DNA of 46,127 nt from Lachnospiraceae bacterium (lineage in GTDB: Bacteria > Bacillota > Clostridia > Lachnospirales > Lachnospiraceae), in the NCBI GenBank assembly GCA_017544285.1, contig JAFYEL010000119.1, positions 1-46,127 on the forward strand, written 5' to 3'. Both the position numbers and the translations under genes were made by a program. The notes beneath the pieces are model-generated. The model made no database searches. It was given only the letters and a program-made list of their open reading frames with translations, and had not been told where the DNA came from. Below are positions 1-46,127 of the stretch, one piece after another. Numbering within the stretch: position 1 is the stretch's first letter; the number at the start of each line of letters is the position of its first letter.

Positions 1-14
1 AATCTGAGAATAAA

Positions 15-38
15 AATGCCCCCTCTCGGGGGGGGACA
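15..38 (-). terminator. Rho-independent terminator of the tRNA cluster
   Basis: Read leftward, a C-rich arm, a short GAGA loop and a G-rich arm form a GC-only stem, followed at once by CATTTTTATT. It lies just beyond the 3' end of tRNA-Lys, so it should end the five-tRNA transcript. Confidence 0.8.
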
Positions 39-44
39 TTCCAG

Positions 45-117
45 TGAGACACGCGGGAATCGAACCCGCGACAACTTGATTAAAAGTCAAGTGCTCTACC
101 GACTGAGCTAGTGTCCC
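45..117 (-). tRNA. tRNA-Lys (anticodon TTT)
   Basis: The reverse strand folds as a full cloverleaf. The acceptor arms are GGGACAC and GTGTCTC, the D-loop is AGCTCAGTCGGTAGAGC, the anticodon loop CTTTTAA gives TTT, and the T arm is GCGGGTTCGATTCCCGC. CCA is not encoded. It is the last tRNA of the cluster. Confidence 0.97.
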
Positions 118-129
118 ATTATGAACGAC

Positions 130-201
130 CAGGGCTAGCCGGATTCGAACCAGCGAATGCAGCAGTCAAAGTGCTGTGCCTTACCGCTTGGCGATAGCCC
201 T
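130..201 (-). tRNA. tRNA-Gln (anticodon TTG)
   Basis: A cloverleaf with acceptor AGGGCTA/TAGCCCT, an anticodon arm CAGCA-CTTTGAC-TGCTG giving TTG, and a T-loop GGTTCGAATCC. The A-U first pair is typical of tRNA-Gln. Confidence 0.96.
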
Positions 202-206
202 ATCAG

Positions 207-280
207 GGTGGATAAAGGGATTCGAACCCTTGGCCTCCAGAGCCACAATCTGGCGCACTAACCAGCTGCGCTATACCCAC
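207..280 (-). tRNA. tRNA-His (anticodon GTG)
   Basis: A cloverleaf with acceptor GTGGGTA/TATCCAC and a C discriminator. The anticodon arm CCAGA-TTGTGGC-TCTGG gives GTG. The complement of base 281 supplies the extra 5' G (G-1) characteristic of tRNA-His, so the mature RNA may start at 281. Confidence 0.96.
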
Positions 281-300
281 CATATACGGGAAGATCCCGA

Positions 301-374
<74 letters not shown>

Positions 375-448
375 ACGTCCTGCGAGGCCTTGGCCTCCGA
401 CAGTTCCGGCATAACTTGGATACCGGACGGCTGTATGGTAAAAATAAG

Positions 449-519
449 AGCGGGTGATGGGAATCGAACCCACGTATCCAGCTTGGAAGGCTGGTGTTCT
501 ACCATTGAACTACACCCGC
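449..519 (-). tRNA. tRNA-Gly (anticodon TCC)
   Basis: A cloverleaf with acceptor GCGGGTG/CACCCGC. The anticodon arm CCAGC-CTTCCAA-GCTGG gives TCC. It is the promoter-proximal tRNA of the leftward cluster, its 5' end 15 bases from the -10 box. Confidence 0.96.
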
Positions 520-533
520 GTCAAACATCGCAT

Positions 534-562
534 ATATTACAATGTTTCAAATAGTTTGTCAA
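534..562 (-). promoter_or_regulatory. Sigma-A promoter of the five-tRNA operon
   Basis: Leftward, a perfect -35 TTGACA (557-562), a 17-base spacer and TAATAT (534-539). It starts four bases after the stop codon of the phosphodiesterase gene, so the tRNA operon has its own promoter directly behind that gene. Confidence 0.8.
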
Positions 563-565
563 GCA

Positions 566-1051
566 TTATTTTGAAAGCTCTCTGATCTCGGCTTTTATCC
601 TGCCGTCTTCATCGATCTCCATCACCGCGTAGGTGGGGATCCTACCCTCCTGGCGGGGAAAGGCAACGCTCCCCGGATTTATGGCCAGAACTCCCCGGGA
701 TTCATGGATGTAAGGCCTATGGGTATGGCCGAAGAGCACCACATCGACGCCCCTTGAGACCGCCTCGTGCTCTATCCGCTCCGGGCTCATGGAAACATAG
801 TAATAATGGCCGTGGGTCACCCAGAAGCGCCTGTCCATCACGGTAAACTCCAGCTCACTGTCCAGGTCCGAAAAGAAGTCGTTGTTTCCGGATACTATCT
901 TTACGGTGCAGTCAGCCAGTCTTTCGAGGAAATACTCGCCCCCCTCTATGTCACCGCAGTGGATGACCATGTCAAAGGGCCTCTCCCTTTCTATTACCTG
1001 GCGCATTTTGATATTGTCTCTGTGAGAATCACTCATTACAAGTATCTTCAC
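566..1051 (-). CDS. YfcE/MJ0936-type metallophosphodiesterase
   Basis: A 161-residue calcineurin-like phosphoesterase of the small, stand-alone YfcE/MJ0936 family. The two-metal site is visible in order: MSDSH at the N-terminus, HCGDIEGG, SGNNDF, THGH near residue 80, and LFGHTH near residue 110. These enzymes hydrolyse phosphodiesters with Mn-type metals in vitro; the physiological substrate is unknown. The length is normal for the family. The start codon overlaps the stop codon of the upstream pyrophosphatase gene by four bases, so the two are translationally coupled. This pairing (HAM1-like pyrophosphatase followed by YfcE) is common in clostridia and suggests a shared housekeeping transcript. 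Confidence 0.93.
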   Translation of the reverse strand: MKILVMSDSHRDNIKMRQVIERERPFDMVIHCGDIEGGEYFLERLADCTVKIVSGNNDFFSDLDSELEFTVMDRRFWVTHGHYYYVSMSPERIEHEAVSRGVDVVLFGHTHRPYIHESRGVLAINPGSVAFPRQEGRIPTYAVMEIDEDGRIKAEIRELSK

Positions 1052-1638
1052 AAAACACCCCCGGCTAACCTTTCCTTCATAAGTCTAAGCGCCTTACCCC
1101 TGTGGGATATGGCATTTTTTTCATCGGCAGTAAGCTGTGCCACGGTCCTTCCATACTCAGGGATCACCACTATGGGATCGTATCCGAAACCCTTGTCCCC
1201 GGCCTGCTCGTACCCTATCCGGCCCTCCATGGTGCCTCTCACCACCTGACTGCTCCCGTCGGGAAGGACGGCAGCCACGGCGCAGACGAATCTGGCGGTG
1301 CGCTCTTTGTCGGCAACACCCTCAAGGCGCCTTAGGATATCATCCATCTTTTCCTTAAAGGGAACATCCCTTCCCAGGTACCTGGCGGAATAGATGCCCG
1401 GTTCTAATCCCAGGGCGTCCACTTCAAGGCCGGAGTCATCGGCCATCACCAGCCCTCCGGTCTTTTCCCAGACCGCCTTCGCCTTTATCAGGGCATTTTC
1501 CTCAAAGCTGGTGCCGTTTTCCTCTATATCGCCTTCAAAGCCCACCTCGGACATGGGGACCACCTCGCAGCCCTCCATGATCTCTTTTATCTCAACGATC
1601 TTTCCTTTATTCTGTGTGGCAAAAATGATCCTGTTCAT
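1048..1638 (-). CDS. rdgB: RdgB/HAM1 XTP/dITP pyrophosphatase
   Basis: 196 residues. It hydrolyses dITP, XTP and ITP to the monophosphate and pyrophosphate, keeping deaminated purines out of nucleic acids. The family signatures are present: IIFATQNKGKIVEI at the N-terminus (substrate loop), FEENALIKAKA, the ADDSGLEVDAL metal/base site, GIYSARY, and the C-terminal SHRGKAL. The frame stays open 11 codons upstream, but the ATG at 1638 is chosen because GAGGAAG lies five bases before it and because family members begin with a short lead into the ATxNxxK motif. It overlaps the phosphodiesterase gene by four bases. Confidence 0.95.
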   Translation of the reverse strand: MNRIIFATQNKGKIVEIKEIMEGCEVVPMSEVGFEGDIEENGTSFEENALIKAKAVWEKTGGLVMADDSGLEVDALGLEPGIYSARYLGRDVPFKEKMDDILRRLEGVADKERTARFVCAVAAVLPDGSSQVVRGTMEGRIGYEQAGDKGFGYDPIVVIPEYGRTVAQLTADEKNAISHRGKALRLMKERLAGGVL

Positions 1639-1695
1639 ATGCTTCCTCAAACGACAGACGGTACCCGGCAATGTGCCGGATACCGCCCCCTTTGG

Positions 1696-4137
1696 TTAAC
1701 CCATTGTCACTACTACTTCGTAGCTTGTCTTTCCTTCCTGATAAGGGATCACACATCCCTCAACGGCCGCCCCGTCAACCGTCATGGATACGACGCCCTT
1801 CTCAACGTCGTTGGGATTCTTGACGGTGATGTTGTAAACCGCGCCTCTGTACTCACGCTGCAGAGTGAAATCTCCGAAGCCCTTGGGCGTGCAGGGATTT
1901 ATCTGCAGGCCGTCCAGAGTGGGATATACGCCCAGGATGTACTGGGAGATGTTTACGAAGGTCCATGCCGCCGTACCGGTGAGCCAGCTGTTCTTTCCTT
2001 CGCCGTGGAACTTTGCGTCCCTGCCGGCTACCATCTGACAGTAGATGTAAGGCTCGGTGCGGTGTATCTCCGAAAACTCCTCACAATATGCGGGGCAGGT
2101 CTTTTTATAGATCTCGAAGGCTCTGTCGCCTCTTCCGACCACGGTCTCGGCGATGGAAACCCAGGGATTGTTGTGGCAGAAGATTCCGGCGTTCTCTTTG
2201 TATCCCGGGGGATAGGATGAAACCTCGCCCAGCTCCTCGTGGTATACGGTGTAAGCGGGCTGGAGGATCATGATACCGTAATCCGTATCAAGATGCTTCT
2301 TTACGGACTCGAGTGCCTTTACGGCCTCGCCGGACTCAACGCCCACGCCTGCCAGTACGCAGAAGCCCTGGGGCTCGATATAGATCTTACCCTCTTCGCA
2401 CTCGGAGGATCCGACTTTGCCGCCGTAGGAATCATAAGCTCTTACGAACCATTCGCCGTCCCAGCCGGCATCCTTTGAAAGGAGGCGCTCATTCATGGCT
2501 GCTACCTCGGCAAGTGCTGCGTCGGCCTTGTCGTTCATTCCCTTTTTGCGGAGAAGATCAGCGTACTCACGGCCGTACTTTACGAACATGCCGCCGATGA
2601 ACACCGACTCCGCAACAGGTCCCTCGGAGGGGCCGAAGGTCTGGAAGGACTCTCCGGGCTGTGTGGAATGGCAGTTGAGGTTCAGACAGTCGTTCCAGTC
2701 TGCCCTGCCGATAAGGGGAAGTCCATGAGGACCCTTGTGGTTTACGATGTAGTCAAAGGAGCGGGTCAGATGCTCAAGCAGAGGCTTTGCAACGGACATA
2801 TCGTTGTCGAAGGGAACGATCTCGTCCAGGATGCTGTAATCTCCCGTCTCTCTGATGTATGCATTTGTACCTGCGATGAGCCAGAGGGGATCATCGTTGA
2901 AGCCCGAGCCTATGTCGGAATTGCCCTTCTTGGTGAGGGGCTGATACTGATGATAAGCCGAGCCGTCCTCGAACTGGGTGGAGGCGATATCTATGATACG
3001 CTGACGCGCCCTGTCGGGGATGAGATGTACAAAGCCCAGAAGATCCTGGCAGGAATCTCTGAAGCCCATGCCGCGGCCGATACCCGACTCGTAATAGGAA
3101 GCGGAACGTGACATGTTGAAGGTAACCATACACTGATACTGGTTCCAGATGTTGACCATGCGGTTGACCTTGTCATTGGAGGTCTGTACGGTATACTTGG
3201 AAAGAAGCTTCTTCCAGTAGTCGTTAAGTACGCCGAAAGCCTTGTCAACATCGGCGTCGGTCTTGTAGCGGTCGATCATCTCAAAGGCCTTCTTCTTATT
3301 GATAACGCCCTTGGATTCCCACTTCTCCTCGTCGGTGTTCTCAATGTAACCCAGGACAAATACGAAGCTCTTTGCCTCGCCGGGAGCCAGGGATACGTTT
3401 ATCTGATGGGATGCTATGGGTGACCAGCCCGAAGCCACGGAGCCGGTGCAGCTTCCGTTCTTTACGGCATCGGGGGCATCGGGACCGTTGTATGCCCCGA
3501 GGAATGCATCCCTGCTGGTGTCAAATCCGTCGATATCGGTGTTTACCGAATATACTGCGTAGTGATTGCGCCTCTCACGGTACTCGGTCTTGTGGAAGAG
3601 AGCGGAACCGGAGATCTCAACCTCGCCGGTGGAAAGATTCCTCTGGAAGTTCTTCATATCGTCGTCTGCGTTCCAGAGGCACCACTCAACATATGAGAAG
3701 AGCTTAAGCTCCTTTGCGGATGCGGACTCGTTTTTAAGGGTGATCCTGGAAACCTCGCAGGTATCGTTCATGGGAACGAAGGTGAGCACATCTGCCTTCA
3801 CACCGTTCTTTGAACCGGAAAACTTTGAATATCCGATACCGTGACGGCACTCGTATGAGTCAAGCTCTGTCTTTGAAGGCTGCCATCCGGGATTCCAGAA
3901 GGTGTCTCCGTCCTTAATAAAGAAATATTTTCCGTTGGTATCTACCGGGCAGTCGTTGTAGCGATACCTGGTAAGGCGAAGGAGCTTGGCGTCCTTATAG
4001 AAAGTATACCCGCCGCAGGTATTGGAGATCAGCGAGAAAAAATCCGTATTTCCCAGGTAATTGATCCAGGGAAGCGGAGTCTTGGGAGTCGAGATGACAT
4101 ACTCCCTGTTTTCATCATCAAAGTAACCGAATTTCAT
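1696..4137 (-). CDS. Cellobiose phosphorylase (GH94)
   Basis: 813 residues, the usual length for cytosolic GH94 cellobiose phosphorylases. It splits cellobiose with phosphate into glucose 1-phosphate and glucose, saving ATP during cellulose use. The N-terminal [15 protein letters not shown] and the [11 protein letters not shown] stretch are family hallmarks; the catalytic acid lies in the ADWND segment (D480 to D483). The C-terminal [14 protein letters not shown] lid is also typical. An in-frame GTG/ATG further upstream is ignored because GGAGGG lies directly before the ATG at 4137 and the family begins here. No transporter is adjacent, but a GH3 beta-glucosidase lipoprotein lies at 37620. 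It has its own promoter (4239-4267) and probably a separate transcript of about 2.5 kb. Confidence 0.95.
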
Positions 4138-4238
4138 TTTTTCCCTCCAGTACGTTTTAGTTTGACGGCCATGACAAAGGCACCGGCTGCGGTCCCTGCC
4201 ACATCCCATCAGATTGTGAAAAGAAATACAACAGGTAT

Positions 4239-4267
4239 ATTATATGATATACGGGGGCTAAAATCAA
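4239..4267 (-). promoter_or_regulatory. Promoter of cellobiose phosphorylase
   Basis: Leftward TTGATT (4262-4267), a 17-base spacer and a perfect TATAAT (4239-4244). Transcription would begin near 4231, leaving a leader of about 95 bases before the ATG at 4137. No obvious cre-like operator was recognised by eye. Confidence 0.7.
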
Positions 4268-4490
4268 TCGGGATTAAATGCTTGCTTTTTTTTCCATAAT
4301 TATATACATTACTTAAAGAAAAAACCGGCTTCGGAGGGGACCGAAGCCGGAAATGAGGGGAGTATAATGAACCCTTTCGGACTCATTAGTATAATGAGGG
4401 GGGATACCGGGAATTCCTTTCCCGTAAATTCATGTTAACACAGCCCCGCACAAAAATCCAATGAACAAAAGGTGAAAAAAGAGTGAACTG
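4268..4490. other. Gene-free divergent region with three hairpins
   Basis: No open frame is supportable here. Three inverted repeats follow one another: a perfect 10-bp stem at 4325-4350, CTCATTA-GTA-TAATGAG at 4382-4398, and CGGGAA/TTTCCCG at 4409-4425. The segment AGTATAATGA occurs at 4361-4370 and again, as TAGTATAATGAG, at 4387-4398; each copy contains a TATAAT on the plus strand without a clear -35 box. Confidence 0.6.
4311..4350 (-). terminator. Leftward terminator upstream of cellobiose phosphorylase
   Basis: The perfect stem CCGGCTTCGG/CCGAAGCCGG is followed, reading leftward, by TTTTTTCTTTAAG. It faces left although no gene end lies to its right: the next gene there (4491) runs rightward. 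Confidence 0.65.
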
Positions 4491-5630
4491 ATGGACACAA
4501 TTAAGCTGATAGCCCCCTGCCACTTCGGCCTGGAGGCGGTATTGAAAAAAGAGATCTACGACCTGGGCTACGACATAGCAGAGGTTGACGACGGAAGGGT
4601 GACCTTCATCGGCGACGAGCAGGCCATAGCAAGGGCAAATGTCTTTCTGCGTAGCGCCCAGCGCATCCTCATAGAGGCCGGGAGCTTTAAGGCCGAGAGC
4701 TTTGAGGAGCTCTTTGACCGCACCGCCGAAATTGAGTGGGAGCGTTATATTCCCAAAGACGGACGTTTCTGGGTGGCTAAGGCTTCCTCGGTCAAGTCAA
4801 AGCTCTTCTCCCCCTCAGACATACAGTCCATAATGAAAAAAGCCATGGTCAGAAGGCTCTCCGGCATCTACGGGATCGAGCACTTCCCCGAGACGGGGGA
4901 TCCCTATCCCCTCAGAGTTTTTATAAAAAAGGACAGGGTCACCGTAGGACTGGACACCACCGGGGAATCCCTTCACAAGCGAGGCTACCGCAAGCTTTCC
5001 TCAAAGGCTCCCATAGCGGAGAATCTGGCAGCAGCCCTCATCATGCTCACCCCCTGGAAGGCGGGCAGGATCCTTGCGGATCCCTTCTGCGGCTCCGGCA
5101 CCATTCCCATTGAGGCAGCCATGATGGCGGCAAACATCGCCCCGGGTATGAACAGGGAATTCACTTCAATGGACTGGGCTAATATAATAGAGAAAAAACA
5201 CTGGTATGAGGCCTTTGACGAGGCCCGAGACCTTGTGGATATGAGTGTAAAGACCGAGATCCTCGGTTCCGATATAGACCCGGACATGATAAAGATCGCA
5301 AAACAGAACGCCAAAATGGCCGGCGTAGAGGGCCTTATTTCCTTCCGTTGCTGCGATATGGCAGAGTTTACCCACCCCGGCAGCTACGGCTTCATAATCA
5401 CAAACCCGCCCTACGGCGAGAGACTTATGGCAGAGGATGAGCTTGCCCCTCTTTACGCAACCCTGGGCCGTACCATAGACAGACTGGACAGCTGGTCCGC
5501 CTATATCATAACCTCTTACGAAAATGCCGAAAAACACATGAAGAAAAAGGCCGCCAAAAACCGTAAGATATACAACGGAATGATAAAGACCTATTACTAT
5601 ATGTTCCCCGGGAGGAAGCCGGGTAGATGA
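4491..5630 (+). CDS. THUMP-domain class I SAM RNA methyltransferase (YpsC/RlmL-like)
   Basis: 379 residues. An N-terminal ferredoxin-like plus THUMP RNA-binding half (about residues 1-160) precedes a Rossmann methyltransferase half. DPFCGSGTIPIEAA begins at D197 (SAM-binding region) and the catalytic NPPYGERL begins at N305, the pattern of N2-guanine methyltransferases of the UPF0020 family. By family it should methylate a guanine in 23S rRNA, as the first half of E. coli RlmL does, but the exact site in Firmicutes YpsC-type proteins cannot be told from sequence. The ATG follows AAGGTGAAAAAAGAGTG, a modest ribosome site. Its stop overlaps the next start as ATGA. Confidence 0.9.
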   Translation: MDTIKLIAPCHFGLEAVLKKEIYDLGYDIAEVDDGRVTFIGDEQAIARANVFLRSAQRILIEAGSFKAESFEELFDRTAEIEWERYIPKDGRFWVAKASSVKSKLFSPSDIQSIMKKAMVRRLSGIYGIEHFPETGDPYPLRVFIKKDRVTVGLDTTGESLHKRGYRKLSSKAPIAENLAAALIMLTPWKAGRILADPFCGSGTIPIEAAMMAANIAPGMNREFTSMDWANIIEKKHWYEAFDEARDLVDMSVKTEILGSDIDPDMIKIAKQNAKMAGVEGLISFRCCDMAEFTHPGSYGFIITNPPYGERLMAEDELAPLYATLGRTIDRLDSWSAYIITSYENAEKHMKKKAAKNRKIYNGMIKTYYYMFPGRKPGR

Positions 5631-6400
5631 ACCGGGATACGATCGTTGAAAAACTGATGAACGCCTGTGCCATACTCTCGGTCCTTGTACTGACGATTTT
5701 TTGTTTCACCTATCTTCCTTCTTCTGCAAAGCCCGCAGATAAAAAGGCTGCCGGAACTGCTGAAGGGGCGCCCTCCGAAGAAACCCCATCGGAGGATAAA
5801 GCCGAGGGTACAGACGCTCCCGTGATCTTCATAGATCCCTGCCACGGAGGAGCCGACAGCGGCACCGTTGCAAACGGTACAAAGGAGGCGGATATAAACC
5901 TTGCCTTGGCAAGGCAGATCCGTGACATCCTTTTGTCCCGGGGCTATGACGCAAGGCTCACCCGGGAAGATGAGATCATAGTCCCCGAGGAAGACTCAAG
6001 GCTTGAAAGAGCGCGCCGGGAAAATGCGTCCTTCTACCTTTTCCTGCGCTGCAACGGAGATATACACTCCAGGATCAGCAGCGGAGCCACTGTGGAATAC
6101 TCTTCAGGCGCGTCTACCGTTTCCGGCCCCGGAGACAACGCTTCACGGCAGGCCGCCGGATCTATCTTAAAAGAGCTGAAAAAAAATCCGGGGATCAAAC
6201 TGTCCCCGGATGAAATAACATCTTCGGCCCTGATCCCCTCCGGAGCTTCTCCGGTCTGTGTATCCGTCAAAGCCGGTTACCTCACCAACAGGTCCGATGC
6301 TGAAATGCTGGGGGATAAGGAGTACTTAATGGCCCTGGCCGAAGCCATCGCCTCGGGCGTCTGCGATCAGATGGCCTCATCAATGGCCTTGGATAACTGA
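5627..6400 (+). CDS. Amidase_3-fold cell-wall protein with altered catalytic residues
   Basis: 257 residues. One N-terminal membrane segment (about residues 12-32) is followed by a charged linker and an N-acetylmuramoyl-L-alanine amidase (Amidase_3) fold. Normal members bind zinc through H, E and H and use a C-terminal glutamate. Here the first motif is FIDPCHGG (His kept, Gly to Cys) and the Glu of TKEADINLA is kept. The usual SIHANA has become LRCNGD, putting Cys where the second His belongs. The usual VELGFLSN has become VKAGYLTN, replacing the catalytic Glu with Lys. The fold is recognisable but ordinary amidase activity looks unlikely; a binding or regulatory role is possible. It is coupled to the methyltransferase gene by ATGA and overlaps the convergent TSCPD gene by 34 bases. 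Confidence 0.85.
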   Translation: MNRDTIVEKLMNACAILSVLVLTIFCFTYLPSSAKPADKKAAGTAEGAPSEETPSEDKAEGTDAPVIFIDPCHGGADSGTVANGTKEADINLALARQIRDILLSRGYDARLTREDEIIVPEEDSRLERARRENASFYLFLRCNGDIHSRISSGATVEYSSGASTVSGPGDNASRQAAGSILKELKKNPGIKLSPDEITSSALIPSGASPVCVSVKAGYLTNRSDAEMLGDKEYLMALAEAIASGVCDQMASSMALDN

Positions 6401-6615
6401 TCCGCACAAGAGGTTCCGCGGCCTCCGCAGAGATTCCCCCGCAGTATGTCGGCGCTCTTCTTTGCATCCGCCCCCTCAAGTAGCCTTCCGATGGCCTTCA
6501 GGTTTCCGTCACAGCCTCCGATAAATACTAGGTTGTGCATAAGCCCCTGATCGTCGAGATCGAAATCTATCTGCCTGGAGCACACACCGCTGGGTGAATA
6601 AGTGATATGTTTCAT
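6367..6615 (-). CDS. TSCPD domain-containing protein (TIGR03905-like)
   Basis: 82 residues, normal size for the TIGR03905 family. The opening MKHITYSPSGVCSRQID, the central FIGGCDGNLKAI and the C-terminal TSCADQL (family consensus TSCPD) carry conserved cysteines likely to bind a metal. This domain resembles the C-terminal tail of class II vitamin B12-dependent ribonucleotide reductases; the function of the stand-alone form is unknown. AAGGAGA lies eight bases before the ATG. Its last 34 bases overlap the 3' end of the convergent amidase-like gene. Confidence 0.9.
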   Translation of the reverse strand: MKHITYSPSGVCSRQIDFDLDDQGLMHNLVFIGGCDGNLKAIGRLLEGADAKKSADILRGNLCGGRGTSCADQLSKAIDEAI

Positions 6616-6636
6616 TTGATTCTCCTTTTCTTTTAC

Positions 6637-6664
6637 TTGACAATGCCGATGGCACTGTGATAAT
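6637..6664 (+). promoter_or_regulatory. Promoter of tRNA-Arg(ACG)
   Basis: Perfect -35 TTGACA (6637-6642), a 16-base spacer and an extended -10 TGTGATAAT (GATAAT at 6659-6664). A TGCC-GAT-GGCA inverted repeat sits inside the spacer. The predicted transcript would have a leader of about 110 bases before the tRNA. Confidence 0.65.
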
Positions 6665-6678
6665 ATGTTATAGTTGTT

Positions 6679-6778
6679 GACGTCACCGACGCAATGTCGG
6701 ATGAATTAGGTAAAATCGCAAGCGATTCTTTTATGTCTCGCATGTGATGCTCGACGTCACTGGCACAAGGCCAGATGA
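6679..6778 (+). repeat. Two copies of a hairpin element in the tRNA-Arg leader
   Basis: Copy 1 is GACGTCA followed by stem CCGAC/GTCGG with a 5-base loop and ATGA (6679-6704). Copy 2 is GACGTCA, stem CTGGC/GCCAG with a 5-base loop, then ATGA (6753-6778). The flanks are identical while the stems differ yet both pair. Between them, AATCGC-AA-GCGATT (6713-6726) followed by CTTTT resembles a weak terminator. Confidence 0.55.
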
Positions 6779-6781
6779 CTT

Positions 6782-6855
6782 GTGCGCTTAGCTCAGCTGG
6801 ATAGAGCGTTTGGCTACGGACCAAAAGGTCGGGAGTTCGAATCTTCTAGCGCACG
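6782..6855 (+). tRNA. tRNA-Arg (anticodon ACG)
   Basis: A cloverleaf on the plus strand with acceptor GTGCGCT/AGCGCAC and G discriminator. The anticodon arm TTTGG-CTACGGA-CCAAA gives ACG (read as ICG for CGN codons). The T-loop is AGTTCGAATCT. It is a stand-alone gene with its own promoter and terminator. Confidence 0.95.
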
Positions 6856-6859
6856 CTTG

Positions 6860-6892
6860 GACCCGGAGTTTTACTCCGGGTCCTTTGTTTTG
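6860..6892 (+). terminator. Terminator of tRNA-Arg(ACG)
   Basis: ACCCGGAG (6861-6868) pairs with CTCCGGGT (6874-6881) and is followed by CCTTTGTTTTG. It lies five bases after the tRNA and just before the convergent stop codon of the subtilase gene. Confidence 0.85.
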
Positions 6893-6897
6893 CATAT

Positions 6898-9800
6898 TTA
6901 CTTATTCAGCGCACTTCTGTAATCATAGGAAGAGATCCAGGTTCCGGTAAAATTCCCTTTCGGCTTTGCATTCACTGTCAGAACGCCGTAAAGACTCTCT
7001 CTCACCAGTGTGTATTCCACCTCTTTCTTGGTAAGCTTGATCTTTACAGTCTTACCGTTTATGGTTCCCTCCCAGAAGAGGGACTTAAGCTTATCCTTTG
7101 AGGGCTTGCACAGAATCCGTCCGGAAAGGCCCGCCCTGGACTGACTGAGATCCAGCATCATTATATCAAAGCGCACGTTGTTCTGCTTGCGCTTGAAATA
7201 CTTGTTCAGCGCCTTGATCTGCGCCTTCTCCTGCTTTGACAGGAGAGCTCCCTTCTTTGCCTTTATCACGGGTATCATCACCGGCTTTTTCTTAAGGCCC
7301 TCCCGCTCTTTTCCGTAGATGTCGGCGCTGGCCTTTTTGCCGTTCTTCACCTTAAGGCTCTTTACATAGAACTTTTCGGAGCCGTTACCGCTGATGGTAA
7401 AGCGCAGGTCCGCAGAACCCTTCTTAGATCCCGTGAGGGTGTGATTCTTTGCGGTATAGAATACATAGGGACTGTAGGAAACGCTGTACCTGAAACCGTT
7501 TATGTCCTCGGTCACAAAACTCCTGTCATTATCCGCAAGATTCCTGGATGTGATATAGTCGGTCTCATCCTTTTCCAGGGTCTTCATATCAATAGCCGTC
7601 ACGGTGATCGGATCGCCGCCTAGGCTTTCCGCTGCGGTCAGAAAGACCTTGCCCTCATACGGTGCCGCAGAGTTTATCGCCGTCAGGCCGTGAGAGAATC
7701 TCTTTGTCAAAGGTTTTAACTCAAGGCTGCTCCAGGATGCAAGGCTGATATCGGCGTGAACCTTTTTTTTGCTGTCATACAGAGAAGAGAATACCAGTAT
7801 TCCCTCTTCGACTCCCGCGCAGTCCATATCCCCATGCTTAAGTCCCTCGGGCACGAAGTTCTCGCTCACCACCTTTGGAACACCGGTTCCCGTGGATATA
7901 TTTACCTTTTCAACGGTATTATCATCCTCGCCGCATACCACAAAGATATCATTTGAGCCGTCTTTTACAAGTTTGCCGTTCTTGTGCTCTCCCTTGAGAT
8001 TGTATTCTTTCGCCGCATAAAATACCTCGTGAAGCTCATGTGTGACAAGGTCCTCTACATCCTTAAGTCCAAGGCAGACAAGCCGTCCCGGCTTTCCATC
8101 GGTGTTGAAAAGGCCGTAGATATCGCCACCTACATTCACCATGTCGACGAGTTTTCCTTCTTCCAAATACAGTGGTATGTAGCCTGCCTCGCAGTCTTCT
8201 CCCTCAAGAGGATCGATCACCCCGATATATCCGTCTATATTGTAGATTATATAATCCCTCCATATAGCCGTGGGAAATGCCAAACCATCGGCTTGCATCT
8301 CCAGATCGCTGTCCTCGATCCTCCAGGACTGTTTATCTCCGGGAAGCCAGGATACCAGTTCCGCCTTACGGCCTTCCCGGTCCTGTTCCATGAAATACAT
8401 CCTGCCGTTATAAGCCGCAAGAGGCGCCGCCGCATTATATATCTCACCGGGTGTATTGAGGATACTTTCCCTTTCTGCAAGATCATCCAGCCCCCTGTCT
8501 ATATCAAAGAAGTTCCTTCCGTCTCCGGCAGAACTTATCACCCTTACCTCAGCTTCCCCGTCTAAGCAAGCCTCGGGAAGTTCTGCCCGTATCAGCCTGT
8601 CACTCCAGCCCAGGATCTGTGCCGTTGCTCCGTCCACCTTCAGGCTGCCCTTGGTATCTCCGAAGAAGAATCCTCCGATCTCTGCCTCTCCGGCTGCATT
8701 TACCGACAGTGAGAGGGGGACCGGTGTATAAACAGCCCTCTCCATGAGACGGTTGCCATCGACGATACCTTCTGTCACACAGTAATCCTTCGCTGCATCG
8801 GTTTTCCTCACCGATGCCCTTACGGAAGCAGCCCTCAGCTTGGCCGCACCTTCGGGAGTTTTTTCAGCTGCCTCCGCAGTCGAAAAGGTCATGGCCGCCC
8901 GGGCCAGCAAACCGGTCACAACGGGAGTTGCCATTGACGTACCGCTCAGATAATAATAGGGCAAGGCCTCACTTGTAAAGGTTACATCATCCAGAAGCAG
9001 AGAACAGGTTCCGGTTTTGTCAGCCTTGCTGTATCCCACCAGGGAAAAATCAATATCAAGCTTTGAATAATCCGTATTTTCCGGCAGTTCCAGGTTGAAC
9101 GAATCCCATACTTTATCGGCACTTTTCACGTACTGGAGCTTTTTCCCGTCTTTATTTGGAATGCTGACATTGATGACGCACATGCCCTCCTTATCCTCGA
9201 TATCGAGCCTGGCAAAAAACGTCAGATATTTGGGCTTACTGCCATTGAGGGTGTTACCCATCTTCAGCTTCGCATCAACCTTTTTTTCGCCGTCCCGATG
9301 GATGCCCTTTACCTCGAGAGCATGAGTGTTCGTCCCCTGAGGTCCCACGGTCTCGACTATGGCGGTTTCCGCCCCCGTCAGATTTATACGCCCCGAATTC
9401 TTAAGGTTATCGGGTTCGGTCTCATAGTCATCTGCCGCATCACTGTCGTCAGTCTTTTTCGCCGGGGTGCTTATGCCGGCCAGGGGATATTCCTGTCCGA
9501 CAGGCATAGTGGAAAGGATCGCGGTCCCCGGTGCGAAAACATGGGTGTTTCTTTCCCCGTAGTTTGAATATGAACTCATCTCTCCCGTTGCTTCCGCCGA
9601 GTCCACTACGATAACTCCCGGATTCTGTCTGGTTCCGGATTGGTTCATCAACTTCACGTCACTGTCTTTGCTTTCGTTACCTGAGGCTATAGCCGTGCAT
9701 ACCCCGTTCTTTGTCAGCTCATCCTTAAGGATATCGGCAGCATGATCCAAACCATAACCGTTGAAGGAGCAATTGATGGCAACCAGATTTACGCCTGCCT

Positions 9801-11019
9801 TTTTCGCTTCAAGCAAGTACGAGAATCCGGCCACCATATTCATGGTACCCCCTCTTCCCTCCGCGTCTAATGCCTTTATCGCCATGACCCTCGCGCCGTT
9901 GGCCACGCCGCTGATGCCGGCACCATCCCACTTTGCGGCTATTATTCCGGCGCAGTGAGTACCGTGTAAATGATCGTCCTTCGGATCAGCGATCCGGGCA
10001 ATGTACTCTTCCTCTTCCTCCTTATTTCTGTACTGCTCGTCCTCCTCGACAGTGTATTCATAATAAGCGGTGTATGCAACTGCGTTGTATCCGTATTTAC
10101 CGCCACCCAGTTTTTTCAGGGCGGGATATTTTTCACCGTCCGTCCACATAACATCCTTAAGATCCGGATGATCGTAGTCGACTCCCGTATCCATGACGGC
10201 TACAACAACCTTTTCGTCGGGATCGAACTCAGCTTCATTCCATCCCGGAATCCTTGCTCCATACATTCCTGCCATATACTGGCGGGCGGTCATATCAGGG
10301 ACAGCCTTTTCTTCCCCGTCATTTTCTTCCTCACCGGAAGGTATATCCTGCGCAGGCTCTTCCTCATCAGTTGCTGCCACGCTCTCATCTCCCGTTGCAT
10401 CCATCGCCTCTTCCTCGGTCACTTCTTCCTCGGTCACTTCTTCAAAGAAAGGATCCTCCTCGGAATCTATACTGTATATATAGTTCGGCTGGCAGAAGAC
10501 TACCTCGCTTTTTTCATTGAGAGCGTCTATGATCTCCGCGGTGGAATGGCCTTTGGCCTTTGCATAGCAGAGCACCGTTTCCTCTTCTTCGGACCCGCCT
10601 GTGGCTCCTTCCATATCACCGTAATCCGCAAAGGCGTCGCTGACATCCGCGATCTCCACGGAGCTGTCCAGCACGCGGTCCCACTCATCCCGGCCGCCTG
10701 TGGGCAGTTCGCCTTCATATTTGCGCAGACATACTATGACTTCACCCTCTGTATACTCTGCGTCCTTCGTAAGCTCCGCTCCGGACTTCTTTTCAAAGAA
10801 TGCTCCCGTATCTGCAGCTCCGGCAGGCTCTGAACCCTGGATCGTCTTCTTTCCGAGGTTTGCTACCCGGGGATCGCCCGGCTTTATCAGACTCTCCTCA
10901 AAGCTCACGAAATCCACCCCAAACTCCCCGGCCGGCTGCGCGGCCATCACGGATGAGGTTGAAATGGTCTCGAGTGCCATAACGAGAGCCAGTAATACGG
11001 ATAATCTTCTACGCTTCAT
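6898..11019 (-). CDS. Very large secreted S8 subtilisin-like serine protease
   Basis: 1373 residues. A signal peptide (residues 1-26, ending VMAA) precedes a long propeptide and a very acidic linker around residues 190-245 with a repeated EVTEE unit. The S8 triad is intact: D277 in AVMDTGVDYDH, H352 in HGTHCAGIIAAK, and S695 in LSGTSMATP. About 170 residues are inserted between FAPGTAILST and YYLSGTSM; they look like a beta-sandwich (LTFFARLDI, LLLDDVTF). After the protease come an IPT-like region (about 765-835), a repetitive propeller-like region, and a Lys-rich C-terminus without an LPXTG anchor. AGGAGG precedes the ATG. The start overlaps the upstream polymerase-like gene by 11 bases, so it is the last gene of the exopolysaccharide operon. 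It may process surface proteins; the substrate is unknown. Confidence 0.93.
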   Translation of the reverse strand: MKRRRLSVLLALVMALETISTSSVMAAQPAGEFGVDFVSFEESLIKPGDPRVANLGKKTIQGSEPAGAADTGAFFEKKSGAELTKDAEYTEGEVIVCLRKYEGELPTGGRDEWDRVLDSSVEIADVSDAFADYGDMEGATGGSEEEETVLCYAKAKGHSTAEIIDALNEKSEVVFCQPNYIYSIDSEEDPFFEEVTEEEVTEEEAMDATGDESVAATDEEEPAQDIPSGEEENDGEEKAVPDMTARQYMAGMYGARIPGWNEAEFDPDEKVVVAVMDTGVDYDHPDLKDVMWTDGEKYPALKKLGGGKYGYNAVAYTAYYEYTVEEDEQYRNKEEEEEYIARIADPKDDHLHGTHCAGIIAAKWDGAGISGVANGARVMAIKALDAEGRGGTMNMVAGFSYLLEAKKAGVNLVAINCSFNGYGLDHAADILKDELTKNGVCTAIASGNESKDSDVKLMNQSGTRQNPGVIVVDSAEATGEMSSYSNYGERNTHVFAPGTAILSTMPVGQEYPLAGISTPAKKTDDSDAADDYETEPDNLKNSGRINLTGAETAIVETVGPQGTNTHALEVKGIHRDGEKKVDAKLKMGNTLNGSKPKYLTFFARLDIEDKEGMCVINVSIPNKDGKKLQYVKSADKVWDSFNLELPENTDYSKLDIDFSLVGYSKADKTGTCSLLLDDVTFTSEALPYYYLSGTSMATPVVTGLLARAAMTFSTAEAAEKTPEGAAKLRAASVRASVRKTDAAKDYCVTEGIVDGNRLMERAVYTPVPLSLSVNAAGEAEIGGFFFGDTKGSLKVDGATAQILGWSDRLIRAELPEACLDGEAEVRVISSAGDGRNFFDIDRGLDDLAERESILNTPGEIYNAAAPLAAYNGRMYFMEQDREGRKAELVSWLPGDKQSWRIEDSDLEMQADGLAFPTAIWRDYIIYNIDGYIGVIDPLEGEDCEAGYIPLYLEEGKLVDMVNVGGDIYGLFNTDGKPGRLVCLGLKDVEDLVTHELHEVFYAAKEYNLKGEHKNGKLVKDGSNDIFVVCGEDDNTVEKVNISTGTGVPKVVSENFVPEGLKHGDMDCAGVEEGILVFSSLYDSKKKVHADISLASWSSLELKPLTKRFSHGLTAINSAAPYEGKVFLTAAESLGGDPITVTAIDMKTLEKDETDYITSRNLADNDRSFVTEDINGFRYSVSYSPYVFYTAKNHTLTGSKKGSADLRFTISGNGSEKFYVKSLKVKNGKKASADIYGKEREGLKKKPVMIPVIKAKKGALLSKQEKAQIKALNKYFKRKQNNVRFDIMMLDLSQSRAGLSGRILCKPSKDKLKSLFWEGTINGKTVKIKLTKKEVEYTLVRESLYGVLTVNAKPKGNFTGTWISSYDYRSALNK

Positions 11020-12118
11020 TTTTTACCTCCTTATTTCTGCCAGGGGCAAGAAAAAACATGAACAACAGTAAATATGGCGAATTGATGAAAAAATTCTCAA
11101 AAAATGATATGAGCAGCATGGAAAACGCAGCTGCAAGCCTTAAGCGGTCGTAAACGCTCCCGCACGCCCCAAGGGCCTCGTAAAGTCTTTTGACAAGCAG
11201 CACCATGACCGCCGCGAAGACTATAATGCCGTGGACGGCCAGTATGTCAAACAGACCGTTGTGCACCTCAAATATGAAAAAGCTCTTCAGATGGTAGGAC
11301 GAACCAATGCCCGTAAGCGGCATGGCCCCAAAGGCCTCCCATAGCTCCTTCCAGATGTGCTGTCTTCCGGAGAGTATATCCTTGTACAGTATGGTGATGT
11401 TTATGCCCCATCTGTCCATCAGTATGTACAGAGCGGTAAACAAAAGGCTTCCGGCGGTACAGAGGGCCACCAGCATCCCCTTCAGCACACGGCTTTTGCA
11501 CACAAGGGGCAGCATCAGATACAAAAGTCCGAAGGCCAGCATCCCCGCCAGCACGCATCTTGAGTGATACAAAAGGCACAGAAGAGTGGCCGTCAGGTAC
11601 TGTATCACCTGAACGAACCGCAGGTATCCCATATCGGGACGCCCTTCCATTATCAGTTCCATGAGCAGCATGCTGAGTATGCCCGTCAGCATAAAGATCA
11701 TGCCTGCCATGTTAAAGTTAAAATACCATCTGACGGTGCAGTACCACCAGATCAGGAGCACTGCTCCAACCGAACAGACAAACAGCTTTTCACCCCGGGT
11801 CAGTTCGAAAAAGCCGAGACAGACACAGGCCAGCAGCAGATCCGCCGCAGTCAGGAAGGCCCCCTTATTAGAGCCTATCACAAACAGGTTGATCATGGCA
11901 ACCATGCAGCCTGCCAGGGCGATCAAAATCTCCCTGTCCTTAAGGGCCGCAACAGGTCCTTCGGGAGATGAGAGCACCCGCTCCCCCACCAGGGCCGCCA
12001 GGGCAAAAAAGCTGGCCAGTGACGTAAATCTGGCAGCCACCAGGTTCACCTCCTGGATCAGGAAGCAGCTGAGTATCTGGAGGGTTATTATGAAAATAAA
12101 CAGTTTATTTGTCTTCAT
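11009..12118 (-). CDS. O-antigen polymerase/ligase-like membrane protein (copy A)
   Basis: About 369 residues, a highly hydrophobic Wzy/WaaL-type protein with roughly ten membrane segments. It is clearly a paralogue of the protein at 13534-14700: both carry NLF(V/I)IGSNKG, SGRxxIWxExW, LTGIGSxYxLxSFF, and HNxxxDILAVHGIIVF in the same order near the C-terminal half, the large-loop region where polymerases and ligases act. It should join or attach lipid-linked polysaccharide units on the outer face of the membrane. A TTG two codons upstream is rejected in favour of the ATG at 12118. It overlaps its neighbours on both sides (flippase upstream, subtilase downstream). Confidence 0.8.
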   Translation of the reverse strand: MKTNKLFIFIITLQILSCFLIQEVNLVAARFTSLASFFALAALVGERVLSSPEGPVAALKDREILIALAGCMVAMINLFVIGSNKGAFLTAADLLLACVCLGFFELTRGEKLFVCSVGAVLLIWWYCTVRWYFNFNMAGMIFMLTGILSMLLMELIMEGRPDMGYLRFVQVIQYLTATLLCLLYHSRCVLAGMLAFGLLYLMLPLVCKSRVLKGMLVALCTAGSLLFTALYILMDRWGINITILYKDILSGRQHIWKELWEAFGAMPLTGIGSSYHLKSFFIFEVHNGLFDILAVHGIIVFAAVMVLLVKRLYEALGACGSVYDRLRLAAAFSMLLISFFENFFINSPYLLLFMFFLAPGRNKEVKNEA

Positions 12119-13553
12119 GGGCAAAAAATCTCTCTCTGACCAGTCCGAAAAGTCTGCCGGCGTACATCAGCGTAATGACCGCAAAACAGAGGACGCTCAC
12201 CGGCAGGTTGTAGGGAAGGGAAGCGGATACAAAGAGCATCTGTACCAGTATGAACAGATAGGCAAGCATATCCCTCACCCTGTTTATCTGAAGCTTAACG
12301 TGTTTCCCCACCGCAATGTGTGAGAAAAAGAACATGGTAAAGTAGCTTATCATGGTGGCCATGGCAGCTCCCATGGCTCCTATTTTCCGTATGAGTATGA
12401 AATTCAAAACTATGTTCACAAGGGCGCCTATGCCTGTGGCCTTTCCCATGGCGGCCCCGTCCTTAAAGGCCAGACAGATGGAACCCAAAAATCCCGTGAG
12501 GGCCCCGAATATCACCGAGATCAAAAGGGGAGGGACCATGGACCAGGCGTTGTAAAACTCCTTTGCAAAAAGCAGGTAACAAATGGGCTTTAAGGCCAGT
12601 ATCAGAAAGGAGCATCCGAAGGTCATGACGCTCTGATAACCCTCGTACACATGGGAGAAAAACACCGCCGAATCCTCGTCGTCGTAGGTCTTGTTTGCCG
12701 AGATCTGCCACGCCTGGGCAAATATCCGCTGAAAGACAGTTAGGATCGCGGGGATCTTGTAGGCAACCGCATAGAGACCGTTTACCGCGGCGCCGCACAT
12801 GGCCAGCACAAAATACCTGTCTATGGCGTTATTGGCCCAGCTGGATGTGGAATACAGCATCATGGATCTGCCGTAGCTGTTCATCTCGCTGTCAAGCTCC
12901 GCAGAGGGAGCCTCTTCGCCACTGACCATGCGCCGGATCAAAAGGAGCATCATCAGTCCCGCTCCGGCGTAGGCGATCATCTGGGACACAAGATAGCCTG
13001 TGAGTCCGATCTTAAACACCAGCAGGAACAGCACATTGGATCCTATGAGAAGGACGGTGCAGAGCACCGATCCGCCTATCATCACCTTAACCTGCTCGCA
13101 GCCCTGGCAATACAGTATCATGCCTTCGTAGAGGGAACTGCAGACAAAGAGCAGTTCAAAGAGCAGAAAATACATCTCGGGTTTCAGCAGACCTGCCGAA
13201 AACATGGGGAGCATCTTTCCCACCAGCCGGCAGATGAAATAGCCCACGGCACAGAGGGCGCACACAAGAGCGTCCGCAGCCACGGTGTACTTGAGCATGA
13301 CCTTAAGCACCGCCGGCCTTTTGTCGGCGTGCTCTATGCCGAAGCGCAGGGCCGCCTCCCCGGCGTTCATGGTGAGCAGAGGCACCAGCAGCAGCAATGT
13401 GGTCTGCAGTCCGTCGGCAACGCCGTACTCGCCGGTGGACAGCACATTCGTATAAAGAGGCACCAGCAGCATCACCAGGATCTTCGACACGAAATTCCCG
13501 ATGGTGAAGAGGGCCATATTCCCGAACAGGTTTTTATATCTTCCCTTTTTCAT
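12105..13553 (-). CDS. Wzx-type polysaccharide flippase
   Basis: 482 residues with 12 to 14 predicted membrane segments, of the MOP/MVF superfamily (polysaccharide biosynthesis protein). The N-terminus (NLFGNMALFTIGNFVSK) and the LVPLYTNVLSTGEYGVADGL segment are typical of Wzx/RfbX flippases, which turn lipid-linked oligosaccharide units to the outer leaflet. It sits between two polymerase/ligase-like genes, overlapping the upstream one by 20 bases and the downstream one by 14, which fits a Wzx/Wzy-dependent pathway. Confidence 0.9.
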   Translation of the reverse strand: MKKGRYKNLFGNMALFTIGNFVSKILVMLLVPLYTNVLSTGEYGVADGLQTTLLLLVPLLTMNAGEAALRFGIEHADKRPAVLKVMLKYTVAADALVCALCAVGYFICRLVGKMLPMFSAGLLKPEMYFLLFELLFVCSSLYEGMILYCQGCEQVKVMIGGSVLCTVLLIGSNVLFLLVFKIGLTGYLVSQMIAYAGAGLMMLLLIRRMVSGEEAPSAELDSEMNSYGRSMMLYSTSSWANNAIDRYFVLAMCGAAVNGLYAVAYKIPAILTVFQRIFAQAWQISANKTYDDEDSAVFFSHVYEGYQSVMTFGCSFLILALKPICYLLFAKEFYNAWSMVPPLLISVIFGALTGFLGSICLAFKDGAAMGKATGIGALVNIVLNFILIRKIGAMGAAMATMISYFTMFFFSHIAVGKHVKLQINRVRDMLAYLFILVQMLFVSASLPYNLPVSVLCFAVITLMYAGRLFGLVRERFFAHEDK

Positions 13554-14700
13554 AAACTATCAGAAGCAGAAACAGTATGACGGGTGTGTAGTCCGCCCAC
13601 ATGAAATCCATATCGATAAAGGACTCGATGGCTATGGCAAATATTCCCGATGCCGCAAGTATCTTAAGGGGAGCACCCGCAGCCTCGTATGTGAGGTGCT
13701 CTCTCATCATCAGCATCTTTCTCAAAAGGATATACAGGGTCAGTACAAAGACTATGATGCCGTGTACCGCCAGTATATCATACATGACATTGTGAATGTT
13801 GTATTCGAAAAAGGACTCAAGCTTGTATCCCGAGCCTATGCCTGTGAGGAGCATATTCTTAAGCTTATTCCAGATCTCCAGCCAGATCTGCTCTCTTCCG
13901 GAAAAAAGGTTCTTGTAGAAGAAGGGCATTTTGAAATTGACTCCGGTGGCTGCCAGCGCCACATACATGAATACGAAGACAAGGGACCCGAGGGTGGAAA
14001 AATAAACCAGGAAGGAGAACATCTTCTTTGAGTTCCACCACTTTTTAGGGGCGATATAGTAAAAGAAAAGAAAGAGGAAGAGGGCCAGAAAGGCGCCTCT
14101 TGCAAGGTGCCAGAGCACAAGGTTAACGAGCCTTACCACAAAGAACACCACCAGCAGCCCGTAGAATTCCTTTTTCTCGGAGATGCGTACCAGAAGGGCC
14201 ATGGCGCAGAAAAAAGTAAAGGTCGTGACGGAGGCCCCGGTGTTTGAATTGTAGGAAAAGGCCAGATCTATAAGGGCCCAGATAAGGAATACAAAGGTGA
14301 AGACGCCGCACATGAACTCCAGCTGTCTGCCATCCAGCCGTACCTTGTCGCAGATATACCAAAGCATGAGCATGTTGGCGATTATCAGAAAGCAGCCCTT
14401 GTTGGAGCCGATGATAAAAAGATTTGCCAGGGCAACCACCATGGCAAGTCCCGTGGCCAGAAGCTCCGGGCTCTTTTTCTTAAGCTCCCCCACCCAGTCC
14501 ACATTGTTTAAAAAGAGGATGGCCAGGCACACAAAAATAATGGAGGTGTTATAGCGCTCCGTGACATGGTAAAACATGGGAAAAAGCCAGGTCCCCGCAT
14601 AAAAGATCATGAGGGCGATGACCGCGATCCAGTTTATCACATATTTTCTTTTGTTTTCCTCCCTGTATTCAGAGAGAGGCCTAAGCTTTAATATATTCAT
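13534..14700 (-). CDS. O-antigen polymerase/ligase-like membrane protein (copy B)
   Basis: 388 residues with about ten membrane segments and an O-antigen ligase/polymerase pattern. It shares long stretches with copy A at 11009-12118, including NLFIIGSNKG, SGREQIWLEIW, LTGIGSGYKL and DILAVHGIIVF. With two such proteins in one operon, one may be the chain polymerase (Wzy) and the other a ligase that hands the finished polymer to the cell wall, but sequence alone does not tell which. It overlaps both neighbouring genes by 20 bases. Confidence 0.82.
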   Translation of the reverse strand: MNILKLRPLSEYREENKRKYVINWIAVIALMIFYAGTWLFPMFYHVTERYNTSIIFVCLAILFLNNVDWVGELKKKSPELLATGLAMVVALANLFIIGSNKGCFLIIANMLMLWYICDKVRLDGRQLEFMCGVFTFVFLIWALIDLAFSYNSNTGASVTTFTFFCAMALLVRISEKKEFYGLLVVFFVVRLVNLVLWHLARGAFLALFLFLFFYYIAPKKWWNSKKMFSFLVYFSTLGSLVFVFMYVALAATGVNFKMPFFYKNLFSGREQIWLEIWNKLKNMLLTGIGSGYKLESFFEYNIHNVMYDILAVHGIIVFVLTLYILLRKMLMMREHLTYEAAGAPLKILAASGIFAIAIESFIDMDFMWADYTPVILFLLLIVYEKGKI

Positions 14701-15682
14701 CTCCGAGCTTTGAAAGGTTGCGCCATACGGCGCTCCAGGAGTGGTTTTTTTGATCTATTGCGCCAAGGAGTCTGTCGTGGTTGGGCTTCTCCCACAGCTC
14801 CCTGATCCTTTGGGCTATCTCATCCGCATCCTCGGTGTCATTTATCAGATCACCCTCCGTAATGCTGTCTGAACTAAATACGCCCAGTGCCCCGATATTT
14901 TTTGAGAGCAGAAGGCTGCAGCCCCGGGTCAGAGCCTCAAGGGGCGCAAGGCCGAAGGTTTCAAAGCAGCTGTTCTGTATGTAAATGTCGCTCTCTTCGA
15001 GGCCGGTAAAAAATGCCTCGCTTCCCACGGCTCCCATGACCTGCGTGAAGGGTGCACCTTCGATAAGCTGCGAATCCGCTCCCTTTTCGCCGTAAACCTT
15101 AAGAGAGCACTCGAATCCCTCTAAGTTCAGCTTTTCCACCGCCCTGCAGATCACGGCGATCCGTTTTCTCGGCATCCCTCCGCCGGAGGAAACAAGGCGG
15201 CAGGCCCCATCCCTTTTTGCAGGAGATTTTTTGCTCACGGGTTCATCAAAGAAAATGCCGTTGGAAAGACAGCCGATCTTTCCCGCATATCGGGGATAGT
15301 TATCCTTAAGCCAGGCTTCGAAGCTTTCGGATACCGCCAGTATCCTGTCACATTCCTCAAGGACTCTCCTCTCCACCCGGTTCATGTCCTCGTCGGGACA
15401 TCTGTTGATGGCGTTTTCGTGCTCGACACAGCCGTGCATCCAGAAAAACACCGGCTTTTTGTGCCGGGCGGCTATCCTCAGCGCGTGAAGGTTCTGCTTT
15501 GAGTGGCCGGATAGAAAGCAGATATCCGCCTTTGGTATCTTTATATACAGCTCAATGAGCCTTAGTATCCTGTTTTTGAAGCTCTGGGACAGGGTCTCCT
15601 TCGGCATGGCCGAAAGCAGAGCCCTGGTGGCGTTGGCCGGTCCCGTGCCTGAGGTGTAGTCACCTATTACGAAGTATCTCAT
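14681..15682 (-). CDS. GT4-family glycosyltransferase
   Basis: 333 residues, GT-B fold. The N-terminal half has the acceptor-side Rossmann features (MRYFVIGDYTSGTGPANA, FFWMHGCVEHE, VSESFEAWL). The C-terminal half has the GT4 nucleotide-sugar signature CFETFGLAPLEAL, with the paired glutamates (EX7E) that contact the donor. It lacks membrane segments and should act on the cytoplasmic face, adding a sugar to the growing lipid-linked repeat unit. The donor is unknown. It overlaps the GT2 gene upstream by 23 bases and the polymerase-like gene downstream by 20. Confidence 0.88.
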   Translation of the reverse strand: MRYFVIGDYTSGTGPANATRALLSAMPKETLSQSFKNRILRLIELYIKIPKADICFLSGHSKQNLHALRIAARHKKPVFFWMHGCVEHENAINRCPDEDMNRVERRVLEECDRILAVSESFEAWLKDNYPRYAGKIGCLSNGIFFDEPVSKKSPAKRDGACRLVSSGGGMPRKRIAVICRAVEKLNLEGFECSLKVYGEKGADSQLIEGAPFTQVMGAVGSEAFFTGLEESDIYIQNSCFETFGLAPLEALTRGCSLLLSKNIGALGVFSSDSITEGDLINDTEDADEIAQRIRELWEKPNHDRLLGAIDQKNHSWSAVWRNLSKLGDEYIKA

Positions 15683-16460
15683 TTCGCCCCTTAAACATCA
15701 TCTTCAATGCCCGGAAAAATCCGTTGTCATTTTTGTAAAGGCCGTATTTCCGGACCGCAAACTGAAGGATAAAAAACACCGAAAGCGCCGGCGACATACG
15801 CTGATATCCGGCGCCCCTGTCCACAAAGTATCTGTCAGAGTAGCCCTTGAACCAGGTGGACTCCGTCTGGGAAAGGGTGGCTATCTTTTGGGGACAGTAG
15901 ACGATCTTAAGTCCCTTTGCAATGGCGTCAAACAGAAAGATGTTCTCTTCTCCCATCCCATAGGTGCCGCCGGCTCCGAATCGCTCGTCCATGGCAAGAG
16001 CGTTTTCAAGGATACTCTTTTTCCTGAAGGCTATCTCCGGGGAAAATATCTTAAAGGATGCCATCCTTCCCATGGGACCCTCGCTTTTCATGACGGGGCT
16101 CCTGCGCTCCGGCCTGGAGATAAAGAACACTATGATGTCCGCGTCGGGATTCCTGTCAAAGGCTTCAAGGATGCGCTTCGGGGAGTCGTCTTCATACACG
16201 CAGTCATTGTCGCAGAATATGCATATATCATCCCTGTCAAAGGCTTCCTCCGAGGCCTTTTTTACCGCAAGATTACGGCTTTTGGAAAGCCCCCTGTCGG
16301 TGGTGGACAAAAACAGGAGCCTCCGGGCTCCCTCTTCTGTCAGGGTCTCTCCCTGTGTGTCACACTGGTTTATCAAAACAGCGTCGCAGCCTATGTTCAG
16401 CTCCCGCAAAAGGGAGGTATCACTCTGGTGCATTGCGGAAAGAAGTACGCACAGTCCCAT
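15660..16460 (-). CDS. GT2-like glycosyltransferase
   Basis: 266 residues. A GT-A fold is suggested by CVLLSAMHQSD at the N-terminus, the GLSKSRNLAVKKA segment typical of GT2 enzymes, the acidic ICIFCDNDCVYEDD (DXD-like metal site) and the GMGEENIFLFDAI segment. It is less standard than the other GT2s here: the usual opening VSIIIPVYN is replaced by LLSAMHQSD. The frame is open 18 codons upstream but the ATG at 16460 is preceded by AGGAGG and does not overlap the neighbour. The donor and acceptor are unknown. Confidence 0.82.
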   Translation of the reverse strand: MGLCVLLSAMHQSDTSLLRELNIGCDAVLINQCDTQGETLTEEGARRLLFLSTTDRGLSKSRNLAVKKASEEAFDRDDICIFCDNDCVYEDDSPKRILEAFDRNPDADIIVFFISRPERRSPVMKSEGPMGRMASFKIFSPEIAFRKKSILENALAMDERFGAGGTYGMGEENIFLFDAIAKGLKIVYCPQKIATLSQTESTWFKGYSDRYFVDRGAGYQRMSPALSVFFILQFAVRKYGLYKNDNGFFRALKMMFKGRNEILRNR

Positions 16461-16461
16461 A

Positions 16462-17214
16462 TCACAGCCTCCTGAACACGGCGTTTGCCGCATAGAAGCA
16501 GAAACAGTATGCACTGTAGGGAATGCTGAAATGCTCTACATTGCGGTAGAGGTTCCATATCCTCTTTATGGCGGTGAGCTTATTCGAAGAAAGGGTCCCG
16601 GCGCTGCGCCTGTAGAGGGTCTTGGGATCGTTGAGGCCGTACCCCTTAATGCCGCTGCGCAGTACCTGCCACCAGGTGGCCGAATCTTCGGAGGGTACAT
16701 CCGGCATCATCATCAGGCTTTCCTCCAGCCTGCTGCTGTCAAAGATCACCGTACTGGTAAAGATGGTGGTGTTCTTGATTGCCTCCCTGTAGGTTATGGT
16801 GGAAGGCACCTGAACTATCTTTGCCACCCCGACTCCGTCCTGGGTAGCATACTCGTAGGCCGTAAAGGAAAATGCACAGCTGTGTTTTTCCATGAAGGCA
16901 AGCTGCTCTTCGAGCTTGTCGGGGAACCATATATCATCCGCATCGAGAAAGGCAATGAACCGCCCCTTTGCCGCCTTTATCCCTCTGTTCCTGGCGTTTG
17001 CGGCGCCTCCCTTGCCCTCGAGAGTGATGAGGGAAAACCTCTCGTCCTTAAGGTAGGGAGCGATAACGGACGCACTGTCATCCTCGGAGTGGTCGTCCAC
17101 CATGATGACCTCGTAGTTTTCGTAGGTCTGGCTCTTTACGGAGGCTATGGTATCTCCTATGAATTTTGCGGCGTTATGCACGGGAATGATAACGCTGACC
17201 AGGTCTGTATACAT
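16462..17214 (-). CDS. GT2-family glycosyltransferase
   Basis: 250 residues, a canonical GT2/GT-A enzyme. It begins DLVSVIIPVHNAAKFI, with MVDDHSEDDSA as the nucleotide-binding acidic motif, GGAANARNRGI, and the DXD-type FLDADD metal site near residue 95. Cytoplasmic. One base separates it from the upstream sugar transferase gene and one from the downstream GT2. It probably adds the second or third sugar of the repeat unit. Confidence 0.92.
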   Translation of the reverse strand: MYTDLVSVIIPVHNAAKFIGDTIASVKSQTYENYEVIMVDDHSEDDSASVIAPYLKDERFSLITLEGKGGAANARNRGIKAAKGRFIAFLDADDIWFPDKLEEQLAFMEKHSCAFSFTAYEYATQDGVGVAKIVQVPSTITYREAIKNTTIFTSTVIFDSSRLEESLMMMPDVPSEDSATWWQVLRSGIKGYGLNDPKTLYRRSAGTLSSNKLTAIKRIWNLYRNVEHFSIPYSAYCFCFYAANAVFRRL

Positions 17215-17215
17215 A

Positions 17216-18553
17216 TCAGTTCCCGACTCCTTCGGTGCTCTCCGGCATGAAAAGTATCTTTACCGTGAGGATCATAAGCTTCAGATCGAGCCAAAGTGAA
17301 TAACTCTCTATGTAATAAAGATCAAGCTTTAATTTATCGTAGGGTCTGGTGTTGTACTTGCCGTAAAGCTGGGCGTACCCGGTGAGCCCCGCCTGGACCT
17401 TCGTCCTGTAGGCAAACTCGGGCATATCCTTTACATACTGCTCAATAAACTCCGGCCTCTCGGGACGGGGGCCCACAAAGGACATGTCTCCCCTTAACAC
17501 GTTCACGAGCTGGGGAAGCTCGTCCAGCCTGCACTTTCTTATGAAGCGGCCCACAGGGGTGATCCTGTCGTCATCCTGCTTTGCGAGCTGGGCTCCGCCC
17601 TTCTTTTCCGCATCCACTATCATGCTGCGGAACTTCATGATCTCAAACCTGCGATTGCCTTTGGTGCAGCGGATCTGTTTGTAGAGCACCGGTCCTCCGT
17701 CCTGCAGCTTTATGGCCAGAGCCGTGAGCAGCATGAAGGGGGATGTGATCAGCAGCAAAAGCAGGGACAGAACTATGTCAATGGCCCTCTTGATCACCCT
17801 CTCCTCGTACTCAAGGGGAGAACCCTGGGTCAGCAGCAGAGGGGTGTCAAACATGTGTACAGTGGTGGAACCGTTGTAGATGATATCCGAGAGCTTGGGA
17901 GCCATGAATATCCTTTTCGAGTTCTCGTAGCAGTATTTAAAGATGATATTCCTGAGTGATACCTCAAGGTCCCAGATTATCACCGTGTGCATCTCGTCTA
18001 TCTTGGCGAATATCTCTTCTATGGGTCTGGAGGCGCTTATGGAATCCGTGACGTTCAGCTGGTCGCGTCTGGTGTCAAGCTTTTTCACAAAGTCCTCGGT
18101 GGCGTTTCCGTCGTAGATCAGCAGCACCTGGTAGGGATCGAAGGAGCTTTTGTATACGCTTCCCGAGAGCTTGATCCAGAAGGCTGAAAAGATGAGCTGC
18201 AGCATGGTAGCCCCGATGAGGGGTACCGGAGTGGGAAAGCTGAAGGCATACATCATGACGATGAGGTAGAATATGCCGTTGGAAAACAGGGCCGTGAAGG
18301 TTTCGGAAAACATGACCTCACCGTTTCTCCTGGAGCCTATCAGCAGACCGCCGAAGAGATTCCCAAGGAATACATAGGTGATGGCATAGATACCCAAAAC
18401 CAGGATATGGCCCCTCAGGTAGAGCTGGGTCCTGAAGCTTTCGTTGTATACATAGTGCAGAACGATGTAGATAAGGGCGGTGTGGAATATCACCATTACC
18501 GCCTCTGCGCTCAGCATATATAATCTTCTTTTTGCCTCGGTGTTGTTTTTCAT
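17216..18553 (-). CDS. Polyprenyl-phosphate sugar-1-phosphate transferase (priming enzyme)
   Basis: 445 residues of the WcaJ/WbaP/CpsE type. There are four N-terminal membrane segments, a CoA-binding-like middle domain, and a C-terminal bacterial sugar transferase domain from about residue 255. The catalytic domain shows KRAIDIVLSLLLLLITSPF (re-entrant helix), FRSMIVDAE (catalytic Asp-Glu), CRLDELPQLVNVLRGDMS, GPRPERPEF and GLTGYAQLYGKY. It moves a sugar 1-phosphate onto undecaprenyl phosphate, the first step of repeat-unit assembly. The sugar cannot be read from sequence. Its start overlaps the preceding GT2 stop by four bases (ATGA). Confidence 0.93.
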   Translation of the reverse strand: MKNNTEAKRRLYMLSAEAVMVIFHTALIYIVLHYVYNESFRTQLYLRGHILVLGIYAITYVFLGNLFGGLLIGSRRNGEVMFSETFTALFSNGIFYLIVMMYAFSFPTPVPLIGATMLQLIFSAFWIKLSGSVYKSSFDPYQVLLIYDGNATEDFVKKLDTRRDQLNVTDSISASRPIEEIFAKIDEMHTVIIWDLEVSLRNIIFKYCYENSKRIFMAPKLSDIIYNGSTTVHMFDTPLLLTQGSPLEYEERVIKRAIDIVLSLLLLLITSPFMLLTALAIKLQDGGPVLYKQIRCTKGNRRFEIMKFRSMIVDAEKKGGAQLAKQDDDRITPVGRFIRKCRLDELPQLVNVLRGDMSFVGPRPERPEFIEQYVKDMPEFAYRTKVQAGLTGYAQLYGKYNTRPYDKLKLDLYYIESYSLWLDLKLMILTVKILFMPESTEGVGN

Positions 18554-19491
18554 GTCTTTCCAAACATTCTGAGAAGGGCCGCCCCCAAAGCGGAAACCAC
18601 CCTCTCAACTCCCGCAAGCTCACTTTTTTTCCCGGTGATATCGCAAAACCTCCGGTAGTGGCTGAGGTATTTTATTTTGAGCATAAGGGGGTTTTCAAGC
18701 CTCATCCTCTGCTCATAGTACAAAAGCCAGCCCTGAGGGTTATCCCTCCTGAGCCTTGCGGCCTGGTCGGTATAGCCTCCCGACACCAGCTCGCATACGG
18801 TGAGTATCTCGTCCATCACAAGGAGGGGACACATCCCGTCTATTTTATCATATACGTAGTCCTCGGGCACATACTTTTCCCCGGGGATCTCGGGAAAAGG
18901 AAATTTTTTCAGCAATTCCGTGCGAAAGACCAGAGTAGTCTCCCCGAAAAAGCCGTTTAAATAAAGGCCCCGCAGGGTGGAATACCCCCTGCCGGTATCC
19001 TCAGGCATGAAGGCCGCATCCCTGAACCTGCGTACCTGCGTCTCATCGTAGGAATCGGTAAGCTCCCACAGATCTTTAGCCGACATGCCCTTGTAGGCGA
19101 CTATCCCGGCCCTTTGGGCTGAGTCCTTTGTGCAAAAGTGGGTGCCACGATGCTCCTTCCAACTTTCGGTGATGAGCCTCACCGCATCCGGTGCAAGGAT
19201 GTCATCGGAGTCAAGGCAGAGAAAAAGCTCGGTGTCACAGAGGGCGGACCCGGTATTGTGAGCACGCATCTTGCCGCCGTTCTCGCGGTAAACGTATGTT
19301 ATTTCAAAAGGGGCCTCAATATCCTCAAAGGCCTCCCGGGTGCCGTCGGTAGAGCCGTCATCCACTATCAGCCATTTGAAATCATGGCAGCTCTGGGCGC
19401 AGAGACTCTTAAAGGCGCGGCCCAAAAGCTCTTTTCTGTTGTAGGTCGGCGTAAAGACCGTCAGCAGTATATCAGTAGTTTTCCCACACAT
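18550..19491 (-). CDS. GT2-family glycosyltransferase
   Basis: 313 residues. The GT-A domain fills the first two thirds: LLTVFTPTYNRKELL, WLIVDDGSTDGTREAF, the GGKMRAHNTG segment, and FLCLDSDDIL as the DXD site. The remainder is a helical tail. It resembles GT2 enzymes of capsule clusters that transfer hexoses or N-acetylhexosamines, but the specificity is unknown. It overlaps the upstream gene by 20 bases and the downstream priming transferase by four. Confidence 0.92.
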   Translation of the reverse strand: MCGKTTDILLTVFTPTYNRKELLGRAFKSLCAQSCHDFKWLIVDDGSTDGTREAFEDIEAPFEITYVYRENGGKMRAHNTGSALCDTELFLCLDSDDILAPDAVRLITESWKEHRGTHFCTKDSAQRAGIVAYKGMSAKDLWELTDSYDETQVRRFRDAAFMPEDTGRGYSTLRGLYLNGFFGETTLVFRTELLKKFPFPEIPGEKYVPEDYVYDKIDGMCPLLVMDEILTVCELVSGGYTDQAARLRRDNPQGWLLYYEQRMRLENPLMLKIKYLSHYRRFCDITGKKSELAGVERVVSALGAALLRMFGKT

Positions 19492-20365
19492 CCGAATAAT
19501 CCGGCAGACGCCAGCCCTCCGAATCCTTTAACTCATAGTGATACAGGGAGTGATTTGCGGTCTTGCCCACAAGCCGCAGGCCGCAGTCCTTCTCCAGATA
19601 ATCGCAGACCGAAGTGTTCACGGTGCTGACGCAGACATACTCGGTGCCGGTGTGCTCCATCCCCCCAAGGAACTGATCTGCGGGAATGGGCGTGCCAAGG
19701 ACCACCACCGCCAGAAGCCTGGGGTAATAGATCTCCTCGGAATTTATGTCATCGGGCGTTAACTTTCCCATGACGGCTGTCAGGTACTCCTCCCTGGTAC
19801 AGGAGAGCATAATGGAGGCATCATACTGCCTGAGGCACATCTCATAGTCGAATTCACAGATGGCCCTGGGGAAATAATCCCCGTCGTACCTGCCGTCGGC
19901 ATCCTTGTGGATCATTTCCGACAGCTGGGGGATCTCCGTGGGCATCTTGTATATGGTGGGCGACTTTATATAGCCGTCCTTATACAGGAACTGACCGCCC
20001 AGTATAATGGCTGCCACAAAGACAGCGGCTGCGATATACCGCAATGCCCCATTTGATAAAATGCAGGCCCTTGCCATTACATAGGCTGTAAGGAACACCA
20101 CCGGGGCTATCCAGAAAAATCTGTAGTACTCGTTGTTAACATCGAAGAATCTGTTCAGTACAACGGGAAACACGGGATTATATACCGTGAGAAGCAGCAG
20201 GACGGCCTGGGGCAGGAAGATCTTTTTTTCGGTGTCGGTGCCTTTTATCAGCACAAAAACAAGGGCCGCCGCGTACATGCCAACGAACACGCAGCCCTTT
20301 GAATATTCGCAAAGACAAAGCCACAGATATGAAATTCCGGCATCCGCCACATTCAAACCCTGCAT
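19472..20365 (-). CDS. Polytopic membrane protein, first gene of the polysaccharide operon
   Basis: About 297 residues if it starts at the ATG at 20365. Four or five membrane segments fill the first 135 residues, followed by a soluble region with PEIPQLSEMIHKDADG and several Cys (CEFDYEMCLRQY, CTREEYLTA). No family is recognised; the shape resembles the C-terminal part of GT-C glycosyltransferase or Wzy-like membrane proteins seen in clostridial capsule loci. The frame stays open to a TTG at 20401, but that codon is the -35 box of the promoter, so translation must begin later. The ATG at 20365 lies about seven bases after the -10 box, which would make the mRNA leaderless; another ATG lies at 20281. 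Confidence 0.65.
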   Translation of the reverse strand: MQGLNVADAGISYLWLCLCEYSKGCVFVGMYAAALVFVLIKGTDTEKKIFLPQAVLLLLTVYNPVFPVVLNRFFDVNNEYYRFFWIAPVVFLTAYVMARACILSNGALRYIAAAVFVAAIILGGQFLYKDGYIKSPTIYKMPTEIPQLSEMIHKDADGRYDGDYFPRAICEFDYEMCLRQYDASIMLSCTREEYLTAVMGKLTPDDINSEEIYYPRLLAVVVLGTPIPADQFLGGMEHTGTEYVCVSTVNTSVCDYLEKDCGLRLVGKTANHSLYHYELKDSEGWRLPDYSDVWENY

Positions 20366-20372
20366 GGAAATG

Positions 20373-20401
20373 ATTGTACCATATATTGTTGCCGGGGTCA
20401 A
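20373..20401 (-). promoter_or_regulatory. Promoter of the exopolysaccharide operon
   Basis: Leftward TTGACC (20396-20401), a 17-base spacer and TACAAT (20373-20378), preceded by TATGG (partial extended -10). It lies 45 bases beyond the terminator of the peptide export operon, so the two units are transcribed separately. Confidence 0.7.
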
Positions 20402-20445
20402 AAGAAAGGGGACATCTTGGGTAACACCCCTCTGAGAAAAAGGCG

Positions 20446-20473
20446 CAAAAAAGGAGCCGCTTTTGCGACTCCT
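20446..20473 (-). terminator. Terminator of the peptide export operon
   Basis: Leftward AGGAGTCGC, loop AAAA, GCGGCTCCT (nine pairs, one G-U), then six T. It begins ten bases after the stop codon of the small precursor gene. Confidence 0.9.
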
Positions 20474-20482
20474 CTTTAATGA

Positions 20483-20725
20483 TCAATAGATAGGCTGATC
20501 AAAGTTAGGCTTGTTGCCTGCACCCTCGAACTTATGTCCCTTTGCGCACTCCCAGGTTCCGTTGCTCTTCTTCCTGGTACGAACGTTCATATCACCGTTG
20601 GTCATGCACTTAAGGCACTTAGGGCCATCGTACTTCTTATCCTTGTCCTTCTTTTTCTTTCCGCCGGTAACATCATCGATCTCGTCTTCGCCTAAGGGGG
20701 TAAGATCCTTTACTTCTTCTGACAT
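20483..20725 (-). CDS. Double-glycine precursor peptide with Cys/His-rich core
   Basis: 80 residues. The first 22 form a textbook double-glycine leader: acidic, with LTPLGEDEIDDVTGG ending in Gly21-Gly22, the site cut by C39 peptidases. The remaining 58 residues start with a lysine run (KKKKDKDKKY) and contain C37, C40, C60 and H64, a CX2C-X19-CX3H spacing like a small zinc ribbon, and end in FDQPIY. The core has no hydrophobic segment, unlike pore-forming class II bacteriocins, and no Ser/Thr-rich lanthipeptide pattern. AAGGAGA precedes the ATG. It lies 36 bases after the second ABC transporter gene and is the last gene before a strong terminator. It is probably exported and matured by the C39 transporter; its activity (bacteriocin, signal or metal binding) is unknown. 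Confidence 0.82.
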   Translation of the reverse strand: MSEEVKDLTPLGEDEIDDVTGGKKKKDKDKKYDGPKCLKCMTNGDMNVRTRKKSNGTWECAKGHKFEGAGNKPNFDQPIY

Positions 20726-20761
20726 AATATTCTTCTCCTTTCAATCCTTTGATCTGCGGGA

Positions 20762-22974
20762 TCAGGCGATCTGTCGTTTTACAAGTTCTGCAAAGAATCC
20801 GTTCTTTTGCATCAGTTCCTCGTAAGTACCATCCTCGACGATCTTTCCACCCTGCATTACAACTATTCTATCACAGTTTTTTATGGTTGACAACCTGTGA
20901 GCTATAACTATCCTTGTACACTTAAGCCGGTCAAGGGATTCCGACACCTTTTTCTGGGTGATGTTATCCAATGCACTGGTGGCCTCATCGAACATAAGTA
21001 TGCGGGGTTTGGGGGCGATTGCCCTGGCGATCATGAGCCTCTGCTTCTGTCCGCCGGATATTCCTCCCTGGCCCTCGGAGATCAGGGTGTGCATTCCCAT
21101 GGGCATGTGCCTTATATCATCTGCCATGCCTGCCATCTCCGCTGCCTCCCAGGCGTCCTCCAGCGAAAGCATGGGTGCGGAAATGACGATATTTGAATAG
21201 ATGTCGCCGGCAAAGAGCTTTCCGCCCTGGGTCACCACTCCTATCTTCTGTCTGACTGAGCGCACGTCCAGGGTCCTCAGATCCCTGCCGTCATAGTAGA
21301 CCGAGCCTCTGATGGGCTGTTCGAATCCCAGCAGCAGCTTCATGAGAGTGGACTTGCCGCAGCCCGTCTCTCCCACCACCGCAACATACTGGCCGGCGGT
21401 TATCTTCAGTGACAGGTCGTCAAGCACCTTGGGGCCGTTCTCCGTATAGGAGAAGGTGACGTTGTTGAGCTCCACGGCTCCGGAGAGACGCTCCACCGGA
21501 GGACGCTCCTCATCCACCTCTCGCTCGGAGTCGAGTATGGGCCTTGCCATCTCGAACACGGGTCTTATATTTGCTATGGTGACCGCTATTCCCGCCAGCG
21601 CTCCGAAGGCGGAGTTCACCATGCCGTAGGCGGTGTTGAAAGCGTAGTATTCGTCGGGATCGATATTGTTCTTAACCGCAAAGAAATACATTGCCATGGT
21701 TCCGATAAGTCCTATGGCCATGGACAGGGTACCGTTTATCTTTACGAAGGTAGGGGGATCGAATTCCAGCTCCGCCTTTTTCCTGTACAGCTCGCCCCAT
21801 CTGGTGAAGGCCCTCTTCTCGGCACCCGTGGTCTTTATCTTTCTGACGCCGGATATGAGGGCGTAGGTCATACCGCTCTCCTTTGCCTCCAGAGCCAGCT
21901 TTTCCCTGGAGATCCTGAGATTGACGCTCACCGTCAGCACGGTCAGGCAGAGGGAGGCCAAAACGGTCAACAGAGCAGGCCCTAAAGGGAGGGTGCGTAT
22001 GTGACGATCTGTCTCACATAGATCAGCGAGAATACGGAGCTGAAGCCCATGGAGAAGACTCCGTCCACCAGCATCTCCATCAGGGAGCTGACATTTTCCA
22101 GCCTGACCGCAAGTTCACCGGAGCTGTACCTGGTGAAAAACGAGGGCGGCAGGGACAAAAGTCTGATCATGGAAGCTGCGGAGACCGACTGTTCCAGTTT
22201 GATCTCAACTCTCTTCAGGATCAGGTTTGAAAAAGCCTCGTACAGTATCTTTCCTATGATGAGACTCACCATGTATACCGACACAAAGAGGAGCAGTGCC
22301 TCCGCAAAGCCCGCTGTCTCCGCGTTCTTAATAAAGCGGCTGCCGGATTCCGCCACCGCGGAGATCATCTGCGCATAGATGTCTACGGAGCGCAGGCCTA
22401 TGGTAGTGGCTATGAACATGAAGATGAAGTAGCATACCAGGTCACGCTTTTCCACATTTTCGATCATAAAGGAAGCAAGGCAGGAAATACCCTTTTTATC
22501 CCTGGGGAAGGGCTTGTAGAATACCATCGCATCCTCCAGGATAGCCTTCTCGTTCTTCTTTTTAACGGAAATCCACTTGCCCAGCCTGGGATCAAAATAC
22601 TTATACCCGTAAACGGTCTTTGGTATCAGGGCGATAAAATCACCACTCTCCCTAAGCTGTGCGAACATGGGGCCCGATGCCTTTTTGCTCCAGCCTGCGG
22701 TAAGCCTCACGTTACGGCTCATTATGCCGTGGGGACGAAGCTCAAAGCTCAGGATCTCGTCTACTTCCGTCATGGATGAGGGGATATCCCTGCCCTTTAC
22801 GTGGTAATAGCGCAGGATCTCTCCCAGGGCACTCTGGGCCTGGATCCTCTTGTCCTCGGTGACCCTCAGTCCGCCCTTTCCCATGACCGACTCGGCGATA
22901 TTCCGGAGGGTCTCCTCCAGCTCCGCCTCGTCCATCCTTTTTCTGTCTTTTATCTGTTCCTCGTACCAGCTCAT
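20762..22974 (-). pseudogene. NHLM-like ABC permease/ATPase, split by a -1 frameshift
   Basis: Two adjacent frames together make one ABC exporter of about 737 residues. The first (22974 to 21982) has a soluble N-terminal domain of about 165 residues followed by membrane segments, ending TYAPSL and a TAG. The second (to 20762) continues in the -1 frame as GPALLTVLASLCL and carries the rest of the membrane domain and the ATPase: Walker A GETGCGKST, signature ISGGQKQR, Walker B ILMFDEATSAL. The layout matches the permease/ATPase partner (second transporter) of NHLP-leader export systems. The shift lies in CTCCCTTTAGGG; one extra T there would restore the frame. It may be a real mutation, a sequencing error or recoding. 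Start chosen at the ATG at 22974, just after the upstream stop. Confidence 0.85.
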
Positions 22975-22981
22975 CTCAAAC

Positions 22982-25174
22982 CTACTCGTTGGTGACAAGT
23001 TCTTTATAGAACCCGCCTTCAGCCATCAGCTTTTCATGTGTTCCTCTCTGAACCACGTCGCCTCTGTCAAGGACGATTATCTCGTCGCAGTCCCTTATGG
23101 TGGAAAGTCTGTGGGCAATGATGATCAGGGTTATTCCCCTGTCCCTTACGGCCTTCATCACCTTTGCCTCCGTTATGGCGTCAAGGGCACTGGTGGCCTC
23201 GTCCATTATCAGTATTGTGGGATCCTGGGCAAGGACTCTTGCGATCTCCATTCTCTGCCTCTGCCCGCCGGAAAGGTTGGTACCTCCCTCGGCCAGCATG
23301 TGCTTGTAACCGCCGTCTCTCCTCATTATGTCCTCATGGACGGAGGCATCCCTGGCGGCCAGCACCGCCTCGAAATTCTCTATGGTCCTGTCCCACATCT
23401 TTATGTTGTTTTCAATGGTGTCCTCGAACATGATGATCTCCTGGTCCACCATTGCAACGGAGCTGGTAAACACTCCGTGGTCTATCTCAGAAACCTTTTT
23501 GCCGTCGAAGAGTATCTCGCCGCTCCAGGGGGCGTACAGGCCGGTAACAAGGTTTGCGATGGTACTCTTTCCGCAGCCCGAAGAGCCAACCAGGGCCACG
23601 CTCTGCCCCCGCTTCAATTCAAGGGAAAAATCCTTGATAAGGGGATCCGCATACTTTGCGTATCCGAAGGTTATATTGTTGATGGATAGATTTCCGGACA
23701 GCTTTTCACTACACTTTTCACCCGCTTCGTCATCAATGTCCGTTTCGATTATGGCGGGATCGTCGGGATACTCCATCACATCCTCGATCCTTTCGATCTG
23801 GGTCTTCAGCTCCTGGATCTCCTGGATCACGTCCACTATCTCTCCCGCGGGTCTCATGAACTGCCTTGTAAGCCCCTGGAAGGCCAGCAGCATACCCGCA
23901 GTGAAAAGACCGTTCATCATGAGCCACACGCTGAGGATGATGACAGCCGCGTCCACTCCCTCGGATACCAGCACGGGAACCATTCCGAAGTAGGCGTCCT
24001 GCCTTGCCATGCGCACGTTCTGGACATTGAGTGCAGCCTGATACCCCGACCAGCGCTTGAAAAAGCCATCCTCCGCACCGCTGGCCTTGATGGTATCCAT
24101 CATCTCTATACCGGATACCGTGGCGGCCTCAAGAACACCCTCGTCCCTCATCAGTACTCTGGTGATATTGATACGCTTTTTTGCAATTAATCCGGCTATA
24201 GCCGTATTGAGAAGGATGCCCCCAACGCTGATGAACATAAGCTTTGTTGAATACCTTGACATTACCACCAGATAGAAGATGGCAACCGAAAGGTTCAAAA
24301 ACAGAGGAGCTATTGAATTCATGAGCTTCGTAGCTATGTTGGCGTGAAGCTGCTGCCTCATATGGATATCACCCGCAAGGCGCTGGGAGAAAAATCTCAT
24401 GGGAAGATGAAGCACCTTCCAGAGGAAGGAACAGCTTCCGTACGCCTCGATACGCCCGCGGATCCTGAGCATGTTTACATCCCTTATGCCGTTGCTGAAG
24501 ATCTGGGTGAGCACCAGAATTGATGCCAGCACAAAGAAGGAGTCGGCGTATCTGATATTCTTTTCCGTCAAAAGTTCGTCCATGAAGAATCTGGTGCAAC
24601 CGTTGATCAGGATCTCTGCCAGGGAAAGGGTGACAGACACCAGGAGTACGAAAATGATGGCCTGGGTCATACCCCTCATGGACTTTATGATATAGGCAAT
24701 GACACTCTTCTCCTGCTTTTTGGGCTCGAATTCTTCGGTGGGCTCAAAAAACATGCATACCCCCGAGTATGCATCGTCAAATTCATCAATGGGCATGCAG
24801 ACCTCGCCCCTTGCGGGGTCGTTTATATAAGCGTTGCCTTTTTTGAAGCCGTCCAGAACTACAAAGTGATCGAATTCCCAGTGGATGATGCAGGGGAATG
24901 TGCCGTGCTCCTTAAGACCCTCCGTATCAAGGCGGTAGGCGTTGGCGGTCATTTTGTGGCCCCTGGCCGCCCGGAGGATACTCTTTGCACTGGAGCCGTC
25001 CCTTGAGATGCCGCAGTCCTCCCTGAGCTGCTCAAGGGTGATCCATCTGCCGTAATAGGCCATGACCATGGCCAGACTTGCGGCGCCGCACTCCAGAGCC
25101 TCAAGCTGGATGACTACCGGAACCTTTGCCACGCTTCCGTTCTTTTTGGCTTTTTTTATCTTATTCTTCGACAT
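22982..25174 (-). CDS. C39 peptidase-ABC exporter (NHLM peptidase/permease/ATPase type)
   Basis: 730 residues. Residues 1-150 are a peptidase C39 domain with catalytic Cys in QLEALECGAASLAMVM, His in WEFDHFVVLDGF and Asp in INDPARG; it removes double-glycine leaders during export. Six membrane segments follow (about 165-450). The ATPase domain has Walker A VGSSGCGKSTIAN, signature NLSGGQRQRMEI, Walker B ILIMDEATSALD and the switch His in IIAHRLST. The real start is the ATG at 25174, within the end of the upstream mini-anchor gene (14-base overlap), not the longer open frame. Together with the partner transporter and the terminal GG peptide it forms the core of the export system. Confidence 0.93.
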   Translation of the reverse strand: MSKNKIKKAKKNGSVAKVPVVIQLEALECGAASLAMVMAYYGRWITLEQLREDCGISRDGSSAKSILRAARGHKMTANAYRLDTEGLKEHGTFPCIIHWEFDHFVVLDGFKKGNAYINDPARGEVCMPIDEFDDAYSGVCMFFEPTEEFEPKKQEKSVIAYIIKSMRGMTQAIIFVLLVSVTLSLAEILINGCTRFFMDELLTEKNIRYADSFFVLASILVLTQIFSNGIRDVNMLRIRGRIEAYGSCSFLWKVLHLPMRFFSQRLAGDIHMRQQLHANIATKLMNSIAPLFLNLSVAIFYLVVMSRYSTKLMFISVGGILLNTAIAGLIAKKRINITRVLMRDEGVLEAATVSGIEMMDTIKASGAEDGFFKRWSGYQAALNVQNVRMARQDAYFGMVPVLVSEGVDAAVIILSVWLMMNGLFTAGMLLAFQGLTRQFMRPAGEIVDVIQEIQELKTQIERIEDVMEYPDDPAIIETDIDDEAGEKCSEKLSGNLSINNITFGYAKYADPLIKDFSLELKRGQSVALVGSSGCGKSTIANLVTGLYAPWSGEILFDGKKVSEIDHGVFTSSVAMVDQEIIMFEDTIENNIKMWDRTIENFEAVLAARDASVHEDIMRRDGGYKHMLAEGGTNLSGGQRQRMEIARVLAQDPTILIMDEATSALDAITEAKVMKAVRDRGITLIIIAHRLSTIRDCDEIIVLDRGDVVQRGTHEKLMAEGGFYKELVTNE

Positions 25175-25388
25175 CCTCGAAATACTCACTGAAGGCACCG
25201 GTTTCCAGGTAATCGTCGTACATTTCCAGACTACTGTAGAACATGTAGAATATGCCGCCAAGCAGCAGCACCAGTGTGGCGATCACCACCAGAATGTTCT
25301 CCGGCTCGGTAATATGTATGTAATCGTCAAGCCTTTCATGGCTTGTCATCATTTCTTCGTTTTTCCGGTTTATAGCGGGTTCGCTCAT
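25161..25388 (-). CDS. Miniature HlyD-like membrane anchor (B)
   Basis: 75 residues. The sequence ERLDDYIHITEPENIL followed by one membrane segment (about residues 34-53) matches the N-terminal end of NHLP-system HlyD-type secretion proteins, which open with a LDxxxxVTSPxxW-like stretch before their single membrane helix. The long extracellular coiled-coil and beta-barrel part is missing. Instead there is a short acidic tail (YDDYLETG, FSEYFEDVEE) predicted outside. AGGAGG lies directly upstream. It is related to the 58-residue protein encoded just before it and overlaps the C39 transporter gene by 14 bases. Its likely role is a small subunit of the export complex; this is inferred from position and the shared motif. 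Confidence 0.75.
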   Translation of the reverse strand: MSEPAINRKNEEMMTSHERLDDYIHITEPENILVVIATLVLLLGGIFYMFYSSLEMYDDYLETGAFSEYFEDVEE

Positions 25389-25400
25389 ACCCCTCCTCCT

Positions 25401-25577
25401 TTAGTTTGTCACGTAGGTGATGGGGACTACCACTTGCATCTGACCGCCTCTGTTAAGCTCCAGCTCGGTCTGAGTGCTCCACACAAGCACTCCTATCATC
25501 ATGGAGAGCATGATGATGAGTGCGATCCACACCTTGGGGGTTGTAACTGAGATGTACTTATCAAGTCTTTCTTCCAT
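25401..25577 (-). CDS. Miniature HlyD-like membrane anchor (A)
   Basis: 58 residues. MEERLDKYISVTTPKVW is followed by a membrane helix (about residues 17-34), then only about 24 residues on the far side (STQTELELNRGGQMQVVV...). This is the start of an HlyD/NHLP secretion protein without its extracellular domain. It shares ERLDxYIxxTxP and a following helix with the protein encoded at 25161-25388, so the two look like a diverged duplication. GAGGT lies seven bases before the ATG; twelve bases separate its stop from the next start. It is not a truncated pseudogene by obvious signs: the ribosome site, the clean stop and the tight spacing to both neighbours argue for a real gene. Confidence 0.75.
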   Translation of the reverse strand: MEERLDKYISVTTPKVWIALIIMLSMMIGVLVWSTQTELELNRGGQMQVVVPITYVTN

Positions 25578-25615
25578 AGCTTTACCTCACAAAAGATCCG
25601 TCGGTTTTCAAAGGA

Positions 25616-26833
25616 TCATTCCTCTGCCATAAACTCATTGTAGGAGGTCTCGTCATAGGGCACAATGATCTCGTTTGACACTATCCTGCCCCTGACCTCC
25701 ATGGCGTCGTCGTAGATCTCATCGGAATAGTTGGGATGCTCGGGAGGTATCTCCAGGGCGTGCTCCGCCAGACCGTACTCCAGTTCCTTTCCTCCGATGT
25801 TATCCCTCATGCCGTACTGAACCGAAATATTTGCCAGTATGACATCCACTCTCTTAACCACCGAGGTCAGCACGTTATCCGGCGCCAAATAGGACTGGTC
25901 GCAGTCCACGCCGATAACGAATTTATTGTTGTTCTTTGCCGAATCGATAACGCCCTCTCCGGCGCCTCCCGCCGCGTGGAAGATCACATCGCAGCCGCCG
26001 GCATACATGGAATCCGCGGTAGTCATTCCCTTGTAGGAATCCTCAAAGGAACCTATGTAATCCGTGACCACTTCCGTCTTTGTGCCGCACTCTCTGTCCG
26101 CAAGGGCAACACCGCCCATGTAACCGTACTGGAAGGCCCTGAGAGTATCAACATCCATACCTCCCACAAAGCCCACCTTGCCGGTCTTTGAAACCCTGGC
26201 GGCTATATAACCTGCCAGAAACGAAGGCTCCTGTGCCCTGAAGAGCGCACAGGTGACATTTTCCGGTATATCATCATAGGCATAGTCCACTATTCCGTAA
26301 TGGGTATCGGGGTGGCTCTTTGCTGCCGCCAGCACGGCGTCCGCAAACTTGTAACCCACTCCCCAGCAGATCTCGTTGCCCGCTGCCGTCAGCATATCCA
26401 GATCGCGCTCAAACTCGGCCTCGCTTCCGGCCTCTATGTAGCTGACCCTGGCGCCCACGTTAAGGTTCAGGAATTTCATACCTTCCCAAGCGGACTGGTT
26501 AAAGGACTGATCATTGATCCCCGCCACATCGCTCACCATGCCGGTCTTTAAAATGGCATCGTCGTCTCCCAGGGTAAAGATCTCGTTAATAGGGTCTTCT
26601 TCCCCCGAAGCTTCGCTTCCGGCCGCTGCTTTATCCTCCGGTTTGTCTTCGGGTGCCTGCTGTTTTTCGGCATCCTTCGCGATATCCTTTTCCTCCGTTC
26701 CGGCCTCCTGCGTTTTTACGGCTCCCTGATCACCGGAAGCCTCCTTTGCGCCGCAGCCCGAAACCAATGCCAAAGACAGGATCGCCACAGCCGGCAACGC
26801 CGTCAGCTTCCGCATTTTACTTACACTAAACAC
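25616..26833 (-). CDS. BMP/PnrA-family substrate-binding lipoprotein
   Basis: 405 residues. A lipoprotein signal peptide ends at LALVSGC (Cys27), followed by a low-complexity acidic linker of about 60 residues and a periplasmic-binding-protein fold of the basic membrane protein (BMP/PnrA/Med) family: KTGMVSDVAGINDQSFNQ, SHPDTHYGIVDYA, FLAGYIAARVSKTGKVGFVGG and VIGVDCDQSY. Family members bind purine nucleosides for an ABC importer. No such importer is in this window. The start is taken as GTG at 26833 because AAGGAG lies nine bases before it; the ATG six codons later has no ribosome site. It lies 38 bases before the mini-anchor gene, hence in the export operon. Confidence 0.9.
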   Translation of the reverse strand: MFSVSKMRKLTALPAVAILSLALVSGCGAKEASGDQGAVKTQEAGTEEKDIAKDAEKQQAPEDKPEDKAAAGSEASGEEDPINEIFTLGDDDAILKTGMVSDVAGINDQSFNQSAWEGMKFLNLNVGARVSYIEAGSEAEFERDLDMLTAAGNEICWGVGYKFADAVLAAAKSHPDTHYGIVDYAYDDIPENVTCALFRAQEPSFLAGYIAARVSKTGKVGFVGGMDVDTLRAFQYGYMGGVALADRECGTKTEVVTDYIGSFEDSYKGMTTADSMYAGGCDVIFHAAGGAGEGVIDSAKNNNKFVIGVDCDQSYLAPDNVLTSVVKRVDVILANISVQYGMRDNIGGKELEYGLAEHALEIPPEHPNYSDEIYDDAMEVRGRIVSNEIIVPYDETSYNEFMAEE

Positions 26834-26850
26834 TTCTATTTTCTCCTTGC

Positions 26851-27546
26851 TTATTTCTTTTTAACCCTGAAGGTCTTAAGGTATTCCTTTTGCTCAGGGG
26901 TGATGCGCCTGCTCTCCACCGCCTTCTGTATGGCTCTGTTGTGGACCCCCTCGGGGAGACGGTGCTCCGTGATATACGGAATGACCGCGTCGTACTGCTT
27001 GGCCAGGGCCGTTGCAAAGTACCAGGCGGACATCATGTTGATATAATATTCATCGGAGACGATCTTTGCAACCCTCTCTGGATATTCGGGTTTAAAATCC
27101 GCATCCAGATAATGCTCCATCAGCATGCCTATGCCGAACCTTACGACATAGATCCTGCCGTCATCCAGCCAGGTCTCTATCCTTTCGGTAAGCTTATCCC
27201 GGTTCTTTTTAAACACGGAGGGAGACATCTGGTCACAGGTTGCCCAGTTGTTCACGAAGGGAAGAAAAGCCTCCAGTGCCTCCACGCATTTTTCATAGTC
27301 CTTCATGCCGGATATGATGAAAGCATGAAGCTGGTCTTCATCAAAATACTTATGGGGAAGATCTTCAAGAAATTCACCTGTATCATCCCGCTTCTGCAGC
27401 TTTTTCGCAAGGTCCCTTAAGGCCGGCGTCCTGACTCCTATCATGGAATCGGGCTCACTGCCGGGTATGAGTTTTACCTGAAAATCCCTGTACTTTATAT
27501 CCTGCAGTTTAAAAAGTTCCTCTCTTATTTCATCCTTTATGCTCAT
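26851..27546 (-). CDS. AlkD-like DNA alkylation repair protein
   Basis: 231 residues, an all-helical HEAT-like repeat protein of the DNA alkylation repair (AlkC/AlkD) family. Recognisable parts are SMIGVRTPALRDLAKKL near residue 35, FDEDQLHAFIISGMK, LPFVNNWATCDQMSP, and the RFGIGMLMEHYL and SAWYFATALAKQYD repeats. Family members include glycosylases that remove 3- and 7-alkylated purines without flipping the base, but many such clostridial copies are untested. One base separates it from the two-REC gene upstream and 17 from the BMP lipoprotein downstream, so it is inside the same operon without an obvious functional link. Confidence 0.88.
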   Translation of the reverse strand: MSIKDEIREELFKLQDIKYRDFQVKLIPGSEPDSMIGVRTPALRDLAKKLQKRDDTGEFLEDLPHKYFDEDQLHAFIISGMKDYEKCVEALEAFLPFVNNWATCDQMSPSVFKKNRDKLTERIETWLDDGRIYVVRFGIGMLMEHYLDADFKPEYPERVAKIVSDEYYINMMSAWYFATALAKQYDAVIPYITEHRLPEGVHNRAIQKAVESRRITPEQKEYLKTFRVKKK

Positions 27547-27547
27547 T

Positions 27548-28324
27548 TTACAAAGCCCCTATTTTAAAAAAGTCATCGAGCTTCTTTAATAGCCCTGCCT
27601 TGTCTATGGTCTTAAGAAGGTAATCCACGGGAGAAAGCCCCACCACGGAGAGCACGCTCTCACGATCACCGTGTCCCGTCAGAAACATGACGGGGATCTG
27701 TCCCGTATCCGTATCGTTTTTCAGCATCTCCAACACCTGGGGGCCGTTAGCCACCGGCATATCGTAATCCAGCAGCACCAGATCAGCCTTGTTCCTTGCA
27801 AGAAAGCTTATGGCCTGGACACCGTTTGCCGCCATTCCCACATGGTAGCTGTCCTTGAGCCACTCGTAAACCGTTCTCATGTAGGTGATGTCATCGTCCA
27901 CTATGAGCACTGTCTTTTTGCGGTTCTCACCGGTATTTGAATCCATGTATTTCCTGATGCACTTTATGAGTTCATCCATCACCAGGGGCCGTTTGAACCA
28001 CCGGAGCACCAGAGTGTCGCTGACGGTCTTTTTGACCTGATCATACTCCGTGGCATCCCCTATGAGTATGAACCTGCGATCCCTGTCATTGGCCATATCC
28101 TTAAGATAGACAAGGGTCTCCGTCATCTCTTCGCTGATCTCTCCCATGAAGTATATGATGAGCTCAACAGCGTCCTTCATCTCGTCTATTTCTTTTATAT
28201 CACCGGTTGTGAACCTTGCCTGAAGCCCCATGGAATCAAGCTTTGTCACCAGACTCTTTGCCAGAAAACTCTCGGTGCCGCTCACAACCAGGATCAGGTT
28301 CTGCTGTGTTTCGTTGTTTTCCAT
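27548..28324 (-). CDS. Two-domain receiver protein (pseudo-REC plus REC)
   Basis: 258 residues. The N-terminal 120 residues have a receiver-like fold (NLILVVSGTESFLAKSLV) but the phosphorylation Asp is not where it belongs (ELIIYFMGE), so this half should be inactive as an acceptor. The C-terminal receiver (from about residue 137) is intact: KTVLIVDDDITYMR, phosphoacceptor D186 in VLLDYDMP, and the Thr and Lys in FLTGHGD and YLLKTIDK. There is no output domain. Start at 28324 is chosen for AAGGAGA upstream; the open frame continues 17 codons further. It is ten bases after the HD-GYP gene and probably works with it. Confidence 0.88.
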   Translation of the reverse strand: MENNETQQNLILVVSGTESFLAKSLVTKLDSMGLQARFTTGDIKEIDEMKDAVELIIYFMGEISEEMTETLVYLKDMANDRDRRFILIGDATEYDQVKKTVSDTLVLRWFKRPLVMDELIKCIRKYMDSNTGENRKKTVLIVDDDITYMRTVYEWLKDSYHVGMAANGVQAISFLARNKADLVLLDYDMPVANGPQVLEMLKNDTDTGQIPVMFLTGHGDRESVLSVVGLSPVDYLLKTIDKAGLLKKLDDFFKIGAL

Positions 28325-28334
28325 TTTGTTCTCC

Positions 28335-30083
28335 TTATGCTTCGCCTGCCGCCCTTGCGACTCCGTCCCAGTCAAGGCTCATAAGCCGCTTCTCGATCTC
28401 TTCCACTCTTTTCTTATCCTCCGGTGAAAGACGATAAATCTTAAGCTGCTTCAAAACCTCCTCCATCATGGAAAAATCCATACTCTGTGCGATCTCCGCC
28501 ACGGACTGAAATGCCTCGGCCCTCATCTTGGGGGAGAGTTCCTTTAAGTTGTCCCCATCACTTTCGATGACGGAAAGGTTTCGGTCCAGCTCACGGTATT
28601 TTTCCAGAAGGTCTCCGGTCTTTTGATCTATGGTCTCGCGGTCGCCCTCCTTGCCTGCCAGCTCCAGCTGTCTGGCCATGGCCGAGAGCTCATCGGCACC
28701 TATGATGCGGGCGGAGCTCTTCAGGGCGTGAACCTTGATGGTGTAGTTTCCGATGTCACCCTTTTTGAAAAACTCCTCTATCTCGTCAGCCTTCATGGCA
28801 GCGGTCTTTTTAAAGGTCGAAAGCACTGCCATATAGCTGTCGGGGGATCCGCAGTTCATCACGCCGTTCCGGACGTCGATGCCGGGAATGTCGGAAATGC
28901 TCTCCATAAGCTCCGCCGGTATCTCGGCCCTGGGAACCTCCTCCTGTTTTGCCATGGGCTCGTAGGCATCCCAAAGCTCACTGCGGCATTTCCAGACTCC
29001 AAGACCTGCCTTTTCGTTCATGACAAAATCCCGGTCCTCATCTATCATATCCAGCATCACGGCTGCTGCCACGGGGTCGAAATGGGTGCCGCTGCAGCGG
29101 GCGATCTCTGCCCTTACATCTGCCTGAGGTCTGGGTTCGGAATAGGTCCTGGTACTGGTCATGGCGTCGTAGCAGTCGGCCACAGCTATTATCCTTGCAA
29201 CCTCGGGGATATCCTCCCCTGCCAGGCCGTCGGGATAACCGCTGCCGTCATAGCGCTCGTGATGGCTCCTGGCGCCCTTTGCCAGTATGGGCATATCCAC
29301 TATGCCCCTGAGTATCTCGTATCCCTTGACGGTGTGCTCCTTGATCTCGCCGAACTCATCGCGGGTAAGCTTTGAGGTCTTGCTGATTATGTCCTCGGAG
29401 ATACCGATCTTGCCGATGTCGTGAAGCAGCCCCACTTCGTAGAGGGTTATCTGTTCATCGGCGCTCTTTCCCATGCGCCTTCCGATCTCGGCGCTGTATG
29501 TGGCCACCCTCTCGGAGTGACCGTTTGTATAGTGGTCCTTTGCATCCACCGTATGGGACAGGGCCTCCATCATCTCTCTGGTGAGGCGCTTGGCCTTTAC
29601 GGTCTGCCGCCTTATCTCCTTTTGCAGGTCCTTCTGGAACCTGTCCAGGGTGATGATGCGCCTGCTCCTCTCGATGAGTATCTCGGGTGAGAAGGGCTTC
29701 CTTATAAAATCCAGAGCTCCGTTTTTAAGTCCCTGGACTTCCTTTTCCCTGTCTTCGTCGGCAGTGATGAACATGACCGGGATATCCCGGGTTTCCCGCT
29801 CTTCCTTTAACGCGCGGAGCACCTCGAACCCGTCCATGTCATCCATATTGATATCGAGAAGGATGAGATCCGGCTTTTCGGCGGCGGCGATCCCCGTGGC
29901 CTCGCTTCCCCTCAGGGTGGCGATCACCTTAAATGATTCGGCCAGGACAGCCCCGGCGGCGGTGCATATGACCTCGTCGTCATCCACCACAAGTATGCAG
30001 GCATCGGGAGCACCCGACAGCCCGGGTATCATATTTTCGGCAGCCATGCCGGCAATCTGAGTTTTTGATCCGGTTTGATGCAT
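28335..30083 (-). CDS. Response regulator: REC, HD-GYP and HPt domains
   Basis: 582 residues. Residues about 28-145 are a receiver with the acidic pair in CILVVDDDEV, phosphoacceptor D77 in LILLDINM and a conserved Lys in IRKPFSP. An HD-GYP phosphodiesterase domain follows (about 180-340): HDIGKIGISEDI, then the HHERYDGSGYPDGL signature, expected to degrade cyclic di-GMP. Near residues 420-510 a histidine phosphotransfer domain shows IKVHALKSSARIIGADELS with its phosphoryl His. This combination could receive phosphate from a kinase and pass it on. The ATG at 30083 has GAGGTG before it. It is the first gene of the long leftward operon. Confidence 0.92.
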   Translation of the reverse strand: MHQTGSKTQIAGMAAENMIPGLSGAPDACILVVDDDEVICTAAGAVLAESFKVIATLRGSEATGIAAAEKPDLILLDINMDDMDGFEVLRALKEERETRDIPVMFITADEDREKEVQGLKNGALDFIRKPFSPEILIERSRRIITLDRFQKDLQKEIRRQTVKAKRLTREMMEALSHTVDAKDHYTNGHSERVATYSAEIGRRMGKSADEQITLYEVGLLHDIGKIGISEDIISKTSKLTRDEFGEIKEHTVKGYEILRGIVDMPILAKGARSHHERYDGSGYPDGLAGEDIPEVARIIAVADCYDAMTSTRTYSEPRPQADVRAEIARCSGTHFDPVAAAVMLDMIDEDRDFVMNEKAGLGVWKCRSELWDAYEPMAKQEEVPRAEIPAELMESISDIPGIDVRNGVMNCGSPDSYMAVLSTFKKTAAMKADEIEEFFKKGDIGNYTIKVHALKSSARIIGADELSAMARQLELAGKEGDRETIDQKTGDLLEKYRELDRNLSVIESDGDNLKELSPKMRAEAFQSVAEIAQSMDFSMMEEVLKQLKIYRLSPEDKKRVEEIEKRLMSLDWDGVARAAGEA

Positions 30084-30115
30084 TGTGTCACCTCTGAGTC
30101 TTCGCACTATGTAAT

Positions 30116-30144
30116 ATTATAAGGTTTTGGCATACGAATGACAA
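30116..30144 (-). promoter_or_regulatory. Promoter of the regulator/peptide-export operon
   Basis: Leftward TTGTCA (30139-30144), a 17-base spacer and a perfect TATAAT (30116-30121), 33 bases before the HD-GYP start. No comparable promoter or terminator was found between here and 20473, so all genes in between may be one transcript of nearly 10 kb. Confidence 0.75.
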
Positions 30145-30244
30145 CCGAAATAATACCGAATGAACATCCCCGACCCTCTTTCTCTGTACTAATCCCCCAC
30201 TTCAGTATATAATGTTTCCCAATGGTAAAAGATCGGGAGGAACC

Positions 30245-30946
30245 GTGAAAAAACTGGTCATCATTCCCGCTTACAACGAGGAGCGGAGCATAATCAAACA
30301 GTGCAGCGAGGTGATTGATACCGGCGGCTATGACATAATAGTGGTAAACGACGGCTCCCGCGATGCCACCCTGCAGCTTTGCCGCGAAAACGGCATAAAG
30401 GTACTGGACCTTGCCGTGAACCTGGGCATAGGAGGGGCCATGCAGGCCGGCTACAGATATGCCCTGCAAAGGGGCTATGATATAGCAGTGCAGGTGGACG
30501 GAGACGGGCAGCACGATCCCGCCTTCCTGGGGGCCATGTACGACGCCCTCATTTCCCAAAATGCAGACATGGTCATAGGCTCCCGCTTCATTGAAAACGA
30601 AGGCTATCAGTCCACTGCCTCAAGGCGCCTGGGCATCAGATATTTCTCCGGTCTCATGGGTATTCTCACCGGTCAGGCCCTCACGGACCCAACCTCCGGT
30701 TTCCGCATGGTGGGCAGGGAACTGATCCGGGAGTTTGCCGCCAATTATCCCCATGACTATCCCGAGCCCGAAAGTGCCGTAAGGCTTCTGCTGCAAAACC
30801 GGAAGATACTTGAGATCCCCGTCAAAATGCGGGAGCGCAGCGGCGGCAGATCCTCAATCGGTCTGAAGGGCTCCGTGTATTACATGATAAAGGTCACTCT
30901 GGCCATATTACTGGAAAGGATGCGAAAAAATGAGCATACGTCTTAA
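30245..30946 (+). CDS. GT2 glycosyltransferase, polyprenyl-phosphate sugar type
   Basis: 233 residues. A DPM1/GtrB-like GT2: KKLVIIPAYNEERSI, IIVVNDGSRDATL, LGIGGAMQAGYRYA, and VQVDGDGQHDP as the metal site near residue 92, then DPTSGFRMVG. Such enzymes load a sugar onto a polyprenyl phosphate, or act in rhamnan-type wall polymers. Start: an ATG 11 codons upstream falls in the -10 box (TATAAT at 30208-30213), while the GTG at 30245 follows GGGAGGAACC, so GTG is used. It overlaps the DUF2304 gene by 17 bases, a standard pairing for this subfamily. Confidence 0.9.
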   Translation: MKKLVIIPAYNEERSIIKQCSEVIDTGGYDIIVVNDGSRDATLQLCRENGIKVLDLAVNLGIGGAMQAGYRYALQRGYDIAVQVDGDGQHDPAFLGAMYDALISQNADMVIGSRFIENEGYQSTASRRLGIRYFSGLMGILTGQALTDPTSGFRMVGRELIREFAANYPHDYPEPESAVRLLLQNRKILEIPVKMRERSGGRSSIGLKGSVYYMIKVTLAILLERMRKNEHTS

Positions 30947-31283
30947 GATATTCCTCATGATCATATGGGTCCTCACCTTTCTGTTCCTGATGGTGAGCAC
31001 CAAAAAAAGAAAGGCAGATATCAAATACGTCCTTCCCTGGCTTATCCTTGACGCAGGGATGGTGGTGATAACCGCCTTTCCTTCCATTCTTGATTTTTTC
31101 TGTCACCTCTTCGGCATAGAGACCCCCAGCAACATGCTGTTCTTCTTTGGTCTCGTATTCCTTGCCATGGTGGTCTACTCCATGACACTGGTGATCTCCG
31201 ATCTGAGCATCCGGATCCGGGATCTGACCCAGAGGCTGGCTCTCTACGAGGACGAGCTGAAGGGGGATCCCGATAATCCCTGA
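30930..31283 (+). CDS. DUF2304 membrane protein
   Basis: 117 residues with three membrane segments (about 4-20, 35-55 and 68-88) and a charged C-terminal helix (SIRIRDLTQRLALYEDEL). This matches DUF2304 proteins, small partners that sit after GT2 polyprenyl sugar transferases and may anchor or regulate them. AAGGATG precedes the ATG, which lies within the end of the GT2 gene. Confidence 0.9.
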   Translation: MSIRLKIFLMIIWVLTFLFLMVSTKKRKADIKYVLPWLILDAGMVVITAFPSILDFFCHLFGIETPSNMLFFFGLVFLAMVVYSMTLVISDLSIRIRDLTQRLALYEDELKGDPDNP

Positions 31284-31324
31284 CTCATACCATCAGCTTA
31301 TAGATCTTTTCCCCCGGAAACCTG

Positions 31325-32734
31325 TTACTGAACCGCTACGCGGGAGCGGATCCCCATGTGTCCCCCGCCCTTTTCCATGACCTCCTTCCAGGAGGGTGAG
31401 AATATGTAATAGGCTACCATGCAGAGCATACCGAAGGAGAATGAGATCGGGAAGCAGAGCATGATATAAGTTCCGTCGAAATACCTTGTTATGATCCAGG
31501 CGGCAGGTATCCTCACCGCCCACAACATCAGAATGTTGATAACCGTGGTGTATCTAACCTTTCCCAGACCGTTGACTATGCACATGATGCCGTTGAATAT
31601 GGCGTAAAACCACTGAGACAGCAGCATTACCACCACGTATCTGCTCGCATACATCAGCACCGTCTCATCCTTTGAGAATATCCGCAGTATGGGCATCCTT
31701 ATGCTGATGAAGAACAGGCCGAAGGCCAGAGTGATGAGCCCCGAGGAAAGGGGGATGACAAGATGCCCCTCCTTAAGCCTGGAGTAATTTCCCGCACCAA
31801 AGTTCTGTCCCGAAAAAGCAGTGGCCGCCGACGAAAGTCCGGTGATGGCTATGTTTGAAAGACCGGTGATCCTGCCTGCCACTGAATTTCCCGCCATGAA
31901 CACGGAACCCTGGATATTTACCATGGACTGTATAGCCACATGTCCGAAGGAGTAAAGAGAATTGTTAAGTCCTATGGGAAGGCCGATCGCCAGCATGCTC
32001 TTAAGCTCCGCAACATCAAGCTTTTTCGGCAGAAAGGTAAACTTAAGGTGCGGAAATCTGGCCCTGATATAAACGATGCTGGAAACCCACGCCAGCAGCA
32101 TGGCTATGGAAGTGGCTACCGCAACGCCGGTAACGTCCATGCCGAAGACCGCAACCAGCAGGATGTCGAGAACTATATTTACAACACATGATACCAGGAG
32201 AAAAAGAAGTGAAGCGAGGCTGTCACCCAGTCCCCTCAAAATACCTGCATTTACATTGTATCCTATGTTCCCGAGTGCCGCCAGGAGTACGATACGCGTA
32301 TACATCAGTGCGGCATCGAAGGTGTCGGCGGGCACGTTCATGAACCTGAGCATGTGGGGAGCGTAAAACCACCCCAGAATGGCAATGGGTATCCCGCACA
32401 GATACACAAAGGACACTGTGGTCTCGCAGATCCTTTTGATCTTTTCCGTATCCCCTGCGCCGGTGCACTGGGATATAAGGATGGATATGCCCGTGCCTAT
32501 GCCCAGAAAGATGCACAGAAGCACCTCCACCGGCTGCGAACTGGTGCCCACAGCAGCGAGAGACGTGTGGCCGCAATAGGCACCGATCACAAGAGTATCT
32601 ACGGTTGTGTAGAGATACTGCAATATATTTCCGATAATGATCGGGATGGCAAAAATGAGCACCCGCCCCATTATGGAGCCCTTTGTCATATCGATCTTTA
32701 ATCTGCTGCTCTTTTCGGCTTTCACAAAAAACAC
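31325..32734 (-). CDS. MATE-family efflux transporter
   Basis: 469 residues with 12 membrane segments. The MATE pattern is clear: MTKGSIMGRVLIFAIPIIIGNILQ..., TLVIGAYCGHTSLAAVGTSS, GIGTGISILISQCTGAGD, and in the second half AATAFSGQNFGAGNYSRLKEG. It exports drugs or metabolites in exchange for Na+ or H+. The start is a GTG (32734); a second GTG three codons later is equally possible. It diverges from the AraC-type gene at 32873, which may control it. Confidence 0.92.
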   Translation of the reverse strand: MFFVKAEKSSRLKIDMTKGSIMGRVLIFAIPIIIGNILQYLYTTVDTLVIGAYCGHTSLAAVGTSSQPVEVLLCIFLGIGTGISILISQCTGAGDTEKIKRICETTVSFVYLCGIPIAILGWFYAPHMLRFMNVPADTFDAALMYTRIVLLAALGNIGYNVNAGILRGLGDSLASLLFLLVSCVVNIVLDILLVAVFGMDVTGVAVATSIAMLLAWVSSIVYIRARFPHLKFTFLPKKLDVAELKSMLAIGLPIGLNNSLYSFGHVAIQSMVNIQGSVFMAGNSVAGRITGLSNIAITGLSSAATAFSGQNFGAGNYSRLKEGHLVIPLSSGLITLAFGLFFISIRMPILRIFSKDETVLMYASRYVVVMLLSQWFYAIFNGIMCIVNGLGKVRYTTVINILMLWAVRIPAAWIITRYFDGTYIMLCFPISFSFGMLCMVAYYIFSPSWKEVMEKGGGHMGIRSRVAVQ

Positions 32735-32872
32735 CCCGTTTCCAAGTCATCTGTTCTTGCAATTGAGATGGTTTTATGATATATCAAAATTTAATAGAAA
32801 TCTTTTGAATAAATAGAGTTTTTTGCAGGATTTTTATTATTTCATGACATCAGTCCCAGTCAGGAGGTTATT

Positions 32873-33730
32873 ATGCCCCTTCCTCTTCCCGAAGGAAAAA
32901 AGATACAGATAAGCTACCGCATGCTGCCGGCGGATTACGAAATGCCCGCTCTGGAGGTGGCCCCCGACCATTACTCCCTGTGCTTCATACTCCACGGAGA
33001 CAGGCGGGTGATCACTCCCACCATGACCTTTGAAGCCCACGCAGGCAGCATCACCGCCATGCAGCCCCTTCTGTACCACAAAACCGTTCCCGCTTCCGGG
33101 GAATACTACGAGAGCATTCTCATAAAGTTTTCCCCCTCCCTTCTGGAGCAGTTTGACAGCCGCCTCGGAAAAAACGTGATCGAGCAGATCTACGAGACTC
33201 CCCTGAAATCCTTTGAGGATCCCGCGGCAAGGGAAAGGGTATTTGACTGTGCAAGGGACATGCTCAGGATCTATGACTCGGGAGATAATGAGGATGAGCT
33301 AACCCTCTTCAGGCTTCAGAGCCTGCTCTACGGACTGCTTCTGGAAATAAGAGAAGACAGCTCCGATGATGAGGGGGTAAACATCCATCAGTCTGCCCTT
33401 ACGCCCCCCATAATCGAAGCTGTATATTACATAGAAAAAAACTATATGAAGAACATCCGCATAGAGGAAGCCGCGGCTGCCGGCGGTTATTCCGTTTCCT
33501 ATTTTTCAAGGCTGTTTCAGTCACAGCTGGGACTTTCCTTTACGGATTATCTGCTGAACATAAGACTAAAACATGTAAAGTCCGACCTTATCAGCACCGG
33601 AAGATCCATCACGGATATAGCGATGGATAACGGTTTTGCCTATCCCGGAAATCTTAGCAGCTGCTTCAAAAAGAAGCTGGGCATGACTCCCATGCAGTTC
33701 AGACGGCAGGTTAAGGAACAGGGGAAATAG
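32873..33730 (+). CDS. AraC-family transcriptional regulator
   Basis: 285 residues. The N-terminal cupin-like sensor domain (to about residue 150; LCFILHGDRRVI, PLLYHKTVPASGEYYESILIKF) precedes two helix-turn-helix units (about 185-280): IRIEEAAAAGGYSVSYFSRLFQ and SITDIAMDNGFAYPGNLSSCFKKKLGMTPMQFRR. AGGAGG lies five bases before the ATG. Divergent from the MATE pump. The 138-base space between them contains TGATATATCA (32776-32785), a possible operator. The inducer is unknown; related sensors often bind sugars. Confidence 0.92.
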   Translation: MPLPLPEGKKIQISYRMLPADYEMPALEVAPDHYSLCFILHGDRRVITPTMTFEAHAGSITAMQPLLYHKTVPASGEYYESILIKFSPSLLEQFDSRLGKNVIEQIYETPLKSFEDPAARERVFDCARDMLRIYDSGDNEDELTLFRLQSLLYGLLLEIREDSSDDEGVNIHQSALTPPIIEAVYYIEKNYMKNIRIEEAAAAGGYSVSYFSRLFQSQLGLSFTDYLLNIRLKHVKSDLISTGRSITDIAMDNGFAYPGNLSSCFKKKLGMTPMQFRRQVKEQGK

Positions 33731-34210
33731 TTATGTCCTGCTGTCGTACCGAAGGCCCGCCGCTCCGCCGAGGGCGCTGTATTTTGCCACCCGGTTGGCG
33801 AGGATCCTCCTGTATTTCTCGCTCATGTCCGCATGCTCTTCGAAAACGTCATTCATGAACAGATCCATACCGTACTTCAGATTGTACATGGACTCGGCCA
33901 TCTTTTTCATGATCAGGAAGGCATCCCTGCGGTTGTTTTCCAGATATGAATCTATGGTAGCCTCGGTGATGCGCAGCACCAGGATCTCGTTGTAGGCCAC
34001 CACCGTATACAGGGAGGGCTTTCCCGTAAGGAGTCCCATCTCCCCGAAAAAATCATCTTTGGAAAGGATGCCGAGGATGGCCTCTTTTTCCGTGCCGTAG
34101 CCGGTGTACACCTCCACGCTTCCATGGACTATCTTGTACATGTCAAGGCAGGTCTCACCCTCCCGTATCACCACAGTCCCCTCGGGGATCTTCATCATCG
34201 ACTGATCCAT
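33731..34210 (-). CDS. Cyclic nucleotide-binding-domain protein without DNA-binding domain
   Basis: 159 residues. One cNMP-binding beta-barrel (about 8-115) of the Crp/Fnr type: EGTVVIREGETCLDMYKIVHGSVEVY and SKDDFFGEMGLLTGKPSLYTVVA, with the phosphate-binding cassette FFGEMGLL but not the full RSA motif. The C-terminal 45 residues are helical and do not form a helix-turn-helix, so it is unlikely to be a classical transcription factor. GGAGG precedes the ATG. Its stop codon abuts that of the convergent AraC gene. The lone domain may regulate a partner protein. Confidence 0.88.
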   Translation of the reverse strand: MDQSMMKIPEGTVVIREGETCLDMYKIVHGSVEVYTGYGTEKEAILGILSKDDFFGEMGLLTGKPSLYTVVAYNEILVLRITEATIDSYLENNRRDAFLIMKKMAESMYNLKYGMDLFMNDVFEEHADMSEKYRRILANRVAKYSALGGAAGLRYDSRT

Positions 34211-34236
34211 TTAATCCTCCAAACGACTTAGAAATG

Positions 34237-34629
34237 TCAGAAGTTTACCGTTCTGGGCGCCTCGGTGAAGGAGGAAAATACTGCCGTGGCATCCTTGAAA
34301 TAAAGGACCTCGGTGTTGTCATCCTCTGCGGAATACATATTCTTGAGAGAAGGATGTGCATCGAGCATATGGGCCTTTGCCTCCACTCTGTCGTCCCTCA
34401 CAAGGCATCCGGAAACCCTGAGCCACTTTCCGTCCCTGAAAGCGCAGATCTCAACCTTGGGATTCGCCTGTATCTGCTTTGACACATCCTTTACCTTTCC
34501 GGTCTGGATGTAAAGCTTTCCCTCGAAAATGTCGGCCGTTCCGAAGGGACGCACCCTGGGCTGATCGCCTTCAACGGTTGCAAGATAATAAACCTCTGCC
34601 TCTTTTAAAAACTTATATACCTCTTCCAT
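34237..34629 (-). CDS. PPOX-fold flavin-binding family protein
   Basis: 130 residues. A pyridoxamine 5'-phosphate oxidase-like split barrel: LKEAEVYYLATVEGDQPRV, RPFGTADIFEGKLYIQTGK, and VEICAFRDGKWLRVSG. Clostridial members of this group are usually FMN- or F420-type binders of unknown substrate. The ATG at 34629 is chosen for AAGGAGA upstream; the longer frame is not supported. It lies 26 bases upstream of the cNMP-binding gene in the same direction. Confidence 0.88.
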   Translation of the reverse strand: MEEVYKFLKEAEVYYLATVEGDQPRVRPFGTADIFEGKLYIQTGKVKDVSKQIQANPKVEICAFRDGKWLRVSGCLVRDDRVEAKAHMLDAHPSLKNMYSAEDDNTEVLYFKDATAVFSSFTEAPRTVNF

Positions 34630-34678
34630 TTTATCTCCTTTCCCCGAAGCTATAGCCCCGGAACCAAAATTCATCATT

Positions 34679-36139
34679 CTATCCGAAGAGCTTTACGACA
34701 ACGATCTCAACCTTGTTTCCCATAACGGAAACTATAACGTCATCCGAAAGCTTGGTGATAAGTATCTTTTCCAGTCCGTCGCTTTCCTTTATCGCATCGG
34801 ACTTTTTGAGTGAGAATGATACTCCGCCCAGGTCGCTCATGCCGTTGTATATAAGATCCCTGACCTTTCCGGCCAGTCCCATGAACACGGCGTTTTTACC
34901 CTCCCTGGAGATCCCCAGAAACTCCGCCTTTGTCCTGGATGAGATATTCATCTGAGAGCGCAGATGCATGCTGACTTTTTTATGGTTACCCTCTATCCAG
35001 AACCTGCCGGACACCTCGTTGGACATGGCGTTCATGAATGAGAGGATCTCTTCGGAAAGAAGCTCCACCGTACTCTGATCCTTCGCCCTGAGTCCGTGGA
35101 ATTCGGAGAACTTGTCAGCTTCTTCCACCACCTGACGGATGGCATCGTTGATGTCGCCTCCCAGCAGCACCGTATCCGTGCGGGTCACGGTCTCCCTGAT
35201 GGCCACGGTTCCGCCGTTCTCATCCACGAACATGGCTTCGTTCTCACGTTCCACAATGTTCATGAAGTTGTAAGGTATCTCAATTCCGTTCTGGGCAAAG
35301 CTGCGGATGATGGCCTGATATGCCTCGCTCACCGCCAGATCGTTATCGGTCCCGGGTTCCGACCAGACGGTGGTCTCCATCATCATTGCCGAGTCACCGA
35401 TGCTCACAAGGTAAGCATCTCCGTATCCGTCCAGATCCTTGTTGGCCCAGTTATTGGCACAGGTATAGGGACAATCCTTTACCGCCTGCCTGATGAGTTT
35501 GATCACCTGCCTCAGATCTGCATTATAGGAAACAGGTATCTGCAGATATGTGGCCCTGTTTCCGTGATCGTAATTAGAGTGGGTTATGGTCTGTTTGTTG
35601 ATCTCGCTGTTGGGAACTATGAAACGCATTCCGTCCCTGGCCCTGAGAACCACGTGACGCATGGTCATATCCTCAACGGTAAGTGATTTGGGGATATCCT
35701 TAAGATAAAGCCTGTCCCCCACATCAAAGGGCTTGTAAAGGCTGAGCATCAGACCGCCCAGGATATCCTTGAGTACGTCCTGGCCCGCGATACCTATGAT
35801 ACCGCCGATAACAACGGTGGAGCCAAAGATGGTCCGCCACAGAGCCTGTGTGCCGATATAGTGGAACAAAAGCACACATATGGCGATTATCACTATCAGC
35901 ACCTGTGTCAGCCGTTCAAAGAAGAATACATGGATCCCCTTTTTGTTTTTTCTGAGGTTACGGAAGATAACCTTTACCAGATAAAGTACCAGGTAGGTGA
36001 TCAGCACCAGAAGCACGCCGAAAAACAAGAGATACCAGTAGGGTCCTCTTTTCCCTGCCATGGCCTCCGCAATAAAGGTCACAGCGTCGGCCGTGGCCGC
36101 GGTATTTTCGGCTTCCAATAATATTCCGCAAAAGCTCAC
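34679..36139 (-). CDS. MscS-family mechanosensitive channel with extended C-terminus
   Basis: 486 residues. There are three or four N-terminal membrane segments, then the pore helix and MscS beta domain: STVVIGGIIGIAGQDVLKDIL, LYKPFDVGDRL, and MRFIVPNSEINKQTITHSNY. Small MscS proteins end near residue 290; here about 180 extra cytoplasmic residues (from DTVLLGGDI on) have no recognised domain. It should release solutes during osmotic downshift; the extension may gate or localise it. It lies 42 bases after the interrupted cysteine synthase. Confidence 0.88.
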   Translation of the reverse strand: MSFCGILLEAENTAATADAVTFIAEAMAGKRGPYWYLLFFGVLLVLITYLVLYLVKVIFRNLRKNKKGIHVFFFERLTQVLIVIIAICVLLFHYIGTQALWRTIFGSTVVIGGIIGIAGQDVLKDILGGLMLSLYKPFDVGDRLYLKDIPKSLTVEDMTMRHVVLRARDGMRFIVPNSEINKQTITHSNYDHGNRATYLQIPVSYNADLRQVIKLIRQAVKDCPYTCANNWANKDLDGYGDAYLVSIGDSAMMMETTVWSEPGTDNDLAVSEAYQAIIRSFAQNGIEIPYNFMNIVERENEAMFVDENGGTVAIRETVTRTDTVLLGGDINDAIRQVVEEADKFSEFHGLRAKDQSTVELLSEEILSFMNAMSNEVSGRFWIEGNHKKVSMHLRSQMNISSRTKAEFLGISREGKNAVFMGLAGKVRDLIYNGMSDLGGVSFSLKKSDAIKESDGLEKILITKLSDDVIVSVMGNKVEIVVVKLFG

Positions 36140-36181
36140 GAATATGTCCTCCTGTATTTCATAACAGATATCGGCTCTCCC

Positions 36182-37108
36182 TTATTCGAAAAGGGGAGTT
36201 GAAAAATATCTTTCCGCCGTGTCGGGAAGTACGGTCACCACCGTCTTTCCCGGGCCCAGCTTTTCCGCCAGTTTGATTGCCGCAGCCACATTTGTGCCGC
36301 TGGATATCCCGCACATAAGGCCTTCATCCCTGGCAAGCCTTCTGGCGGTTTCTATAGCCTCCTCGTCGGAGACCACATAGATGCTGTCATAGATCTCTTT
36401 GTTCAGTATGGGCGGGATCAGTCCGTCGCCTATTCCCATCTGGACATGTGTGCCTATATTACCCCCCGCAAGTATGGCGGCGTTTTCCGGTTCAACGGCC
36501 CAGATCTCGATAAAAGGATACTTGGCTTTGAGCACCTCTCCTATTCCGGTTATGGTGCCCCCGGTGCCTATGCCGGAGCAGAAACCGTGTATGGGGCCTG
36601 CCACCTGTTCCATTATCTCAAGGGCGGTGTGGTTTTTGTGAACCAGTGTGTTGTTGGGATTTTCGAACTGCTGGGGAACGTATACTCTGGGGTCCTCCTC
36701 TTTCATCTTAAGGGCCCGCTTTATACATTCGTCTATGCACTTTCCAATATCCCCATCGTCATGTATCAGTATCAGTTCTGCCCCGCAATGCTGTATCAGC
36801 TTTCTGCGCTCTTCGCTGACGCTGTCGGGCATTATTATCACGGTGCGGTAACCCTTTACCGCTCCCACAAGTGCCAGGCCTATGCCCTGGTTTCCGCTGG
36901 TGGGCTCCACTATGATGGTGTCTTAGCTGATAAGGCCTGCCTTTTCCGCGGCCTTTACCATGTTGAGCGCGGTCCTGGTCTTTATGGAACCGCCTATGTT
37001 GGTCCCCTCGAATTTGACCACTATCTCCGCACAGTTGTCGGGTACCATTCTTCCCAGCCTGATCATGGGAGTCTGTCCAATGGCTTCAAGTACATTATCG
37101 TATATCAT
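36182..37108 (-). pseudogene. cysK: Cysteine synthase interrupted by an in-frame stop
   Basis: A PLP-dependent O-acetylserine (thiol) lyase of 308 codons, broken only by a TAA at codon 62. Before the stop is MIYDNVLEAIGQTPMIRLG with the PLP lysine in GGSIKTRTALNM. After it the same frame continues with DTIIVEPTSGNQGIGLA, the SGIGTGGTITGIGEV phosphate-binding loop, and a normal C-terminus. There is no frameshift and nothing else is damaged, so this is a recent nonsense mutation (for example GAA or AAA to TAA) or a sequence error. The downstream part could in theory restart at a GTG, but without the PLP lysine it would be inactive. Confidence 0.9.
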
Positions 37109-37120
37109 TTCATCCTCTTT

Positions 37121-37555
37121 TCAGGTCAGCGCCTTCAGCTTTTCAAGGGCTGCCACGTATTTATCATAGCTGAAGGGCTTTTTCCCTTCAAGTCTGGAAG
37201 TGTCCGTATTGTGGGTGAGATCGGCGATCTTCACTCTTATGGCGGTCATATCTCCGCTCTTTGCCAGACGATCCACATATTCCTCGTATCCGCACTCGTC
37301 CCAGTCGTGAGTCAGATACTTAAGGGATTCCACTATCCTTTCCGGAAAGCCTTCCTTCAGTATATCATCAAAGGTATACTCGGTATCCTCAACCACATCG
37401 TGCAGCAGAGCCACCACCTTTTCATCTGTAGAAGAACAGAGCAGGGCCACCGTAACGGGGTGAATGATATAGAGTTCACCGGCTTTGTCCGTTTCATTAC
37501 CGTGGGCTTTTCGTGCAAAGGCAAGGGCCTTTTTCAGCATTTCGTAATCCGTCAT
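37121..37555 (-). CDS. Small HD-domain hydrolase, SpoT/MESH1-like
   Basis: 144 residues. The HD-type metal site of ppGpp hydrolases is present: ARKAHGN near the start, YIIHPVTVALL, LLHDVVEDTEYTFDD, and IRVKIADLTHNTDTS. No synthetase domain is present, and the length fits stand-alone hydrolases. It may degrade (p)ppGpp or a related nucleotide. The stop lies 12 bases before the cysteine synthase start. AAGGATGACAGG precedes the ATG. The perfect palindrome TGACCCCGGGGTCA lies 20 bases upstream. Confidence 0.88.
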   Translation of the reverse strand: MTDYEMLKKALAFARKAHGNETDKAGELYIIHPVTVALLCSSTDEKVVALLHDVVEDTEYTFDDILKEGFPERIVESLKYLTHDWDECGYEEYVDRLAKSGDMTAIRVKIADLTHNTDTSRLEGKKPFSYDKYVAALEKLKALT

Positions 37556-37619
37556 AAACCTGTCATCCTTTCTTTGACCCCGGGGTCATACCCCTTCACA
37601 TCAGGCTGCACTCCCGTTC

Positions 37620-39500
37620 TCATTCTGCGCTCCATCCGATATCATGCCAGCACTCTCCGGTACCGATCTGATCCGTGGAGGAGTAATAGGGCATGGGAAG
37701 CTTACCCTCTGCCTCGGCTCTCCCCGTAAGGACATCCGCTGCTGCATATCCACCTTCAGTTCCGGGAAGATAGAGCATCGTGACACTGTCCCACCTGTCC
37801 AGATATTCACCGATGGTGACATTGCGGCCCGCAACTATTAGGGTTACGGTGGGCAGTCCCGACTCTTTTGCAAGATCGATGGCTTTCCGGTTATCAAGAA
37901 GGCCGCAGGGCCCCGTGAGTGAGATATCTTCGGCGTCGCCGTACCACTCGGAATAGGGTTTCTCCCCAACGCAGAGCACTACCACATCGCAGGTGTCGAT
38001 CTCTTTTTTGTCGGTGACCACCTCAAAACCAATTTCCTGAGCCTGCGCCTGAAGTGCTTCGAGTATGGAATCTCCTCCGGTGAACTTTCCGCCGAAGTCC
38101 GCATCGGATCCGCCTTGCCAGAAGTAAGTCCACCCTCCGCAGAGTGCTCCCGCGTCATCGGCGGCAGGGCCTGTCACAAACACTCTCATACCGGCCTTCA
38201 GGGTAAGGTCCTTATCGCTGTTCTTAAGCTTTACAAAGGACTTTGCAGCCAGCTGCCTTGCCACCTCATGAGATCTGTCACTGTTAAATTCATATGATGG
38301 CGTCATATCTTCAAGGAAGGGATCCTCGAAAAGACCTGCCTCTTTTTTCACCCTGATTATCCGCTTTACCGCATCATCTACCCTGTCCTGAGTGATAAGT
38401 CCCTCGGTTACGCCCTCGATGATATATTTCATGCATTCATCGTGGTTGTAGTCACTCATGAACATGTCGATGCCGGCGTTCACCGCCAGGATCACGTTGT
38501 CCTTGTAGGTTTCTCCCGAACAGTTGAGAATGGAGTCCCAGTCAGAGAGCACCATACCGTCAAAGCCCATCTCGTTTTTAAGGATGCCGATGTACTCGGC
38601 GTTTTCATGCATCTTCACACCGTTCAAGGCCGAGTGGGATATCATGATGACCTGAGCTCCCTCGTCGATAAGAGCCCGGTAAACTCCCAGCTGATCGTCG
38701 ATCTGCTCAGGGGACATCACGGCATCGCCTCTGTCCAGCAGCATTGTATCGGGATCCTCTCCCGAGCCGAACTTCGTGTAACCCTCGCCGAAGAAATGCT
38801 TGGGACACACTATAACGCCCTCGGAAAGAAGGCCCTTTGTGTATGCCAGCGCCAGCTTCTTAACCCTCTCGTTGTCGGATGAGAAGGACTCGTAGGTCCT
38901 GCCCCATCTGGGATCCTGGGCCGCCGCAACGCAGGGAGAAAAGTTCAGCAGCATTCCGGTATGAGCGATATCGCTGCCCACCAGCTTTCCGTACTCTTCG
39001 GTAAGATCGGGATCATCGGCCGCTCCCACATTGATATTGTGGGGAAAGATAACGCAGCCGGATGCGAAATTAACGCCGTGGAGGCTGTCGTTGCCGTAGA
39101 AAAAGGGAAGACAGGCTTCGGAGTCAAGGGCATTTTTCTGATATTTCCTTACGGTCTCCATCCACTTTTCAGCCTTGGGCATGGGCCAGGCTTCATATTT
39201 GGAGAGGATCGAGCCGTAATCCACCTCGGCCATCACCTCGGGCTCAACGTGATATATGGTGGGCTCCATCATCTGGGCCGCCTTCTGCTCAAGAGTCAGG
39301 GTGGCACAGATCTCTTCGGGAGTCATAGATTGATACTCCGTCAGTTTTTCCGGAAGGATGCTTTTTTCAGCAGGCTGCTGCGCCGTACTCTGCGATCCCG
39401 CGGTCTCAGGTTCCGTAGTAACGGGAGCAGAATTTGAACAGGCGGTCATCACAATAAGCGATATCATCAAAATGGCGGCAACTAATTTTTTAAACTTCAT
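37620..39500 (-). CDS. GH3 beta-glucosidase-like lipoprotein
   Basis: 626 residues. A lipoprotein signal ends at LIVMTAC (Cys21), followed by a Thr/Ser/Gln-rich linker. The GH3 N-terminal barrel holds FYGNDSLHGVNFA, CPKHFFGEG, and the nucleophile D320 in MVLSDWDS. The C-terminal alpha/beta sandwich (from about residue 420) includes AGMRVFVTGPAAD and VVLCVGEKPYSEWYGD. Secreted and membrane-tethered, it probably cleaves cello-oligosaccharides or other beta-glucosides outside the cell. This complements the intracellular cellobiose phosphorylase at 1696, though the two are far apart. GGAGG precedes the ATG. Confidence 0.94.
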   Translation of the reverse strand: MKFKKLVAAILMISLIVMTACSNSAPVTTEPETAGSQSTAQQPAEKSILPEKLTEYQSMTPEEICATLTLEQKAAQMMEPTIYHVEPEVMAEVDYGSILSKYEAWPMPKAEKWMETVRKYQKNALDSEACLPFFYGNDSLHGVNFASGCVIFPHNINVGAADDPDLTEEYGKLVGSDIAHTGMLLNFSPCVAAAQDPRWGRTYESFSSDNERVKKLALAYTKGLLSEGVIVCPKHFFGEGYTKFGSGEDPDTMLLDRGDAVMSPEQIDDQLGVYRALIDEGAQVIMISHSALNGVKMHENAEYIGILKNEMGFDGMVLSDWDSILNCSGETYKDNVILAVNAGIDMFMSDYNHDECMKYIIEGVTEGLITQDRVDDAVKRIIRVKKEAGLFEDPFLEDMTPSYEFNSDRSHEVARQLAAKSFVKLKNSDKDLTLKAGMRVFVTGPAADDAGALCGGWTYFWQGGSDADFGGKFTGGDSILEALQAQAQEIGFEVVTDKKEIDTCDVVVLCVGEKPYSEWYGDAEDISLTGPCGLLDNRKAIDLAKESGLPTVTLIVAGRNVTIGEYLDRWDSVTMLYLPGTEGGYAAADVLTGRAEAEGKLPMPYYSSTDQIGTGECWHDIGWSAE

Positions 39501-39515
39501 TTAAACCTCCGGGGA

Positions 39516-40157
39516 TCACTTAAGATTAAAGGCCCCAACGATTATCAGGATCACAAGACATGCCACCGCCATGAGTGCCAGGGCAAAGATAACAAGAAGG
39601 GCGATGGTAACGGCCCTCCACTTGCGCTCCTTCAGTGACATGAACATCATAGTGAAAACATCCATGGTAAAGATAAACTGGAGCAGGCAGGATAAGGCAC
39701 ACACCGGCTTAGGCAGGCAGCCCTCATGCTCGGATCTTATGAAATATGCTATGGCGTAGGGGGAGCCCATCACCAGGATCAGCCACCCCAGAACACAGAG
39801 GATCGCTATCACGGCGGGCCCTAAAAATATCATTATCACAACCGGCGTAAAGATCAGCAGGAACACCAGAGCTATACTGATCGCGCCTAAGATATAAAAG
39901 GGTATCAGCGCATATTTTACCATCACCGCACAGGTCAGAAGGGTATCTCTGTCCGTAGACCTCGCCCATACCAGAACCGCCACAAGGTTTACCAGACCGA
40001 ATATGAAAGGAAGGGCAAAGGACACAACCCTTAGTCCCGCCGCATCCTGCCCCACGTTTTTGTTCATGTAGAAAAAAAGCGGTGCAAAGACATAAACGGA
40101 GACTATGTACAGTATGGCGGTTATATACAGTTTCCTGTTTTTTGAATTACCTTCCAT
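39516..40157 (-). CDS. Polytopic membrane protein of unknown family
   Basis: 213 residues with six membrane segments (about 11-31, 44-64, 77-98, 100-130, 150-172 and 180-208). It begins with a short polar head (MEGNSKNRKLY). The segment SPYAIAYFIRSEHEGCLPK is a cytoplasmic or external loop with a Cys pair (C in EGCLPKPVCALSC). No family is recognised. It lies 15 bases upstream of the GH3 gene and 16 after the histidine kinase gene, so it is probably co-transcribed with both. AAGGACAGCG precedes the ATG. Confidence 0.8.
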   Translation of the reverse strand: MEGNSKNRKLYITAILYIVSVYVFAPLFFYMNKNVGQDAAGLRVVSFALPFIFGLVNLVAVLVWARSTDRDTLLTCAVMVKYALIPFYILGAISIALVFLLIFTPVVIMIFLGPAVIAILCVLGWLILVMGSPYAIAYFIRSEHEGCLPKPVCALSCLLQFIFTMDVFTMMFMSLKERKWRAVTIALLVIFALALMAVACLVILIIVGAFNLK

Positions 40158-40173
40158 TACGCTGTCCTTACTG

Positions 40174-42558
40174 TCATGATCTTAAATTTTTATACACTAC
40201 TGTGATCAGTTCCTCGGGGGTAAAGGGCTTGGGCACATGATCGTTCATCCCCGCATCTAAAGCTTCCTTTATGTCGGATTCGAATGCGTTGGCGGTCATG
40301 GCTATTACGGGAATGGAGGAAAGATCTTTATCCTCAAGGGCCCTTATCCTTCTGGTGGCCTCCAGTCCGTCCATAACAGGCATCTTTACATCCATCAGTA
40401 TGATATCGATACCTCCGGCTCCTTTATCCTTTACCTGCTCTACGGCATCTATGCCGTTGTCCGTTGTGATAACACTAAAGCCGCGTTTGGAAAGAAGTAT
40501 CTGGGCCAGTTTTCTGTTCATAGCGGTATCATCCACCACCAGGACAGTAAGGCCGCTGTAATCCCTGTTCATGGCTTCCTGTGTGATCCTGTCCTTTTCG
40601 CCGGCGGCGTCCTCTGCTCCCGCGGGATCGAAGGAGAGCTCGATAATGAATTCGCTTCCCTTGCCGGGGGCACTCTTTACATCTATGGTGCCGTGCATCA
40701 TGTTTATTATGTTTCCGACGATCACCATTCCCAGTCCCGTTCCCTGGGTCTCGTGGACGATCTCGGTATTTTCACGCGTGTAGGCCTCCCAGATATGCCG
40801 TCTGAATTCCTCGGACATTCCTATTCCGGTATCCTTTACACGAACCTCGTAGGTAAGCTTATCGCCGCCCTTTAACAGCCTGCCTGACAGGGAAACCATT
40901 CCGCCCCTGGGGGTAAACTTATAGGCGTTGGAAAGAAGATTGAGTATGACCTGGTTGAATCTGAGCTTATCGCACATTACCGGATCATCACCCATCTCAT
41001 CCACATCAACCGCAAAGGCAAGGCCGTTCTCATCCGTCTTGACGCGGATCATTTCGGCACACTCCGAAAGCAGTTCCTTAAGCCTTACGGGAGCTTTCAC
41101 CAGCTCCATCTTTCCGCTCTCGATCCTGCTCATATCCAGTATGTCGTTTATCAGTTTCAAAAGGTGATCACCTGCGGAATCGATCTTACCAAGATAATCC
41201 TTAAGGTTTTCTTTATTGTCCATCTCCTCCATGGCAAGTCTGGAAAAACCCATGATGGCATTCATGGGAGTCCTTATGTCATGGGTCATGTTTGAGAAGA
41301 AATCCGTTTTGGCCTTGTTGGCTCTGTTGGCCTCTTCAACGGCCTCAAGGAGCATTTTCTGGCGGTCCTCCAGTTCCTCCTTCTGGGCCGCGATGAGTCT
41401 CTCCGCATCCATCTTCTGGGCCCGAAGATCGTCCACCACGGAAACCATTATCAACAGACGGTCTACCATATTGTCGCTTCTTTCGATGACCTGGCACTCG
41501 ACTCTGATCCACCTTTCCTTTTCCTCGTCCTTGTATACGAACTCGCGCTTGTCGGAATCTTTGAACAGCTCGGTACGAAGAAGCTTGATATCTCTTAAGA
41601 TGGGCTTCCACTCCTCGGGGGTCTCATTAAACTTTGACGTCATGAGATCGAGAAGTCCCTGACAGTCCATGCCCTCATCGATGGTCATGATATCTTCCTG
41701 TTTTACCGTCTTAACGGTGTTGCTGACGAAGTCCGCCAGATAGATACAGCGGTACTCCTCAGCCAGGGAGGCAATTATCTGGTTGTCCAGCTTTATATGC
41801 CCCAGCTCCGTCTCGGATATGAGTGTGGCGGAAGCGAAGGCCTTCACCGGCCTGCCCTCTTCATCATAGGAGTTGGTGTACTTTACGCGGAAGGGGACTC
41901 TGCCCACGGTAAGGGGTATATCCGCCTCGATCTGGGGAATGCCTTCATCTACCTTTCGCATCAGGTCACGGTACATGTCGGCATAGTCCGGGGGAAAGAT
42001 CCCCATATCTATGGCCGGCTCGGGATAGTTCTGCACCACTGCGGGAAGCCCCAGATCCCTCATGCATCTGTAGCAGGGACGCATCTCCTTAGTTGCAATG
42101 ATATACTCCCAGTTATAGATATTGATCTGCTCACTGGCCTGCTGGTATCTGTATTCTACGTCTTCCAGAGTGGCCTGTGCCCTTTTTTCGTTTGAGATGT
42201 TTCTGACGGATTCGTATAAAAATGCTTCATCCGGAGTTTTGTCTATCAGGATAAGCCTGCTCTTTAAGCACACCCTGTCAAATCCACAGCAGTCCGACAT
42301 AACGTGGTGCCAGGTTTCCACCTCCATTTCTTCACCGGAGGCAACGCAGTGCTCAACGGCCTTTATGAATATGTCCATATTTTCTTCATCTAAGAACCTG
42401 TCGGGATAGGCGTCGATGTAGTCATCCTCGGACACATTCATCCACAGTTCCGGCAGGAACCTCTGATTCATGGCAACTATGTCGAGCCTTCCGTCTTTCA
42501 GGGAAATAACAGCCGCGGGCTCCGAAAACCTGCTGTTTATGATCTCTTCATAATTCAT
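40174..42558 (-). CDS. Hybrid sensor histidine kinase with C-terminal receiver
   Basis: 794 residues without membrane segments. Two or three PAS-like sensor regions fill residues 1-380, then a coiled coil (about 385-415), HisKA with phosphoacceptor H426 in FFSNMTHDIRTPMNA, and the HATPase domain (NQVILNLLSNAYKFTP, KDTGIGMSEE, GTGLGMVI). The receiver starts near residue 672 and has D723 in ILMDVKMP. It has no HPt domain of its own; the HPt of the protein at 28335 could complete a phosphorelay. AGGAGGAGGG precedes the ATG. The cytoplasmic sensor implies an internal signal or a partner protein. Confidence 0.93.
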   Translation of the reverse strand: MNYEEIINSRFSEPAAVISLKDGRLDIVAMNQRFLPELWMNVSEDDYIDAYPDRFLDEENMDIFIKAVEHCVASGEEMEVETWHHVMSDCCGFDRVCLKSRLILIDKTPDEAFLYESVRNISNEKRAQATLEDVEYRYQQASEQINIYNWEYIIATKEMRPCYRCMRDLGLPAVVQNYPEPAIDMGIFPPDYADMYRDLMRKVDEGIPQIEADIPLTVGRVPFRVKYTNSYDEEGRPVKAFASATLISETELGHIKLDNQIIASLAEEYRCIYLADFVSNTVKTVKQEDIMTIDEGMDCQGLLDLMTSKFNETPEEWKPILRDIKLLRTELFKDSDKREFVYKDEEKERWIRVECQVIERSDNMVDRLLIMVSVVDDLRAQKMDAERLIAAQKEELEDRQKMLLEAVEEANRANKAKTDFFSNMTHDIRTPMNAIMGFSRLAMEEMDNKENLKDYLGKIDSAGDHLLKLINDILDMSRIESGKMELVKAPVRLKELLSECAEMIRVKTDENGLAFAVDVDEMGDDPVMCDKLRFNQVILNLLSNAYKFTPRGGMVSLSGRLLKGGDKLTYEVRVKDTGIGMSEEFRRHIWEAYTRENTEIVHETQGTGLGMVIVGNIINMMHGTIDVKSAPGKGSEFIIELSFDPAGAEDAAGEKDRITQEAMNRDYSGLTVLVVDDTAMNRKLAQILLSKRGFSVITTDNGIDAVEQVKDKGAGGIDIILMDVKMPVMDGLEATRRIRALEDKDLSSIPVIAMTANAFESDIKEALDAGMNDHVPKPFTPEELITVVYKNLRS

Positions 42559-42624
42559 GGCACCCTCCTCCTTTATTGAGTATGATGAACACGCTGCTGG
42601 AACGTTTACAAACGGGGATACCCC

Positions 42625-43161
42625 TTAGTCTATCATAATAAAGGTCGTCTTTCTGAAGGCGCCGATTATCCTTATGACAGATGAATACACAAGACCGATG
42701 CCGTAAATGACCACTGCTGTATTGGTATATCTGATAAACACAAGGCACGACAGCGCCATAACAAAATCCACTACCCCGTGGAAAAACTTAAGCTTCCAGG
42801 GACCCTCCACAAATTTTTTCGACTCCATGGCTCTCAGGACCTCAACCGCTCCGGTAAAGGCGTGAATTCCAACCAGATAGAGCAGGATATAAAACTTGGG
42901 TATATCGGACAGTGAGGCCGTAAAGATCGCGAAGTCCAAAACTATGACTCCCTGAAACAGGATCAGCTTTCCTCCAACCATGTGTTTTGCCATGGTGAAA
43001 TAGAAAACTATATCTTTGATCCCTCTGATCGCCAAACCGGTAGCCAATATCAGCATTACTGTCATGAATTTGCTGTCGTTGGGGTATAGCACCATTACCA
43101 GCCCGATCATTCCGGACGCCAGTCCCCCCAATATTAGTCCTATCCTCCGGAAAACACTCAT
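42625..43161 (-). CDS. DUF308/HdeD-like membrane protein
   Basis: 178 residues with six membrane helices, arranged as the repeated hairpins seen in HdeD/DUF308 proteins: GLILGGLASGMIGLVMVLYP, then YILLYLVGIHAFTGAVEVLRAM. The function in Firmicutes is unknown (HdeD contributes to acid resistance in E. coli). Its start overlaps the stop of the DUF6765-like gene by four bases. Confidence 0.82.
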   Translation of the reverse strand: MSVFRRIGLILGGLASGMIGLVMVLYPNDSKFMTVMLILATGLAIRGIKDIVFYFTMAKHMVGGKLILFQGVIVLDFAIFTASLSDIPKFYILLYLVGIHAFTGAVEVLRAMESKKFVEGPWKLKFFHGVVDFVMALSCLVFIRYTNTAVVIYGIGLVYSSVIRIIGAFRKTTFIMID

Positions 43162-44273
43162 GCGCGGCCTCCTTTGGATCTCTTCTGTTTTGAAACTCCG
43201 GCCAGTCTGTTGCCGGATCTGAAGATCTCGTCTATGACCATTCCCTTGTGGGCAACAGCCCCGTTTATAAATCTTCCCAGGAAGGTTTCCTCTTTTTCCC
43301 CGGCGGGACTATCCATATACTCATCAAAATACCTGTCCATGACATAGTCGGGGATCTCACATCCCGACAGTTCCTCTCCGAAGGCTTTCCAGTCAGCACT
43401 TGCGGACAGCTGCCGCTTCTCAATTATACCACGTATCCTGTCCCTGTAGGCTTTAACCGCCTCTTCGTCATAGGTGTCCTTTTCAAAGGCGTCCCCGTCT
43501 CCCCGGATGTATTTCATGGCATATATCATCTGGGTGAATGCCTTCATATAGTCGGAGGGATTGTCCTTGACTATCTCCTTGTAATTTCCCCAGGCAGGGA
43601 GATACCTGTATCTGACAAAGCTGTAATCCGGAAGATGACCGGCCCGGCCGTGTCCGAGATTCATGATGGAATTCTCGTATCTCTGGTACAGGCTGTTTGT
43701 GTATATACTGTTTTCCATATCATCCGGCACGGAAGTTTTATGTCTGAAGGTTATGGGTCTCTCCGTGTACCCCTCCCCCTCGGGGATCAGTTCATAAAAT
43801 ACGTAGTTTGTATTGTTGATCACGAGGGAAGGTGTGCCGGCAAAATTTGCGTGAGCCCATGTGTCCGCAAGCACATGCATGGCTATCCCCACGCTCTGAA
43901 GGGGTCTTCCCTTTGCCAGCTCCACGGTCTTTACCACCAGATCGCCGTTTGGTCCGCAGATCAGCCTGTACTTTTGAAGATACCTTTTGGAGCACTTCTC
44001 CCTTACGGCATGCAGATCCCTGGGCAGGAAGTGGAAAGATGACCATATCCTGGTTATATCCTGAAGTCCCACGATATCCGTTTCGGCATCCATGAGTTCA
44101 AGCTGAAGCTGGGTTGTGGCCGCCGCCACCGGCCCCTTTATCCTGGAAAGGAGCGTCCCGGAGCAATGGTCCACAAACTGGGCGCTGTAAGCTATAACAA
44201 GGCTGTCCTCGTGGGAATAACCCGCAAGGAAAGCTGCGCAATATGTAGCATAATAATGAAAATCCTCTTGCAT
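43158..44273 (-). CDS. DUF6765-like protein, putative metalloenzyme
   Basis: 371 residues, soluble. The opening MQEDFHYYATYCAAFLAGYS and the following SAQFVDHCS match DUF6765-type proteins. Histidine and aspartate positions resemble the zinc phospholipase C/S1-P1 nuclease helical fold: H in DFHYY, D-H in FVDH, and HVLADTWAHANF, where His, Asp and His are spaced four apart on one helix. This suggests a three-metal hydrolase, but the activity is not known. A GTG five codons earlier overlaps the upstream stop; the ATG at 44273 is used because family members begin MQxDFHYY. Coupled to membrane-protein genes on both sides. Confidence 0.78.
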   Translation of the reverse strand: MQEDFHYYATYCAAFLAGYSHEDSLVIAYSAQFVDHCSGTLLSRIKGPVAAATTQLQLELMDAETDIVGLQDITRIWSSFHFLPRDLHAVREKCSKRYLQKYRLICGPNGDLVVKTVELAKGRPLQSVGIAMHVLADTWAHANFAGTPSLVINNTNYVFYELIPEGEGYTERPITFRHKTSVPDDMENSIYTNSLYQRYENSIMNLGHGRAGHLPDYSFVRYRYLPAWGNYKEIVKDNPSDYMKAFTQMIYAMKYIRGDGDAFEKDTYDEEAVKAYRDRIRGIIEKRQLSASADWKAFGEELSGCEIPDYVMDRYFDEYMDSPAGEKEETFLGRFINGAVAHKGMVIDEIFRSGNRLAGVSKQKRSKGGRA

Positions 44274-44280
44274 TTCCAAT

Positions 44281-44769
44281 TCACTCACGCGGCTGTCTTT
44301 CTTTGAGATGCCTGATCTTTTGGGTGGATATGATCACGGTCGCAAATATATAAATGGTCGTCAGATCCACCAGCATGGAAGCTATTGTCGTATCCAGGTT
44401 TCCTCTATACTGCTCTATATCCCAGTATGATGCCAGGCTAAGAAAGTTAAGCGCCAGCATGACCACTGCGGCCTTGTAATATCCCTTTTTGTAGTCCCCG
44501 CCCTTTGCGGCCCTTATGGCGTTCACCCCCACGTAATAGTGGAGCTTGAAAATTACAATAAACAGGGCAATGAGCACTGCAGCCACGAAAGCATATATGA
44601 ACGTCGTTTCTTCAATGTCACTTTGGGACATTCCCTGAGTGTTCCTTGCCTCCGCGATGATCTGCATGATCAGCTTGACAAAGGCCCACACGCCGACGGC
44701 TATGGAACCCACGCCGCTCACATACAGATCGTCTTCATTTTTTCTGAGTTCGGCTTTATCTATTCCCAT
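44281..44769 (-). CDS. Four-helix membrane protein of unknown family
   Basis: 162 residues. A charged N-terminus (MGIDKAELRKNEDDL) is followed by membrane segments at about residues 17-37, 57-77, 98-116 and 126-146, and a basic tail. No family is recognised. The ATG at 44769 is preferred; a GTG thirteen codons upstream is also open. It begins the leftward run that continues with the DUF6765-like and DUF308-like genes, which may form one membrane-associated unit. Confidence 0.72.
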   Translation of the reverse strand: MGIDKAELRKNEDDLYVSGVGSIAVGVWAFVKLIMQIIAEARNTQGMSQSDIEETTFIYAFVAAVLIALFIVIFKLHYYVGVNAIRAAKGGDYKKGYYKAAVVMLALNFLSLASYWDIEQYRGNLDTTIASMLVDLTTIYIFATVIISTQKIRHLKERQPRE

Positions 44770-44816
44770 ATCCTGTAAGTTTCCCAAGCCTTTATTGTAC
44801 ACACACACTATTTCTA

Positions 44817-44846
44817 ATTATACAATACTCCATGGGGAAATGCCAT
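44817..44846 (-). promoter_or_regulatory. Possible promoter of the DUF6765-like gene cluster
   Basis: A perfect leftward TATAAT (44817-44822) with ATGGCA (four of six -35 bases) 18 bases upstream. It lies just after a leftward terminator, as expected for a new transcription unit. Confidence 0.45.
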
Positions 44847-44850
44847 AAGA

Positions 44851-44893
44851 CAAAAAGATAACCTCTATCCCAATATCATGAGATAGAGGTTAT
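44851..44893 (-). terminator. Terminator after the 161-residue regulator-like gene
   Basis: A 12-bp perfect stem, ATAACCTCTATC (44858-44869) with GATAGAGGTTAT (44882-44893), followed leftward by CTTTTTGTCTT. It separates the gene at 44969 from the cluster starting at 44769. Confidence 0.8.
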
Positions 44894-44968
44894 TTATACC
44901 GGTTTAAACATGTGGGATCAGATTTATGTTTCAGTCAGGGTCTCCCCTCGCAGCAGTACGAAAAAGCA

Positions 44969-45454
44969 CTATTCCTGTGTACCGCTTCCCCGTAGCGGCG
45001 ACAGCTTGTTCCTCACAAGCACCTCATTAACCTCAATAATTCCTCCGACACGATGATTTATACAGCTGATCAGTATGGCATCCCTTTTGTCACGTGCATA
45101 CAGAAGCGGCATATGATACAGCTTGAGCACATGCTGGGTTTCCTCAAAATTCAATTCGGCACCATAGCATATCCTCAGAATGGTATCCCTTTGCTGGGTG
45201 GTCTTCTCCTGTGAGAAGAGCTTATAACCGAATCCAAGGGGGATATCGGCCCTGATCAACACATCCTGTTCTTTAAGTCCTTTCTCCTTAAGCTTTTCTT
45301 TCAGATAGTTCCGAAATTCCCTGTCCTCGGATAGCATCTCGTCTGCGTTATCTATACTGTATTGTTCGACATCATCGGGATGTGTCCCCATAAGGATCTG
45401 TTCCAATTCGTCTGTTTTCAATTTATGTATCTTTTTATCTTTTGGTCCGTTCAT
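44969..45454 (-). CDS. Unrecognised protein with possible helix-turn-helix
   Basis: 161 residues. A basic N-terminus (KDKKIHKLKTDELEQIL) is followed by FRNYLKEKLKEKGLKEQDVLIRADI and GYKLFSQEKTTQQRDTILRICYG. Those two segments resemble the helices of an XRE/Cro-type DNA-binding domain found in Lachnospiraceae, but I cannot place it in a family with certainty. The C-terminal HMPLLYARDKRDAILISCINH is helical. The ATG at 45454 follows GAGGGGTTGTAAT. It lies between a lipoprotein gene and a strong terminator. Confidence 0.7.
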   Translation of the reverse strand: MNGPKDKKIHKLKTDELEQILMGTHPDDVEQYSIDNADEMLSEDREFRNYLKEKLKEKGLKEQDVLIRADIPLGFGYKLFSQEKTTQQRDTILRICYGAELNFEETQHVLKLYHMPLLYARDKRDAILISCINHRVGGIIEVNEVLVRNKLSPLRGSGTQE

Positions 45455-45568
45455 ATTACAACCCCTCATATAATTACCGCCAAAGCTGCTTTTTTTCGCA
45501 ATTATACGTGATGGTAACTATATCATCCCCTTTATACAAAACCACGCCGTCCCCGATCTCATCGATCA

Positions 45569-45940
45569 CTATTGGGATGTTATTGTACTGTCGCCAATGG
45601 TTCCATTGCTGATCTTCTCATATTTGATGAACCAGGAACCAAGTGAGCTTGTTATTTCCGTGGCCTTTACATCTACAATGTCCCCTGACTTGATGTCCGG
45701 GTTTCTTGCGGAAATAAAGTTCAGATGCTCTCCCGCCCATACATTATAACCCATTGCAGAATCAGGATGAAGTTCGCCGGCCAGAAAGCGAACTGTCTTT
45801 CCTTCCAGATTCTCCCCGGCGTTAAGTGCTGCCTCAAAAGATTCTGCATCACCGTAATCCAATTCAACAGATGCACTGCCACATCCCGTCACTGCCAAAA
45901 TCAACATGCCAATAATGATCATAGTCTTTATCCTGTTCAT
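45569..45940 (-). CDS. Small lipoprotein, OB-fold-like
   Basis: 123 residues. The signal peptide ends at LAVTGC (Cys20), giving a lipid-anchored protein of about 100 residues. The mature part is beta-rich (KTVRFLAGEL, VWAGEHLNFIS, GDIVDVKATEI, SWFIKYEKI), resembling the small OB-fold lipoproteins that occur in clostridia; the function is unknown. GAGAGG precedes the ATG. It is probably co-transcribed with the regulator-like gene to its left. Confidence 0.75.
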   Translation of the reverse strand: MNRIKTMIIIGMLILAVTGCGSASVELDYGDAESFEAALNAGENLEGKTVRFLAGELHPDSAMGYNVWAGEHLNFISARNPDIKSGDIVDVKATEITSSLGSWFIKYEKISNGTIGDSTITSQ

Positions 45941-46027
45941 TATACACCTCTCCTCTCCGTATAATAACCTGAGTTGTCTCTGCTACTGGCTATCGCCACT
46001 GCATTTATCAAATACTATCAAAAGCGC

Positions 46028-46064
46028 AAAAAAAATACTCCCACCGTTACGGTGGGAATTTTGT
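46028..46064. terminator. Hairpin terminator with T-tract on both sides
   Basis: CCCACCG (46040-46046), loop TTA, CGGTGGG (46050-46056). Leftward it is followed by AGTATTTTTTTT; rightward by AATTTTG. The leftward T-run is stronger. It lies between the divergent lipoprotein gene and the SOS promoter. Confidence 0.65.
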
Positions 46065-46089
46065 TGAAAATAACAAATTTACACAACAG

Positions 46090-46118
46090 TTGACGCGAAC
46101 GTGTGTTCGGGATATAAT
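46090..46118 (+). promoter_or_regulatory. LexA-controlled (SOS) promoter at the window edge
   Basis: TTGACG (46090-46095), a 17-base spacer and a perfect TATAAT (46113-46118). The first 14 spacer bases are CGAACGTGTGTTCG (46096-46109), a perfect fit to the Firmicutes LexA/DinR box CGAACRNRYGTTYG. A bound repressor would cover the promoter core. The regulated gene starts to the right of this window; lexA itself or another SOS gene is likely. Confidence 0.85.
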
Positions 46119-46127
46119 TAAGGCTGG

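Follow-up and report, generated by a model that had tools for sequence, protein, structure and literature searches.

What does a double-glycine peptide exporter carry when neither a modifying enzyme nor a full-size adaptor stands beside it? The question is raised by a cassette in a Lachnospiraceae contig of 46,127 nucleotides (the window, by which we mean the whole stretch analyzed), whose genes all lie on the minus strand and are transcribed in the order BMP lipoprotein, HlyD stub 1, HlyD stub 2, ABC1, ABC2, cargo precursor, terminator. We put at roughly 0.55 the probability of the account developed here, in which a reduced NHLP/Nif11 cassette would export a zinc-ribbon peptide through an exporter stripped of its HlyD. 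The gene set and closing terminator listed in an earlier sequence-only reading are all found. The terminator (20448..20477) is a 13-bp hairpin of -19.3 kcal/mol, as stable as none of 200 shuffles, while a simple terminator scan of the whole region gives no enrichment (7 vs 6.5 in shuffles). The gene for a BMP/PnrA-like lipoprotein (25616..26833, 405 aa; PF02608, E=7.1e-73) lies upstream and ends 38 nt from the cassette, and it is likely the first gene of the transcription unit.

The exporter is built from two ABC proteins. ABC1 (22982..25261) combines a C39 peptidase with membrane and ATPase domains (TIGR03796, PF03412, PF00664, PF00005). Its C39 domain matches PF03412 at E=2.5e-33, and the protein passes the TIGR03796 cut-off (858.1 vs 853.3 bits), which bears out the description of the cassette as a compact, NHLM-like one. 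Translation of ABC1 likely starts at the ATG near 25174, overlapping the stub 2 gene. The second ABC transporter is present and of the TIGR03797 type, but it is split in two frames by one frameshift in this metagenome-assembled genome, which the sequence-only reading had missed. The N-terminal piece (21982..22998) covers TIGR03797 positions 30-276 with 119.4 bits, and the C-terminal piece (20762..21970), which holds the ATPase motifs, covers positions 285-686 with 543.4 bits, against a cut-off of 709.4. The two align to residues 1-329 and 330-735 of an intact 740-aa homologue in the cultured Lachnospiraceae MA2020. The frameshift may be an assembly error or a real lesion; inspection by eye found no canonical slippery site for a programmed event. 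ABC1 and ABC2 presumably pair as a heterodimer.

Upstream of ABC1 are two mini membrane anchors with one hydrophobic segment each, as first described, and they appear to be HlyD itself, shortened. Stub 1 (25401..25577, 58 aa) has a short cytosolic part, a transmembrane segment and the tail PITYVTN, and matches positions 6-41 of the 421 of TIGR03794 (E=3e-5), scoring 23.1 bits against a cut-off of 156.2. Stub 2 (25161..25388, 75 aa) matches neither TIGR03794 nor any other family above chance; its assignment comes from alignment with stub 1, whose N-terminal motif it keeps and whose tail it has lost. It matches a stub profile at E=5.4e-32, although it is one of that profile's five rows. A full-size adaptor is thus missing, as had been stated. 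Alignment and profile searches place stubs of the same family in other genomes, and the TIGR03794 N-terminus is also matched by another stub (positions 1-46) and by a mid-size form (positions 1-50). Across the Lachnospiraceae loci examined, the HlyD partner is full (267-628 aa), mid-size (117-223 aa), a stub (58-103 aa), or absent. Beside 52 related exporters, chosen non-randomly via HlyD and TIGR03796 searches, these classes number 7, 28, 14 and 3, respectively. These exporters form the first ABC1 tree; a second has 48 rows, after removal of the long or odd L024, L143, L094 and second L096 copy. Left out of the trees were L095, L136, L137, L144 and L147-L150 (most with no HlyD detected, or with class not given), as well as L069, L082, L083, L088 and L139 (short or no ABC1). 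Since HlyD-less loci were left off, the three on the tree are not the total of exporters lacking HlyD. The window exporter and these three, one of which is that of MA2020, form one clade (support 100/100 on the ABC1 tree; SH-aLRT 99 with 52 rows).

These features connect the cassette to a known family. PMC2887384 describes an NHLP/Nif11 export cluster of three genes (TIGR03794, TIGR03796 and TIGR03797), and its authors had pointed to precursors in species where no modifying enzyme had been identified. The window shares with that cluster the C39-ABC, the second ABC and a double-glycine cargo, and the relatives described below share cargos that sometimes lie apart from the exporter and cores that are hypervariable within one genome (PMC2887384). 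The differences are that HlyD is a stub or absent and the cargo core is zinc-ribbon-like. Rather than the distinct small export system once suggested for it, the cassette is, as judged from its family matches, best placed as a reduced NHLP/Nif11 branch, with ABC1 over the TIGR03796 cut-off and anchors that seem to be shortened HlyD.

The cargo precursor (20483..20725, 80 aa) consists of a 22-residue leader (20660..20725) and a 58-residue core (20486..20659). The leader carries L(-12), E(-8), I(-7), V(-4) and GG, and so fits the consensus L(-12), E(-8), L(-7), GG of the PCATs with L, E, I and GG. The system resembles PCAT1 and LahT (PMC6959990, PMC6363468) in its C39 domain and leader consensus, and the cargo's size fits the PCAT1 cavity estimate; unlike PCATs, it has a second, peptidase-free ABC subunit. 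Among 45 collected precursors, L(-12) occurs in 45, L/I(-7) in 45, V/A/I(-4) in 44 and E/D(-8) in 19, a conservation that is partly by construction because a leader regular expression was used in the collection. The core has a basic N-terminus followed by C37-x2-C40 ... C60-x3-H64, and both motifs are invariant in the three cargo orthologues (window, G002 and MA2020). The cargo is indeed Cys/His-rich, but its residues make it, more exactly, a C3H, apparently zinc-ribbon-like peptide. A weak match (E=0.093) links its C-x3-H-x-F part to the RlmA-type zinc ribbon PF21302. RlmA has a C3H zinc site; it is a cytosolic rRNA methyltransferase, and the spacing and size of the window cargo differ from it. 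The structure model has a pLDDT of 62 and fold searches gave weak matches, and the cargo profile, run against PDB sequences, found five chance-level matches (best E 0.26). That the cargo does not look like a class II bacteriocin holds, as no such Pfam family (e.g. PF10439) matches it up to E=10. Among NCBIfam models at E<=1, the leader families TIGR03793 and TIGR03798 do not match, and the sole match is a CTB family bacteriocin, below cut-off (E=0.11). The cargo looks like a member of a group of small peptides that has drawn little notice and whose design suggests folding around zinc.

How such precursors are distributed was followed with a profile spanning leader and ribbon. It matches 187 of 397 genomes at E<=0.01, and most of the matches listed, which reach to near E=0.0024, cover the ribbon part alone. 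A match was counted when it spanned leader and ribbon and, on reading, was taken for a precursor, with the addition of G098, whose match ends at profile position 42; G126, G298, G384 and G244 (internal stops) and G391 and G364 (long frames) were dropped. Among the matches listed, double-glycine precursors with ribbon-like cores were counted in 15 of the 40 genomes that have an exporter vs 1 of 357 others, and in 5 of 30 vs 1 of 357 once profile-training genomes are removed (p=1.1e-5). Exporter counts per genome set are lower bounds, two candidates being scored per genome, and G153 and G126 alone were opened among exporter-negative genomes. The 45 precursors comprise 12 found earlier (10 with two ligand pairs; G098 and G179 without) and 33 kept from 42 double-glycine frames in 18 stretches, nine having been dropped; as frames were kept for two ligand pairs, the presence of two pairs in 43 of the 45 is largely by construction.

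In the scheme that we favor, as family and leader suggest, the C39 domain would bind the leader and cleave after Gly22, and the ABC1/ABC2 pair would release the 58-residue core. HlyD, which the sister exporters lack, would have shrunk to a short-tailed membrane anchor because Lachnospiraceae, a single-membrane family, offer no outer-membrane channel for it to meet. Outside the cell, the core would probably bind zinc via C37, C40, C60 and H64 and fold as a small zinc ribbon, the metal giving the rigidity that modifying enzymes give to other cargos of this exporter family. Its use, the weakest step, would most likely be that of a secreted peptide acting on neighboring cells, bacteriocin-like or signaling. 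More tentatively, there may be a whole Lachnospiraceae class of exported zinc-ribbon double-glycine peptides, in which zinc replaces enzymatic cross-links, hypervariable loops sit on a fixed metal scaffold, and the adaptor is discarded stepwise, to a stub and then to nothing.

Could the window copy instead be a decaying NHLP cluster, with ABC2 frameshifted, HlyD eroded and the enzyme lost? The frameshift and the missing tail of stub 2 would fit, and such loci do break up, since G002 has an orphan stub where G003 has stub and exporter at the corresponding site. Yet no damage other than the frameshift was seen, and both ABCs retain intact Walker A, signature and Walker B motifs. The pN/pS values are 0.27-0.47 for the cargo (3 pairs) and 0.20-0.34 for six stubs (15 pairs), which shows that the stubs are under purifying selection. 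In MA2020, the orthologous precursor lies directly 5' of a C39-ABC and an intact ABC2, with no HlyD. Decay is thus unlikely, and homologous loci do not always pair a full HlyD with an enzyme: HlyD classes vary among the 52 exporters, the stubs are maintained, and MA2020 repeats cargo, ABC1 and ABC2 with neither HlyD nor a recognized enzyme. An enzyme encoded in trans, such as a radical-SAM protein, might still make the cargo an ordinary modified peptide. G015 has a radical-SAM/SPASM gene directly 5' of four double-glycine paired-Cys precursors, with relatives near the exporters of G268, G270, G279, G175 and G242, and three genes with radical-SAM motifs lie in the stub-type locus L021, so the enzyme-free arrangement cannot be generalized to all relatives. 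In the window, however, the claimed lack of LanM, radical SAM, YcaO or similar enzymes stands for the 20 other proteins scanned (Pfam, E<=1e-5, smaller frames lying outside the scan), one of which has no Pfam match at all, and none is found among 10 proteins of the MA2020 locus, two being the ABCs. Moreover, 24 of 25 Nif11-leader, radical-SAM-linked peptides have an additional Cys within core residues 1-5, vs 1 of 20 short-leader ones. Modification in trans is accordingly improbable for this cargo, and because Nif11-leader members do lie near radical-SAM genes, the absence of an enzyme is limited to the short-leader group.

It is less probable still that the peptide is a secreted zinc chelator or carrier for metal uptake, perhaps passed to the BMP lipoprotein. 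The core does resemble a set of zinc ligands, and a surface lipoprotein gene adjoins the cargo or its operon in two of three loci, but BMP/PnrA proteins are known to bind nucleosides, no BMP gene is found in the 20 kb around the MA2020 cargo, and the hypervariable cores of G270 are easier to reconcile with an arms race than with a single role in metal binding. Similarly remote is a cytosolic zinc-ribbon protein bearing a double glycine by chance. Ordinary zinc ribbons are common and many profile matches cover the ribbon alone, but the leader positions fit the C39 consensus, the precursors are associated with exporters, and the gene adjoins a C39 exporter in two arrangements: of the three genomes with cargo orthologues, two have ABC1/ABC2 adjacent, the cargo lying downstream of the exporter in the window and upstream in MA2020.

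If export of a zinc-folded peptide is correct, the cargo range of NHLP/Nif11 exporters, chiefly regarded as machinery for enzyme-modified peptides, would extend to metal-folded ones, and this would help account for exporters with no adjacent enzyme. The HlyD size series is a natural deletion set for the adaptor's role in cells without an outer membrane. As cultured MA2020 carries the intact minimal set, the claims are directly testable. In the literature searched, mostly outside subscription journals, neither zinc-ribbon double-glycine peptides nor a shortened HlyD was found described; the part seen of PMC9200625 mentions zinc ribbon and double-glycine separately, and the main text of the Hungate1000 bacteriocin paper (PMC13289728) does not mention MA2020, HlyD or zinc.

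The BMP lipoprotein was considered as a general partner and rejected: a 54% orthologue lies directly 5' of the G002 cargo gene, but none is near that of MA2020, and within the 3.9-kb stretches inspected no double-glycine gene adjoins the BMP gene of either G002 C37 or G003 C40. Pattern searches gave no match on plasmids and 102 in viral contigs, with 0 relatives. A first scan of genome contigs with two short patterns gave 28 stretches and 2 relatives; a search of this scope says nothing of absence elsewhere. The leader pattern gave 11 matches in 4 genomes vs 4 for a backward control; four were kept (frames of 68-80 aa, with GG among the first 22 residues), and three inside long genes, two in no frame and two in frames judged unlikely (G000 C93, 160 aa; G000 C19, 80 aa, its GG at residue 43) were rejected. 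G000 has one C39 domain, and G270 has 19 precursors for a single one. The paralogue arrays of G270 and G015 have conserved Nif11-type leaders and variable cores, like Nif11-leader RiPP precursors (TIGR03798), from which the window cargo differs in its short leader and ribbon-like core; one G015 precursor passes TIGR03798, and one from G270 matches both zinc-ribbon and Nif11 models, below cut-off.

Every gene of the export cassette lies on the minus strand of the window. In transcription order, a BMP/PnrA-like lipoprotein (25616-26833) comes first, followed by a 58-aa and a 75-aa protein, the C39-ABC exporter (ABC1), which probably starts at an ATG near 25174 and so overlaps the final part of the 75-aa protein, the second ABC transporter (ABC2) in two frames, and finally the 80-aa precursor and a 13-bp terminator hairpin. 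Profile searches place ABC1 above the TIGR03796 cut-off (858.1 versus 853.3), with PF03412 also present. The two ABC2 pieces align end to end at residues 329/330 of the intact homologue in MA2020, a cultured Lachnospiraceae bacterium, and the split reads as a single frameshift; the genome is a draft, 84% complete and in 146 contigs. Upstream of the unit, 27548-30107 encodes a pair of response-regulator proteins, of which one contains HD and Hpt domains; judged by eye, similar proteins also lie near three other exporters (L021, L062, and L065). Elsewhere in the window, a subtilase (S8) domain (PF00082, E=5.7e-34) occurs in a 1373-aa protein (6898-11019) whose gene adjoins polysaccharide genes.

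The sequence-only reading took the two short proteins for mini membrane anchors. Both are present; as judged by profile matching and alignment, they are HlyD in shortened form. The 58-aa protein aligns with TIGR03794 over positions 6-41 (E=3e-5), a stub and a mid form from relatives do so over positions 1-46 and 1-50 (E=1.8e-8 and 1.8e-9), and a 302-aa protein at the equivalent place in another genome exceeds the model's cut-off. HlyD sizes range from full (267-628 aa) by way of mid (117-223 aa) down to stub (58-103 aa). With simple patterns, the N-terminal part is found in 38 of the 45 HlyD-like proteins read and an APISFVLN-like tail in 32; the full-length HlyDs of G122 and G259 have a similar stretch, PITMLIP or PVDLLIP, near the C-terminus. 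The piece that most short forms lack is therefore the middle. A pN/pS of 0.20-0.34 across the 15 pairs of six 74-codon stubs indicates genes under selection rather than debris. A five-stub profile finds matches in 42 of 397 family genomes, and 38 of these are among the 40 exporter-bearing genomes (TIGR03796 at E<=1e-170). One stub stands alone (L064:9141-9362, genome G002); the same flanking genes in G003 enclose a stub and an exporter, and the orphan locus seems to lack the ABC pair.

ABC1 trees were built from 48 and 52 rows. In the 48-row tree, full-HlyD rows cluster on one side (100/99), and a group of 13 (95/95) unites ten stub rows with three HlyD-less rows. The window row groups with those of G002, G003, and MA2020 (100/100; SH-aLRT 99 with 52 rows), all three without an adjoining HlyD; a profile search of the MA2020 genome found no stub elsewhere (best E 0.35). 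The remaining stubs are dispersed among mid forms, and the label must therefore have changed several times, at least three changes being forced by starred branches of the 48-row tree.

The cargo belongs to a wider set of double-glycine precursors with paired cysteines. In four genomes of the genus, a leader DNA pattern gave 11 matches versus 4 for its backward control, and all four matches judged to be real short precursors have paired cysteines; a four-peptide profile found further precursors in other genera among 30 exporter-bearing genomes. When a 16-row profile was run on the 397 genomes, with hits opened where leader and ribbon both matched, precursors were found in 15/40 exporter genomes versus 1/357 others, or 5/30 versus 1/357 once the ten exporter genomes that supplied profile rows are removed (Fisher p=1.1e-5). 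The single outsider, G153 (99% complete), has three precursors (L215-L217) and no C39 domain at E<=1e-6. C39 domains are also present in other genomes, 13 of 42 hand-chosen ones having one. G270, with one C39 domain, encodes 19 precursors with Nif11-type leaders (L209-L214), several in tandem. Their leaders hardly vary, whereas the zinc-ribbon-like cores are hypervariable: over 171 pairs, identity is 0.78 in the leader, 0.28 in the core, and 0.19 in the core without its five conserved Cys columns. One of the 19 matches both the zinc-ribbon models PF08271 (1.2e-4) and TIGR02605 (2.6e-4) and Nif11 models, all below cut-off, as are the zinc-ribbon matches of genus peptides L100 and L105 (0.002). 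A G015 precursor exceeds the TIGR03798 cut-off (41.9 versus 32.3).

Does zinc replace enzymes throughout this set? Nif11-leader peptides may well be modified, to judge from their sequences and neighbors: 24 of 25 have an extra Cys within the first five core residues, versus 1 of 20 short-leader members; in G015 a radical-SAM/SPASM gene immediately precedes four double-glycine paired-Cys precursors (L225:2912-5863), and its relatives occur near the exporters of G268, G270, G279, G175, and G242. That extra Cys is absent from the cargos of the window and MA2020, both of which have short leaders. Radical-SAM-motif proteins, the one motif counted, occur in 1 of 17 stub or HlyD-less loci (L021), several of which are cut by contig ends. 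A whole secreted class with zinc in place of enzymes is a tentative idea, to which we give about one chance in three. Haft and colleagues (PMC2887384) proposed the three-gene export cluster and already pointed to species that have precursors but no known modifying enzyme. A missing enzyme is therefore no novelty on its own; what is added here is the reduced HlyD together with a ribbon-like cargo.

At the level of sequence, exporter family, shortened HlyD, leader, paired ligands, repeated linkage, and co-occurrence are all established. The cargo leader, with L(-12), E(-8), I(-7), V(-4), and GG, agrees with the consensus described in PMC6363468 and PMC6959990. The C39 domain would cleave after Gly22, the ABC1/ABC2 pair would export the core, and the core may then bind zinc outside the cell and act on other cells. 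The PCAT1 cavity, put at ~15,000 cubic angstroms versus ~9,000 for a cargo in PMC6959990, would leave room for the 6.7-kDa core.

The motif C-x2-C then C-x3-H is unchanged in all three orthologues found (window, G002, and MA2020), and a profile of the window and G002 cargos has a good match in 2 of the 397 genomes. The MA2020 gene is followed immediately by ABC1 and an unbroken ABC2, amid a sodium:alanine symporter, a PLP enzyme, and type I restriction genes; no modifying enzyme is among the ten proteins scanned there, two of them the ABCs. The G002 gene follows a BMP gene, with no exporter in the 20 kb viewed and one of the same clade elsewhere in the genome (L022). Cargo and window-type exporter clade thus share a genome in three of four cases; in the fourth, G003, no orthologous cargo was found, and two other double-glycine paired-Cys peptides are present (L105 and L178). 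In two genomes that otherwise have little in common around the locus, orthologous BMP lipoproteins (window 25616-26833; L013:8889-10085) are encoded ahead of the cargo gene or of its operon.
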